From Selaginella tamariscina (lineage: Eukaryota > Streptophyta > Lycopodiopsida > Selaginellales > Selaginellaceae): a DNA stretch of 64,000 bases. The notes beneath the pieces were generated by a model. It saw only the letters and a program-made list of their open reading frames with translations, did no database searches and had not been told where the DNA came from. The position numbers and the translations under genes are program-made. Positions within the stretch are counted from its first letter, which is position 1. Each line of letters opens with the position of its first letter. Location: contig PUQB01000349.1 of assembly GCA_003024785.1 (NCBI GenBank), positions 62,001 through 126,000 on the forward strand, in the 5' to 3' direction. Positions 1 through 64,000 of the stretch are shown one piece after another.

Positions 1-293
1 ACAAAAAGAATGCATGCTATCATTCTATTGAAGATGGATTTACCTCTTTCAAGTCCAGCGCAACATGACCAGCCAAACCAGAACAGTGAACCTTCAAACA
101 CAAAAGGGGAGTGTTTAGACATAAATCAATACGAATCAGTATTAAATAATCAACGCATACCTGATCTGCTTATCCAGAATCCAGAAGCCCCGACATGCAT
201 AGATAAAATCAGTACCCAAAAATATATAGTTTATGAACGTATATGACACACATGCTCACGCACACATACGCAAACACAATGGAGAAACGGTAC
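1..293. other. left-edge region, probable continuation of the gene at 294-581
   Basis: No complete gene can be read here. On the minus strand there are candidate splice signals, for example a CAG|GTATGC donor near 165 and a GAAG|GTTC acceptor near 99 leading to a GAG|GTAAA donor near 50. These would fit small downstream exons of the gene whose first exon ends at 294. The frames are too short to prove it. Confidence 0.25.
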
Positions 294-581
294 CTATATA
301 GATGTGAAGCTTCCCGAGATCGTCATCGTTGTTACAGAAGAGCCTGCAGCTGATTCTTTGATCAATAAGGCACTCGTCCTGGACAATATCGAACTCGCCC
401 AGTTCCTTCTGCTTGGAGCCATGGAGGACGGTGATTTTCAGGCTCCTCCTAATCGGAATCCGCACACCAGGCCCTCCGCTAAAGGAGAGCGCAGGGGCGA
501 TGGTATTCGCGTCACCTTGAGTATATTGATCGTGAACGCGTATACCCGCGGGCTCTGTACTAGGCCTCTATTCGAGGCCAT
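294..581 (-). CDS. first exon of an unidentified protein, gene cut by the window edge
   Basis: A minus-strand ATG at 581 opens a frame beginning MASNRGLVQS. GC content is clearly higher than in the flanks. A plausible donor (ATAG|GTACCG) closes the exon at 294. The open frame from the ATG ends in a TGA near 450, but the next frame stays open to the donor (it contains KITVLHGSKQKELGEFDIVQ), so a one-base shift near 460-475 would join them, as in other genes of this window. The second part alternates beta-like stretches with charged turns and could be a small C2-like or ubiquitin-like fold. I do not recognise the family and give no function. The gene would continue to the left, beyond the window. 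Confidence 0.4.
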
Positions 582-689
582 GACCTCCGCAAGAAGAACA
601 GACTTTCACCTCTATTTGTCGGGGATTTCCCGCAAGAACAAGTAGAATGCTCCGCCAGCGTAGAGAAAATCCGCACCCGCAATCTTCCG

Positions 690-1060
690 AAAACACGGGA
701 ATCGTACCTCGTTGAGAAGAATTCGGCGCCGATGAAGAAATGGAGCCAAAGAATCGGTCTTCCGTTTGAAAAACAGGGAAAATCACATCTTTCTGCAAAA
801 TCGTGGAAAATCACCTCCTTGAGAAGAATCGACCTCCAGGAACCCGGCTGGTGAGAGGCGCCGCTAAAATAAAAGGTTGCAGCTCTGAATCGCGGTGGGC
901 AGATCAGAAATCTCTCAAAAAATCACCTCCTTGAGTTGAATCGAAGAATCGCACCTGCGGATCGCTGAAAAATCAGCTCCTTGGGGCGCCGATTATCAGA
1001 AATTGTAAGAACAAGGAGATAGTCGCTTCCTTGGGAGAATCAAAGGCGCCGACACAAACT
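690..1060. repeat. degenerate GC-rich direct repeats
   Basis: The phrases AATCACCTCCTTGAG (twice), AATCAGCTCCTTGGGGCGCC and GTCGCTTCCTTGGGAGAATC recur at intervals of roughly 50-130 bases, each followed by GAATCG or GGCGCC. The stretch lies just upstream of the minus-strand start at 581, so it could be the promoter/5' leader of that gene or a decayed minisatellite. A short plus-strand frame at 1031-1261 shows no family pattern. Confidence 0.5.
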
Positions 1061-1261
1061 CAGAATCGCAAGAACGCCGATTGCATGAACCAATCCTCTT
1101 TCAAAACCCTCGGAAGAACAACACAAAAGAAAAGACTTTGGGAGATTTCCACAGATTCAAGCTACGATCAAGGCGGCGTATGTACGATCTTATCACAAGA
1201 ATCTGAAGCACCTACGAGAGCAAAGCCGTCTGTATTGAACAAAAATGTGAAACGGAACTAG

Positions 1262-2004
1262 AAATCTCTATAAATAGTAAACTACACATTAAATAAAATG
1301 AGTAATTATCGAGTAATTACCATCAACGGCTTGCTTCGTGTTACCGTCCGATTTCACCAATGGTGCCACGTCATCTTGTCCAAATCGATTTGACCGTTGG
1401 AGCCTGATTAGAATATTCTTTATAGATACCATCTAGATCGTATAAAATTTCTTGTTAATATCGCATAAACCTTGTCCTCCAAATACCTTGTAACTCCCAA
1501 TTACAAAACATAAACGACAGAATGTATCAAATCAAAGAATAATAAAATTTAATTATATTGTTGAGAGGAGTTTTCATTTATTCCCAACAATGACAACCAA
1601 CTAAATACGGTTTATATAAGAATCCGACTCACCTAAATACAACTTAATAAACTAGGCTAACATTATTATAATAGTGCAAATACATACTTGATTTGCCTCA
1701 TACGCATAAAAGATAAGCTTTGAGACACCACACACACACGCGCGCGCGTGTGTGTGTGGGGCAATACCAACCCCATTATATGATATATATTGAGTCAATA
1801 TATAATGAGATCTCTCACACACACGCACGCACGCACGCACGTTAATTTCACACATACCCTATATATAATATATACGTATTTGCCATAGTATAAACCAAGT
1901 ATCGTACATTACACACACACACACACATATAAAATTTTAATTCTCCATTATTTATAAGAACAGGAAAGGATATATATGTACCTTCGAAAAAAATATATAT
2001 GCCA
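1262..2004. other. AT-rich gap with microsatellites, 3' flank of the kelch gene
   Basis: No coding pattern. It holds several AC/GT runs (1727-1759, about 1815-1842, about 1910-1927) and ATATAT tracts. The 3' untranslated region of the minus-strand kelch gene should lie just below 2005. Confidence 0.6.
1728..1759. repeat. perfect 32-base palindrome of alternating CA, CG and TG
   Basis: A CA run passes through a CG core into a TG run. The left half (1728-1743) is the exact reverse complement of the right half (1744-1759). It alternates purine and pyrimidine almost throughout, so it could extrude a hairpin or adopt Z-DNA. Confidence 0.9.
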
Positions 2005-3658
2005 CTAAAAAGCCAAATCGTTAAGGAAAGGATTGCTACTGCTTCCAAGCAACTGACGGTACTGATCTGGCATGATCAACGGTTGCACTTGAGGCATTGT
2101 GAAGCATATTCCTCACGATCAACGGTGTCAGTGTCTGTTTCCTCAGTAGAATTCTTCCTGGATATTAAAATTAATGATCTCTCTCTCAGACACACAATAA
2201 TATTACACATGCATATATGTATATGCGTGTATATATAATTAAACATAAATATACAATTATAGATTACATTAGTTGATACACATACCTTGCTAAGTAAGAT
2301 TGAACGGCTTCAGTAAATCCTTCTTTATAAGTAAATAAAAGACCACGGAAAGGTTTGCCTTCTATATTTGCCTCGAGAGTATATCCGTAGGGGAAAACAC
2401 TGGTTAACTTGCCTTCGAATATTCTCTCTGCCGCCGGTTTCACATTATACGGGGCAGGAATCTCTTTGTCAGCTGCAAACAAAATAATGCTAAATAATAT
2501 TAATATTAAACATTATTTCGAGATTTAAAATTAACTAAACTTTATTTTAGTATGTATGTGCGTATAATGTGTAGAAGATACATATGGAGGTTTCCATTCA
2601 ATATAACTAGTATGAGAGAGAGGGAGGGAATTATGTATTTCACATAAAATTCTATATAGCAAATACAATAGATTAGCGCATTCACATGATTAAGTAGACA
2701 AGGAATGTATAATTTCCTTTACAAAAACACGTATACAAGTGCTTTCACTAAGTATAATGGATTGTGTGTGTGTGTGTGTGTGTGACATATAAGCGAAATT
2801 GTATTATAGACACAATAAATAATGAGATTTATATATATACATGGATATAGAAATGCACACCAGAAAGATTAAATACAAACAGTAGGTATAATGTGTAGAT
2901 ATATACATATGATGTATAAATTTTAGATAGTGAATAGAATGGTATGTAATAAAAAAATAAAGATACATATAAATAATCTACCTGGAATATGCTTTGATTT
3001 CTTCCAGTTGGGCAAATCTTCTTCCTCACCCTCAGAAAACTAATGTCAATGTAAGAAGGCGGAGGCTTCGAAGCTCTCTTTTTCGTATCCCTTGTAGGAA
3101 CTTCTTTCTGCTCTGGTCTATCTGCAAATATAACATACACGCGTTGTGTGCGTACATGCGTCTGCGTTTGTGTGTGTGTGTAAAAATTCTTAAAATAAAC
3201 AGCACATAATAATATAGCGTCTGTAATTACAGTGTTATATATACTAACTATTGATACGTTAATATTCATATAAACGCAAACCTGAGTGTAAATAGTACAT
3301 ATCCGCTAAAGCATCTAACTTCTCATTGCATCCTCCATGAAAAGCAAGAATCCCTGTGCTTATACATAAGTAAATATTTTTACACATTAATGTTAGCATA
3401 TATACATTAAGGTGTGTGTATGTATACCTTTGTCTGGATCAACGAGTTCCGTTGCCAGTGAGAAACGACGGATGGAAGATTTGCCGTCATAGATGCCTTT
3501 GTCCATACTCCTGTTACTAAAAACAAACTGCTTTATCAAGTTAAAATTTGGTTATACACACACATACACGTAACAAACTACGTGTACATGTAAATATATG
3601 ATATAACTTCATATATACATACATACAATATGCACATAAAAGCTTATATATATATTAT

Positions 3659-3717
<59 letters not shown>

Positions 3718-4944
3718 GTGCATGCACAGATACATATACAGACTCTTCCCTCTGTCTCTCTCTCACACACACACGCATACTTACATATATCAAGGACGTA
3801 AACATCATCAAAGAGCCTGCGCTGATCGGCAAAGCCACCAAACACAAACATGCTGCTACCGATGCAATTAACTGCATGCCCAGCACGAGGTGATGGATTA
3901 AGTCCAAATGTCTCCATCTTTCTCCATTTTAATGTATCTGCATAAAACCTCATGTATGTATGCGCATCTGTGTGTGTGTGTGTGTGGTGCGTGCGTGCAC
4001 ATATAGCTAAATCCTATCGTAATACTATATCCATGTAATAACATTCATTCATAATTATGTTATACTAGAAGTTTAAGATTTAGATATAGTTTACTTACCT
4101 ACATCGAGAATGTAAACATCCGCCAAATAAGAATTAGTAACATCTTCTCCTCCAAAAACTATCAATTTTCTTTCATACGAACACAATGAGTGACTATCTC
4201 GTGAAGAAGGTAATGTACCAGTTGTTGATAGTACACTCCACGTAAGCGTTTCTGAGAAATAAACCATAAACGTAACAAATTTACTAGTTACTATAGTCAG
4301 ATAAGAATTAATTATATTACAAGTTTATAAATAATATAGATCCCAACAAAACATTCGGATATATGACTTATGTGTAGAAACAATAAACTTCGGAAAATGG
4401 ACATAAGTATCACTAACATATAGCTTTGTAAATGTATTATTATAATATATAGCATTTAAACTTACTGGTGTTCAGTGCGTATAGATCATTGTAAATACTT
4501 CATGTTTGTCTTTGCCACACCCACCAAATACGTATATTTCTTCGCCAATAAGAGCGGCACTGTGGCCTTCTCTTGCCGCAGGCAATGGACCGCTTGTTGC
4601 AGGTTTTAACCAGGTATTGGTTTCTGTATACCAAAAGTTAACATTACTAATATGTATATACACTTTAGTTTATAATACTTTATATGACATTATTGAATGA
4701 TTTATTTTCTATTTATTTTATCTTATATTAAAATTTAAACTAATTAGCATAAATTACCTGCATCTAGCACATATAAATCGGACAAAGGTTTGTCACCGTC
4801 TGTACCACCAAAGATGAACAGCTTTGATCCAATGGATGTGGCTGTGGGCTATCTCGTGCATCGGGTGGATCTCCTTTCATTTTAGGCTTGCTCCAGGTGC
4901 GTTCAACTAGAAAATCAGTTAATATTTATTTTTCATCATCTATG

Positions 4945-4988
<44 letters not shown>

Positions 4989-5879
4989 TATATGTGTGTG
5001 TGTGTGTGCGCGTACGTGCGTGCGTGTGTGCGTGTGCGTGTCAAGCATACATATACATATACATGTGTGTGCGTACATATACTGTTGTAGAAATATAATG
5101 TTATGCCTAAGAAATAAAATACAAGCACAAACATTCAATAAGTACACAAACGTGCGTACGTGAGAGAGAGAGAGAGAGGAATCAACGATCCTATGTCAGT
5201 TTGTGATAGAACTGTGTTCTGCATAACGCATGCATAGGATGCAGTTACATAAAGTGTCCAAGACTAAACTCATCTATACCCAGATATATGGACTGCAAGT
5301 TTATATACTACCATTATGTTATTTATATGCAAACACAGTTCTATATATGTATACGTACTATGAAACACCTCTTGATTTCTATCACTATACTACATACATA
5401 TGTGTGTGTGTGAGTGTGAGTGCGTGCGCGCGTGCGTGTGCGTGTGCATGTGTATGAAATATTGTTAGTTTCTATCATTACAGAGTCCATTATACGTCTA
5501 ATTACATACAGGTAATACGAGAAAAGTTTCCACATGTATACCGCATTCACAAGGCATACTTATATAAGTTATTTAACATCACACACACGCACAGTTTAAA
5601 CTCAAATTTATTTCTTATGCAATATTCAGCAATGGTAATATTTCCGTACGCACGAATTAAGCATCAATTGAAGGAATACCTGTATCAAATACATGGACAA
5701 GATTGGTTTGGGAGTCGTTCTTGCCATAGCCACCATATAAAGGAGGCGCCTGCCATTAATGTTCACAGCATTGAGTGAGTGTCCCCATCGCCTTCCTGGA
5801 GAGAAAATTTAAACGAAATGAGAGTGAGAGAGAGAAAGAGAGAGACCTGGCTGCCGCGCGTCGATCCTCTCCACCTCAT
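2005..5879 (-). CDS. plant kelch-repeat (galactose oxidase-like beta-propeller) protein, 11 exons
   Basis: Eleven minus-strand exons with GT-AG borders and matching phases: 5847-5879, 5680-5795, 4758-4906, 4466-4623, 4099-4251, 3785-3937, 3428-3516, 3282-3353, 2982-3121, 2286-2472, 2005-2157 (stop TAG). About 470 residues. Each of the five internal repeat exons encodes one kelch blade, with motifs such as LFIFGGTDGDKPLSDLYVLD, IYVFGG, LIVFGGED and MFVFGG, then a partial blade (FHGGCNEKLDAL) and a C-terminal part ending NPFLNDLAF. Exon order and blade spacing match the Arabidopsis At1g18610/At1g74150 type as I remember it, cytosolic scaffolds of unknown partner. Compared with correct phase, exons 1, 2, 3, 4, 7, 9 and 11 are each exactly one base short, so the frame is broken seven times (near 5870, 5735, 4847, 4494, 3470, 3035, 2099). 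Start chosen at 5879 because the kelch N-terminus begins there. Family certain; intactness not. Confidence 0.88.
3645..3711. repeat. (AT)n microsatellite in a kelch intron
   Basis: About 65 bases of almost pure AT dinucleotide, within the intron between kelch exons 6 and 7. A tyrosine/isoleucine-rich frame across it is an artefact. Confidence 0.95.
4948..5040. repeat. compound (AT)n-(TG)n microsatellite in a kelch intron
   Basis: An AT run of about 40 bases passes into TG/CG alternation, within the long intron between kelch exons 2 and 3. A further GT/GC run lies at about 5401-5454. Confidence 0.95.
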
Positions 5880-6908
5880 TTGCCAAGAACCCTAATAAAC
5901 AGCCCTAAAACCTGTTAAACTTCCATATTTAACGCGCGCGCGCAGTATACGCATATACGTGTATATACATGACGTATCCATATTTACATGCCAAGATTTT
6001 GCATCGACATAAGTACAATATATTTAAATCTAAATATATCATGTATGGAATATTCTATTTAAACTTATTATCTGATTACCGTAACACATTTTTATTTATT
6101 TATTGTTTCAACAAAATAATAATTAAATAATGGTGTTGTTAATCTTATTATGCCACGCTGATTAATGTGTACAAATTATTATGCTCAAGCTTCTCGTAAT
6201 CAGATTGTTTTGAAAATTGCTACTCAATCTATTATTATAAATTGCAAGGTTGCCCATGTAGTTTATACTACTATAATCCCTTGCATATATTGATAATTTT
6301 TATACAAAGTAATAATTAGAATATATTGATTATTCTCTATACTTTAATAACTTAACTACTTAACTAACATCTGATGCTTGATCTGGACCGTTCAATCTAA
6401 TAACAATGTATTGATGATATTACTGAAGGAGGGACATATGATAGTGTATATTTATTATTTGAGAGACATTTAAACATAAAGAGAATCGTGTAACATTTGA
6501 ATTGATTAAAACTAAGAATGACATAGTTACATCGAAGATAAAAGATTTTCAATAATGAATGAATTTATTTTTAATAAATTTGTGTGTAAGTTGCAAAATT
6601 ATGATGGGATGTAAAAATGATTAATTACTAAATTAAAATTAGAAGTTCCTTATTTATTTTTAATACATTGTTTAACACACCGTCAAAACTTAATTGTAAA
6701 GTAACAGATAAATGTTTAAAATTTAAAAGCTTTATAGACAATGTAAAGTGCATATGCATGGCTTTATAGATCATGTAAGAGGTTAAATGAGTTTAGAGAG
6801 GTTTAAACGTCGATGATTTGACAATGTTGCACTACTAGGTAAACTTTTTTAAATATATAATTCTTAATTATAAATTTTATGTATATTAACTCATATATTA
6901 AACCCTAA
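5880..6908. other. AT-rich upstream region of the kelch gene
   Basis: The kelch promoter and 5' leader should lie in the first few hundred bases (GCGCGCGC run near 5933-5942). Beyond that there is only AT-rich sequence with no coding pattern. Confidence 0.5.
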
Positions 6909-7979
6909 AGGCGTTTTCGCACACACCCTTACTTAATATATTTTCAAATTTTTATGGGGTGAAACGTTTCCCGCTATAATTTTTTTTTACTTTAAATTAC
7001 TTAACAAGACCACTTAGGGCAGCATTTCCGCACATAAACTTGTCCTTAGGGCCACCCCTAAGTGTAACAAAAATTTTACAAAGAAAATTTAAGTGACCTC
7101 TAGAGGTCACTTAGATTTTTCCATAGTTTTGGCGCGAGCAGAGCTAGGTTTAGGGTCTTTGTCAGTAGTGCAGTTAGGAATGGATAGCAGCAAGAGGAGG
7201 TGGGAGTGTTAGCCTTAGGAGGAAGTTTCAACAATGCTAGCTATAGGCATGGTCTCGTGGCCATTCTATAGGCTCTTCCACCCATGTAAGTTCTCTAAAT
7301 CTTTCTCAATGCCTTTCAATCTCTTTCACATGCATTCATCAATGGAAAAAAAATAGGAAGAGGAGCTTCTATGCAGCTACAACAGTCTAAAAATTGAGCT
7401 TGGTCTTGAATCAGGCCATGGCTTCGAGCGCAACTCAATCATGGCTTTAAGACCAACCTTGTATCAACAACCCAACCTTGATCAAGGCCATGACTTTGAG
7501 CTTAGCCTTGTATCAGGCTGTGATTATCAACTTGGCCTTGACCAAGGTCGTGGCTTCCAACTTAGCCTTGATTAAGGCCATGGCTTTGAGCCTGACCCTG
7601 ATCAAGGTCGTGGCTCTAACCTTGGCCTTGAATCAGGTTGTGACTTTGAGTCCGGCCTAAATTTAGGCTAGGGACTTCAACAAAATTATGTTGAGCTTGA
7701 ACTTAGTCATCAATTTGGAAGGACACCTCATGCAGCCAAAGTTAATAGTAAACAAAGTCATGGAACAACCGGAAGACATGGTGGCTGTGGAGGAATTTTT
7801 GAAAAAGTTAAGTGATTTTCTGTGCGAAAAGAAAGCCCCTCCTTAAATTTTTTATGCAGAACATAAATAAAATTACCTGTTAAGTGATGAAATAAGTGTT
7901 TTGGTTCGGAAAAAAGATAAAATTTTCCCTAAGGGACTTTCATATTTTACTTAGGGTAAAGGTGTGTGCGGAAACACCC
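6909..7979. mobile_element. non-autonomous TIR DNA transposon, PIF/Harbinger-like, 1071 bp
   Basis: The ends are inverted repeats: left reads AGGCGTTTTCGCACACACC and the reverse complement of the right reads GGGTGTTTCCGCACACACC. The element is flanked on both sides by TAA (6906-6908 and 7980-7982). Three-base TWA target duplications are typical of PIF/Harbinger elements (family knowledge). No transposase is present. Inside are TTTTGGCGCGAGCAGAGCTAGG near 7126 and a minisatellite at 7398-7665. A related layout is seen at 20553-21964. Confidence 0.82.
7398..7665. repeat. minisatellite inside the first TIR element
   Basis: About eight degenerate units of roughly 30-33 bases built on CCTTGATCAAGG, CCATGGCTTTGAG and CAACTTGGC. 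A short plus-strand frame (7478-7660) runs through it with repeats like LALIKAMALSLTLIKVVAL. This looks like repeat-derived frame rather than a gene. Confidence 0.85.
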
Positions 7980-7982
7980 TAA

Positions 7983-10900
7983 GCTTTTTACATTGTAAAC
8001 AGTTATTACATGGGTAGTTATGTCAGACATTGTTAATCAATGCTAGTATAAATTTTATTTTACATATAGATCTCATTGTGTATCATGTACAATTCTATAT
8101 TTATTCACTTACAAATGTTTGTAGTAAGTTAAACAATTTGAATTATTAGTTCCAATCTGATGTGGTGAACATTACAAGTATATCCTTATATATAAATGGT
8201 ATTATTAGAAATTTAGATTGTAAATTCTTAAAAAACATAAAAATTATAAAACTAAGTATTTGCAATAATTTCTATAGTAAATTGGAGAATAGAAATATAT
8301 GTTTTACCTATACTATACATAAATTATAACATGTTAAGATGTTTAAAACAAAGAAAGAGTATATATCTTTAGCCAAATAACTTAACAATGTCAAAATTAT
8401 TAAGAGGAAGTTTGATGAAAAAGCATGATGATGTTCATTTTTTTTAGGCATGTAAGCATTGTAGTTATTAAATGGATAATGAAGAGTTTTTGGAACACCA
8501 AACTTTAAGTTAATTAAAAACAATATATAATGTGAAGTAGACTTAACAACTTTTGTGACACTTATACTAGACAATTTTATGAATAAATTTTTTTTAATAT
8601 GTATCGAAATGCTATTATCATGAGAGAGTCCTTTCAAATTTAATGAACTTATAGAAATCGTCATAATAATCTTTGTTGTAGTAGGAGTGGTTTCTCTCGA
8701 TATAATTTCATTAAAACATTTTACGAGTCCATATGTTTATTAAATTGTATTATTCAAATAATGAAATAGAGAAATGAAATGAGGTTTTTGAAATTTGATA
8801 TAATAAGAAGAATATAAATCATAGTTAAAGGGTTAATAATCTTTTGTATGTTTAATAGAAGGTTAATTATTTTGTTAATATTTAACTTTGAAGGGCAACT
8901 TAAAATATATTTGTATGTGTAACTTTGTAATTTTAAATAGCAAACTTTAATGTTTATTAAGTAATTTATTTAACCAAGTGGTTCCCATAAAAAGACATTT
9001 GAAATCTTGATATTAATTCTTTATTGAATTTTGATCAAATTTAATTCATATTTAATCTATTAAAATAATGTATCACAATTTTATAAAAATCTTCCTAAGA
9101 GTTTTAATATGGTATCTATATTCCAAAATTTATTTTGTATGTTTTTTATGCATCCCAAATCTTAAATATTTAAAGTTTTTTTTTAATAAAATAATAAAAG
9201 AACATAAGTACCACTTACAATCTTTTAAATTTACTATAGTATCAAAATACTTCAAATCAATATTAATGTTAGAATTATATGAAGAAATAAATAAGCATTT
9301 TAGATTTTAATTTTTAAGTTCTAAATCATATGATTATATAGTTATGATAAATCTTAACACATGGTAGTAACATTTAATAAATAAGAAAAATTAGTACTTA
9401 GAGTAAATGGTTTGGATCGTGTACATCCATAAGGTTAGAAATTAACTTTTAAATATATAAATTTTTAAACGTGTGATCTCACTCTTTAAATTCAAAATTT
9501 AAAAAATTTAAATGTCCTACCCTTTGGGTTATTGTTTAAAGTTTTAAAATATTTTGGGTTTCCCTCCTTAAGTACGGTTATGTATTACATGTGAACTCTC
9601 ATTGTTTTGATTATTATTAAAGAGTGAACCCCTTGTGTGTTTTTCTTTTTTGTTTTCATTAATAAATTAGTTTTTTTGTTTATTAATATTATGTTTTTGA
9701 TTTCGACCTTCATTTAAAATTCTTCTTATAAGTTTAATCAAACTATCAAGATCGATTTTACAAAACTTACAAAATATTAAATATAAATAATTAATAAATT
9801 TTTGTTTAGAATTTTAATAATTAGTATGACAAGATGAACACTTAAAAAATAAAATGTAAAATAAGTAAATTGTGAAATCATTTATAAGATCCTGAAATTA
9901 AAGAAGTTAATATGATAATACTAGGTCATAATTTTATAAATTTGTTTAATGTTTTATATATTTTAATTATTATTTTATTATTCATTTAAAAGTGAAATTG
10001 ATGTATTCACTTTTTAGAAACACAATAAAGCATAATTTATTTTTTTAAATTTTTGAAACAAAATTTAGAATTATTAAAGAATTTTAAAGTTTTTTCCATG
10101 TATGCACAATCGAGTAATTTATAATAAAAGTTATAAAATGAAAACTAAAAGATTTTGTAAGTGGAGAAGATGTTTAATGGTTTTAACTATTATTTTAAAG
10201 AGATTGAATTAGTTTAAATATTAATAATAACAAAAGCATTATAAGAAACATTAACTTTAGTATAATTCATACAAATCAATAAATCAATGATATAAAGTCT
10301 TTCTCATGATTAATCAATGCTTTTTTATAACATTGTTGGTTGTGTTATGTATCTTATAATTACTAGTAGATAAGATATAACTTTTGTTATTATTTTTAAT
10401 TGTGTTAATTCATCTTTGATGAGAATTAATTATATAAATTAAAAGAACATGTTAATCCTTCTTTAATAAAACTTTAATTTAATAGTGATCATGATATTTC
10501 ATACTTTTTATGTTGTACCTGAAAGAAAATAAAGTAATGATTTAGAATTTTAAGTGATTTCCAGTGTAAAAAAAATAAAAAAAAATGCAAAAGTGTAGTG
10601 AATGTTATAAACATTTTTAATCTTTAAAGGTTTAACACATTTTTATAAGAAAAACATTTAATTTAATCTCTTAAAGGGGTTTTAATCACACTTTTTATTT
10701 GTAATACCTTGTAATTATTATCAAAAAGAAATAAATCTAAAAGGGTCATAAAAAGAATAATGCATTTATATTATTTATATAAAAACTTTTAAATGATGAA
10801 CCTATTGAATACACTCAACAAAGGTCCAAATTAAAAACTTAAAATTACTTATATCATTTGATTTTATGTTTTAAGTTCAACCTCTTTAATACTATAAATT

Positions 10901-13900
10901 TATATAGCATTAAAAAATTTATCATTTAAAACTGTTCAAGAAAATAATCACTTATATGACATATGTCACAAATATAAATAACTAACTATTTTAAATTTAA
11001 CTTTTTAAATTTATTCAGGATAACCATAAGTATATAGTATATCAAGTAAGAGTAATTAACTATTTCAAATTCATTTGTAATTATTTTAGGTACTATTGAG
11101 GGGCAACTTTTTAAGTTTTATTAAGAAAATTGGTACATATACTTGTCAAATAATAAAATTATCTCATAACACAAAGTTGATGAACACTTATATATCAGTA
11201 CTTTGATATAAAACCATCCCATAATAGATTGTATATCATGTTTAGTCCATGACATATATATTAATATTATAATTTTCTTTATAATAATTAATTTATATAT
11301 CTTAAGTATTTAAACAAGTCTTGGTACGAGCATTTAAACAAGTCTTGAAACACCTTTAATATAATTATGAACTTATTTTATAAATGGAAGAACATTACTT
11401 TACTTTTGATTTACTTAATATAATAATTTTATTTATTTATGTCTTATTATATCTTTCATTTTATTTATGTTATGAAAGCCTTTTTTTATTTAATGGTTTT
11501 TCATTCAAATTCTATATACACAATTTAAATGATATGGAATTTACATTTATATATTTTTAAGACTATTCCATTAACTTCTTGATTAGTAAACTCATGACAT
11601 TTAATAAGTCAAATGTAATTAAGTTTTTAAATAAGATGATTGTCGGTTTATATAAATTATCACGAGCCTTCACATTTCAACTTAATGTTTTAAAGCAAGT
11701 TTAACACTAAATTTAATTAAGGATTTTCATTACACTTTTTTTTGTTTATTAACTTTTCCTCATGGTGTCTAACATATTTAACATATTTATTTGTATTCTC
11801 ATTTTTAAGGTTATTAAGGTTACCATGTCTCATAATATTCAATTGTCTAAGATATATAATAAACTCGTTTAATGTCGTTTTAAAACTTATTTAATATCAT
11901 AATTTTACTATGACTTTTCTTTTTACCATAGTGATTATTAACTAGTGTAATTATTATTAAAAAACATTTAAATATAGTGAAAAAAAATCCTACTTAATAC
12001 ACTTGAGTTTAATCAGTTGTCATATTTAATTTAAAAAACCTTTTTTTTTCTTTAAAAGGAATATAATAAGTTCATACTTTTTAAGGGTTAATTTACATTT
12101 AACATTTTTGTTTTCACTCGTATGCATATGTTTACAAAATTTCATTAGAAATAATTAATGCCTTACTTTCATTACTTAATTTATCAAGTTAAAATTAACA
12201 CACACTTGATTAATTATATGATTTAATTTTCAAAAGTGAACATTTATATAAGTATAAGTCAAGTGTATGTTCTTATGAATTTAGTTCTTGATGTTAATTT
12301 TCATTTAAAATTGAGGGTTTTAATTATCTTTTCATAACTGACATATAATGAATCATACGTGTAACACCATGAACTGTTTTACATTATTTTTATTATGAAT
12401 TTTATAATAAAAGATTAATGATAATAGATATGTAAAATAAGCCACATTATTTTTTCAACTAATACCTTTGTAAAAGATTAATAATCTTTATAATAGTTTT
12501 TCATCATTTTATGAACTTTTTATTTCATTTTATTTTGAAGAGTTTAAATTAAATCTTTATTATAACAAATTCATTTTGAAATTGTTTCTTTAAACTTATA
12601 ATTTAAAAAACTTATTTTTTAGTTTTTATTTTATCCTTTCATCTTTTTTTTAATTCCTTAATTTTCTTGACTTTGATCTTTAATTTGAAATTGGAAAATG
12701 AAGAGAAAATCATTAAACATATTAACAAACTATTATAGTAAGAATTCAAATTCAATGTAATTAAAAGAGACTTGAAATAACCTTTCCCACTACAATTTAA
12801 TAAACTTTTATTATGCAACTCTATTAATTCAATAAAAAATAATTTGAGTTAAATAAAATAAACTAAAAATTTATGATGTAAATTAAAATGACATAACTTA
12901 CATTATTATCTTTATTATAAATGTTAACCAAGAACCCCATAAGAAAATTAAAGAGTCAATTAAAGATCAATTATATGTTGTTATTTAAACTCAAATTAAA
13001 AAGTTAACAAGTGAAATTATTATTGTTCAAAGCAGATTTAAATGAATTAATTTATATAAATTAATATTAATCATTACTAAATCAATATTATTATTTTAAC
13101 CATGTCCAACACTAGTCTTATAAGTTACCAACTCAATAAATGAATTCATTTTAAACTTTATTGAACTCATTTAAAAATTATTTAGCAATTAATGATAACA
13201 ACTCATTAAGTAGCATTGTTGTGTAAGATTTTAAGAAAATGTTCTTTAAGTTTTTATTAATTTTGATAGATTCATCAATAAATTATTATTGATATTTTGA
13301 TAAATTCATCAATAAATTATTAATATGAACTAAGGTATTATTAATTAATAATTTATAATAATACTTGTTATTATTATTGGTCGAGGTGTCTTCAAACTAT
13401 TTAAATCTGCCATATAAAGAAATAACATCAATATATTTTGATTTTCACTCGTGCAATCTTAAACTTAAAATTAAAAGAGTGTATTCTTTCATTTTTAAAC
13501 CATAATATTATTTATATAGTTTAATTTTAAATACTATTTTAATTGACTATATATATATTACATTATACTAAAATCACATTGATAATTTTAAAATTAAATT
13601 TAGAAATTATAAATTTAAGTATTCTAATTTTTATTTTAAAATCAGCAAATATTTGATTTTCAAATTAAATCCTTTAATATTAAAATTATAAACTTATAAT
13701 TTAAACTTGAAACTATTTTTATTTTCTCCAAAATCTCTCTTTAATAATATTTTATATATATAAACCACTAAGGCATATTTACTTATAAATCTTATACAAA
13801 AAATATTTAAAATCCTAAGGAAGCATCTCAAACGCTATGGAAGAATTCAAGTTTAAATTTTGTGAGTTGTAAGCCTCAAACTTCAATATATACATTTATA

Positions 13901-14300
13901 CAATTTCATGATAAAAAATCATTTAGTAAGCACCTATTCAATAAACTTATATATATGTTATAATTTCAATACATTTTAATAAAGTAAACTATAGACATGT
14001 GGGGTGTTTTATATATGTAACAAGAAAAAAGGGACATTTTCTTTTAAGTCTTTTATACGAAATGATTCTAGACTCTTTAACTGCATTACCATGCAACATC
14101 CACTAACATGGATTAATTTTTGTCAAAGTCTTCTAAACTTTTTAATTGTAAATCAGTTCACTTAGTTTATTAATGTTTGTTACAGTTGACTTGTTTTAAG
14201 AATGTGGATATCCACATCTACAGTGTATATTATAATTATCTTAAGTAATATAATAATTAATATTAAAAATCTAAGATATATCGTTAATTTTTCCACTTAA
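7983..14300. other. 6.3-kb AT desert without recognisable genes
   Basis: Very AT-rich throughout, with few CG dinucleotides, long A/T homopolymers and frequent stops in all frames. Two frames (8308-8664 minus, 9068-9310 plus) have low-complexity F/I/K/L/N/Y composition and no family pattern. I see no RNA gene or element ends. Old, deaminated transposon debris is the likeliest content, but this is inference. Confidence 0.6.
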
Positions 14301-15232
14301 TAACACGTTTGCCTTTGGCATTGTCAACTTGAATTATATAGTATTTCTTCACAGAGTAAAGACTTGGTTTTACAGCGTCACTTGCTATCGTTTATCCATG
14401 AAATTCTATATTATTTTAATTTTATTTACATCAATGGTGTATCACCGTGTCGACACTTCTCAGGTTTACACTATACATTGTTATTAGGTGTAGTGGGTGC
14501 CACTGGCCACCAACTCAGAGGCACGATTCTAACCATTAGATCCTGTAGAACGGATATTAACCGTAGGAAGGAGTTTATACAGAATGTTTATTTAATTAAC
14601 TTAATTTAGAGGTCAACTACTAAATAAACTAAAGAAATGTCATACATGTGAAATCAGCATCTCGTTTTTATTCAAATGAATGTGAATAACATCTCAACAC
14701 ACAGGCACACTAGATAATGTTTAAGTGGCATGCATGTGAGAGTTGACATAGAGAAGTATTGACAATGATACATAGCTAGCTACCACTATTTATTGTTTTC
14801 CCATATATTGTTATACAACCAGTATGGGCATAGCTGAATAATCTTAATATTTTAAATTCATGTGCAGTATGTGTAAAATCCATAGTAATTACCATCTTGA
14901 AGGAGCAAAGTGTTTGTGATCTACGATAGATTTGTTCCGATTCTTTACTAGTTTGATTCTATGATTATATATAATAATTATACAGATCGTGGGAATAGAA
15001 CCATCATATTTTAAGCTATTGTTATGCTGCTAGACAGGAACGGTATGAACATGATACTCCGCTTTGCTCTTGTTTGACTCTTATTGTTTATATACTCACA
15101 ATTTAGATATTGTACTATTATGCATTCTCAAGTCAAAAGCGTGGATCTGCAAAAGAGACTTGAATATACATGTATATATATGAAAAAATTCCTAATATAC
15201 AATACAAGTATAACTGGATAAACCCATGTGTT
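14301..15232. other. intergenic region 3' of the Ole e 1-like gene
   Basis: A plus-strand frame at 14364-14609 is open but shows no family pattern. A patch near 14445-14550 is less AT-rich than its surroundings. No tRNA could be folded there by eye. The 3' untranslated region of the minus-strand gene should lie just below 15233. Confidence 0.4.
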
Positions 15233-15962
15233 TTAAGGCCTTGCTGGATCAGGTGGACCAAGCGTGAGAGACTCAGTAGAAGCAAGCACTCTATGTTTCC
15301 GGCAACTCTCCGTAACGTCCCTCGGACGGTAAAAGAAACGGCCTGCAGTATATGTGCTCAAACCATTCTCTCCTCGCACTGCAGTTATGGGCACACTCCG
15401 TGGCGCGTTCAAAAGATTACTGCAGTACAGAGGAACGCTTTCTGGAAGCGTCAAAGTGCATGTCTCTGTCAGGATTTCTTCTGGGATGTCAACAGATATG
15501 CTTCCTTTTCTATCTGTATTAAGTTCAACTCGGTAGTTCTCGCATTTCAGAGTTGCAGGAACATCTGTATAGATTGAAGTTTAGTTCAGAATGTGTTTAT
15601 TCTCTAACTAACATAAACATTATCTACAAATTCTTGGGGATACGTGGAGTATAGGAAGAATATCAATAGTGTCTATGTTTTACATGTAGTGTTGCTTTAT
15701 CAGTTTAATACTGTAATTAACACTTAAAAGAAGACAAATTTGAAACTTTTGTGCAAGTTATAAGTATACTTTCGCAAATTACAGAATATATTGCATACTT
15801 ACTGGATAGAGGAAGAGTGTTATTCGTAAGGACGCTTCCTTCGTGACACACATCGCAATAAACAGAAGCTTCGAAGTATGCGGAGAATCCATTATGGACA
15901 AGTACACGAGCTACCGTGATTTGTACCAAGAACGCAGAAATAACATATAAGATTGAAGCCAT
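15233..15962 (-). CDS. pollen Ole e 1 / extensin-like secreted protein, 2 exons
   Basis: Two minus-strand exons, 15803-15962 and 15233-15564 (stop TAA), joined in phase 1 by a GTAAGT donor and a TACAG acceptor; 163 residues, no frameshift. Residues 1 to about 20 (MASILYVISAFLVQITVARV) form a signal peptide. The Ole e 1 fold follows: SVYCDVC near residues 34-40, a conserved TLKCEN cysteine, TDRKGSISVDI, a cysteine-containing LYCSN segment and the C-terminal FFYRPRDVTESC. Six or more cysteines at the family spacing suggest disulfides. Ole e 1 proteins are extracellular or cell-wall proteins, often arabinogalactan-linked; in plants without pollen they occur as general wall proteins. An in-frame upstream ATG at 15986 is possible, but the later one gives the better signal peptide. 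Confidence 0.82.
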
Positions 15963-17424
15963 TGTGGAAACACTACGATGTGGCACGATTATATATATAT
16001 AAATATAAATAAATAATATATTTATTTATTTCTAGAAAGTCAAACAGAAGTTTCTTAATTTAATACGATTCTTCTTAGAACATTATAGGCCAGCAATCTA
16101 GATGGCATACTATCATTAATTATCATTATGTATAAACGTAACGTAATTATTTTCACAACTGAGTTTTGTATAATACATATGCAATCATATGCACATTGGT
16201 TGAAACTTCTTATTGGTCCGTATAAAATTAATATAAAAGGTCAACTCATGGGAAATAGTCAAATCACTGATATTTAAATTCAAAAGGTCGGTGATGCCAA
16301 GAATATACTTAAGGGTGTATATACAACCTTTACCCTTTACACACGGTAGGTAATGTTTGACAAAGCACCTGCTTGGTTGTATATGTATCATATCAAAGGT
16401 GGGTGTTGAATAACTTTTCACTTTACATCATTTATACATCATACGCACGCCCGACACACGCACACATGTATGTATGTATTCCCATTTCCACTTAAAAAAA
16501 GTTTGCAATAGTATATTTATGACATCAGAAACACGTAGCGATTTAAATGTGTATATATACATAGTTAGGAATAGTTAAACAATACGTTTAACTAACTTCC
16601 AACACACTTTCGGACATTATAGATACTGTTAACAATTGTAATTAAACAGTGAATTTAACTAATTTCCAACACGCTTTCAAGCTATTTATATAAGTGTTGT
16701 GTATGTACATATACATATACATATATGTTGTCAACAATTGATACATTAGAAATATTACTTCCAACGCGTTTCCAGAAAAGAAGAAAAGAAGAAAAGAAAT
16801 AAAGTATATTTATTGTCCGTTACATATATAAATTACAACAGTTAAAAACAAAAAATAAATAAAATACAGGTATGAAGTTGCCCACAAATTTAGAAAAGAG
16901 GATAAAAACAACCGTAATATTGGAGGGCTGTGACCTTCAAATAACATAAACTATAACATAAAGCAGATAATACAATACACATTATGTAATACGTGTATAT
17001 ATGTAACTTCCAATTGCATAACCAGAATATACTACACTTTATACTTACGTACCTGTGCAGCTTTTATATAGAAAGGCATACACATAATGTTAAGTATGAC
17101 TTGAAAGCACTAGTTTATATATACATTAAAAATGATTAATTATATACAATGGATAAAACAAAATATACAGAAAAAAAACATTAATTTGGTAAACTGTAGA
17201 CTAAAAAAAACAGACTAAAACTGCTTTCACACCGTACAACTGAGAATTCAAACCGACCAACCTCCAATATGTGATTTCCTTGCAATTGAGCCCCCACAGC
17301 ATACATAAATATATTCGACTTCTACAAGAGTATATTCCATCCAGACATATTCAGTGTTAAAAATACACCTTTCGCATCTGCAACAAAGTGACTAGTAAAT
17401 GGTCATCCACATTATTAACACTGT

Positions 17425-17459
<35 letters not shown>

Positions 17460-17649
17460 ATATATTGCAACACAACCATATATACTTTATGTGCTAATCT
17501 TATATAACCTGCCATTAAGTGGGTTATATATATATATGTATTATATACGCCTGTGTGTGTTGCATGCTATATTTCGTTCTTATATAAGACAGACACCACA
17601 CAAAAACGCACACAAACACATCACACTCTCTCTTTCTGACACACCAGTT
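15963..17649. other. intergenic, AT-rich with microsatellites
   Basis: No coding pattern. It contains an (AC)n run at 17427-17457, ATACATAT repeats near 16710-16730 and a triple AAGAA repeat near 16780-16795. The promoter of the Ole e 1-like gene should lie just above 15990, and the 3' end of the export-factor gene just below 17650. Confidence 0.5.
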
Positions 17650-19517
17650 TCAGGACCGCCTCCTAAATGACTGTGATCGAAACCTGCCAGAGCCGAAGGC
17701 CTGGGCACGTCCATATTCACGCTGTTCTTTAATACTTGCAAAGAGAGAGTCCAAGGTTCGATGCCTCTTAGGCCCGTGATATTCCTCAGTCTGTAAGACA
17801 GTTACACACACACACATCTAAATACATATATGTATATGCTGACAATATAAAATTACTTTACCTTTGTCGAAAAGGGCATTACTTGCACAGGACGATCATC
17901 ATAATCATAATCATCATCATAATCACGTCGCCGATAGTCACTTCGATAATTCCTTTCACGTGGTGGCGTGGGTGGAGGCCTATTAGTAAACATAAATCTC
18001 AAATATTAAAACATTTAGATAAATATGAATAATTCTACATAAATACCACCTACGGGTTTTCTCCATCCATATAATAACAGTGAGGTTTACCATACAGTTC
18101 ACCTTCCATGAATTAGTTACTCCATGCAGGATCCATACACAGCCACTCAGGCATGTTATAATAAAAAATGCATACGGGAGGTTTACACCATACGAAGAAA
18201 TTAATAAAATGTAAAAGGGAGGTTTACCACCATCCAAAACTCACTTGCTATTCTCATTGATTACTGATATCTTAAGCTTGCCAGCAGCTCCTTCGTATAT
18301 ATTTACTTTGTCACCAGGTGCTAAGTGCCTCCTGGCATACCAGTTCGCTTAAACACATCATTCCTGTAACAACTTACATAATTACATGCAACTATACGTT
18401 AAATAACTCTGACTTACATACGTATTTATGTTTAAACCATATCAATCTTATTCCTTGCCTATGTGTGTGTAAGCGTGTGCATATGTTTAGAAAATCTATG
18501 TATATATGTCTACACATAACTCTCTGAGTGTCTTATACATATATGTGTGTGTGCGTGCGTGCGCGTGCATATATACATATACATGCATACTACCTGCTAT
18601 GGCTCCATCCTCGGCTTCTTGAAGGTGAAGGCGGGACAGGCCGATTAACAGAGAAATACCCATGGCTTCTACTCCTTTCCGGAAGCTTTCCCTAGTGTGT
18701 TGTTGTGTGTATATATATATATATATATATATTCACACACACACACACACAGATAGATATATATATACATTTTGAGTTATACATAGAATGCTTCTACACG
18801 TATAAGTAACACTTCATTTTGTTGCAATACATACACATCGCAATTAAGTGACAATATTCCCATACTTTAACATAACCGATGTATATATATTATATATTTG
18901 GTCAGCTCTAACAATGTCTGTGTTATACTTCCATTCATACGTAACAATCAACACATACATACAAATGCAATATAGCGAATTGTAACACGACAAGAATACT
19001 GTAGACGCCTGACATTTTTAGATAATATATGTAAAGACGATACACACACACCTGTTACATGTTACTTATACATACCTACATTTTCAATAACACTCAATAG
19101 TAATACAGTTCTTAATACGGTATCTACATACACAATGCGACGTACAAATTACAATAACGATTGTTATTAGTTAAATTATGCACTAACCTGGCGAATTGCG
19201 GCAGAGCGGGAAGCAGCAGAACGACGAATTGCCTCAAGGCGGGATTCTCTGGATTCCCTATAAGCAGAATACATTTCGCTCCTGTGTGAGGAATTCGAAT
19301 TGCTCCTGATTGGGCTTTGCATCATCGTATCCCGATTCAGCTTGATTATCTCGTCTAGAAACAAAAAGAGGTATTTCAATAAAACAGAAAGGATTTCTCG
19401 GGCAAAGCAGGAAGAATGCCGGGTTAAATGGGGATTTGGGGAGCACTTACCCAGGGACATCTCCATCATCTTCTGATCGCCATCCTGAGCTTCATTATAT
19501 GGACTTTCTTCGGCCAT
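17650..19517 (-). CDS. UAP56-interacting mRNA export factor (UIEF1/UIEF2-like), 6 exons
   Basis: Six minus-strand exons: 19451-19517, 19188-19354, 18594-18691, 18245-18363, 17862-17979, 17650-17790 (stop TGA); GT-AG borders, about 236 residues. The first intron splits the N-terminal UAP56-binding motif; joined it reads MSLDEIIKLNRDTM, matching the helical motif by which ALY/UIF/UIEF proteins bind the DEAD-box helicase UAP56. Arg/Ser-rich segments follow (YRESRESRLEAIRRSAASRS), then an RNA-binding-like acidic/aromatic stretch rich in DYDDD, and the conserved C-terminal KRHRTLDSLFASIKEQR, ending in an Arg-rich tail. It should act in the nucleus as an adaptor coupling spliced mRNA to export. Exon 4 is one base short of its expected phase (near 18341), which breaks the frame; splice sites are otherwise clean. 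Confidence 0.78.
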
Positions 19518-20507
19518 GGCGGAGCTTAAACCCTACAAACCCTCGCCGCAAAAAGATATTTGCGTGCAAGATATTTCCTTGTAGATTCTTGGTATATACT
19601 GTGCCTAATAACCACAGGTTTAGGGTTTAAGGAAATGATACCTCTATTACACTTTGTGTACGCTTTATACTTATCCAAACGTCAAAGAAATTATTCGTAC
19701 TTCCACACTCCAGAAGCTCTTTGAAGCGGCCACTATAGCTGCTCTCTTATTTCACGATTGCTTCATTGAGGCGTGTATATACATTAATATTATTTTAAAA
19801 TGTAGAGCTATCAACTAATCAAACACACACACACACATGTATGTGTGTGTATGAAATGTATTGTTTTTTACCAATAATACTATGTTATTTTCAAAAAAGT
19901 TCGACTTAGGAGCACTCTCTAAATCTTCACAAACACCATTGAAGTCAAATTCACTTGAATCTACATTTCTAAAGCTTTGGTCTTCCCCCACGCTACAAAA
20001 CCCTAGCAACTCCCGTTCCACACCAGGAACTATGCTGGAAACAAATGGAAATTACCATGTCCGTGAAAGTTATAAAGAGGTTCAGTCCTTCATAGATTGC
20101 GGCCAGCTATTCTCCTTTAATATTGGTATGTTCAGTTCTAACAAATAGTGCACGTGTGTGTAGTGCGTGCGTGTGCAATAAGGGTGGCTAGCTTATCATT
20201 TTTGTGTGTTTGCAGGTGTATGTACGTGCATATGCCTGTTGTATTTATATTCTTGTTTGCCCTCTGTCCAATCGAAACGGTGGCCATAAACGTCTTCTGC
20301 CACCTTACATGAAAGTTAGCATAGCTGCATTGATAACTAATGACATAATCTAACGAACCCTGGCTTGATAGAAAGACATCCACGAACTAAAGAATGGCAA
20401 TTCTACGAATTTTACCACTAGTCTCCTCACACGTATGTATTACCTCGGTGAAGCAAAGCTGTGTGTGTACATATCCTTGTGTGGAACAATGGCATTGATT
20501 ACGGTCC
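19518..20507. other. upstream of the export-factor gene, with an open region of unknown coding status
   Basis: The promoter and leader of the export factor lie just above 19517. At about 19815-20150 both strands stay open for 68-95 codons and GC rises. The minus frame (ELLGFCSVGEDQSFRNVDSS) and another minus frame at 20262-20383 (SLDYVISYQCSYANFHVRW) could be exons of a small minus-strand gene, but no family is recognised and no start or stop could be fixed. Confidence 0.25.
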
Positions 20508-20552
20508 AATGGTTGCCGTAAGCTTGGTTTATCTCCATGAAAAGTCCTCTTA

Positions 20553-21964
20553 GGGCTGGGTCTGACCGTTAAAAACCTTAACTTACATGTTTTAAAAGTT
20601 CTGTGAGGGTTCGCACTGACCCTTAAAACCCTTAGTGCACCCTTAAGAATACATAAAATTAAGCGTACTTCAAGGGGTTTTTGCGTCGCACTTACAATAC
20701 AAAAATTCTAATTTATGACGTCACTTAAAAAATGCACTTTTTCCATGTAACTTAAAGGTAGTAAACATGTCCTTCAAGCACCCTTCAAAAAAAACATCAT
20801 TTATTGTTGGCGGGTTTCTATTCCTTAGATTTTTCTTTTGTTTTGGCGGGTAGAGCTAGGGTTGATATAGTGGCACTTAAAGAGGTATGTGATTTGGAGA
20901 GAAGAGGAGCGGACGATTGGGGTATGTGATTTGGAGAGGACGAGGAGTGGACTGGGGTGAGTGGAATTGGTGATAAATTGGCCGATGGTTTTTTCTATAC
21001 TAATTTTTCTTTTTTTTGGTTTTGGCGGGCAGAGAATCACGATTGATAGCGATGGAGCATGATGGTGCTAAAGAGCTGGGTTTGGTATGTCAACTAGAGG
21101 AGGAAGAGGTATGTCAACTGGAGGAGAAAGAGTTGATAGGCAGACTCGGGTGAGTGGAATTGGCCGTGGAGGTTTGTCTCTCTTTTAGAAACTAGCACAA
21201 AAGATTTTAGCCTAGACATCAACTCTGGGCTAGAGGCTAGACATGGAGCTAGCCCAGATATCTACTCCGGGCTGGTGTTTGGAGCAACTGGTCGATGGGC
21301 CAGCCTAGACATCAACTTTGGGCTGCAGTTTTCAAGGGTTGGACATGGAGCCAGCCTAAATACCAACTCTAAGCTGGCATTTTCAGGGGTTGGACATGGA
21401 GCCAGCCTAGATATCAACTCTGGGTTGGTGTTTTCAGGGGTTGGACATGGGCCAGCCCGGATATCAATTCCGGGCTAGCATTTGGAGTAGCTAGTCGAGG
21501 GGCTAGCCTAGACATCAACTCTTTAGGGGTTGGAGCCAGCATGAATACCAACTCTAGGTTGGCATTTTCAGGGGTTGGATGTGGACCAGCCTAGATATCA
21601 ACTCTGGGTTGGCATTTTTAGGGGTCTTGGAATTCATGTGGAGTACGATGAAGCAGTATAGCTAGTGAAAATCTCACTCCAACAAGTTGGGAAATGCAGT
21701 GAGAAGTGCTTTGACGGGTATGTTTGTATTATTTAATTTTGAAATTTAAATCTTAAAAGTGTGAAGCAATGTGACAATAATCTTTGCTTAAAATTTTTTG
21801 TTTAATAGTGAGATAGTGTCACCCTTAAGATGAATATTTTATATGTTTTAAGTGTTTTTGATGCAACACTAAAAACCCTTAAAAATTTAACTATCATTCC
21901 ATTTTAAGGGTGAATAAGTAACCCTTAACGCTTAAGGGTTTTAAGGGTTAGTGCGACCCAGCCC
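20553..21964. mobile_element. non-autonomous TIR DNA transposon with TTA target duplication, 1412 bp
   Basis: The left end starts GGGCTGGGTCTGACC and the right end, reverse-complemented, GGGCTGGGTCGCACTAACC. TTA lies on both sides (20550-20552, 21965-21967). The subterminal regions are rich in CCCTTAA/TTAAGGG repeats. Inside are two TTTTGGCGGG..AGAG motifs (near 20839 and 21020), resembling the first TIR element, then GGAGGAAGAGG-type sequence and a minisatellite at 21190-21625. No transposase. The three-base TWA duplication suggests PIF/Harbinger mobilisation in trans (inference). Confidence 0.85.
21190..21625. repeat. minisatellite inside the second TIR element
   Basis: Seven or so units of about 60 bases with the consensus words GGTTGGACATGGAGCCAGCC, TAGATATCAACTCTGGG and CTGGCATTTTCAGG. 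Units vary in length and are partly deleted. The short plus frame through it (21275-21478) is repeat-derived. Confidence 0.88.
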
Positions 21965-22190
21965 TTAGATTCATTCCCCTATTAAAAAAGATTTTACCCT
22001 TTAAAGAAAGGGGACAGACGCGTCAGGTCGCAACACAATAAATAACGCACAAAGAACAAGACAGATGGTTGCCCTAAGTTTGGTTTATCTCCTCATGAAG
22101 AGTCTCTTAGATTCATTCCTCTTTTTAAATTTTTTTTACCCTTTTTAAAAAGGGGCTGCACTTAAACAGATGTGTCAGGTACAAGACAAC

Positions 22191-23559
22191 GCTATTGAAG
22201 ATATATATTTAAGACAAGCCAATGCAAGTGATGATGATGAGTCTACCAAAAGGAGTTTCCGATCCTACCGTGTCTTCAGGAAGTGAACTAGGATGACAAT
22301 TGATAGCATAGGAGTTACAAAGTGTTGGTGTTCTAATTCAAAATTAAGAAAGCAGCATGGGAATATATATCTATATGGTCTGCCCACCAATCACTTCATG
22401 TGCATGGGGTCTCATGTTATGAGTTTGAAGACTTACTTGGTATGCTTGGGGTCCCACTATGTGAGCTTGGGATCTCGTTTCGTGGGGCATGACCATAACT
22501 CTGTTGGACATGGTTTCTTTCCTTGAGGCGTATATAATGAGAAAAACATCAAAAACAATATATATTATGAAATACGAGAGTCAGATGAGAACACAGGATT
22601 ACATACTACTATCGTAATATGGAATCTCAGAATGAATATACATAACAAGGTCCAACGGAATACGGCTTATGCAAAAGTTATCATAACATCAATGAAGAAG
22701 TTATATAATTAATTGGATAAGGTTGAAAAGAAGTTATAATAATTGCTAGTACTGAAGCGGGAGTACGGGTATAAATAAACCAGATAGGATTAAGAAGGAT
22801 AGGATATATCTTGAGTATACTAATTATTATATTATGTATTGTGTAGACATAATATAAGCTCTTACCTTACTCTCACTTTGTCTTACTACTTGTTTCAGTA
22901 CTTCCTAATATATTTTTCTCTTTTGTTACTGCAATGGGATTTGCAATACTACTACCTGCTATATATCTTATCATATTACTTTGTTTCAACCTTTTGAAGT
23001 CTAATCTCTATCTTATATGTACTCACCTTATTCCGTCCATACTCTTATCATGGGTTGACGGTGGCAACCACAAATACGTTATTTTTAAACTTAAAAAAAT
23101 TTTAGCTCAACAATCCATTGGTCTTCATGCCGCCTCCTTTAATGATGCCGTCCTTCTTGTATAAAACATAGTTGTTACAACCATCATAATAGCTTGTTGA
23201 CTTATGTTTTACCTTCACTCAAATTGAAAGTCCCCCATGGAACATCCACATTCAATTGGGGTTTATGGGTAATGTTCGTGATCTTCACTTCTTTCTCTCC
23301 ATTGGTGATGTCAGTGTAGTCCACTCCATAGGAACATAACCTCACTTTTTAATTTTTAAGAGCTTTTGTGGCAATCATTGTCACTTCGTTTTTTTTAATT
23401 CTCCCGCCCAACAAAGTCATTGTAAACCTCTCAACCTCAATTCTTTGGACAATGGAGCCATGATATTATTTTTGAACATCACAATTAACTTCTCCTTCTT
23501 TAGTATCCTCGTCATTACTAAAATTGGATTAGCGTGGGCCATGACTTTTCACTTTGTGG
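22191..23559. other. gene-poor region
   Basis: Short plus frames at 22293-22526 and 22934-23164 have no family pattern. The first overlaps phrases (GGGTCTCAT, GTGAGCTTGGG, CTCGTTTCGTGGGG) resembling the minisatellite that begins at 23560. Nothing else recognised. Confidence 0.4.
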
Positions 23560-24230
23560 GGTAGGAGGCTAAGAAGCTCACTTCATGGCCTTGGAGTCTC
23601 TTGGAGTCTCATTTCGTAGGATATGAGGCTCACTTCATGGTATGTAAAACTCACTTTGTGGGATATAAGGCTCACAATGTGGGATAAGAAGTTTTTTTTG
23701 CAGGTTTGAAGTTTAACTTCGTGAGATAGAAGGCTCACTTTGTAAGCATGACAAATCACTTTGGGCTTGGAGTCTTCTTTCATGAGATATGAAGCTCACT
23801 TCATAGGATAGGATAGAAGGCTCACTTTGTAGGATAGGATAGGAGGCTCACTTCGTGGGATAGGATAAGAGGCTACTTTGTGGGATAGAAGGCTCACTTC
23901 GTAGTGCATTAGCCTCACTTTATATGCAAAAATCTCACTTTGTAAAGAAAAAGTCTTACTTGTGTGGTTGAAGTTTCACTTTGTAAAGGAAAAGAGTTTC
24001 ACTTCATGTGGCTTGGTGTCTCACTTCGTCACTTAAAATTACACTTATGAGCTGGGGTCTCACTTCATGGGCTTCACGCCTCACTCATTAGCTTATAGTC
24101 CCACTCTTATGAATTGAGTCCTATTTGGAGGATCACTTCATTGTCCTTGGGCTTTACTTCTGGCCTCACTTCGTGACCTTTTAACATCACTTCGTGGTCT
24201 TTGAACCTCACTTGGTAGGTAACAATATTA
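23560..24230. repeat. degenerate minisatellite based on GGCTCACTTCGTGGGATA
   Basis: Twenty or more imperfect units of about 20-32 bases, each with CTCACTT(C/T)(G/A)T followed by GGGATAGGA-like spacer. Units degrade toward both ends. A minus-strand frame (23583-23783) with SLISHKVSF-like repeats comes from it. No transposon ends were found around it. Confidence 0.85.
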
Positions 24231-25077
24231 ATTTATAGTGAGCGATATCTACAATATCTTGATTAGTTTGAATAGTTCAAATAATTTGTATCACGGAATT
24301 GCTCTCATGGCAATCATGAACTACTCAACTGTATTCTATTTTGATATTCACTGAAAACATTATTTTTAATCATAATTGTAATCAAGAACTAAATCACTCA
24401 TTAAAATCAAGTGAAGAATTTGGTTTAGTAGCTGGTGTTGTTACTGACCTTTTATTTCATGTAGATATCGGGCTATAACATGTTGAGGATGATATGTTAT
24501 CTCATGTTGTTAATATTGATGGATCCATTCTTGATTCTAAGTATTGTGACTTGCAATCCTAATCTCTTTTCTTACCCTTTGCAATACTCCTTCATAATCA
24601 ATATGGTTCCATCACGCTGCTGAACTTAATATGACAAAACCAATCCCAGAATATTATAGTTTTTTCTAATGTAAGGCTAAGGTGCAACCTTGTGTAATCA
24701 TGTATTACATATCTGCATGTAGCACATTTGTTATTGTTTAATAATAAAGGAATCATGCATGTAATATAATAGGAGTGTCCACAACCAAGTTGGTAATGGA
24801 CCATTTATGTGAATCTATCAAGGCATATCATACAATCTTCATTTGAGGGCTTATGCTAGCACTAATCCTCATTACATGTTTTTGGCTTATTATGAAGTGC
24901 TAAAGTGATATTCGATAGGGGTGTCACAACTAGCACACACATTTTTTGCACAATGCTTTATGAAAAAGACAATTCATTACATTTGAATACACAATTGTGT
25001 TTCACTAGTCATCTATAACATATTTGAATTCATGTATTAATGAATGAAGTGATTGCAATATTAACTACATAACGTTT

Positions 25078-25392
25078 TTAAAGACTTGTAGTTCATGAGA
25101 TAACACATTCATTACTTGTTTTTTCATAGCAATCTCCTTATTTTTACTGGCTAGCTCTTTTTTCATCTTATGTATCTTCATTTTATGCTCTTTGATTGAC
25201 TCCTGCTCCTGCCCAATAATACAATTCTTTTTTTTAAATCATTCATGCTTACTAAACTAACAACTTCCAATATTACTTTCAACTTGTTTGTCATGACAAT
25301 GATTGTTATGACCTCATTATGTGAATTCACATCATGCATCTTCTTTATTTCATGCTTTCCCTCGGTATCTTTGTCACCGGCGGACTCCAATA
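25078..25392 (-). pseudogene. remnant of a coiled-coil protein
   Basis: A minus-strand ATG at 25390 opens a lysine/glutamate-rich frame (MESAGDKDTEGKHEIKKMHD). After a frame change near a T run at 25227-25236 it continues as a clear heptad-like helix (HKMKIHKMKKELASKNKEIA) to a stop TAG at about 25078. The second part looks like a genuine coiled coil. I cannot name the family; a transposon-encoded or host protein fragment is possible. Confidence 0.35.
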
Positions 25393-28300
25393 GATTATAA
25401 GATCTAGTTAAATGAACACTTGGGGCAATTTATTTTTAACACTAACATTCCAATTGTGTGCTTTCTTTCCTCAAGTCTAAACATGTCTCCATATAAAACT
25501 TGTCGATAATATCTAAACTAAGATTCAAATTATTGTTAAAGGTTCTATTTTTAAACTCCTCATCCATAGCTTTGGTTGGAACTAGTGCATCCATTTCCTC
25601 ATAATATAACCCTCATGCGGAGTTATACCATCATGAATGTTATAACTAAAATGGGAACGTTTATAATCCCATTTTCTTAATAATTAGTAACTTATAATTA
25701 TTTAATTAACATTTTTAATATAAAAAAGTAACTTTTAAAATAATATATGTTTAAAGAAATATTTTTTTTAAAAAAATGTATATTTAAAATATGAATAATC
25801 AATGCATAAGTATTAATTAAATTTTTTTTTTATTCTCATTTTCATGTATCATTCCCATTTTAGTTACCACTTATTCATAATTTATCATTATCACCTATGC
25901 TACTTGGCATCAATCTCTTTCTACTGAGATATTGGGATTGGACGTGCAAGGCAATCATATGCATTGTAACCATGAACTCCATCCTAGTTATCATACCTAC
26001 ATGCTAAAATTCCTCTAGATATTCAATCTCTTGACGTTTAGGTTCACCTTGCTAAATCGATAGATCGAGGATCAAACTGAGTCTCACATTCTTTAAGTTG
26101 ATCACTAGGCTATTGTTATTTAGAAACCACATCATTTGCCCCATCTCTATCCTTCTACAACAATTTATGGCACTGGAATTCTTTGTGCAATTCATAATTG
26201 TTACCTGAATGATAACAATTGGTGGTCTTGTATTTAAATTTATCATTTAACATCTATCATTGTGGGCCTTAAAAACAAGTGCAACATTTGACTATGAATA
26301 TTTGACATTCACATTAATCAAATGATTGAAATCTCAATGTGTAGTACTTTTACTTTGTGATTGAGACTCTTCATAAAGCGACCTTTCCCTAAGATTCAAA
26401 CCCTAGACCAGCGGCTCAATGAGTATTTTTAGGAAATTGTTAAAAGGATTTAATAATATTAAAAGAATTTATGATAAATATGGTTGAAATTGTGCCCACA
26501 TGAGATTATGGGTATGTCCACTTTGGCAAACCAAACTAGCTTATCATCAATGTGATATGTATCCTTAATAGAGCTTGTGGCTTTCACCATAACAATATTA
26601 TTATTTATTAACCAACATGGATAACAACCAACTACTCCTAGTCCCCATAATCTTGTAGGAAATTCATTATCCATTATCAAACTTAGATATGTGTTTTCTA
26701 TATATGGTAGTATGCATATCAGTCTTTTATGTGTTTTATTAGTAGTAGTATCTCATTTGAATTAAATGGTTGCATGGTGTTTGTTAAGATAGACATTCTT
26801 GTAGTAGTACTCAATGCATAAAACATTTTCATTAGATATAACAATAATAACATAATATTAAAATTGACTAATATAATTTAATTCCTCATGTTGGTTGTTT
26901 TTACAAGAATGTTGTCTCCGGTTATGATGATTCACCCAGGATAATTGAAAACTCCACAACATCTGACTAAATGTTATATCCTAGGGCATTCTCTAATGTA
27001 CACTTCACTTTCACCCTTGATTCCCCTTTTGAAAGACATGTCAATGACTATATTGTTTTAGAAGAGAGATTCTTGCCATATCATACTTCCATTAGGCTTT
27101 ATTATTATGCATCTACATATAAATAAGGCATTCTAATCTAAATCGTGACTACATGTTTGTACTTACTTTTTTCCTCATTGTGATGCTTTCGTGTAGTTCA
27201 ACATATAATAAGGCTTTTTAATATGCTTGTGTTGTACATTTGCTTTTTATTCATAATGTGGTGCTTTTGTGTAGTCAAGTAGGAGATCTTCTTACCATTA
27301 TAAATCTTGTAATAGTAGCATATGTGAATTATTGACATGCTTAAATTACCATTGCCAGTTTAGGATTGCTCTATTTTATTATGTTTTTTTTAATAGAGTT
27401 GTAGATATTATATAACAAAGAAATATACATGATTCATAATTCCAACAACAAGATAATCATTATTATTGTCAATATGACAATATTTTATATGAATTTCATT
27501 ATTTTATTCATTTATTAAGTTCATAAAATCTATTGCCAAATTCTCCATCTTGTTTTGCTTAAAAGAATGTAGCCATTTTAATACAAGTTTGCATGTTTTC
27601 ACAAGACTCTTACATTATTTCTAAAAAAAAAAACCACGTATATATTAGTCCATAGTTTAAATCTCATTGCTTTATTAAAACCAATACATGCATGTATACC
27701 AGTTCAATTTTGAAAGTTAAAAGAATTATGTAAAAAATACATTAATAAAATAACCTAATGTCAAGGAATAAGAGGTAGGCACCTACAAGGAGGTTCGTAA
27801 GAAATTCTTAATAGTAAAAAAACTTTCAAGAGAAAATCTTATAAGAAATAATCATATGGTGATAGTTATAGTAATTAATCAATGTGGCACATGGAATCTG
27901 GAAGTGAACATGCATGACAAAAAATAAGTCTCCACACAAGAATCTCCAAGTTTGCTTCTCTTGTATTCATTCTAATAATCTATGGCATGCTATATAAATT
28001 CTCTATATATGTGATCTTGTGAGCATAAGCTATCAAGTGAGTAATTTAGCATGGCATGTGGCTAAAGTAAATTTGTGCCATTTAATTTCAGAGACTAGTT
28101 AAGAAGTTTGAATGCTAGTTTAAGTGTATAGTGTAGAAGATATATTTTATAAACGAGAAGGTTATCCTGATACTATTTCCAAAAGAAACCTATGAAACAA
28201 ATTGGCATCACGAAGTAATTTGCTAGTGTTGTTAGATCTCATTGGAATTCCTCAATTAAAAAAATATTTAAGAAAAAGTTAATGATAAAAATGCTCTAAA

Positions 28301-29328
28301 GGAGTAACGTATATATAAGAAAGAACTATATTTATATAAGGATGAATGAAGCCTTGGAGCTATCATAACTTTAATTTATCTCTAACAAAAAAGAGATAGT
28401 AGATAAATCAAGAGAGATTCTGTAAAGGAAGTAGACATTCTTAATAGGCACAAAACTATTATAAGAATCATTAAAATAGTGAAACATTATCAAAACCAAA
28501 AGTGAGAAAGATATTCATTATTAAACAAATTACTATATAATTAAAAAAGAAGACCTTGAAAAGTTAGAATTTACCTTTATAAGGTGTAATAAATAGACAG
28601 GCAGAAGGATATCTTAAGAGTTTTGTAGAAAAGCAAAGAAAGGTAATAAAGGAAGTCCATTAATTATGTTAAATATGACATTATTCTCTAGTATGTATTT
28701 CATCTTTTCATAAAAAAATGAGGACCTTAAAAGACATTTGTAGCAATTTAAGAGCTTGTAAAGCTGTATAAAGTGGTTTAATGTAGAAAGAATATTTTAT
28801 ATTTCTTTATACATTGAGTAAAAAATGTATTTGATTGGTATTATAAGTTCCGAGAGATGACTATTAAAAAGTGATATACATATTTAAGGAATACTTTCAT
28901 ATATAGAAATTACCACTCATGTAAGGAAATTTAAAATTATTTTAATGAGTATACACAAATTTAAAAAACATGAAAGCTTATATATTGTAAGAAACCAAAA
29001 GAAATAGCACTAAACTAAGCACATAAGGTTGCTTTGGTGTTGGTTGATTCAATAATTGGAGTTGGGAGAAAGAGTATTGTTTGCAAGCCAACATGTTGAC
29101 TAAGTAACTTAAGAAGCCAAATCTTTTAAACATAGGGACATTCTCAATTTCATACCTATGAATTTCTAAGGCGAAATAATAAAACAATGTATACTAATGC
29201 ATTATTTTATTTAAGAGGAGTATTGTGTAGAAAAGTTCAAGTATGTAGTGCTAATATTTATATATTTATATATACACATATACACATGTCAGGTTAGCTC
29301 TTTTGAGTTCACTTGTTTCATTTATGTG

Positions 29329-29332
<4 letters not shown>

Positions 29333-29367
<35 letters not shown>
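29333..29367. repeat. (AT)n microsatellite
   Basis: Thirty-five bases of alternating TA. Confidence 0.95.
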
Positions 29368-29371
<4 letters not shown>

Positions 29372-29559
29372 CAGTGGGATATCCAATATACACAATACTT
29401 ACACACAAACATACATTTTATTATGTGTATAAACATAATGGAGTTCCTTGGTTGAGTTTAAAGGAGTGTTGGAACTTATTATTTAAGCATTGTGGAAATT
29501 ACATATTGTTAGTGTTATAATTTAAGAGAGTGCAACCAATCTCTAAGGTGAGATTAAAG

Positions 29560-29800
29560 TATATTTTCCAATTGGTTTACCATGAATTTAATTGGATTGG
29601 GTGAACTTAGTTAGATTCACCACAAAATTACCCAGTTCGTAACAATTTTAATTGGGTTTGCCATGACCCTAATGAATTTGTAATCAACTGGTTTCGTGGC
29701 AATTTTAATTGGGTTCTCATAAATTTATTCTACTTTTTGACAATTTAATTGGGTTTGCCATAATCTTAATTGGGTTTTTAACAAATCCAATTGAAATCGT
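29560..29800. repeat. degenerate repeats on AATTTTAATTGGGTTTGCCATGA
   Basis: Five to six imperfect units of about 35-50 bases containing TTTAATTGGGTT and GCCATGA/GCCATAA, interspersed with AACTGGTTT. A simple decayed tandem repeat. Confidence 0.65.
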
Positions 29801-30711
29801 CATGAATTTAACATAACATGTTCATTCTTAATTTATTCACATATTGACTCATTACTATTATTTATTCATTTGCCAACTTAGAAAAAAGTTAACCCCCATA
29901 TATATGGAAATTATATATTGTTGGTGTTATTATGGGTAAATATATAATGCCCTTGTATCATGAGATAAGAAATAAATATTCATTCTTTCATCTATCCAAC
30001 ACTTCCATTCTTATTGTTATAATTATTATTATTTCTCTCTTTTCCTTTTTTTTTCTTCCTCAATTCAAAATTCATTGTTTTCCTCAGTTATAAAATTTTT
30101 CCATGAAAAAACTCTCCCCCGGTTTTACGTTCCAAAGTAGGTTTTACATTAAAAATATAGATTGTCAAAAAAAGGGTTAGGGACATCAGGCAAAATATTT
30201 GTGATGTAATTTTAAGAATACTTTATGTATTAAACTTAATAAAAAAAATAGACGAATTATTAACAGATGATTTATTTATTCATTTCTATTTTGATTTATA
30301 TTGCATAGACTTAAGTGTATTTCATAACTAATTTACGGCTGTCCTTTTCAACATAACCATAAATATATTAGAACTATAACAACTATTGAATATTATAACA
30401 AATGATTGATTAATAAAAAGGAAATCAATATACCTTCGTGATTCTTATGCTATGTTAATAATGTAACAAGTAAAAATTTAATTACAGACAGTTCTTTCTT
30501 ATTATATTATCAAGTAACACACAAGGAACTCTTGCCCATTTTATAAGTAAAAATATTTGTTGTTGCAACAAGGAAAAGAAAACAAAGTAAAAGAAAGAGA
30601 AAGATTATATGTAATGAGTATGCATGGATGTGTTTGATATGCACGTGCTTTCTCTCTCTCTTTCTCCCTCAGACACACATGCACTATATGTACATCTGAA
30701 TATCCTTTTCA

Positions 30712-32450
30712 TTAGCGAGAAACTTTCTGACAAAAATATGCTCCATGATCATCCTTGAGAATAGTTATGAGACTATTCTTCTGAAGATCGTCGGTGTCTA
30801 GATATACGTTCACACATTGGTTACAGTCTTCAACAAACTTTATGTAGACACTTATAGTGCAGTAAGTGCCTTCCAGAGGTTGCATGCGCACACTTTCGTC
30901 TGGTGGAATGGTCATCCTTGGCCTTTCCAAGCATCTCATATTCTCATGAAGCTCGATAGTCTTACCGGTAGCATTACGAATAATACAATCTTCATCGAGT
31001 GTGTCAGGCGCAATCCTAACTGGCTTGGCGAGTCCAATCTTGAGGTCCCTTGTTCGAAACACAATCTCATCAAATGTAGGGCGTTTATCAGGATTTGTAT
31101 CCCAACACTCTTTTATCAACTCTCCCAGCTTGTAAGGAACAATATCTGGCAACTCGGGCCTCCATGAGTCCTCTGTCGATCCCTTGGGTGCTATTGGAGA
31201 TCTACCAGTTAAAACCTCGTAACATGTCATCCCAAAACTGTAAACATCAGCTTTAAATGAATATTCAGTACCTTCACCATCTCCTGAACGAACTTCAGGT
31301 GCTCTCCAGTACGAGGTGCCAACCTTAGCCGTGAGAATTGTAGAGCCTTCACGAACCACTCTTGCTGTGCCGAGGTCGCCCAGTTTCACATGAAGGCGAC
31401 TTTCATCAAGGTTGGTTTCAGAAGCATTCAGATCCACCAGGATATTCCGAGCTTTCAAGTCCCTGTGCATTATCTTCTTTGAGTGTAAGTACCGCATCGC
31501 ATCAGCCACCTGGTATATCACATCCACAGTGAGCTTGATTCTCTTCAAGTCGACGGGTTGATTCGACTTGTTAATAAAGTCCCGCAGGTTGTCTGGGTGC
31601 ATAAGCTCCATAACCAGCCCGAATCTGTCAGTTTGCACGGTCTCTGGATATTCAACATAGCATATAGCTCTCACAATGTTCGGATGCTGCAACTTGAAGT
31701 GAACAACTGCCTCTTCATGAAGCACACTCGAAACTTGCACTTCTTGCAAGCAAATTTCTCACCGTACAGAGCTACCTCAACCACCCTTCCGTAGTTCCCT
31801 TCTCCAATCCCCTTTCCTTCGCGTATGTCCTCGTACGCAACCTTTGGGCAATACTCTGGTAGCTGACTTCGGGAGTGGTCCAAGTGTAAGAGCTTATGAT
31901 CCAACATCTGGAGTAGCAGTCCGGCACGCTTGCATAGTACAGTTTGCCTGGCCTCCTCGAAACACTCGTCCAAGTAAGGAATTAACAACTGTTGATCCAT
32001 ATGTCCAGCAAGGAAGAAATCATCTTGAACATAATCGTCTAACAAGGATTGTAATGTGACCTTCCATGCCTTCTCCCACTTACCTTGGAAGTTGTTTTTC
32101 GAGATAGAATCGAAAGACAACAACAAATCCATGGCATTTTTCCTGATTTTGAGACCCAGTGTAGCAATATTTACTGTACTGAGGGACTTGAGTGGTGATT
32201 TGGTCCTGCAACAACTTAGCAGCTCCATAGCTTGACTGGCCAAGTACTTGAGCTCTGGAACATTTAGATCTTCTTGATTGTTCACCTTCTTTAGAAAAAC
32301 TTCAACATGACTATAGATCTGAACTAGAAAAATGCCCTGCCATTTGTATATGTGGAATTCAGATTTACTGCCTTTGGATATTTGAGAAATTTTATGTCTA
32401 ATGTCTGAACCATGGCTCCTTACAAAAATCCCCATCCTCTTAATGTTCAT
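30712..32450 (-). CDS. plant protein kinase with N-terminal helical and C-terminal extra domain, one frameshift
   Basis: Intronless minus-strand gene of about 580 codons. Residues 1 to about 205 are mostly helical and I do not recognise the domain. Kinase domain from about residue 210: glycine loop GKGIGEGNYGRV, the lysine in FACKK, then after a one-base loss near 31740 HEEAVVHFKLQHPNIV, the catalytic loop IMHRDLKARN, DLG in place of DFG (KLGDLGTARV), the APE-like WRAPEV and SFGMTCYEVLTG. Lysine, HRD aspartate and DLG aspartate are present, so catalysis looks possible. About 100 residues follow the kinase (DTLDEDCIIRNATGKTIELH through FCQKVSR), a beta-rich tail. The kinase is of tyrosine-kinase-like (Raf/MLK) plant type; substrate unknown. 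An upstream non-coding exon cannot be excluded. Confidence 0.82.
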
Positions 32451-32839
32451 TCTCTGTAGTCTTACTGTATGCGAATTTGATTCTTTTCCTTTTCATTGTT
32501 TTCTGATAAAGCAATGTTTTTTTTAATCCCCAACATGATTCAAATAAAGACTTTCTTTACGATGGGTCTCGGCGAAGAGGAGGTTCGGGGCTTCAGAATA
32601 TTCTAGTATATTCTGGTATATTTGTGGATAACTGGGTATATTTTGGCATATTCTAGAATATTCTCAAGAATATTTTTAATATAAGTTTTTTAATATGCAG
32701 ACTGGCTTAATATTTGCCGACCAACAAATAAATCATTTAAATTTTTGTAATTTTTTTCAAATACTATATAAAAATGTTCAATAAGTTAGTTGTTAAAGAA
32801 AGTATTTTTATGTATACCATTCTGCTGCAATTGACAAGC
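32451..32839. other. upstream of the kinase gene, with TATTCTAG-type short repeats
   Basis: The region should include the kinase promoter. At 32598-32680 the motif ATATTCTAG/ATATTCTGG/ATATTTTGG recurs about every 8-18 bases. No gene seen. Confidence 0.45.
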
Positions 32840-35800
32840 AAACGGTGGACTTCCATCTCAGGAGCGAGCGCCTTTGAAGAAAGTATGTGACATTTGGGTT
32901 CAAGCCAAGCACACGGCTTTAGACAAAGTACATGTGTACACATGGGCTTCAACTTTTGCTCTTTTGAAAAATAGAACAACTACATGTAAGATAAGTACTG
33001 ATAGTCACCTTTGTAGAGTCATTTCTTGCCAAGACAACAAAAGCCTCTTTTTGTCATCTGACTATCACTTCAACATTTTTCACTCGACCTAAAAAAGTCT
33101 TGGCCTTGAGGAAATTCTTCTATTGTTCCTTAGTCATTTTTGTTGGAGTCTGGACCATGTGTCCTTTGAAAGGTGGAATTGTTGTAGATCCAACTCCACA
33201 TGGTGGTGATGGTGTTTTGTCCTTCTGACCCTCATCTACTCTTCTTGCCGTCCCCTATAAACCTTCAAAAACAAAGCATGCATCCTATTGTTCTCTGACC
33301 TCCTCAGTTGTCAGCTTTGTTTCTGCCAAATCATTGGTGGTGCTGAAATTCTTGACTGAAGAATTTTGCCGTTTGGCTTCTTGAAACATGCAAAATCTCT
33401 TGGGCAAAACCACATCATTTGCTGTACATACTCATTCCCCAAGGCATCATTGTACATTCGTTTTTTGTAAAATCTTGGTGCTAGCACTCTGCTTGGATAA
33501 CCGATTGGTTTTCCACATAGAGCAATTCCTTCCAGATTCATCCCCAAACACTTACCTTACTGAACGCTCCAATTTGTCTGATGGCCCACTCTGTTTGTGC
33601 AATCTCTCTTTTAAACCTCTTTGAACCTTAACCTCTTTCTTCTGTTCTTTTGTACCACCTGCTCTATGTACTCTATATCATGTTTATGTGAACGTTGAGC
33701 ATCAGATTGTTCTATTTCTATGACTGTTCTCCTGATAGTTTGCACTTGAACGTTAATCCTTTCTTTCATCTTTGCTCCATTGTTGAATACTTGACACAAG
33801 GTTATCTGTCAGAGTTTTAACCTAGAGGACTAACACGTGGCCGCCAAGTGGCCTTCCGGCGTCAATTCCCTATGTGAGCAACGCTAAGTCTTCTAAGATG
33901 ACCCTAAGAGTTTGACTCAGATGCCTAGTTAAACAGAAGACTTAGAGTCCTACCCTAGCCCCCTAGAATGACCATCCCCCGAACCCTAGAGGATATCCCG
34001 AGTAAACTTTAGGATCCTCTCTTAGTATACATAGACAGGCTCTTGCCCTAACCCCACAAAGGAGATGTGTCTCACACATGCCCCTGTGACAGAGCCAAGG
34101 CATCGTCACTTACCCCTTGAGGAATCACCCTCATTTGGGAGACAACCTCATTTGGGAGAACGACCCCTTTAGGGTGACAAGGGGTACCTTGAACCACGAC
34201 TAACCCCTAAGGGTTTAAGTGGCCAAGTCATACCCTAGACCTAGGACTAGTACTTAGTGAGGACATGAGTGTGCGCCGTAGGCAAACACGAATGTTTTAC
34301 TAAGCAAACTCCCTAAGGCTAGGTTTGGATAACCCTAAGTACATGACTATCAGAGTTTTAACCTGGAGGGTTAACACGTGGCCGCCAAGTGGCCTTCCAG
34401 CGTCAATTCCCTCTGTGAGCAACGCTAAGTCTTCCAAGATGACCCCAAGAGTTTAACTCAAATGCCTAGTTAAATAGAAGACTTAAAGTCTTACCTTAAG
34501 TCCCCTAGAATGACCATCCCCTGAACCCTAGAGGATATCCCGAGTAGACTTTAGGATCCTATCTTAGTAGACCTAGATAGGCTCATGCCCTAACCCACAA
34601 AAAAGATGTGTTTCACACATACCCCGTGACAGAGCTAAGGCATCGTCACTTACCCCTTGAGGAATCACCCTCATCCAGGCCCTTTAGGGCGACAAGGGGT
34701 ACCCTAAACCATGACCAACCCCTAAGGGTTTGGGTGGCTAAGTCATACCTTAGACCTAGGGCTAGTACTTAGTGAAGACACGAGTGTGCGCCGTAGGCGG
34801 ACACGAGTGTTCTACTAAGTAAACTCCTTAAGGCTAAGTTTGGATAACCCTAAGTACATGACCTTACGAAAAGGCTCATGCTAATAAGATTAGGTTGTTC
34901 AACACTTGGATTCCAAGGAGAACACTCCCCTAGCCAAGTGTGCCTAAGCACACCTGGTTACGAGATCTAACCTCCCTTGAGTAGATGCTCAAGGCTTAGC
35001 ACCCTAGTGCGAGTACAAACATGCTATTTACTAAAGTATCTAACTCCTTGGCGACAAACCCATGACACAACCCTAAAGGGTGTGCCTCAAGCATTGTATC
35101 ATGTGACGTCTAGCCCAGTGTCACATCTCTATGTGACACTGCCTTCCATGATGTGAGCTATCATGCCATAGCCCTTAGATTTAAGAGTTGCACCAAGTGC
35201 CACAAACGTGGCTCCTAAATGCCAACTCTAGAACCTCTTAGTGAACCCTCAGGAATTGGGTAATGTGAACTTGTTAAACAAGATCCCACACCCACAGTTC
35301 AACAAAGACATGAATGTGCCTTGCTTGGCCATGAGTGCTACACCTAGCTTGATGTGGAGGAAGAGGCTAAAGATAAGCCTCAATCTTTACCTCTTGGAAC
35401 GTGCATTATGACAAGACCTTCCAGGCATGGATTCATCAACATTAAGGGTGAGTTACCCCGAAGGTGGGACATACCCCTGTCATCTGGAAGTTAGGGTGGC
35501 ACAACAGAGGGTTGTGCCTTAACGACACAAGGTAGAGCTTGCACCGGGAGAAGAGTAACGAGCTCTGTTATGAACCTAGAACCCTCACTCCTATATACTC
35601 TACCTTATTTATGTGACAGAGCCCCACCCCCCATTTTCCTGTTTACATAAGTGGGCTAGCACGGAATCTTATTCCCAGAGGGAATATACTTGGTGAGTTA
35701 ATTAATGACTCATTAACCCCTAAACCCTAACTTGAGGAGTTTAGGGCATGGGGTTAGGTTAACCCTAAGGGTGTTTCTACCCATATCCAACATGCCAAAC

Positions 35801-37430
35801 TCACCGAAACCACTCAAAAACCTAACTAGGACATAAAAAACTAGGGTAAGAGTTTCTAGATAAAAGTGCTAGCTTCGCCTAGAGTTTCTTACAAATACCT
35901 AATGACACCCGGCCGAACCATCACTAATATCTAAGTGCACTAAGTGGGCTTGTTTCTTCTACACCTAGGGCTTATCAACATAGTATAGTAGGTAACAACA
36001 GTCGGGAGTCATAATAGAAACTATGAGAATAACCTTGTGAGTGTCTCATGATAGGGCTTTTGCTAATGAGTTTAGGTTGTTGAACCCTTAGATCCTAAGG
36101 AGAACACCCCCTAGCCAAGTGTGCCAAAGCACACCTAGTTACGAGACCTAACCTTCTTTGAGAGGATGCCTAAGGTTTAGCACCCTAGTGCGAACACAAG
36201 CATGTATGTTTACTAGAGTATCCAATCCCTTGGCGGCAAACCCATGACACGACCCCAAAGGGTGTGCCTCAGGCGTTGTATCATGTGACGTCTAGCCCAG
36301 TGTCACATCTCCATGTGACACTGCCTTCCACGATGTGGGCTATCATGCCATAGCCTAAGATTCAAGAGTTGCACCAAGTGCCACAAACGTGGCTCATAAA
36401 TGCCAACTCTAGAACCCCTTAGTGAACCCTAGGAACTGGTAATGAGAACTTGTCAAACAAGATCCCACGCCCACGGTTGGACAAGGACACGAATGTGCCT
36501 TACTTGGCCATAAGTGCTACACCTAGCTTGACGTGGAGGAGGAGACTGGAGACAAGCCTCAACCTCTGCCTCTTGAAATGTACATTCCAACAAGACCTTC
36601 CAGGCATGAATTCGCCAATGTTAAAGGTGAGCTACCCCGAAGGTGAGACATACCTTATCATCTGGAAGTTAGGGCGGCACAATAGAGGGTTGTGCCTTAA
36701 TGACATAAGCTAAAGCTTGCACCAGCAGAAGAGAACGAACTCAGTCATAAACCTAGGAGCTCTCTTACTCATACTCTACCTTATTTGCCCCCACCCTCCC
36801 CGTAAGTGGGCGCACGAAATTAGCTAGCCCCTTATTAAGTTAATGAGAGAGTGTTTAACTTAGCTTAACTCTAACCCTAAAACCCTACCCAAGGGGGTGG
36901 GGGTTTTCAGAGTGTGGGTTAGGGCAACCCTAGGGTTAGGTCAACCCTAGGGGTGTTCCTAACCCTACTAAACATGCCAAACTCATTTACATTAACCCAT
37001 CAACCTAACTGGGATGTCAAAATTGGGGATGGATTTCTAAAAGGTAAGTTCTAGCTTCGCTTAGAGTTTCCTGTAAATACCTATTGACACTCGGTCGGAC
37101 CATCACCAGATACCCAAGTGCACTAAGTAGGCATGTTTCCTATTACATCTAGGGTCCATCAACATAGTACAGTAGGTAACAACAGTCAACATCCAAAGTA
37201 AAGAGTCGAGTCATAGTAAAAACTATGACACTATCCAGCCTCATCCGACATGAAATTAGCAAATTTTACATTCTTCAAACCCTGTTTCTTACAAACCTCT
37301 AGCATTGTGTTCAAGAACTTCAACACTACAACATTATCTTCATAGCACATATCTGCGTAAGCTATAGTGACCATGGATCTGACAACTGTAAGAAAGCATT
37401 AGATAATAAAGAATAAAAAGTGTTGTTATA
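32840..37430 (-). pseudogene. unidentified minus-strand coding region, interrupted by a solo LTR
   Basis: To the right of the LTR, minus-strand 37390-37231 reads an open stretch (VRSMVTIAYADMCYEDNVVV ... VKFANFMSDEAG) preceded by an acceptor-like TTTCTTACAG. To the left, 33806-33311 continues with frames such as MCQVFNNGAKMKERINVQVQ and RFYKKRMYNDALGNEY. The frames line up across the 33807-37230 LTR if one copy of the GATA(A/G) target duplication is removed, so the LTR landed inside the coding region. Frame changes on the left side suggest decay. The FMSDEAGDN phrase faintly recalls transposase-derived (FAR1/MULE-like) plant proteins, but I cannot support a name. Confidence 0.4.
33807..37230 (-). 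mobile_element. solo LTR of the older gypsy family D, 3.4 kb, internally duplicated
   Basis: Read on the minus strand it begins TGTCATAGTTTTTACTATGA and ends AAAACTCTGACA, i.e. TG...CA ends. Flanks are TTATC (33802-33806) and CTATC (37231-37235), a five-base target duplication with one mismatch. No internal region is present. It is made of modules: a terminal module of about 0.5 kb present twice (33807-34347 and 34348-34862) and a module of about 1.2 kb present twice (about 34863-36030 and 36031-37230). The same modules occur at 43848-44861 and 51001-52418. Its many CCCTAA/TTAGGG words are internal, not telomeric. Confidence 0.8.
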
Positions 37431-37455
37431 CAACTTAATAACACTAACTAGAGGC
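37231..37455. other. right flank of the solo LTR up to the inversion breakpoint
   Basis: Contains the upstream part of the interrupted minus-strand coding region, then AT-rich sequence. The last bases, TAACTAGAGGC (37445-37455), match the 3' non-coding region of family D near 63719-63730. Confidence 0.5.
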
Positions 37456-37785
37456 TTGTGAGCATAAAAGCTCCGACCTAATTGTTGTACAATCAGTTAC
37501 TATCAACACCAGTCATTCTACGATTATTCTTGTTCCTTGTTCTTGTCTTGTTCTTGTCTTACTCTTTGCCTCCTGCTCTGTCTTGCTCCGGATCCTGTCT
37601 TGTTCCTGGATCCGGTCCTGCTCCTTCTGCTGCTCCGGATCCTATCCTGATCCTGTCCTGCTCCTGGATCCGTCCTGTTCCTGTCTTTATTCCTAGTTCC
37701 TGTCCTGCTCTCGGTCCTGTTCCTGAGTCAAGCCTTCCTGTCTTGGAATCCTACTCCTTCCTGGTTCCTGGATCGTGGCTTGACA
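37456..37785 (+). repeat. partial 5' LTR of A
   Basis: Matches the last two thirds of the 3' LTR at 42716-43280 and ends GTGGCTTGACA. Contains the TATA-like ATAAAAG (37464-37470) and the stretch GTTACTATCAA that pairs with the primer site. The downstream part is a run of CCTGT/TCCTG words. Confidence 0.92.
37464..37506 (+). promoter_or_regulatory. LTR core promoter of A and predicted self-priming 5' end
   Basis: ATAAAAG at 37464. The first base of AGTTACTATCAA is at 37495, 31 bases from the start of the TATA-like box, so transcription should begin at or next to it. The same 31-base distance holds in the 5' LTRs of B and C. Confidence 0.65.
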
Positions 37786-37787
37786 GT

Positions 37788-37798
37788 TTGATAGTAAC
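37788..37798 (+). promoter_or_regulatory. primer-binding site of A, complementary to its own LTR
   Basis: Two bases after the LTR end, TTGATAGTAAC is the reverse complement of GTTACTATCAA at 37496-37506. No TGG-initiated tRNA 3'-end complement is found at this position. Confidence 0.65.
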
Positions 37799-37882
37799 CT
37801 TTCATAGCTCTTCGTTTCCCAGCTACTTTTTTTTCCTTGATTCTTTTCCTTCGTTTTTCTCCTTTCTTTCTTTCATAAGATC

Positions 37883-40800
37883 ATGGCTGATTTTGAGCAC
37901 TTTCAACGCGAGCACCAAATGTTGCTTCATGAGCTGGCCACTTTGCGCCAAGTGGTCACCGATCTGCAAGGCTCCACCCATGCGGCACATGCAGCTGCTG
38001 ATGCATCCTCCAAGGCTGCTGCGCAGGCTCTCTCTCAGGCATCGGTGGTTCCTTCTTCATCGAACTTTTCTCCGGAGCCGAAGATCAGCATGCCAGAGAA
38101 GTTCAGTGGCAACCGTGCCGATTTCCAAGGTTTCCTGAATCAGATCCGGCTCTTGATCCGCATGCAACCACGCCGCTACTCGACGGATGCACAAAAGGTT
38201 GGCCTTTTGGCATCCTTACTAAGTGGATCTCCACGAGCTTGGGTTGCTCCCTTGCTGGAGCGTGACGACCCATTGATGGAAGACTTTGAAGGTTTCGTGG
38301 CTGCCTTTGAAGCCTGTTTTGGAGATCCTGATAAGTACCGTTCTGCATGCACAAGTTACGGAAGCTCACACAAGGATCCAGACCAGCTTCCGTTTATGCA
38401 TCCGAATTTCAGCAATTGTGCACGAACATTCCATGGGACGAGACTGCATTGATCGAACACTTTCCGTTTTGGGCTGAGGGATGATGTGAAGGACCTTCTC
38501 CTTACATTACCGGATGCTCAAACGTTAGCGGAGATCATGCAACAGGCCGTTCGCTGCGACAACCGTTTGTTCGAGCGCCGTCAGGAAAAATTCCGTCAGC
38601 AGTTCCTGCCAACCAATCCTGTAGCCGTAGCACATGTTCCTACGACCTTTCTGGAGCAGTTCCTATGGAGGTTTAACAAATTCCAAGCGTGGCCCACTTT
38701 TCAACTGCTGAGAAGCAACGTCGTCGGGTGAGAACCTATGCTTGTATTGTGTGTGCAGCAGGACACAAGGTGGTGGAATGTCCTAATAAAGCCAGAAAGT
38801 TCAAGACGCGTGAAGCCGAAGCTGAAGTTCAGTCGGAAAACTTCAATGTCCACTTCGTCTAGGAGCCGCGAAGTTGGATGTAGGTGCAGGCTCCATTGGT
38901 GCTGCTCATACCATTCCATCACTCAAGTTTCCTGTACACATTCGCCTCAATAACGAGAGCTCAAGGAGTTTGCCCTGTTAGACACTGGTGCAAATGCATG
39001 TTTCATGGATGACACTTTTGAGCTCAGCATGGCATTCCGGTGGTGAAGTTGAAGCGTGCAGTTCCTGTAGAGGTGGCCGATGGTCGTTTGATTGCTTCTG
39101 GCGCAGTTACCGCTTCTCTTGCAGTCATGGTGCATTCAACTGTTCGATTTCCTTCAACTTGATCAAGACTCGGTCGACTCCCATCATTTTTGGCATGCCA
39201 TGGTTCGTTGTTGCAAATCCGCAGATCGACTGGAGGTCTAGGACGCTCACGTTTTCCTCTCCAGTAGCCAGGATCAATCCTGTACCTTCCTGCGTGCAGG
39301 ATACATCCTTGGTGTCTGAGGCAGTACAAGCTACAGGATTGACCGTGCCTGTTCATGTACCAGTGTTGAAGTTCCTCAACAGGATCCACCTCCTGTTGGT
39401 TCGTCAGCACACTCATAGGCTTCCCTCACTCCTGTGCAACCACGGACTTCTGTACAGGATTCTTCCAATCCTGTACACTCGTCAACATCCACACAGGTTT
39501 CTCCCAATCCTGCCTCCTTTTGTTACTCTGCCTCTGTTCCACCCCCAAGATCCTTCCTCTTTTTCAGTCACACTCCCTCCTGCTCCTCTCCGAGTTCTTA
39601 CCACTACCATGCATGAACTTACCACTGATCCTGCTCCTTTCCACCTTTTTGCCTTTCAAGTAACTCCTACGTCCTCTTCTACCTTTCCTGTGTCTGACTC
39701 TCCTGTTTTTCAATCTCCTTCGCCTACTCCTTCTCCTTCTCCTCCTTCTTCTACCATCCAAGTACCACGACTTTAAGGACGTTTTTGACAAGCACAAGGC
39801 TACAGTTCTTCCTGTTCACAGGTCCTACGACTGTCCTATTGATCTTGCAGAAGGAAAGACTCCACCGTTCGGACCGATTTACGCATTGTCACCCACAGAG
39901 TTGGAGGTTCTTCGCCAGTACATCGAGGACAACTTGGCATCCGGCTTCATTCGTCACTCAAAGTCCCCTGCAGGAGCGCCTATCTTCTTTGTCAAGAAGA
40001 AGGATGGGAGCTTACGTTTGGTTGTGGACTACAGGGGTTTGAATCAAGTACCATTCGGAATCGGTACCCGTTGCCATTGATCCCGGAACTTCTCGATCGG
40101 CTGCGAGGAGCAAAGGTGTTCACGAAGATCGACTTACGAGGGGCCTACAACCTTGTACGGATTCGTAGGCGATGAGTGGAAGACTGCTTTCGTACAAGGT
40201 ATGGACACTTCGAGTACACGGTAATGCCTTTCGGCCTTACCAATGCCCCAGCCGTGTTCCAACACATGGTGAACGACATCTTTCGTGACTTCTTGGACCA
40301 GTTTGTGGTGATCTACCTCGACGACATTTTGATTTTCTCCAAGGACCAGGCGGCACATGACAAGCATGTACGATTGGTTCTACAGCGGCTTCGCGAGCAT
40401 GGCCTGTATGCGAAGTTGGAGAAGTGTTTTTTCGATAGGGATTCTGTGGAGTTCTTGGGCTACATCGTCTCTCCTGCTGGCGTTTCCATGGACATGCACA
40501 AGGTGAAGACCATCGTGGAGTGGGAGAGGCCCAAGTCTGTACGAGATGTACAATGTTTCCTTGGCTTTGCAAACTTCTACAGGCGGTTCATACAGGACTT
40601 CTCCAAGCGTGTACTTCCACTCACGGAACTCACCAAGCGCACAGAGGTTTTCTCTTGGTCCGACAAGGCGGAACATGCATTCACAACACTCAAGGACACC
40701 TTCACGACAGCTCCGATTTTAGCACATCCTGATCCTTCTCGTCCTTTCTTCGTTGAAGCAGATGCCTCGGATTTTGCAGTAGGATCCGTCCTATCACAAG

Positions 40801-42704
40801 TTGGAGAAGACAAGTTGCTTCATCCTGTAGCTTTTCACTCTCGTAAGTTCCTTTGTGGAGATCAATTACGAGATTCATGACAAGGAACTCAAGGCCATTG
40901 TGGATTCGTTCGAGGAGTGGCGGCATTTCCTGGAAGGTGCTGCGCATCCTGTACAAGTTCTTACGGATCACAAGAACCTGGAGTACTTTCAAACGGCTCG
41001 AGTTCTCAGTCGACGACAGGCTAGGTGGGCGGAGTTCCTATCACGTTTTGATTTCGTCATTGTCTACAGGCCCGGTTTTCGGAATGGCAAGGCGGACGCA
41101 TTGTCTAGGCGCTCTTACCTTGCACCGGTCCCAGGCGATCCTGCATATGACTGTCAAAGACAAGTGTTGTTGGGTCCTGATCGATTCCGGCTTGCGGCAC
41201 TACAGGTTCATCAGGCTCCACAGATTCAACACTTCTACAGGACATCCGTTCGCAGTTGGCTACAGACGACTTGGCAAGGAATGTGTTCTCACACATTAGT
41301 CCTGACATTGCAAGCTCCTCTTCCTCCAGTTCCCGTTCAGACTACAACTGTTTGCCATACAGGACGGACTCCTGTACCGGGAAGGTCTCCTGTACGTTCC
41401 TGTTGGTGTTTGCAGGACTCGTGTGGTACAGGATTGTCATGATACCCCGGCTACAGGACATTTTGGTGTGGCCAAGACAGTTGAGTTGGTGACTCGCAAC
41501 TATTGGTGGCCTGGGTTGCGAGGTTTTGTGGAAAGGTTTGTACGGAGTTGTGACACCTGCAACAGGTCGAAGATGCCTCGTCATGCACCTCTGGTCTTCT
41601 TCGTCCTCTTCCTGTTCCTTCTGCTCCTTGGAGATCCATTTCTATGGATTTCCTCACAGATCTTCCTCCTTCTCGCGGATTGATGCAGTTCTTGTGGTGG
41701 TTGACCGTTTCACCAAACAGGCTCATTTCCTACCATGTAACAAGACTGCTACAGGCCAGACAACTGCTGAGTTGGTGATCGCGAAGTGTTCCGACACCAT
41801 GGTCTTCCTGAGAGCATTGTTTCGATCGAGGTCCACAATTCATGTCCAAGTTTTGGCGAGAGCTTCTTCGGAGTCTACAGGTTAAAGCGGATCTTTCTTC
41901 AGGATATCACCCACAAACGATGGGCAGTCGAACGCACAATTCAGACCTTGGACAGTATCTTCGTTGCTTCATCAGTTACCACAGGATAACTGGTTGGACC
42001 TTCTTCCTGGCGGAGTTTGCCTACAACAACTCCATTCACGCATCTACAGGCCAGACACCTTTCTTTGCTCTTACAGGCCACCATCCACGTTTTGACTTGC
42101 TCCTCCTGCTTCTCCTTCTTCCGCTCCTGCAGTACAGGATCGTCTCAGCATCTTCGCAGGTACAGGATGATCTCCAGGTTCACCTTCAGCAGGCACAGGA
42201 ACGGTACAAGCATCATGCTGATGCTCACCGTCAGCCGGCACCTGCATACAAGATTGGTGATCTCGTGTGGCTTCTTCGTCGACACATTCGCACCAACAGG
42301 CCTTCTTCTAAGTTGGATTTTCAACGATTGGGCCCTTACAGGATCGTGGCGGAGGTAAATCCTGTAGCTTTCCGACTCGAGTTACCATCACGGTGAAACT
42401 TCATCCTGTGTTTCACACCTCCTTGTTGGAGCCGTATCATCCTTCTTCTCTTCCTGGTCGTGCTTCTTCTCCTCCCCCTCCTGTGGTCATTGCTGGTGAA
42501 CCTGAGTACGAAGTTGCAGCCATCCTTGATTCTCGTCTTCATCGCCGCCAACTTCAATACTTGGTGGATTGGAAAGGTTATTTGCCTACCGATCGCACTT
42601 GGGAACCTGCATCCAACTTACTCCATGCTTCTTCCAAAGTTGCTGCCTTCCATCGGCATTATCCTGCTAAACCAGGTCCTAAGACTCGTGGAACTCGTCC
42701 TTAG
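37883..42704 (+). pseudogene. gag-pol polyprotein of A, frameshifted
   Basis: Starts with ATG at 37883 (MADFEHFQREHQMLLHELAT, coiled-coil gag N-terminus) and ends TAG at 42702-42704, just before the polypurine tract. Order: gag with a damaged CCHC zinc knuckle near 38740-38790; aspartic protease (DTGAN near 38980); a Pro/Ser/Val-rich linker of repeated phrases (39290-39770); reverse transcriptase with YLDDILIF at 40314; RNase H (EADASDFAVGSVLSQ near 40755); integrase with HHCC and DDE regions (about 41440-42080); chromodomain (about 42490-42690, with LQYLVDWKGYLPTDRTWEP). Single-base gains and losses against B and C move the reading frame repeatedly, so this copy as written cannot make the full protein. 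Encoded enzymes would copy and integrate the element; the chromodomain suggests chromatin targeting. Confidence 0.88.
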
Positions 42705-42715
42705 GGAGGAGGTGC

Positions 42716-43280
42716 TGTCACAACCCGATACAGGATACAGGATTCCGGATACAGGATGCAAGATTTCGGATACAGGATACGGGTTACAGGATATGCCTGC
42801 AGGATATTCCTACAGGATATACCTATAGGATATTCCTATAGGATATGCCTATAGGATATGCTACAGGATATGCCTAGAGGATAAGGGACACTATTCTTAG
42901 CTCATGACTAGATTAGACTCATGACTAGATTAGCTTGGAGTTGTGAGCATAAAAGCTCCGACCTAATTGTTGTACAATCAGTTACTATCAACACCAGTCA
43001 TTCTACGATTATTCTTGTTCTTGTCTTGTCTTGTTCTTGTCTTACTCTTTGCCTCCTCTCCTGTCTTGCTCCGGATCCTGTCTTGTTCCTGTTTGTTCCT
43101 GGATCCGTCCTGCGCTTCCTGTCTTGCTCCCGGATCCTATCCTGATCCTGTCCTGCTCTGGATCCGTCCTGTTCCTGTCTTATTCCTAGTTCCTGTCCTG
43201 CTCTCGGTCCTGTTCCTGAGTCAAGCCTTCCTGCTCTCGGAATCCTACTCACTTTCTGGTTCCTGGATCGTGGCTTAACA
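42716..43280 (+). repeat. 3' LTR of A
   Basis: Begins TGTCACAACCCGATACAGG directly after the purine tract AGGGAGGAGGTGC (42703-42715) and ends GTGGCTTAACA. The first 180 bases are dense in ACAGGATA words; the last 250 are dense in CCTGTCTTG/CCTGTTCCT words. Confidence 0.93.
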
Positions 43281-43847
43281 GCTTCTTCTTCTTTTTCTGT
43301 GTGTTTGGATGCAGAACATTTGGTATTGTAGTAGTCGCCGAAATCTAAACGACAACATTATTGATTCAATCATTCAATCCCAAAAACCCCCTCAAAATTT
43401 GACATGGCATCCATCATTATTTATCACCAACCAGGCTTTGTCTAACTCTAGAGGGTCGACCTAGATCAGCTTCATCCATCTCCTCATTTTGGCCTTTATG
43501 ATACCTCTCTGCCTCAGGCTCTTGCTTATCGTATTGAACCCTAGCTTCACACTCAAAGAATATGCTTGGAATATTCCTAATACAAAGTTGGAAACCCACA
43601 CAAGTTGTTCACCCCACACATCAGCTTGAACCAGCATAAGACTTTCAAACATACCTAAAATCTCATGCCAACTCACTGAGTAAGTGTCTCTAAAGATTAA
43701 TAATTCTCATGATCAAACTCTCTATGCAGAATACAGACATGTCAACTGAAAGTGATAGAATAAAAAATTTAGAGTTATCTATACATTGAAACACCTTATG
43801 ACTTTAGGCAAACCTACTGACCGCTGAGAACTTACTCTGATACCAAC
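43281..43847 (-). pseudogene. family D element: primer site and start of gag
   Basis: On the minus strand the D LTR end at 43848 is followed by TGGTATCAGAG (43845-43835), the classic complement of the 3' end of initiator tRNA-Met. A degraded gag follows (frame 43676-43461, MSWHEILGMFESLMLVQADV) and reaches an acidic/lysine run next to element A. After undoing the inversion it continues into the D gag at 52979. Stops and frame changes are present. Confidence 0.75.
43835..43845 (-). promoter_or_regulatory. primer-binding site for initiator tRNA-Met (family D)
   Basis: TGGTATCAGAG two bases inside the LTR end ...CTCTGACA. This is the usual primer site of plant Ty3/gypsy and Ty1/copia elements (established knowledge) and contrasts with copies A-C. 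Confidence 0.85.
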
Positions 43848-44861
43848 TGTCAGAGTTTTTATCTGGTTCCACAAAGGCAGCTTGCCCCTGGAATCCCCTC
43901 TTTGGAAAGCCCCACAAAATCTAGTAAAGTAACCCATATTAGGAACCCATCCCTTAGGAACTTAAGCCCCTAACTGACTAAGTTCATGAACGAGGCTCAC
44001 CTTGTGAATCAAGATACATAGGCCAGCCAAGCTATGAGTATCGTTCCTAGCTTGGCATGGTTGAGGAGGCCAGAGCAAGGTCCCAACCACTAGTTCTATG
44101 AAACGTGAACTCGGGCAATGCCTTTGAGCTTGAGGTTTTTGGACTAAGGAATTTGATAACTCCTTAAAAGTGACGTACCCGTCATAAAGGCAAGATCCTA
44201 CCCACAATAAGGTAGGGTGGCACAACAAAGGGTTGTGCCTTGACGACTACCTTATTTATGTAACAAAGCGCCCCCCTCCTGTTTTCCTAAATGAGTAAGT
44301 GGGATGGCACGAAAATGCCAACCCTTAATCAAAATGAGATGCCTTAACTTAACCCTAAACCTAACCCCTAGGGGGGGATTAAGGCATGAGGTTAGGTCAA
44401 TCCCTAGGGGTGTCCCTAACACTATACTTTGTGAAAAACCTACCTTGGAACGTCAAACCATGGGAGAGTTTTCTAGAAGGTAAGTGTTACCTTCGCCTAA
44501 GTTTCTCGAGATATCTAGTGATAACTAGTTGGACTACCATTAAATACCTAAGTGCACTAAGCGGGGTTGTTTTCTCACAACATCTAGGGTTTGTTACATA
44601 ATTTAGTGGGTAACAACAATCAATGTTAGAGTTTTAACCCGAAGGGCTAACACGTGACTGCCAAGTGCCCATTCGCGTCATCACCTTGTAGAGCAACGCT
44701 AAGTCTTCCAAGATAACCCTAAGAGTCTGACTCAGAGGCCCAATTTAGGTAGAAGACTTAAAGTCTTACCTTAAATCCTCTAGAATGACCATCCCTTAAA
44801 CCCTAGAGGATAACCCGAGTACTTTAGGATCCGTCCCAGTAGACCTAGACATGCTCATGCC

Positions 44862-45390
44862 TGTCAAGCCACGATCCAGGAAACAGGAAGTGAGCAGTTC
44901 CAAGAGTAGGAAGGCTTGACTCAGGAGCATGATAGGAAACAAGACAGGAACTAGGAACTCAGGAGCAAGACAAGACGCAGGACATGATCTAGGAGTAGGA
45001 CAGGAACAGGACTGGATCTAGGAGCGAGATAGGAATAGGACAGGATCCAGGAGCGAGACAAGAGCAGGAGGCAAAGGAACAAGACAAGACAAGAACAAGA
45101 ATGATTGTAGAAAGACTGGTGTTGATAGTAACTGATTGTACAACAATTAGGTCGGAGCTTTTATGCTCACAACTCCAAGCTAATTTAGTCATGAGTCTAA
45201 TCTAGTCATGAGCTAAGAATAATGTCCCTTATCCTCTAGGCATATCCTGTAGCATATCCTATAGGCATATCCTATAGGTATATCCTGTAGGAATATCTCT
45301 GCAGGCATATCCTATAACCCGTATCCTGTATCCGAAATCCTGCATCATGTATCCTGTATTCGGAATCATGTATCCTGTATCGGTGTGACA
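44862..45390 (-). repeat. 3' LTR of B
   Basis: 529 bp; on the minus strand follows the purine tract AGGGAGGAGGTGC and ends CTTGACA at 44862. Differs from the 5' LTR by scattered substitutions and short indels in the CCTGT/ACAGGAT arrays. Confidence 0.93.
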
Positions 45391-45401
45391 GCACCTCCTC
45401 C

Positions 45402-48400
45402 CTAAGGACGAGTTCCACGAGTCTTAGGACCTGGTTTTTAGCAGGATAATGCTGATGGAAGGTAGCAACTTTAGAAGAAGCATGGAGTAAGTTGGATGCA
45501 GGTTCCCAAGTGCGATCGGTAGGCAAATAACCTTTCCAATCCACCAAGTATTGAAGTTGGCGGCGATGAACGAGAATCAAGGATGGCTGCAACTTCGTAC
45601 TCATGTTCACCAGCAATGACCACAGGAGGGGGAGGAGAAGAAGCACGACCAGGAAAGAAGAAGGATGATACGCTCCAACAAGGAGGTGTGAAACACAGGA
45701 TGAAGTTTCACCGTGGATGGTAACTCGAGTCGGAAAGCTACAGGATTTACCTCCGCCACGATCTTGTAAGGGCCCAATCGCTGAAAATCCAACTTAGAAG
45801 AAGGCCTGTTGGTGCGAATGTGTCGACGAAGAAGCCACACGAGATCACCAATCTTGTATGCAGGTGCGGCTGACGGTGAGCATCAGCATGATGCTTGTAC
45901 CGTTCCTGTGCCTGCTGAAGGTGAACTTGGAGATCATCCTGTACCTGCCGAAGATGCTGAAGACGATCCTGTACTGCAGGAGCGGAAGAAGGAGAAGCGG
46001 GAGGAGCGAAGTCAAAACGTGGATGGTGGCCTGTAAGAGCAAAGAAAGGTGTCTGTCCTGTAGATGCGTGAATGGAGTTGTTGTAGGCAAACTCTGCCAT
46101 TGAAAGAAGGTCCAACCAGTTGTCCTGCTGGTAACTGATGAAGCAACGAAGATACTGTTCTAAGGTCTGAATTGTGTGTTCGGACTGCCCATCGGTTTGT
46201 GGGTGATATCCTGAAGAAAGATCCGCTTTAAACCTGTAGACTCCGAAGAAGCTCTCGCCAAAACTTGGACATGAATTGTGGACCTCGATCGGAAAACAAT
46301 GCTCTCAGGAAGACTATGGTGTCGGAACACTTCGCGGATCACCAACTCAGCAGTTGTCTGGCCTTAGCAGTTTTGTTACATGGTAGGAAATAGCCTGTTT
46401 GGTGAAACGGTCAACCCACCAAAGAACTGCATCAAATCCGCGAGAAGGAAGAAAATATGTGAGGAAATCCCATAGAAATGGATCTCCAAGAGCAGAAGGA
46501 ACAGGAAAGAGGACGAAGAAGACCAGAGGGTGCATGACGAGGCATCTTCGACCTGTTGCAAGTGTCACAACTCGTACAAACCTTTCCACAAAACCTCGCA
46601 ACCCAGGCACCAATAGTTACGAGTCATCAACTCAACTGTCTTGGCCACACCAAATGTTCCTGTAGCCGGGGTATCATGACAATCCTGTACCACACGAGTC
46701 CTGCAAACACCAACAGGAACGTACAGGAGACCTTCCCGGTACAGGAGTCCATCCTGTATGGCAAACACTTGTAGTCTAACGGGAACTGGAGGAAGAGGAG
46801 CTTGCAATGTCAGGACTAATGTGTGAGAACACATTCTTGCCAAGTCGTCTGTAGCCAACTGCGAACGGATGTTGTAGAAGTGTTGAATCTGCTGGAGCCT
46901 GATGAACCTGTAGTGCCGCAAGCCGGAATCGATCAGGACCCAAAACACTTGTCTTTGACAGTCATATGCAGGATCGCCTGGGACCGGTGCAAGGTAAGAG
47001 CGCCTAGACAATGCGTCCGCCTTGCCATTCCGAAAACCGGGCCTGTAGACAATGACGAAATCAAAACGTGATAGGAACTCCGCCCACCTAGCCTGTCGTC
47101 GACTGAGAACTCGAGCCGTTTGAAATACTCCAGGTTCTTGTGATCCGTAAGAACTTGTACAGGATGTGCAGCACCTTCCAGGAAATGCCGCCACTCTCAA
47201 CGAATCCACAATGGCCTTGAGTTCCTTGTCATGAATCTCGTAATTGATCTCCGCCGAAAGGAACTTACGAGAGTGAAAAGCTACAGGATGAAGCAACTTG
47301 TCTTCTCCAACTTGTGATAGGACGGATCCTACTGCAAAATCCGAGGCATCTGCTTCAACGAAGAAAGGACGAGAAGGATCAGGATGTGCTAAAATCGGAG
47401 CTGTCGTGAAGGTGTCCTTGAGTGTTGTGAATGCATGTTCCGCCTTGTCGGACCAAGAGAAAACCTCTGTGCGCTTGGTGAGTTCCGTGAGTGGAAGTAC
47501 ACGCTTGGAGAAGTCCTGTATGAACCGCCTGTAGAAGTTTGCAAAGCCAAGGAAACATTGTACATCTCGTACAGACTTGGGCCTCTCCCACTCCACGATG
47601 GTCTTCACCTTGTGCATGTCCATGGAAACGCCAGCAGGAGAGACGATGTAGCCCAAGAACTCCACAGAATCCCTATCGGAAAAAACACTTCTCCAACTTC
47701 GCATACAGCCATGCTGCGAAGCCGCTGTAGAACCAATCGTACATGCTTGTCATGTGCCGCCTGGTCCTTGGAGAAAATCAAAATGTCGTCGAGGTAGATC
47801 ACCACAAACTGGTCCAAGAAGTCACGAAAGATGTCGTTCACCATGTGTTGGAACACGGCTGGGGCATTGGTAAGGCCGAAAGGCATACCGTGTACTCGAA
47901 GTGTCCATACCTTGTACGAAAGGCAGTCTTCCACTCATCGCCTGGACGAATCCGTACAAGGTTGTAGGCCCCTCGTAAGTCGATCTTCGTGAACACCTTT
48001 GCTCCTCGCAGCCGATCGAGAAGTTCCGGGATCAATGGCAACGGGTACCGATTCCGAATGGTACTTGATTCAAACCCCTGTAGTCCACAACCAAACGTAA
48101 GCTCCCATCCTTCTTCTTGACAAAGAAGATGGCGCTCCTGCAGGGGACTTTGAGTGACGAATGAAGCCGGATGCCAAGTTGTCCTCGATGTACTGGCGAA
48201 GAACCTCCAACTCTGTGGGTGACAATGCGTAAATCGGTCCGAACGGTGGAGTCTTTCCTTCTGCAAGATCAATAGGACAGTCGTAGGACCTGTGAACAGG
48301 AAGAACTGTAGCCTTGTGCTTGTCAAAAACGTCCTTAAAGTCGTGGTACTTGGATGGTAAGAAGAAGGAGGAGAAGGAGAAGGAGTAGGCGAAGGAGATT

Positions 48401-50355
48401 GAAAAACAGGAGAGTCAGACACAGGAAAGGTAGAAGAGGACGTAGGAGTTACTTGAAAGGCAAAAAGGTGGAAAGGAGCAGGATCAGTGGTAAGTTCATG
48501 CATGGTAGTGGTAAGAACTCGGAGAGGAGAAGGAGGGAGCTGTGACTGAAAAAGAGGAAGGATCTTGGGGGGTGGAACAGAAGCAGAAACAAAAGGAGGC
48601 AGGATTGGGAAGAAACCTGTTGGATGTTGACGAGTGTACAGGATTGGAAGAATCCTGTACAGAAGTCCGTGGTTGCACAGGAGTGAGGGAAGCCTGTGAG
48701 TGTGCTGACGAACCAACAGGAGGTGGATCCTGTTGAGGAGGAACCTTCGACACTGATACAGGATTGGAAGAACCCTGTACAGGAATCCGCAAACTTACAG
48801 GAGTGGAGAGAACCTGCGGATGTGCTGAGGAACTGACATGAGGTGAATCCTGTCGAGGAAGAGTCTTCAACACTGGTACAGGAACAGGCACGGTCAATCC
48901 TGTAGCTTGTACTGCCTCAGACACCAAGGATGTATCCTGCACGCAGGAAGGTACAGGATTGATCCTGGCTGCTGGAGAGGAAAACGTGAGCGTCCTAGAC
49001 CTCCAGTCGATCTGCGGATTTGCAACAACGAACCATGGCATGCCAAAAATGATGGGAGTCGACCGAGTCTTGATCAAGTTGAAGGAAATCGAACAGTTGA
49101 ATGCACCATGATTGCAAGAGAGATGGTAGCGTGGGTAACTGCGCCAGAAGCAATCAAACGACCATCGGCCACCTCTACAGGAACTGCACGCTTCAACTTC
49201 ACCACCGGAATGCCATGCTGAGCTGCAAAAGTGTCATCCATGAAACATGCATTTGCACCAGTGTCTAACAGGGCAAACTCCTTGAGCTCTCGTTATTGAG
49301 GCGAATGTGTACAGGAAACTTGAGTGATGGAATGGTATGAGCAGCACCAATGGAGCCTGCACCTACGTCCAACTTCGCGGCTCCTAGACGAAGTGGACAT
49401 TGAAGTTTTCCGACTGAACTTCAGCTTCGGCTTCACGCGTCTTGAACTTTCTGGCTTATTAGGACATTCCGCCACCTTGTGTCCTGCTGCACCACAATAC
49501 AAGCATAGGTTCTCACCCCGACGACATTGCTTCTCAGCAGTTGAAAGTGGGCCACGCTTGGATTTGTTAACCTCCATAGGAACTGCTCCAGAAGGTGTCG
49601 TAGGAACATGTGCTACGGCTACAGGATTGGTTGGCAGGAACTGCTAACGGAATTTTTCCTGATGGCGCTCGAACAAACGGTTGTCGTAGCGAACGGCCTG
49701 TTGCATGATCTCCGCTAACGTTTGAGCATCCGGTAATGTAAGGAGAAGGTCCTTCACATCATCTCTTAGTCTAAAACGGAAGTGTTCGATCAATGCAGTC
49801 TCGTCCCATGGAATGTTCGTGCACAATTGCTGAAATTCGGATATAAACGGAAGCTGGTCTGATCCTTGTATGAGCTTTCGTAACTTCGTGCATGCAGAAC
49901 GGTACTTATCGGGATCTCCAAAACAGGCTTCAAGGCAGCCACGAAACCTTCAAAGTCCTCCATCAATGGGTCGTCACGCTCCAGCAAGGGAGCAACCCAA
50001 GCTCGTGGAGATCCACTTAGTAAGGATGCCAAAATCCCAACCTTTTGTGCATCCGTCAAGTAGCGGCGTGGTTGCATGCGGATCAAGAGTCGGATCTGAT
50101 TCAGGAAACCTTGGAAATCGGTGCGATTGCCACTGAACTTTTCTGGCATGCTGATCTTCGGCTCCGAGAAAAGTTTGATGGAGAGGAAACCACCGATGCT
50201 TGAGAGAGAGCCTGCGCAGCAGCCTTGGAGGATGCGTCAGTAGCTGCATGCGCCGCGTTGGTGGAACCTTGCAGATCCGTGATCACTTGGCGCAAAGTGG
50301 CCAGCTCGTGAAGCAACATTTGGTGCTCGTGTTGAAAGTGCTCAAAATCGGCCAT
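45402..50355 (-). pseudogene. gag-pol polyprotein of B, frameshifted
   Basis: Minus-strand ATG at 50355 (MADFEHFQHEHQMLLHELAT) to a stop near 45402. The CCHC zinc knuckle is intact here (CLYCGAAGHKVAECP, about 49515-49470). Protease DTG near 49260; a longer Pro/Ser linker than in A (about 49000-48380); reverse transcriptase YLDDILIF at 47796-47785; a continuous frame of 379 codons (47704-46565) covers the end of reverse transcriptase, RNase H and the start of integrase; chromodomain about 45620-45420. Frame changes elsewhere, e.g. near 47690 and 46590, break the protein. Confidence 0.88.
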
Positions 50356-50439
50356 GATCTATGAAAAGGAAAAAAGAGGAAAAATGAAGGAAGAAAACCA
50401 AGGAAAAAAAGTAACTAGGAAACGGAGAGCTATGGAAGG

Positions 50440-50451
50440 AGTTACTATCAA
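50440..50451 (-). promoter_or_regulatory. primer-binding site of B, complementary to its own LTR
   Basis: TTGATAGTAACT on the minus strand, two bases after the 5' LTR end. It is the exact complement, over 12 bases, of AGTTACTATCAA in the LTR (minus strand 50731-50720), which itself starts 31 bases after ATAAAAG (50762). Confidence 0.7.
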
Positions 50452-50453
50452 AC

Positions 50454-51000
50454 TGTCAAGCCACGATCCAGGAAACAGAAGTGAGCAGGATTCCAAGAGT
50501 GAAGGCTTGACTCAGGAGCAAGATAGGAAACAAGACAGGAACTAGGAACTCAGGAGCAAGACAAGACGCAGGACAAGATCCAGGAGTAGGACAGGAACAG
50601 GACTGGATCTAGGAGCGAGATAAGAACAGACAAGATCAGGAGCGAGACAAGAGCAGGACAAAGGAGCAAGACAAGATAAGAACAAGACAAGAACAAGAAT
50701 GATCGTAGAAAGACTGGTGTTGATAGTAACTGATTGTACAACAATTAGGTCGGAGCTTTTATGCTCACAACTCCAAGCTAATCTAGTCATGAGTCTAATT
50801 TAGTCATGAGCTAAGAATAGTGTCCCTTATCCTCTAGGCATATCCTGTAGCATATCCTATAGGCATATCCTATAGGAATATCCTATAGGTATATCCTGTA
50901 GGAATATCCTGCAGGCATATCCTGTAACCCGTATCCTGTATCCGAAATCCTGCATCCTGTATCCTATCCGGAAACCTGTATCCTGTATCGGGTTGTGACA
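50454..51000 (-). repeat. 5' LTR of B
   Basis: 547 bp; on the minus strand begins TGTCACAACCCGATACAGG at 51000 and ends CTTGACA at 50454. ACAGGATA array first, then ATAAAAG, then CCTGT-rich tail. Confidence 0.93.
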
Positions 51001-52418
51001 ATGCCCTAACCTCACAAAGGAAATGTGTCTCACACATACCCCGTGACAGAGCCAAGGCATCGTCACTTAAATCACTCTCATTCGGCCTTTAGGGCAACAA
51101 GGGGTACCCTGAACCACGACTAACTCCTAAGGGTTTGGGTGGTCAAGTCATACCATAGACCTAGGGCTAGTACTTAGTGAGGACACGAGTGTGTGTTGTA
51201 GATGGACATGAGTGTTCTACTAAGCAAACTCCCTAAGGCTAGGTTTGGATAACCCTAAGTACATGACCTTGCGAAAAGGCTCCTGCTAACAAGATTAGGT
51301 TGTTCAACCCTTAAATTCCAAGGACAACACTCCCTTAGCCAAGTGTACCTAAGGACACCTAGTTACAAGACCTAACCTCCCTTGAGTAGATGCTCAAGTC
51401 TTAGCACCCTAGTGCGAGCACAAACATGCCTGTTTACTAAAGTATCCAACCCCTTGACAACAAACCCATAACACCCAAAGGGTGTGCCTCGAGCTTGTAT
51501 TGTGTGACGTTTAGCCCAATGTCACATCTCCATGTAACACTGCCTTCCATGATGTGAGCTATCATGCCATAGCCCTTAAATTCAAGAGTTGCACTAGGTG
51601 CTACAAATGTGGCTCCTAAATGCCAACTCTAGAACCCCTTGGTGAACTCTTAGGAACTGGGTAATGTAAACCTGTCAAATAAGATCCCACGCCCATAGTT
51701 AGACAAGGACACAAATGTGCCTTGTTTGGTCATGAGTGCTACACCTAACTTAACGTGGAGGAGGAGGTTGGAGACAAGCCTCAACCTCTGCCTCTTGGAA
51801 CGTGCATCCCGACAAGACCTCCCATGCATAGATTTGCTAGCATTAGGGGTAAGCTACCCTGAAGGTGAGACGTACCCTATCATCTGGAAGTTAGGGTGGC
51901 ACAACAAAGGGTTGTGCCTTAACAACACAGGCTAGAGCTTGCACCAGCAAAAGAGCAACAAATTCAGTCATGAACCCATGAGTTCTCTTGCATACTCTAC
52001 CTTATTTATGTGACAGAGCCCCCCCCCCCCCCCCCTATTTTTCTATTTACATAATGGGCTGGCACGGAATCTCATTCCCAAGGGAATATACTTGGTGAGT
52101 TATCCATCAACCCCTAAACCCTAACCTATCAAACTTAGGGGTATTTCTAAGAATATCCGACATGCCGAACTCACCGAAACTAACCATTAACCCAACCGGG
52201 ACATGAAAAACCAAGGTAAGAGTTTTCTAGATGGAAGTGCTAGCTTTGCCAAGAGTTTCTTGCAAATACCTAATAACACCCAGACAGACCATCACTAAAT
52301 ATCCAAGTGCACTAATTAGGCTTATTTGTTCTACACCTAGGGCTTTATCAAGATAGTACAATAGGTAACAACAATCAACATCCAAAGTAAAAAAGGAGTC
52401 ATAGTAGAAACTATGACA

Positions 52419-52735
52419 CACTCCCCGCCTTTGAAAATGTCAACGTCCTCATTGACTTCCAACTCCAAGACTAAATAATGTTAGAGAAAAATAACCAAAA
52501 CTAATATATCACTCTATGCGGAGTTAGCCAGAAATTCATATAATTTCATTACCCCCTTGCATTATGCAAAGCCAAGTACTTCAGAACCGTCATCCACTGA
52601 GTCGTAAACCCAGTTGTCGGAGGCACCACCTGCGACATGAAGTCACTTGGAGACCTTTTGCACGTCTAAAAAGTCTGTCACCCTACGTACATAACACAAC
52701 GGTCAATTTCTTTACTTAACTAGAATTTATATTGG
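52419..52735 (-). mobile_element. 3' non-coding end and polypurine tract of a family D copy
   Basis: Minus-strand sequence matches the end of the window (63720-64000): AATTCTAGTTAA, GCAAAAGGTCT, GACTTCATGTCGCAGGTGGTGCC, then GGCGGGGAGTG immediately before the LTR start at 52418. The copy is cut at 52735 by the inversion breakpoint; its missing upstream end matches 37445-37455. Confidence 0.8.
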
Positions 52736-52736
52736 A

Positions 52737-52978
52737 CTCCAAGCTAATCTGGTCATGAGTCTAATCTAGTCATGAGTTAATCTAGCCATGAGCTAAGAAT
52801 AGTGTCCCTTATCCTCTAGGCATATCCTGTAGCATATCCTATATGGCATATCCTATAGGAATATCCTATAGGTATATCCTGTAGGAATATCCTGCAGGCA
52901 TATCCTGTAACCCGTATCCTGTATCCGAAATCCTACATCCTGTATCCGGAATCCTATATCATGTATCGGGTTGTGACA
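52737..52978 (-). repeat. detached 5' part of the LTR of element A
   Basis: Minus strand begins TGTCACAACCCGATACATGA at 52978, runs through the ACAGGATA array and stops at GCTTGGAG, exactly where the partial LTR at 37456 begins. Followed on the plus strand by GAAGC (52979-52983), the missing target duplication of A. Confidence 0.9.
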
Positions 52979-52983
52979 GAAGC

Positions 52984-55900
52984 ATGACTTAGAGTTAGGT
53001 TCTTCTGAATCAAATTCTTTGATAGGAGTACATGGTGGAGGTCCCAATAAGTTCAAGTTGGTTAAGCCTTCAAACTTTATGGGTTCAAAGTATTACAAGG
53101 TTCTGGCAGACTAGTTGTATGATATGAAAAGCTATTCGAGGTTGCTTCCGTGAGAAAAACAAAAAACATTATGTGTACCAGGCAGTTTCTTAGAGGAGAA
53201 GCTAAGACTTGGTGGCGGATTGTTGAAGGTGAACATGGATACTAAAACAACTGGAAACACATGAAAAAGGAGATCAAAAAACAATATATGTTGAATGACC
53301 TTGGTTTGCGATTGCATGCTGACCTGACACATCAGCAATGATGAAGCTCGAAGTTGCTTCAAGGCTAGCTTGAATGAAAAGACTCAAAAGGAGATCCTAA
53401 GGTACAAGCCATAAGCTATCAGGAATGTCAAGAGGCAGCACAAAAAGTTACTTATGCCATGTCATTAGAAGACTTGTACAAAAAAGGAGAAGAACCAAAA
53501 CCTAAATTGCAGAGTTATTCTCTAAGGTCTGGGTGAGAAGGTTTGATCAAAGACCAACTCAGTCACCATCAAATCGAAGTGCAAATCCCTTTGTCAACAA
53601 TTCCAAGTTTTTTGGACACATCAAAACCCATAGAATTTTGGAAACCATTAGTGTTTTCACCACCTTAGCAGGCTAAGGGCCGACACCAAAGTCTGCTCCC
53701 CTGCATACAGGTGGAGTTCCAAAATGTTATAATTGTAACAAGCCTAGTCATTTTGTTAGAGAATGTCGAGCACCTTCGCAATAATTGGGTCATTTCAAGG
53801 CGATGGTAGAAGAGAAGTTGCTGAAGTTGAAATGCTTGAAGATCCATAAGACGAGTTAGAAGAGGTAATGTTGTGCCAAACACAACTTGCTTTATTCGCT
53901 ATTCAAAACAAAATTGACTCTTTGCTATATTTGACATGAAGGATATGAGGGGAACGAGTTTGAATGATGATTAATACTAGCAACATATAATTTCATATCG
54001 ACTAGTTTAGCTTATTGATTGAATTTGGATGTAACAAAAATGAGTGAAATAAAGATTCATTTTGGCAAAAGTTTTCAAAATACTAATAAATAACAAGGGC
54101 AGTTCTTGTCCAATTAAAAGTTGAAAGGCTAAACTAGACTTAGTTCTCTTGAATATGACAGGGTTTGACTTTATGTTAAGTATGGAATAGTTTCATAAAC
54201 ATGTAGTCAAAATGAAGGGTTCTGAAAATAATTAAATCATCAAATCACACTCAGGATGGAAATGCTAATTAATAAGGATTGAAATCCTATATTTCTTATC
54301 TTAACTCAATTGCGTAAGGTAGTTAGACATCGAGAACGTGTATTTCTTGTAATACTGGTGAAGTCCATAGAATGATTAATATTAGTTTTCAGTTAGTTTT
54401 CCCTAACCTAGTCTAGTCATGGAGTTGGACGTCAAAGAGGATGTTGACATTTTCAAAGGCATGGAGTGTGTTATAGTTTTTACTATGACTTGATTTTTAC
54501 TTTGGAGGAGATGGTCAAGAATTTGTTCCCAAATCTATTTTGAAAGTCTTAAATATGTTTAAAGACATGTTGCAAGAGGACCTACCACCTGAGCTACCTC
54601 CACGTCAAGGTGTGAACCACATGATAAAGATTTTGCCAGGTTTGTTTCCATCGGCCATATCGGTTGAATCTTCAAGAATTGGTGGAATTGAAAAGACAAC
54701 TAAGAGAATTGATTAGTTAGGGACACATTCAACCTAGTCGATCATCGTGTGGTGCATTGATCTTGTTTATAATGAAAAAAGATGGTACAATATAGATGTG
54801 TGTGGATTATCGAGCATTGAATGCAATAACTATCAAAAATAAGTATCATCTTCCACAAGTGGACAACTTATTTAATAAACTATTGAAAGCAAAGTATAGA
54901 CTTGAGATTTAGGTACCCATCAGATTTAGGTAGCAGAGAATGACATTGAGAAGACCGCTTTTCAAACACATTATGAATCATTTAAGTTTCTAGTCTTGCC
55001 ATTCAGGTTGTGCAATGCTCCAGCAAATTTTTGCACAATTATGGATGGTGTGTTTACTATCTAGACAGTTCATAATGTGTATATTGATGACATTCTAATT
55101 TTCAGTTTGACAATTGAGGAACATGTGAAACACTTGGAAAAAGTGTTTCAAAAGTTCAGAGAGAATCAGTTGTATGCTAAGAGAAACAAGTACGCAATTG
55201 GTAAAACCAAAATAGATTTTTTGGGACACTTGAACTCAATCTCAAGTAGGAAGGTTGCCATGGATCTAAAGAAAATTCAAGTTATTATTGAGTGGATGAC
55301 TTTGAAAGACGTGCATGAAGTTAGATCATTTCTTGGTCTGATGGGATATTACGAAGATTCATAAAAGGTTATTCGGAGATAGTAGCACCATTACAGATCT
55401 CACAAAAAACTCCAGAATGCCAACGAGCGTTTGTCAAACTCAAAGAAGCTATATCTTCTAAGTAGTTTGTAGCTGCCCATTTTGAAGACCCAATTGAGGT
55501 AGGTGTGATGCATTTTGACTTTGCAATTGGTAGTATATTGTAACAAAAAAGACATCCAATGTCCTTTTTCTTGAAGAAGTTGGATGTCGTGCAAGTTTGA
55601 TGGCCCACTCACAAAAAAGGGATATATGTTATTGTTGCTTCCTTGGAGTATTGGCGTCATTATCTTCTAAGTTATGGCATTGTGGTTTGGACGGATAGTG
55701 TAACTCTAAAGTACTTTGAAACATAGCCAAAGCTATCGCCAAAGTATGTTAGATGGCAACAGAAGTTAACTCAATTTTAGTAAACATAAAGCTGAAAAAG
55801 ACAATGTGGTAGCTAATGCACTCAATAGGAAGGGTCATCTTCATGTTATGTTGGCACTAGTGTCAACTCTAATGGATGAATTCGTGACGGTATATCTTCA

Positions 55901-56288
55901 AGACGAGTTTGCTAAGGAGGCCTTGAACTTGGTAACAAAGAGCAAACATGTTCATCAATTATGAAGAAATGGTAATTTTAGTTGTAATAGACAGTCAAAT
56001 GGATGCACTCAAACTGGTACATTTGTAGTGCAAGATGGAGTTTTTATTATAAAGAAAAGAGATTATGTTCTAAAAGGGACATGGAGGGAAAGGTTGTTAA
56101 AAGAACATCACGACATTCCTTTGGTAAGACATGGAAGGTATAAGACATTAACTTTGTTGAAACAGGGATTCTATTGGCCAGGATAATAAACAATGTTGTC
56201 AAATATGTTAAGACATATCCCACGTGTCAACAAGTGAAGAGTCGATTGCAAAAATAAGCTAGGAAATTACAATGTATATCGATCCCAG
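52984..56288 (+). pseudogene. D polyprotein, first part: gag, protease, reverse transcriptase, RNase H, start of integrase
   Basis: Gag with a clean zinc knuckle CYNCNKPSHFVREC (53725-53766), protease end FDFMLSMEWF near 54170-54200, reverse transcriptase with VYIDDILIF near 55077-55103 and LYAKRNK..FLGH, RNase H about 55400-55830, and the zinc-binding start of integrase to 56288. Several in-frame stops and shifts. A foreign patch lies between protease and reverse transcriptase (54365-54510). The open part at 55077-55364 is the longest intact piece. Confidence 0.8.
54365..54510 (+). repeat. D-family 3' end plus LTR start lodged between protease and reverse transcriptase
   Basis: Sequence matches the D 3' non-coding region and LTR start in order: GATTAATATTAGTTTTCAGTTA (cf. 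63951-63979), GTTGGACGTCAAAGAGGATG, ACATTTTCAAAGGC, a GGAGTG tract, then TGTTATAGTTTTTACTATGAC. It does not belong at this position of a polyprotein. Confidence 0.7.
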
Positions 56289-56934
56289 TGTCACGACCCG
56301 ATACAGAATACAGGATTCCGGATACAGGACATGGGTTGCAGGACTTTCCTACAGGATTCCGGATACAGGATATGGGTTGCAGGATTTTCCTACAGGATAT
56401 TCCTACCAGGATTCCGGACACAGGATTCGGTTGCAGGATATTCCTACAGGATATGCCACAGGATATGCCTAGAGGATAAGGGACATGTGGACTCATCTTA
56501 GCCTTGCATGCATGCAAACACTTTTGCATGCATGCAACCACTTTTGCATGCATGCCTAGATTAGCTCTTGGAGTTGTGAGCATAAAAGCTCCGACCTAAT
56601 TGTTGTACAAGCAGTTACTATCAACACCAGTCTTACTACGATCAATCTCGTCTTGTCTTGTTCTGTCTTGTTTCCTATCCTGTTCCTGTCTCGCTCCTGT
56701 TTCCTGTCCTGCTCTTGGATCCTGCCTGCTCCGGGATCCTGTCCTGCTTCTGTCTTGTTCCTGGATTGTCCTGTTCTTCCTGTCTTACTCCCGGATCCTA
56801 TCCTGATCCTGTCTTGCTCCTAGATCCGTCTGTTTATTCCTAGTTCCTGTCCTGCTCTCTGTCCTGTTCCTGAGTCAAGCCTTCGTGTCCTTGGAATCCT
56901 GTTCTCTTCCTAGTTCCTGGATCGTGGCTTGACA
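56289..56934 (+). repeat. 5' LTR of C
   Basis: 646 bp, TGTCACGACCCGATACAG to CTTGACA. Unlike A and B it carries three GCATGCATGC blocks spaced by ACACTTTT/CCACTTTT at about 56508-56555. ATAAAAG at 56582. Confidence 0.94.
56582..56624 (+). promoter_or_regulatory. LTR core promoter of C and predicted self-priming 5' end
   Basis: ATAAAAG at 56582; AGTTACTATCAA at 56613-56624, again 31 bases downstream. In the 3' LTR of C the box has lost CAT (GAGTAAAAG), so the two LTRs differ at the promoter. Confidence 0.65.
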
Positions 56935-56936
56935 GT

Positions 56937-56946
56937 TTGATAGTAA
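56937..56946 (+). promoter_or_regulatory. primer-binding site of C, complementary to its own LTR
   Basis: TTGATAGTAA, two bases after the LTR end, pairs with TTACTATCAA of the LTR (10 bases). The next base differs from A and B, shortening the pairing. Confidence 0.6.
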
Positions 56947-57022
56947 TTCATAGTTCTCCGTTTTCAGCTACCTTTTTCTTGATTCCTTTCCTTCATTTTC
57001 CTCCTTTTTTCTTTCCTAGATC

Positions 57023-60000
57023 ATGGCTGATTTTGAGCGTTTTCAACACGAGCACCAAATGCTACTTCATGAGCTGGCCACTTTGCGCCAAGTGGTCACC
57101 GACCTGCAAGGTTCCACCACTGCGGCACATGCAGCTGCTGATGCATCCTCCAAGGCTGCTGCGCAGGCTCTCTCCCAGGCATCGGTGGTTCCTCTTCATC
57201 AAACTTTTCTTCGGAGCCGAAGGTTAGCATGCCAGAGAAGTTCAGTGGTAATCGTGCCGATTTCCAAGGTTTCCTGAATCAGATCCGGCTCTTGATCCGT
57301 ATGCAACCACGGCGCTACTCGACTGATGCTCAAAAGGTGGGTCTTTTGGCATCCTTACTAAGTGGATCTCCACGGGCTTGGGTTGCCCCTTGCTGGAGCG
57401 TGACGATCCATTGATGGAAGACTTTGAAGGTTTCGTGGCTGCCTTTGAAGTTTTTGGAGATCCTGATAAGTACCGTTCTGCATGCACGAAGTTACGGAAG
57501 CTCACTCAAGGATCCCGACCAGCTTCCGTCTATGCATCCGAATTTCAGCAACTTTGCACGAACATTCCATGGGACGAGACTGCATTGATCGAACACTTCC
57601 GTTTTGGGTTGGGACGACGTGAAGGACCTTCTCCTTACGTTACCGGATGCCCAAACATTAGCGGAGATCATGCAACAAGCTGTTCGTTGCGACAACCGTT
57701 TGTTCGAGCGTCGTCAGGAAAGATCCCGTCAACAGTTCCTGCAAACCAATCCTGCAGCTGTGGTACATGTTCCTGCACCACCTTCTGGAGTAGTTCCTAT
57801 GGAGGTTGAGAAATCCAAGCGTGGCTCTCTTTCCGCTGCCGAGAAGCAACGTCGTCGCAGTGAGAACCTGTGCTTGTATTGTGGTGGAGCAGGACAAGGT
57901 GGCAGATTGTCCTATTAAAGCCAGGAACTTCAAGACGCGTGAAGTCGAAGCTGAAGTTCAGTCGGAAAACTCCAATGTCCACTTCGTCTAGGAGCCGCGA
58001 AGTTGGACGTAGGTGCAGGCTCCATTGGTGCTGCTCATACCATCCCGTCACTTAAGTTTCCTGTACACATTCATCTTAATAATCGAGAGCTCATGGAGTT
58101 TGCCTTGTTAGACACTGGTGCAAATGCATGCTTCATGGATGACACGTTTGCAACTCAACATGGCATTTCGGTGGTGAAGTTGAAGCGTGCAGTTCCTGTA
58201 GAGGTGGCCGATGGGCGTCTAATTGCTTCTGGTGCAGTTACCCATGCTACCGAACCTCTCTCCTGCAGGTATGGCACATTCAACTGTTCAATTTCCTTCA
58301 ACTTGATCAAGACTCGGTCGACTCCCATCATTTTGGGCATGCCATGGTTCGTTGTTGCAAATCCGCAGATCGACTGGAGGTCTAGGACGCTCACGTTTTC
58401 CTCTCCAACTGCTAGGATCAATCCTGTACCTTCCTGTGCAGGATACATCCTTAGTATCTGAGGCAGTACAAGCTACAGGATTGACCGTGCCTGTTCCTGT
58501 ACCAGTGTTGAAGACTCCTCCTCGACAGGATTCACCTCATATCAGTTCCTCAGCATATCGCAGGCTCTCTCCACTCCTGTAAGTGCGGTGTCCTGTACAG
58601 GGTTCTTCCAATCCTGTATCAGTGTCGAAGGTTCCTCCTCAACAGGATCCACCTCCTGTTGATTCGTCAGCACATTCGCAGGCTTCTTCCACTCTTGCGC
58701 AACCACGGACTCCTGTACAGGATTCTTCCAATCCTGTACACTCATCACACACCACACAGGTTTTTTCCAATCCTGCTTCTTTCTGTTACCCTGCTTCTGT
58801 TCCATCCCCAAGATCCTTCCTCTTTTTCAGTCACAGCTCCCTCCTTCTCCTCTCCGAGTTCTTACCACTACCATGCATGAACTCGCCACTGATCCTGCTC
58901 CCTTCCACCTTTTTGCCTTTCAAGTAACTCCTACGTCCTCTTCTACCTTTCCTGTATCCGACTCCCCTGTTTTTTCTCCTTCTCCTTCTCCTTCTCCTCC
59001 TTCTTCCCTACCATCCAAGTACCACGACTTTAAGGACGTTTTTGACAAGCACAAGGCTGCAGTTCTTCCTGTTCACAGGTCCTACGACTGTCCTATTGAT
59101 CTTGCGGAAGGAAAGACTCCACCATTCGGACCGATTTATGCATTGTCACCCACAGAGTTGGAGGTTCTTCGTCAGTACATGAGGACAACTTGGCATCCGG
59201 CTTCATTCGTCACTCAAAGTCCCCTGCAGGAGCTCCTATCTTCTTTGTCAAGAAGAAGGATGGGAGTTTACGTTTGGTTGTGGACTACAGGGGTTTGAAT
59301 CAAGTCACCATTCGGAATCGGTACCCGTTGCCATTGATCCCGGAACTTCTCGATCGGCTGCGAGGAGCAAAGGTGTTCACGAAGATCGACTTACGAGGAG
59401 CCTACAACCTTGTACGGATTCGTCCCGGCGATGAGTGGAAGACTGCCTTTCGTACAAGGTATGGACATTTTGAGTACACGGTAATGCCTTTCGGCCTTAC
59501 CAATGCCCCAGCTGTGTTCCAACACATGGTGAACGACATTTTCCGTGACTTCTTGGACCAGTTTGTGGTGATCTACCTCGACGACATCTTGATTTTCTCC
59601 AAGGACCAGGCGGCACATGACAAGCATGTACGACTAGTTTTAGAGCGGCTTCGCGAGCATGGCCTGTACGCGAAGTTGGAGAAGTGTTTTTTCGATAGGG
59701 ATTCGGTGGAGTTCTTGGGCTACATGTCTCTCCTGCTGGCGTTTCCATGGACATGCACAAGGTGAAGACCATCGTGGAGTGGGAGAGGCCCAAGTCGGTA
59801 CGAGATGTACAATGTTTCCTTGGCTTTGCAAACTTCTACAGGCGGTTCATACAGGACTTCTCCAAGCGTGTACTTCCACTCACAGAACTCACCAAGCGCA
59901 CAGGACTTTTCTCTTGGTCCGACAAGGCGGAACACGCGTTCACAACACTCAAGGACATTTTCACGACAGCTCCGATTTTAGCACATCCTGACCCTTCTCA

Positions 60001-61951
60001 TCCTTTCTTCATTGAAGCAGATGCCTCGGATTTTGCAGTAGGATCCGTGCTATCGCAAGTTGGAGAGGACAAGTTGCTTCATCCTGTAGCTTTTCACTCT
60101 CGTAAGTTCCTGTCGGCGGAGATCAACTACGAGATTCATGACAAGGAACTCAAGGCCATTGTGGATTCGTTTGAGGAGTGGCGGCATTTCCTGGAAGGTG
60201 CTGCACATCCTGTACAAGTTCTTACGGATCACAAGAACCTGGAGTACTTTCAAACGGCTCGGGTCCTCAGTCGGCGACAGGCTAGGTGGGCAGAGTTCCT
60301 ATCACGTTTTGACTTCGTCATCGTCTACAGGCCCGGCTTTCGGAATGGCAAGGCGGACGCATTGTCTAGGCGCTCTTACCTTGCACCAAGCCCGGGCGAT
60401 CCTGCATTTGACGGTCAAAGGCAAGTGTTGTTGGGTCCTGATCGTTTCCGGCTTGCGGCATTGCAGGTTCATCAGGCTCCAGCAAATTCAACACTCCTAC
60501 AGGACGTCCGTTCGCAGTTGGCTACAGACGACTTGGCAAAGAATGTGTTCTCACACATTCATCCTGACGTTGCAAGTTCCTCTTCCTCCAGTTCCCGTCC
60601 AGACTACAACCTGTTCACCATACAGGATGGACTCCTGTACCGGGAAGGTCTCCTGTACGTTCCTGTTGGTATTTCCAGGACTCGCGTGGTACAGGATTGT
60701 CATGATACCCCGGCTACAGGACATTTTGGTGTGGCCAAGACAGTGGAGTTGGTGACTCGCAACTATTGGTGGCCGGGTTGCGAGGTTTTGTGGAGAGGTT
60801 TGTACGGAGTTGTGACACTTGTAGCAGGTCGAAGATGCCTCATCATGCACCCTCTGGTCTTCTTCGTCCTCTTCCTGTTCCGTCTGCTCCTTGGAGATCC
60901 ATTTCTATGGATTTCCTCACAGATCTTCCTCCTTCTCGTGGATTTGATGCAGTTCTTGTGGTTGTTGACCGTTTCACCAAGCAGGCTCATTTCCTACCCT
61001 GCAACAAGACAGCTACAGGTCAGACAACTGCCGAGTTGGTGATCCGCGAGGTGTTCCGACATCATGGTCTTCCTGAGAGCATTGTTTCCGATCGAGGTCC
61101 ACAATTCATGTCCAAGTTTTGGCGAGAGCTTTTCGGAGTCTACAGGTCAAAGCGGATCTTTCTTCAGGATATCACCCACAAACCGATGGGCAGTCCGAAC
61201 GCACAATTCAGACCTTAGAACAGTATCTTCGTTGCTTCATCAGTTACCAGCAGGACAACTGGTTGGACCTCCTTCCAATGGCGGAGTTGCCTACTACAGG
61301 ACAAACACCCTTCTTTGCTCTTACAGGCCACCATCCACGTTTTGACTTTGCTCCTCCGCTTCTCCTTCTTCCGCTCCTGCAGTACAGGATCGTCTTCAGC
61401 ATCTTCGGCAGGTACAGGATGATCTCCAGGTTCATCTTCAACAGGCACAGGAACGATACAAGCATCATGCTGATGCTCACCGTCAGCCGGCACCTGCATA
61501 CAAGATTGGTGATCTCGTGTGGCTTCTTCGTCGACACATTCGCACCAACAGGCCTTCTTCTAAGTTGGATTTTCAACGATTGGGCCCTTATAGGATCGTG
61601 GCGGAGGTAAATCCTGTAGCTTTCCGACTCGAGTTACCATCCACGTGAAACTTCATCCTGTGTTTCACACCTCTTTGTTGGAGCGTATCATCCTTCTTCT
61701 CTTCCCGGTCGTGTTTCTTCCTCCCCTCCTGTGGTCATTGACACGGAACCTGAGTACGAAGTCACAGCCATCCTTGACTCTCGTCTTCATCGTCACCAAC
61801 TCCAATACTTGGTGGATTGGAAAGGGTACCTGCCTACTGATCGCACTTGGGAACCTGCATCCAACTTACTCCATGCTTCTTCCAAGGTTGCTGCCTTCCA
61901 TCGGCATTATCCTGCTAAACCAGGTCCAAGACTCGTGGAACTCGTCTTTAG
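57023..61951 (+). pseudogene. gag-pol polyprotein of C, frameshifted, with the longest intact pol frame
   Basis: ATG at 57023 (MADFERFQHEHQMLLHELAT); stop TAG at 59 bases-scale before the LTR, 61949-61951. Gag with coiled-coil start and zinc knuckle near 57869-57920 (one base lost); protease DTG at 58111; Pro/Ser linker about 58440-59000; reverse transcriptase frame 59190-59765 with YLDDILIF at 59574; a 431-codon frame (59747-61042) runs from the end of reverse transcriptase through RNase H into integrase; integrase DDE region continues in another frame (60766-61218, [27 protein letters not shown]); chromodomain about 61745-61925. Frameshifts near 57390, 57610, 57895, 59180, 59725, 60775 and 61190. 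Confidence 0.88.
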
Positions 61952-61962
61952 GGAGGAGGTGC
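61949..61962 (+). promoter_or_regulatory. polypurine tract of C
   Basis: TAGGGAGGAGGTGC directly before the 3' LTR; the same tract precedes the 3' LTRs of A (42703-42715) and B (minus strand, 45403-45391). It primes plus-strand DNA synthesis. Confidence 0.85.
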
Positions 61963-62604
61963 TGTGACCCGATACAGAATACAGGATTCCGGATACAGGA
62001 CATGGGTTGCAGGACTTTCCTACAGGATTCCGGATACAGGATATGGGTTGCAGGATTTTCCTACAGGATATTCCTACCAGGATTCCGGACACAGGATTCG
62101 GTTGCAGGATATTCCTACAGGATATGCCACAGGATATGCCTAGAGGATAAGGGACATGTGGACTCATCTTAGCCTCTGCATGCATGCAACACTTTTGCAT
62201 GCATGCAACCACTTTTGCATGCATGCCTAGATTAGCTCTTGGAGTTGTGAGTAAAAGCTCCGACCTAATTGTTGTACAATCAGTTACTATCAACACCAGT
62301 CTTACTACGATCAATCTCGTCTTGTCTTGTTCCTGTCTTGTTTCCTATCCTGTTCCTGTCTCGCTCCTGTTTCCTGTCCTGCTCTTGGATCCTGGCCTGC
62401 TCCGGGATCCTGTCCTGCTTCTGTCTTTTCCTGGATCTTGTCCTGTTCTTTCCTGTCTTACTCCCGATCCTATCTGATCATGTCTTGCTCCTAGATCCGT
62501 CCTGTTCCTATTCCTAGTTCCTGTCCTGCTCTGTCCTGTTCCTGAGTCAAGCCTTCGTGTTTGGAATCCTGTTCTCTTCCTAGTTCCTGGATCGTGGCTT
62601 GACA
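61963..62604 (+). repeat. 3' LTR of C
   Basis: 642 bp. Starts TGTGACCCGATACAG (three bases shorter than the 5' copy), with the same GCATGC blocks at about 62178-62226. Confidence 0.94.
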
Positions 62605-62609
62605 CCCAG

Positions 62610-63680
62610 AGCAGCCATTTCAAAGTGTTACTTTGGACTTTGTCATGGGATTGCCAAAATCTTGTGGTTTCAATGCCCTCATGGTGATGGTCAATCGGTT
62701 TTCAAAGGTTGCCCATTTCATTTCAACTATAGAAATGGTGAATGCAAAACAAGAAGTAAAGTTGTTCTTCCACGGTAAACGATGATCTCAAATTGGAATC
62801 CTTGATTTATGGGCAAGTTTCATAGAACATTGTTTAAATAGTTTGGTACGATGCTGAAGTTCAGTACAGCTTACCATTCATAAACAAATGGTCAAACAAA
62901 AAGGGTGAATTGACAAGTCGAGGACTATTTTAGATGCTATGTTCAAGGGGATCAACTTAATTGGGCTGAACACTTGGATATAGCTGAGATATGTTATAAT
63001 AACTCGACACACATTGCAATTGGTTGTAACCCAATGGAGGTGTTAACTAGGAATAAGGGTTGTATTCCTCAGAGCATGGTATTATCGGAAAACGATGTCA
63101 ATAGACTTCCCTCTATAGCAGAGTTTACTGGATAGTTGTATCATATGGAAAGTTACTCGCCAAGTGATGACTACAACATAAAAAGGTATCGTCAATAGTA
63201 CGATAAGCATTAACGGATGTAGAGTATTAGGTTAGAGATATGGTATTGTTGAGTACCAAAAACTAAAGGCTTCAGCAACTCTTTCGAGGAAGTTTTTATC
63301 GCACTACATATGTCCATACAAGGTGGTAAAGTGAGTAGGAAAGGTGGTTTATGGTTTAGATCTTCCTCCAAAGTTAGAAATGATACACAATGTGTTTCAT
63401 GTCAATTTGCTCGAACCATTCCACAAGAATGAGAAACATTCGGAAAGATATAACAACTTACGTCTGCTTTCTGAGCTAGTCGACGATATGGAGTTCAAAG
63501 TTGAGTCAATTTTAGATGCAAATGATACTAAACACTAAGGGTCACAAAAACATAAAAGTGAGTATCTTGTTAAGTGGAAAGGTTACCCGGCATGTGAGTT
63601 GACATGGGAATCATTGAAGAATCTACATAATGCAATGGAGTTGGTGAATGAGTTTGAGATGAACTCTCAAGCTGATTAAG
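62610..63680 (+). pseudogene. D polyprotein, second part: integrase core and chromodomain
   Basis: Continues from 56288: QPFQSVTLDFVMGLPKS, FNALMVMVNRFSKVAHFI, degraded second Asp region near 62800-62870, then FHVNLLEPF near 63400 and a chromodomain ending EYLVKWKGYPACELTWES near 63560-63612, with stop TAA near 63678. An in-frame TAA at 63537 and other shifts break it. Confidence 0.8.
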
Positions 63681-64000
63681 AAATAAAGTTTAACCTAGGG
63701 GCTGACAAACAACATTAACTAGAGGCCTTTGATATAAATTCTAGTTAACTTAAAAGAAATTAACTAATTTATTGTCTATGTCAAGTGAAGACTTTATAAA
63801 CGTGCAAAAGGTCTTCAAGCGACTTCATGTCGCAGGTGGTGCCTGCAACTAAACTCGTCGCTTAGTGAATGAGGGTTTTGAAGTACTTGACTTCACGTTG
63901 TGCAAGGGGGGAATGAAAATTATGTGAACTTTTATTGACTTCGCATAGAGTGATTAGTGTTAATTTTCAGTTAATTTTTTCTAATATAGTCTAATCTTGG
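63681..64000 (+). other. 3' non-coding region of element D
   Basis: Matches the reverse complement of 52735-52440. The purine tract and 3' LTR should start soon after the window end. Confidence 0.75.

Follow-up and report, generated by a model that had tools for sequence, protein, structure and literature searches.

Probable self-priming by the RNA 5' end in a chromodomain Ty3/gypsy retrotransposon family of Selaginella tamariscina

In Tf1, the first 11 bases of the RNA are described as pairing with the primer site, with a cut after base 11 (PMC7175516), and the element is reported to require the primer duplex together with two flanking duplexes (PMC10085805). For plants, Neumann et al. (2019) predicted self-priming in most Tcn1-clade elements of moss and club-moss, which they described as lacking tRNA primer sites, and set the priming of this clade apart from that of other plant chromoviruses (PMC6317226). 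For SM-Tcn1 of Selaginella moellendorffii, Novikova et al. (2010) described a T-rich leader with neither a tRNA site nor self-priming (PMC2864245). Self-priming in plant Tcn1-clade chromoviruses was thus already known, as a prediction, and the novelty for plants that an earlier note on the present DNA had implied is not supported in view of the 2019 paper (PMC6317226).

Retrotransposon copies in the window and their primer sites

The window is the whole stretch of DNA analysed here, 64,000 nucleotides of a Selaginella tamariscina contig. It holds three copies, A, B and C, of a high-copy Ty3/gypsy chromodomain retrotransposon family, and a further element, D. Copy C (6316 bp, plus strand) has a 646-bp 5' LTR at 56289..56934 that starts TGTCACGACC and ends CTTGACA, and a 3' LTR at 61963..62604; the two are identical at 611 of 637 aligned columns (95.9%). 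Copy B (6139 bp, minus strand) has its 5' LTR at 50454..51000 and its 3' LTR at 44862..45390. Because the LTR pairs are only 93.1% (B) and 95.9% (C) identical, neither copy is brand new. Target site duplications of 5 bp flank both on either side (GGCAT in B, CCCAG in C), which fixes the LTR end as ..TTGACA and makes the GT that follows a true 2-nt spacer. For copy A (plus strand; 3' LTR 42716..43280) a correction is needed: BLAST against the other LTRs showed that its 5' LTR (37456..37785) is missing the U3 part.

The pol ORF of copy C (59747..61042, plus) carries RNase H-like and integrase zinc-binding domains (Pfam PF17917, PF17919, PF17921), and its best solved-structure match is Ty3 Gag-Pol (7q5b, E 5.7e-32). 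RNase H-like domains were found in the ORFs of all three copies and a reverse transcriptase in A; the reverse transcriptase match in B is weak and below the Pfam cut-off, and its integrase zinc-binding domain is below that cut-off too. A frame encoding a chromodomain with the aromatic residues Y..W..Y (EYEV..VDWKGY..TWEP, read within the ORF at 61620..61967, plus) and a polypurine tract, AGGGAGGAGG (61950..61959, plus), lie ahead of the 3' LTR of C. By eye, EYEV and DWKGY in A and C fit the Y24/W45/Y48 rule as given in PMC3350952; this CHD_I aromatic cage is common to Selaginella Galahad and is therefore not exclusive to the Tcn1 clade. Eight PF00385 loci were fetched besides one on contig C1246 (L101): L124 and L128, 93-95% identical to the chromodomain region of C, group with it, five (L100, L122, L123, L125 and L127) group with family D, and L126 is a relative of the family E described below. 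The C1246 locus, which matched none of the other PF00385 loci fetched, may be a host chromodomain gene. One scan of viral_contigs found no relatives. Elsewhere in the window, a minus-strand ORF at 30712-31749 with a protein kinase domain and DUF7748 is probably a host gene, and positions 8001-12000 are markedly AT-rich, with a GC content of 20% where the remaining 4-kb steps have 26-49%.

The earlier note had placed, just inside the 5' LTR of each copy, a stretch complementary to part of the LTR itself, over 11 bases in A, 12 in B and 10 in C. These coordinates hold, with the refinement that pairing begins 2 nt inside the LTR end: the leader reads GT and then TTGATAGTAA, from the start of which 10 to 12 nt complement AGTTACTATCAA within the LTR. 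In copy C, the GT spacer occupies 56935..56936 and the primer binding site TTGATAGTAATT 56937..56948, complementary to the putative self-primer AGTTACTATCAA at 56613..56624 (all plus) by an unbroken run of 10 Watson-Crick pairs, which a G-U and an A-T pair follow. The corresponding primer stretch and site are at 50720..50731 (AGTTACTATCAA) and 50440..50451 in copy B (minus, 12 of 12 paired), and at 37495..37506 and 37788..37798 in copy A (plus, 11 pairs). The distance of 31 nt from the TATA-like ATAAAAG (56582..56588, plus, in C) to the A of AGTTAC was confirmed in all three copies when counted start to start from the first A of the box; counted from the end of ATAAAAG it is 24 nt. When the primer sites were shuffled 5000 times, with position within the LTR unconstrained, a match at least as long arose anywhere in the LTR in 0 (A), 2 (B) and 6 (C) shuffles, and other offsets in the three leaders gave matches of at most 6 nt. 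The TGG that tRNA 3' ends require is absent from the primer sites of A, B and C, in agreement with the earlier reading that no tRNA 3' end starting TGG matches there.

Element D provides the contrast within the window. Its primer site, TGGTATCAGAGT (43834..43845, minus), lies 2 nt past TGACA behind a GT spacer and is of a type that we take to be tRNA-Met. The D-type genome copy L099 has the spacer AT followed by TGGTATCGAAGC. The exact D-type junction, TGACAGTTGGTATCAGAG, occurs at only three sites in the assembly, so the window copy and L099 alone carry the comparison with D, whose LTR end is read here without a target duplication to fix it. On this reading, the last tRNA base at D would pair at the third position inward from the LTR end, like A12 of the proposed self-primer. 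The LTR of family D (window 43281-44623; also L099 and L100) contains a long G tract, like the Selaginella Galahad LTRs described in PMC3350952.

Covariation of primer stretch and primer site across the genome

The source assembly (300.7 Mb, 1391 contigs) served as the search space. The 19-mer AGTTACTATCAACACCAGT occurs there at 3345 sites and the exact LTR/primer-site junction TGACAGTTTGATAGTAACT at 1592, against none for either reversed control. So that neither pairing partner guided the choice of copies, we sampled by gag start (1495 sites), using the first 70 among 100 listed; one was ended by a contig end. Both regions were obtained in 68 of the 70 (L045 and L098 had no anchors), and 67 were scored, L064 having lost its primer stretch. 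Full 12/12 pairing was present in 56 of the 67, and the remaining 11 kept 8 to 11 Watson-Crick pairs, four departing by G-U only and seven with at least one broken pair. GACA and GT meet at the LTR end and spacer in 61 of 68 genome copies. The primer match recurs at the same place across the genome-wide sample, with the reservation that the copies are kin and cannot each be counted as a separate event.

Covariation of the LTR with the primer site, which the earlier note had proposed as a check, was found at one compensated position within the family and at five between families. The position within the family is the seventh, where the LTR and site bases are T-A in 63 of the 67 copies, A-T in three and A/A in one, the last being the single copy changed on the LTR side only (Fisher p 8e-5, kinship ignored); put differently, the LTR variant occurs in one of the 64 scored copies with the usual primer-site base. 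In the whole assembly, 64 primer sites have T at position 7 and 184 sites carry the LTR 19-mer with A there. The relative position could be checked for 40 of the 64 T-variant sites, those on contigs fully covered among 100 listed of the 184, and at 30 of these 40 the exact LTR-A 19-mer precedes the site by 100-700 nt in the same orientation. Twenty of the 64 were also fetched: the LTR base is A in 14, T in two and accompanied by an extra base in one, and the other three gave no usable anchor; in L103, one of these three, the LTR-A 19-mer lies 505 nt upstream. The copy with the extra base is L115 (G000:C462:179385-179768), whose LTR primer stretch reads AGTTACTAATCAA. The double change may be a single event inherited by a subfamily.

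The between-family changes come from family E. In the LTR of locus L126, a diverged chromodomain relative, TATAAA is followed some 30 nt later by AGAATCATTCAACACCAGTC; the R start of the family is AGAATCATTCAA, from which, on the assumption of self-priming, the primer site TTGAATGATTCT was predicted before any E primer site had been read. (By eye, L126, at G000:C771:42500-43900, minus, also contains at its end several partial chromodomain-coding copies arranged head to tail before and around its 3' LTR.) The R-start 20-mer occurs at 451 sites in the assembly, and our sample took, from 100 listed of the 451, the upstream member of 18 pairs that share a strand and are separated by 4.3-6.5 kb. 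The predicted site was exact in 16 of these 18 copies, 2 nt past an LTR end that reads GTGACA in 15 of the 16 and GTAACA in one. It matched at 11 of 12 positions in L142 and was absent from L143, which has other sequence at the LTR end; L143 (G000:C448:412092-412392) joins an E LTR end through GTT to an inverted LTR start, as in a rearranged or nested copy. A TATAAA or ATAAAA stands 30 nt ahead of R in 16 of the 18 copies and 28 nt ahead in one, and no TATA-like box was found ahead of R in the remaining one. The E LTR/primer-site junction has 270 sites in the assembly and its control none. The E and A/B/C primers differ at five of 12 positions, every one compensated at the sites, and the primer of one family would pair with the site of the other at only 7 of 12. 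The proteins of A, B and C are 40-79% identical, by stretch, to those of one E copy.

Further junctions were also surveyed. A candidate primer family, TGACAGTTTGASNNNNNCT, was rejected since its five sites, against six in the reversed control, are no more than chance; by their letters four resemble A/B/C variants and the fifth is an orphan, two of these sites having been fetched. The string AGNNNNNNTCAACACCAGTCTTS has 528 sites, and the 100 listed all belong to the A/B/C or the E type, with a single base altered in two of them. The orphan junction TGACA-GT-TTGAGTGCTTCT at L148 (G000:C1015:565660-566120), with only a 6-nt complement upstream, may represent a third self-primed family that has decayed, or may be due to chance.

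Predicted folds of the leader RNA

Folding of the leader, likewise suggested in the earlier note, returned the primer pairing in both the minimum-energy and the centroid predictions for A, B and C. At least 10 of the 12 primer pairs are present in the minimum-energy fold of 63 of 68 A/B/C leaders and all 17 E leaders, and in none of either set (0/68 and 0/17) after one shuffle per site. The folding energy of the whole leader stands out clearly from shuffles in A only (z -3.5, against -1.3 in B and -1.2 in C).

In both families, with unrelated letters, the U5 end can also pair with R just past the primer. The commonest such pair is CTACGATC/GATCGTGG in A/B/C (31 of the 45 copies whose primer and site are exact) and CGGCCTTGTGT/GCACAAGGTCG in E (10 of 15 copies). 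Of 225 shuffles for A/B/C, 4% came up to the mean duplex score, and of 75 for E, none did. In copy C, the R segment CTACGATC lies at 56636..56643 and its partner GATCGTGG at 56920-56927, within the U5 end at 56920..56933 (plus). The same end supplies the 3' arm GGCTTGAC (56926-56933) of a predicted U5 stem whose 5' arm is GTCAAGCC (56874..56881, plus); both arms are identical in 51 of the 67 A/B/C copies that have them, among 70. Since this stem and the U5-R duplex overlap by two bases in A/B/C, they may be alternatives. A third duplex 3' of the primer site, as in Tf1, did not rise above shuffles in A/B/C or in E.

Together with the comparison with D, the base that follows the site points to a primer of the 12 nt from A+1. 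Directly behind the 12-nt site, A/B/C copies have G in 59, C in eight and A in one of 68, and E copies have G in eight, A in seven and C in two of 17. The G that is frequent in A/B/C would allow the C preceding A+1 to form a 13th pair in many copies, which leaves E as the stronger ground for the 12-nt limit.

A self-priming reading and its alternatives

We consider it very probable that the A, B and C family starts reverse transcription by self-priming with its own RNA 5' end, a reading already put forward in the earlier note and now supported by the missing TGG, the LTR/site covariation and the predicted leader folds. From the TATA spacing and the pairing boundary, the RNA would start at the A of AGTTACTATCAA, some 31 nt past the TATA-like box. 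Its nucleotides 1-12 would fold back onto the site just inside the 5' LTR. Support for this fold would come from a second duplex of the U5 end with R or, alternatively, from the U5 stem. RNase H would then cut after nucleotide 12, beside an unpaired C13, to leave a 12-nt RNA primer. Synthesis would begin 2 nt inside the LTR end, as for the tRNA of D, and the extra GT would presumably be trimmed by integrase.

An unusual tRNA fragment, internal or half, might prime instead and match R incidentally, and half-tRNA primers are indeed described for some plant copia lineages (PMC6317226). We regard this as very unlikely here, as a tRNA would keep the primer site fixed regardless of the LTR, whereas the two covary within and between families and the match sits at the presumed transcript start. 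Long-range pairing at the 5' ends of retroelement RNAs has other roles too, and the complementarity might accordingly serve packaging, dimerisation or 5'-end shielding, with priming a separate matter; yet it fills the usual place of a primer site, with the 2-nt offset that the tRNA-type site of D also shows, and the leaders of A, B and C have no TGG-type site at the LTR end, which makes this account highly improbable. That the match arose once by chance and was merely inherited would suit the close relationship of the copies, most of which, among those scored, share identical 12-mers, but the E primer site was found where it had been predicted, with five compensated differences, and a double change exists within the A/B/C family as well; we give this account almost no credence.

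Under self-priming, primer and site may evolve as one unit, the primer being copied into the primer site of the next generation, an extension that we put forward tentatively and hold to be somewhat doubtful. If it is true, a mutation in RNA nucleotides 1-12 would be transferred to the primer site in roughly one round of replication, and families could switch their whole priming code, as in A/B/C vs E and in the A-T subfamily, with the half-changed copies L035, L107 and L110 as possible intermediates.

Novelty lies here in how strong the evidence is and in the existence of a second family, in a plant group for which self-priming had been predicted. More than 1000 primer-site junctions, two families whose primers differ, and changes compensated on both sides, all in one genome, turn the prediction of plant gypsy self-priming into a well-supported inference and offer a natural system for studying how primer and site stay matched. 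In the papers listed for this subject, titles and the opening parts of abstracts contained no report of this primer/site covariation.

Among described elements, Tf1 and Tf2 of Schizosaccharomyces pombe resemble the A/B/C family in that the first bases of the mRNA complement the primer site and, in Tf1, in a further duplex that joins a stretch next to the primer site to a part of the LTR lying downstream of the primer (as described in PMC10085805). The Tf1 primer is given as 11 nt (PMC7175516) where we infer 12, and of the three Tf1 duplexes the primer duplex and one flanking duplex have predicted counterparts here, the third not rising above shuffles. With the Tf1/sushi group at large, the family shares a chromodomain at the integrase C-terminus and a presumed RNA 5' end, the R start, that complements the primer site. 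TAR-lineage elements such as Houba and Osr-1 are likewise proposed to self-prime in plants, but they belong to Ty1/copia and not to gypsy (PMC6317226). The Galadriel/Galahad chromoviruses of Selaginella, which element D resembles, are like A/B/C plant chromoviruses with an aromatic-cage (CHD_I) chromodomain; they differ in the tRNA-Met primer site described for them (PMC3350952), which A, B and C lack. SM-Tcn1 is of similar size (5.7 kb, vs 6.1 kb for B and 6.3 kb for C) and its T-rich leader recurs, by eye, in A, B and C, but the self-priming proposed here was not found there according to its description (PMC2864245). The Y/W/Y chromodomain, the 5-bp duplications and the lack of a tRNA primer site are features of the Tcn1 clade as described (PMC6317226, PMC2864245, PMC3350952), and on these shared features the A/B/C family may be placed beside that clade.
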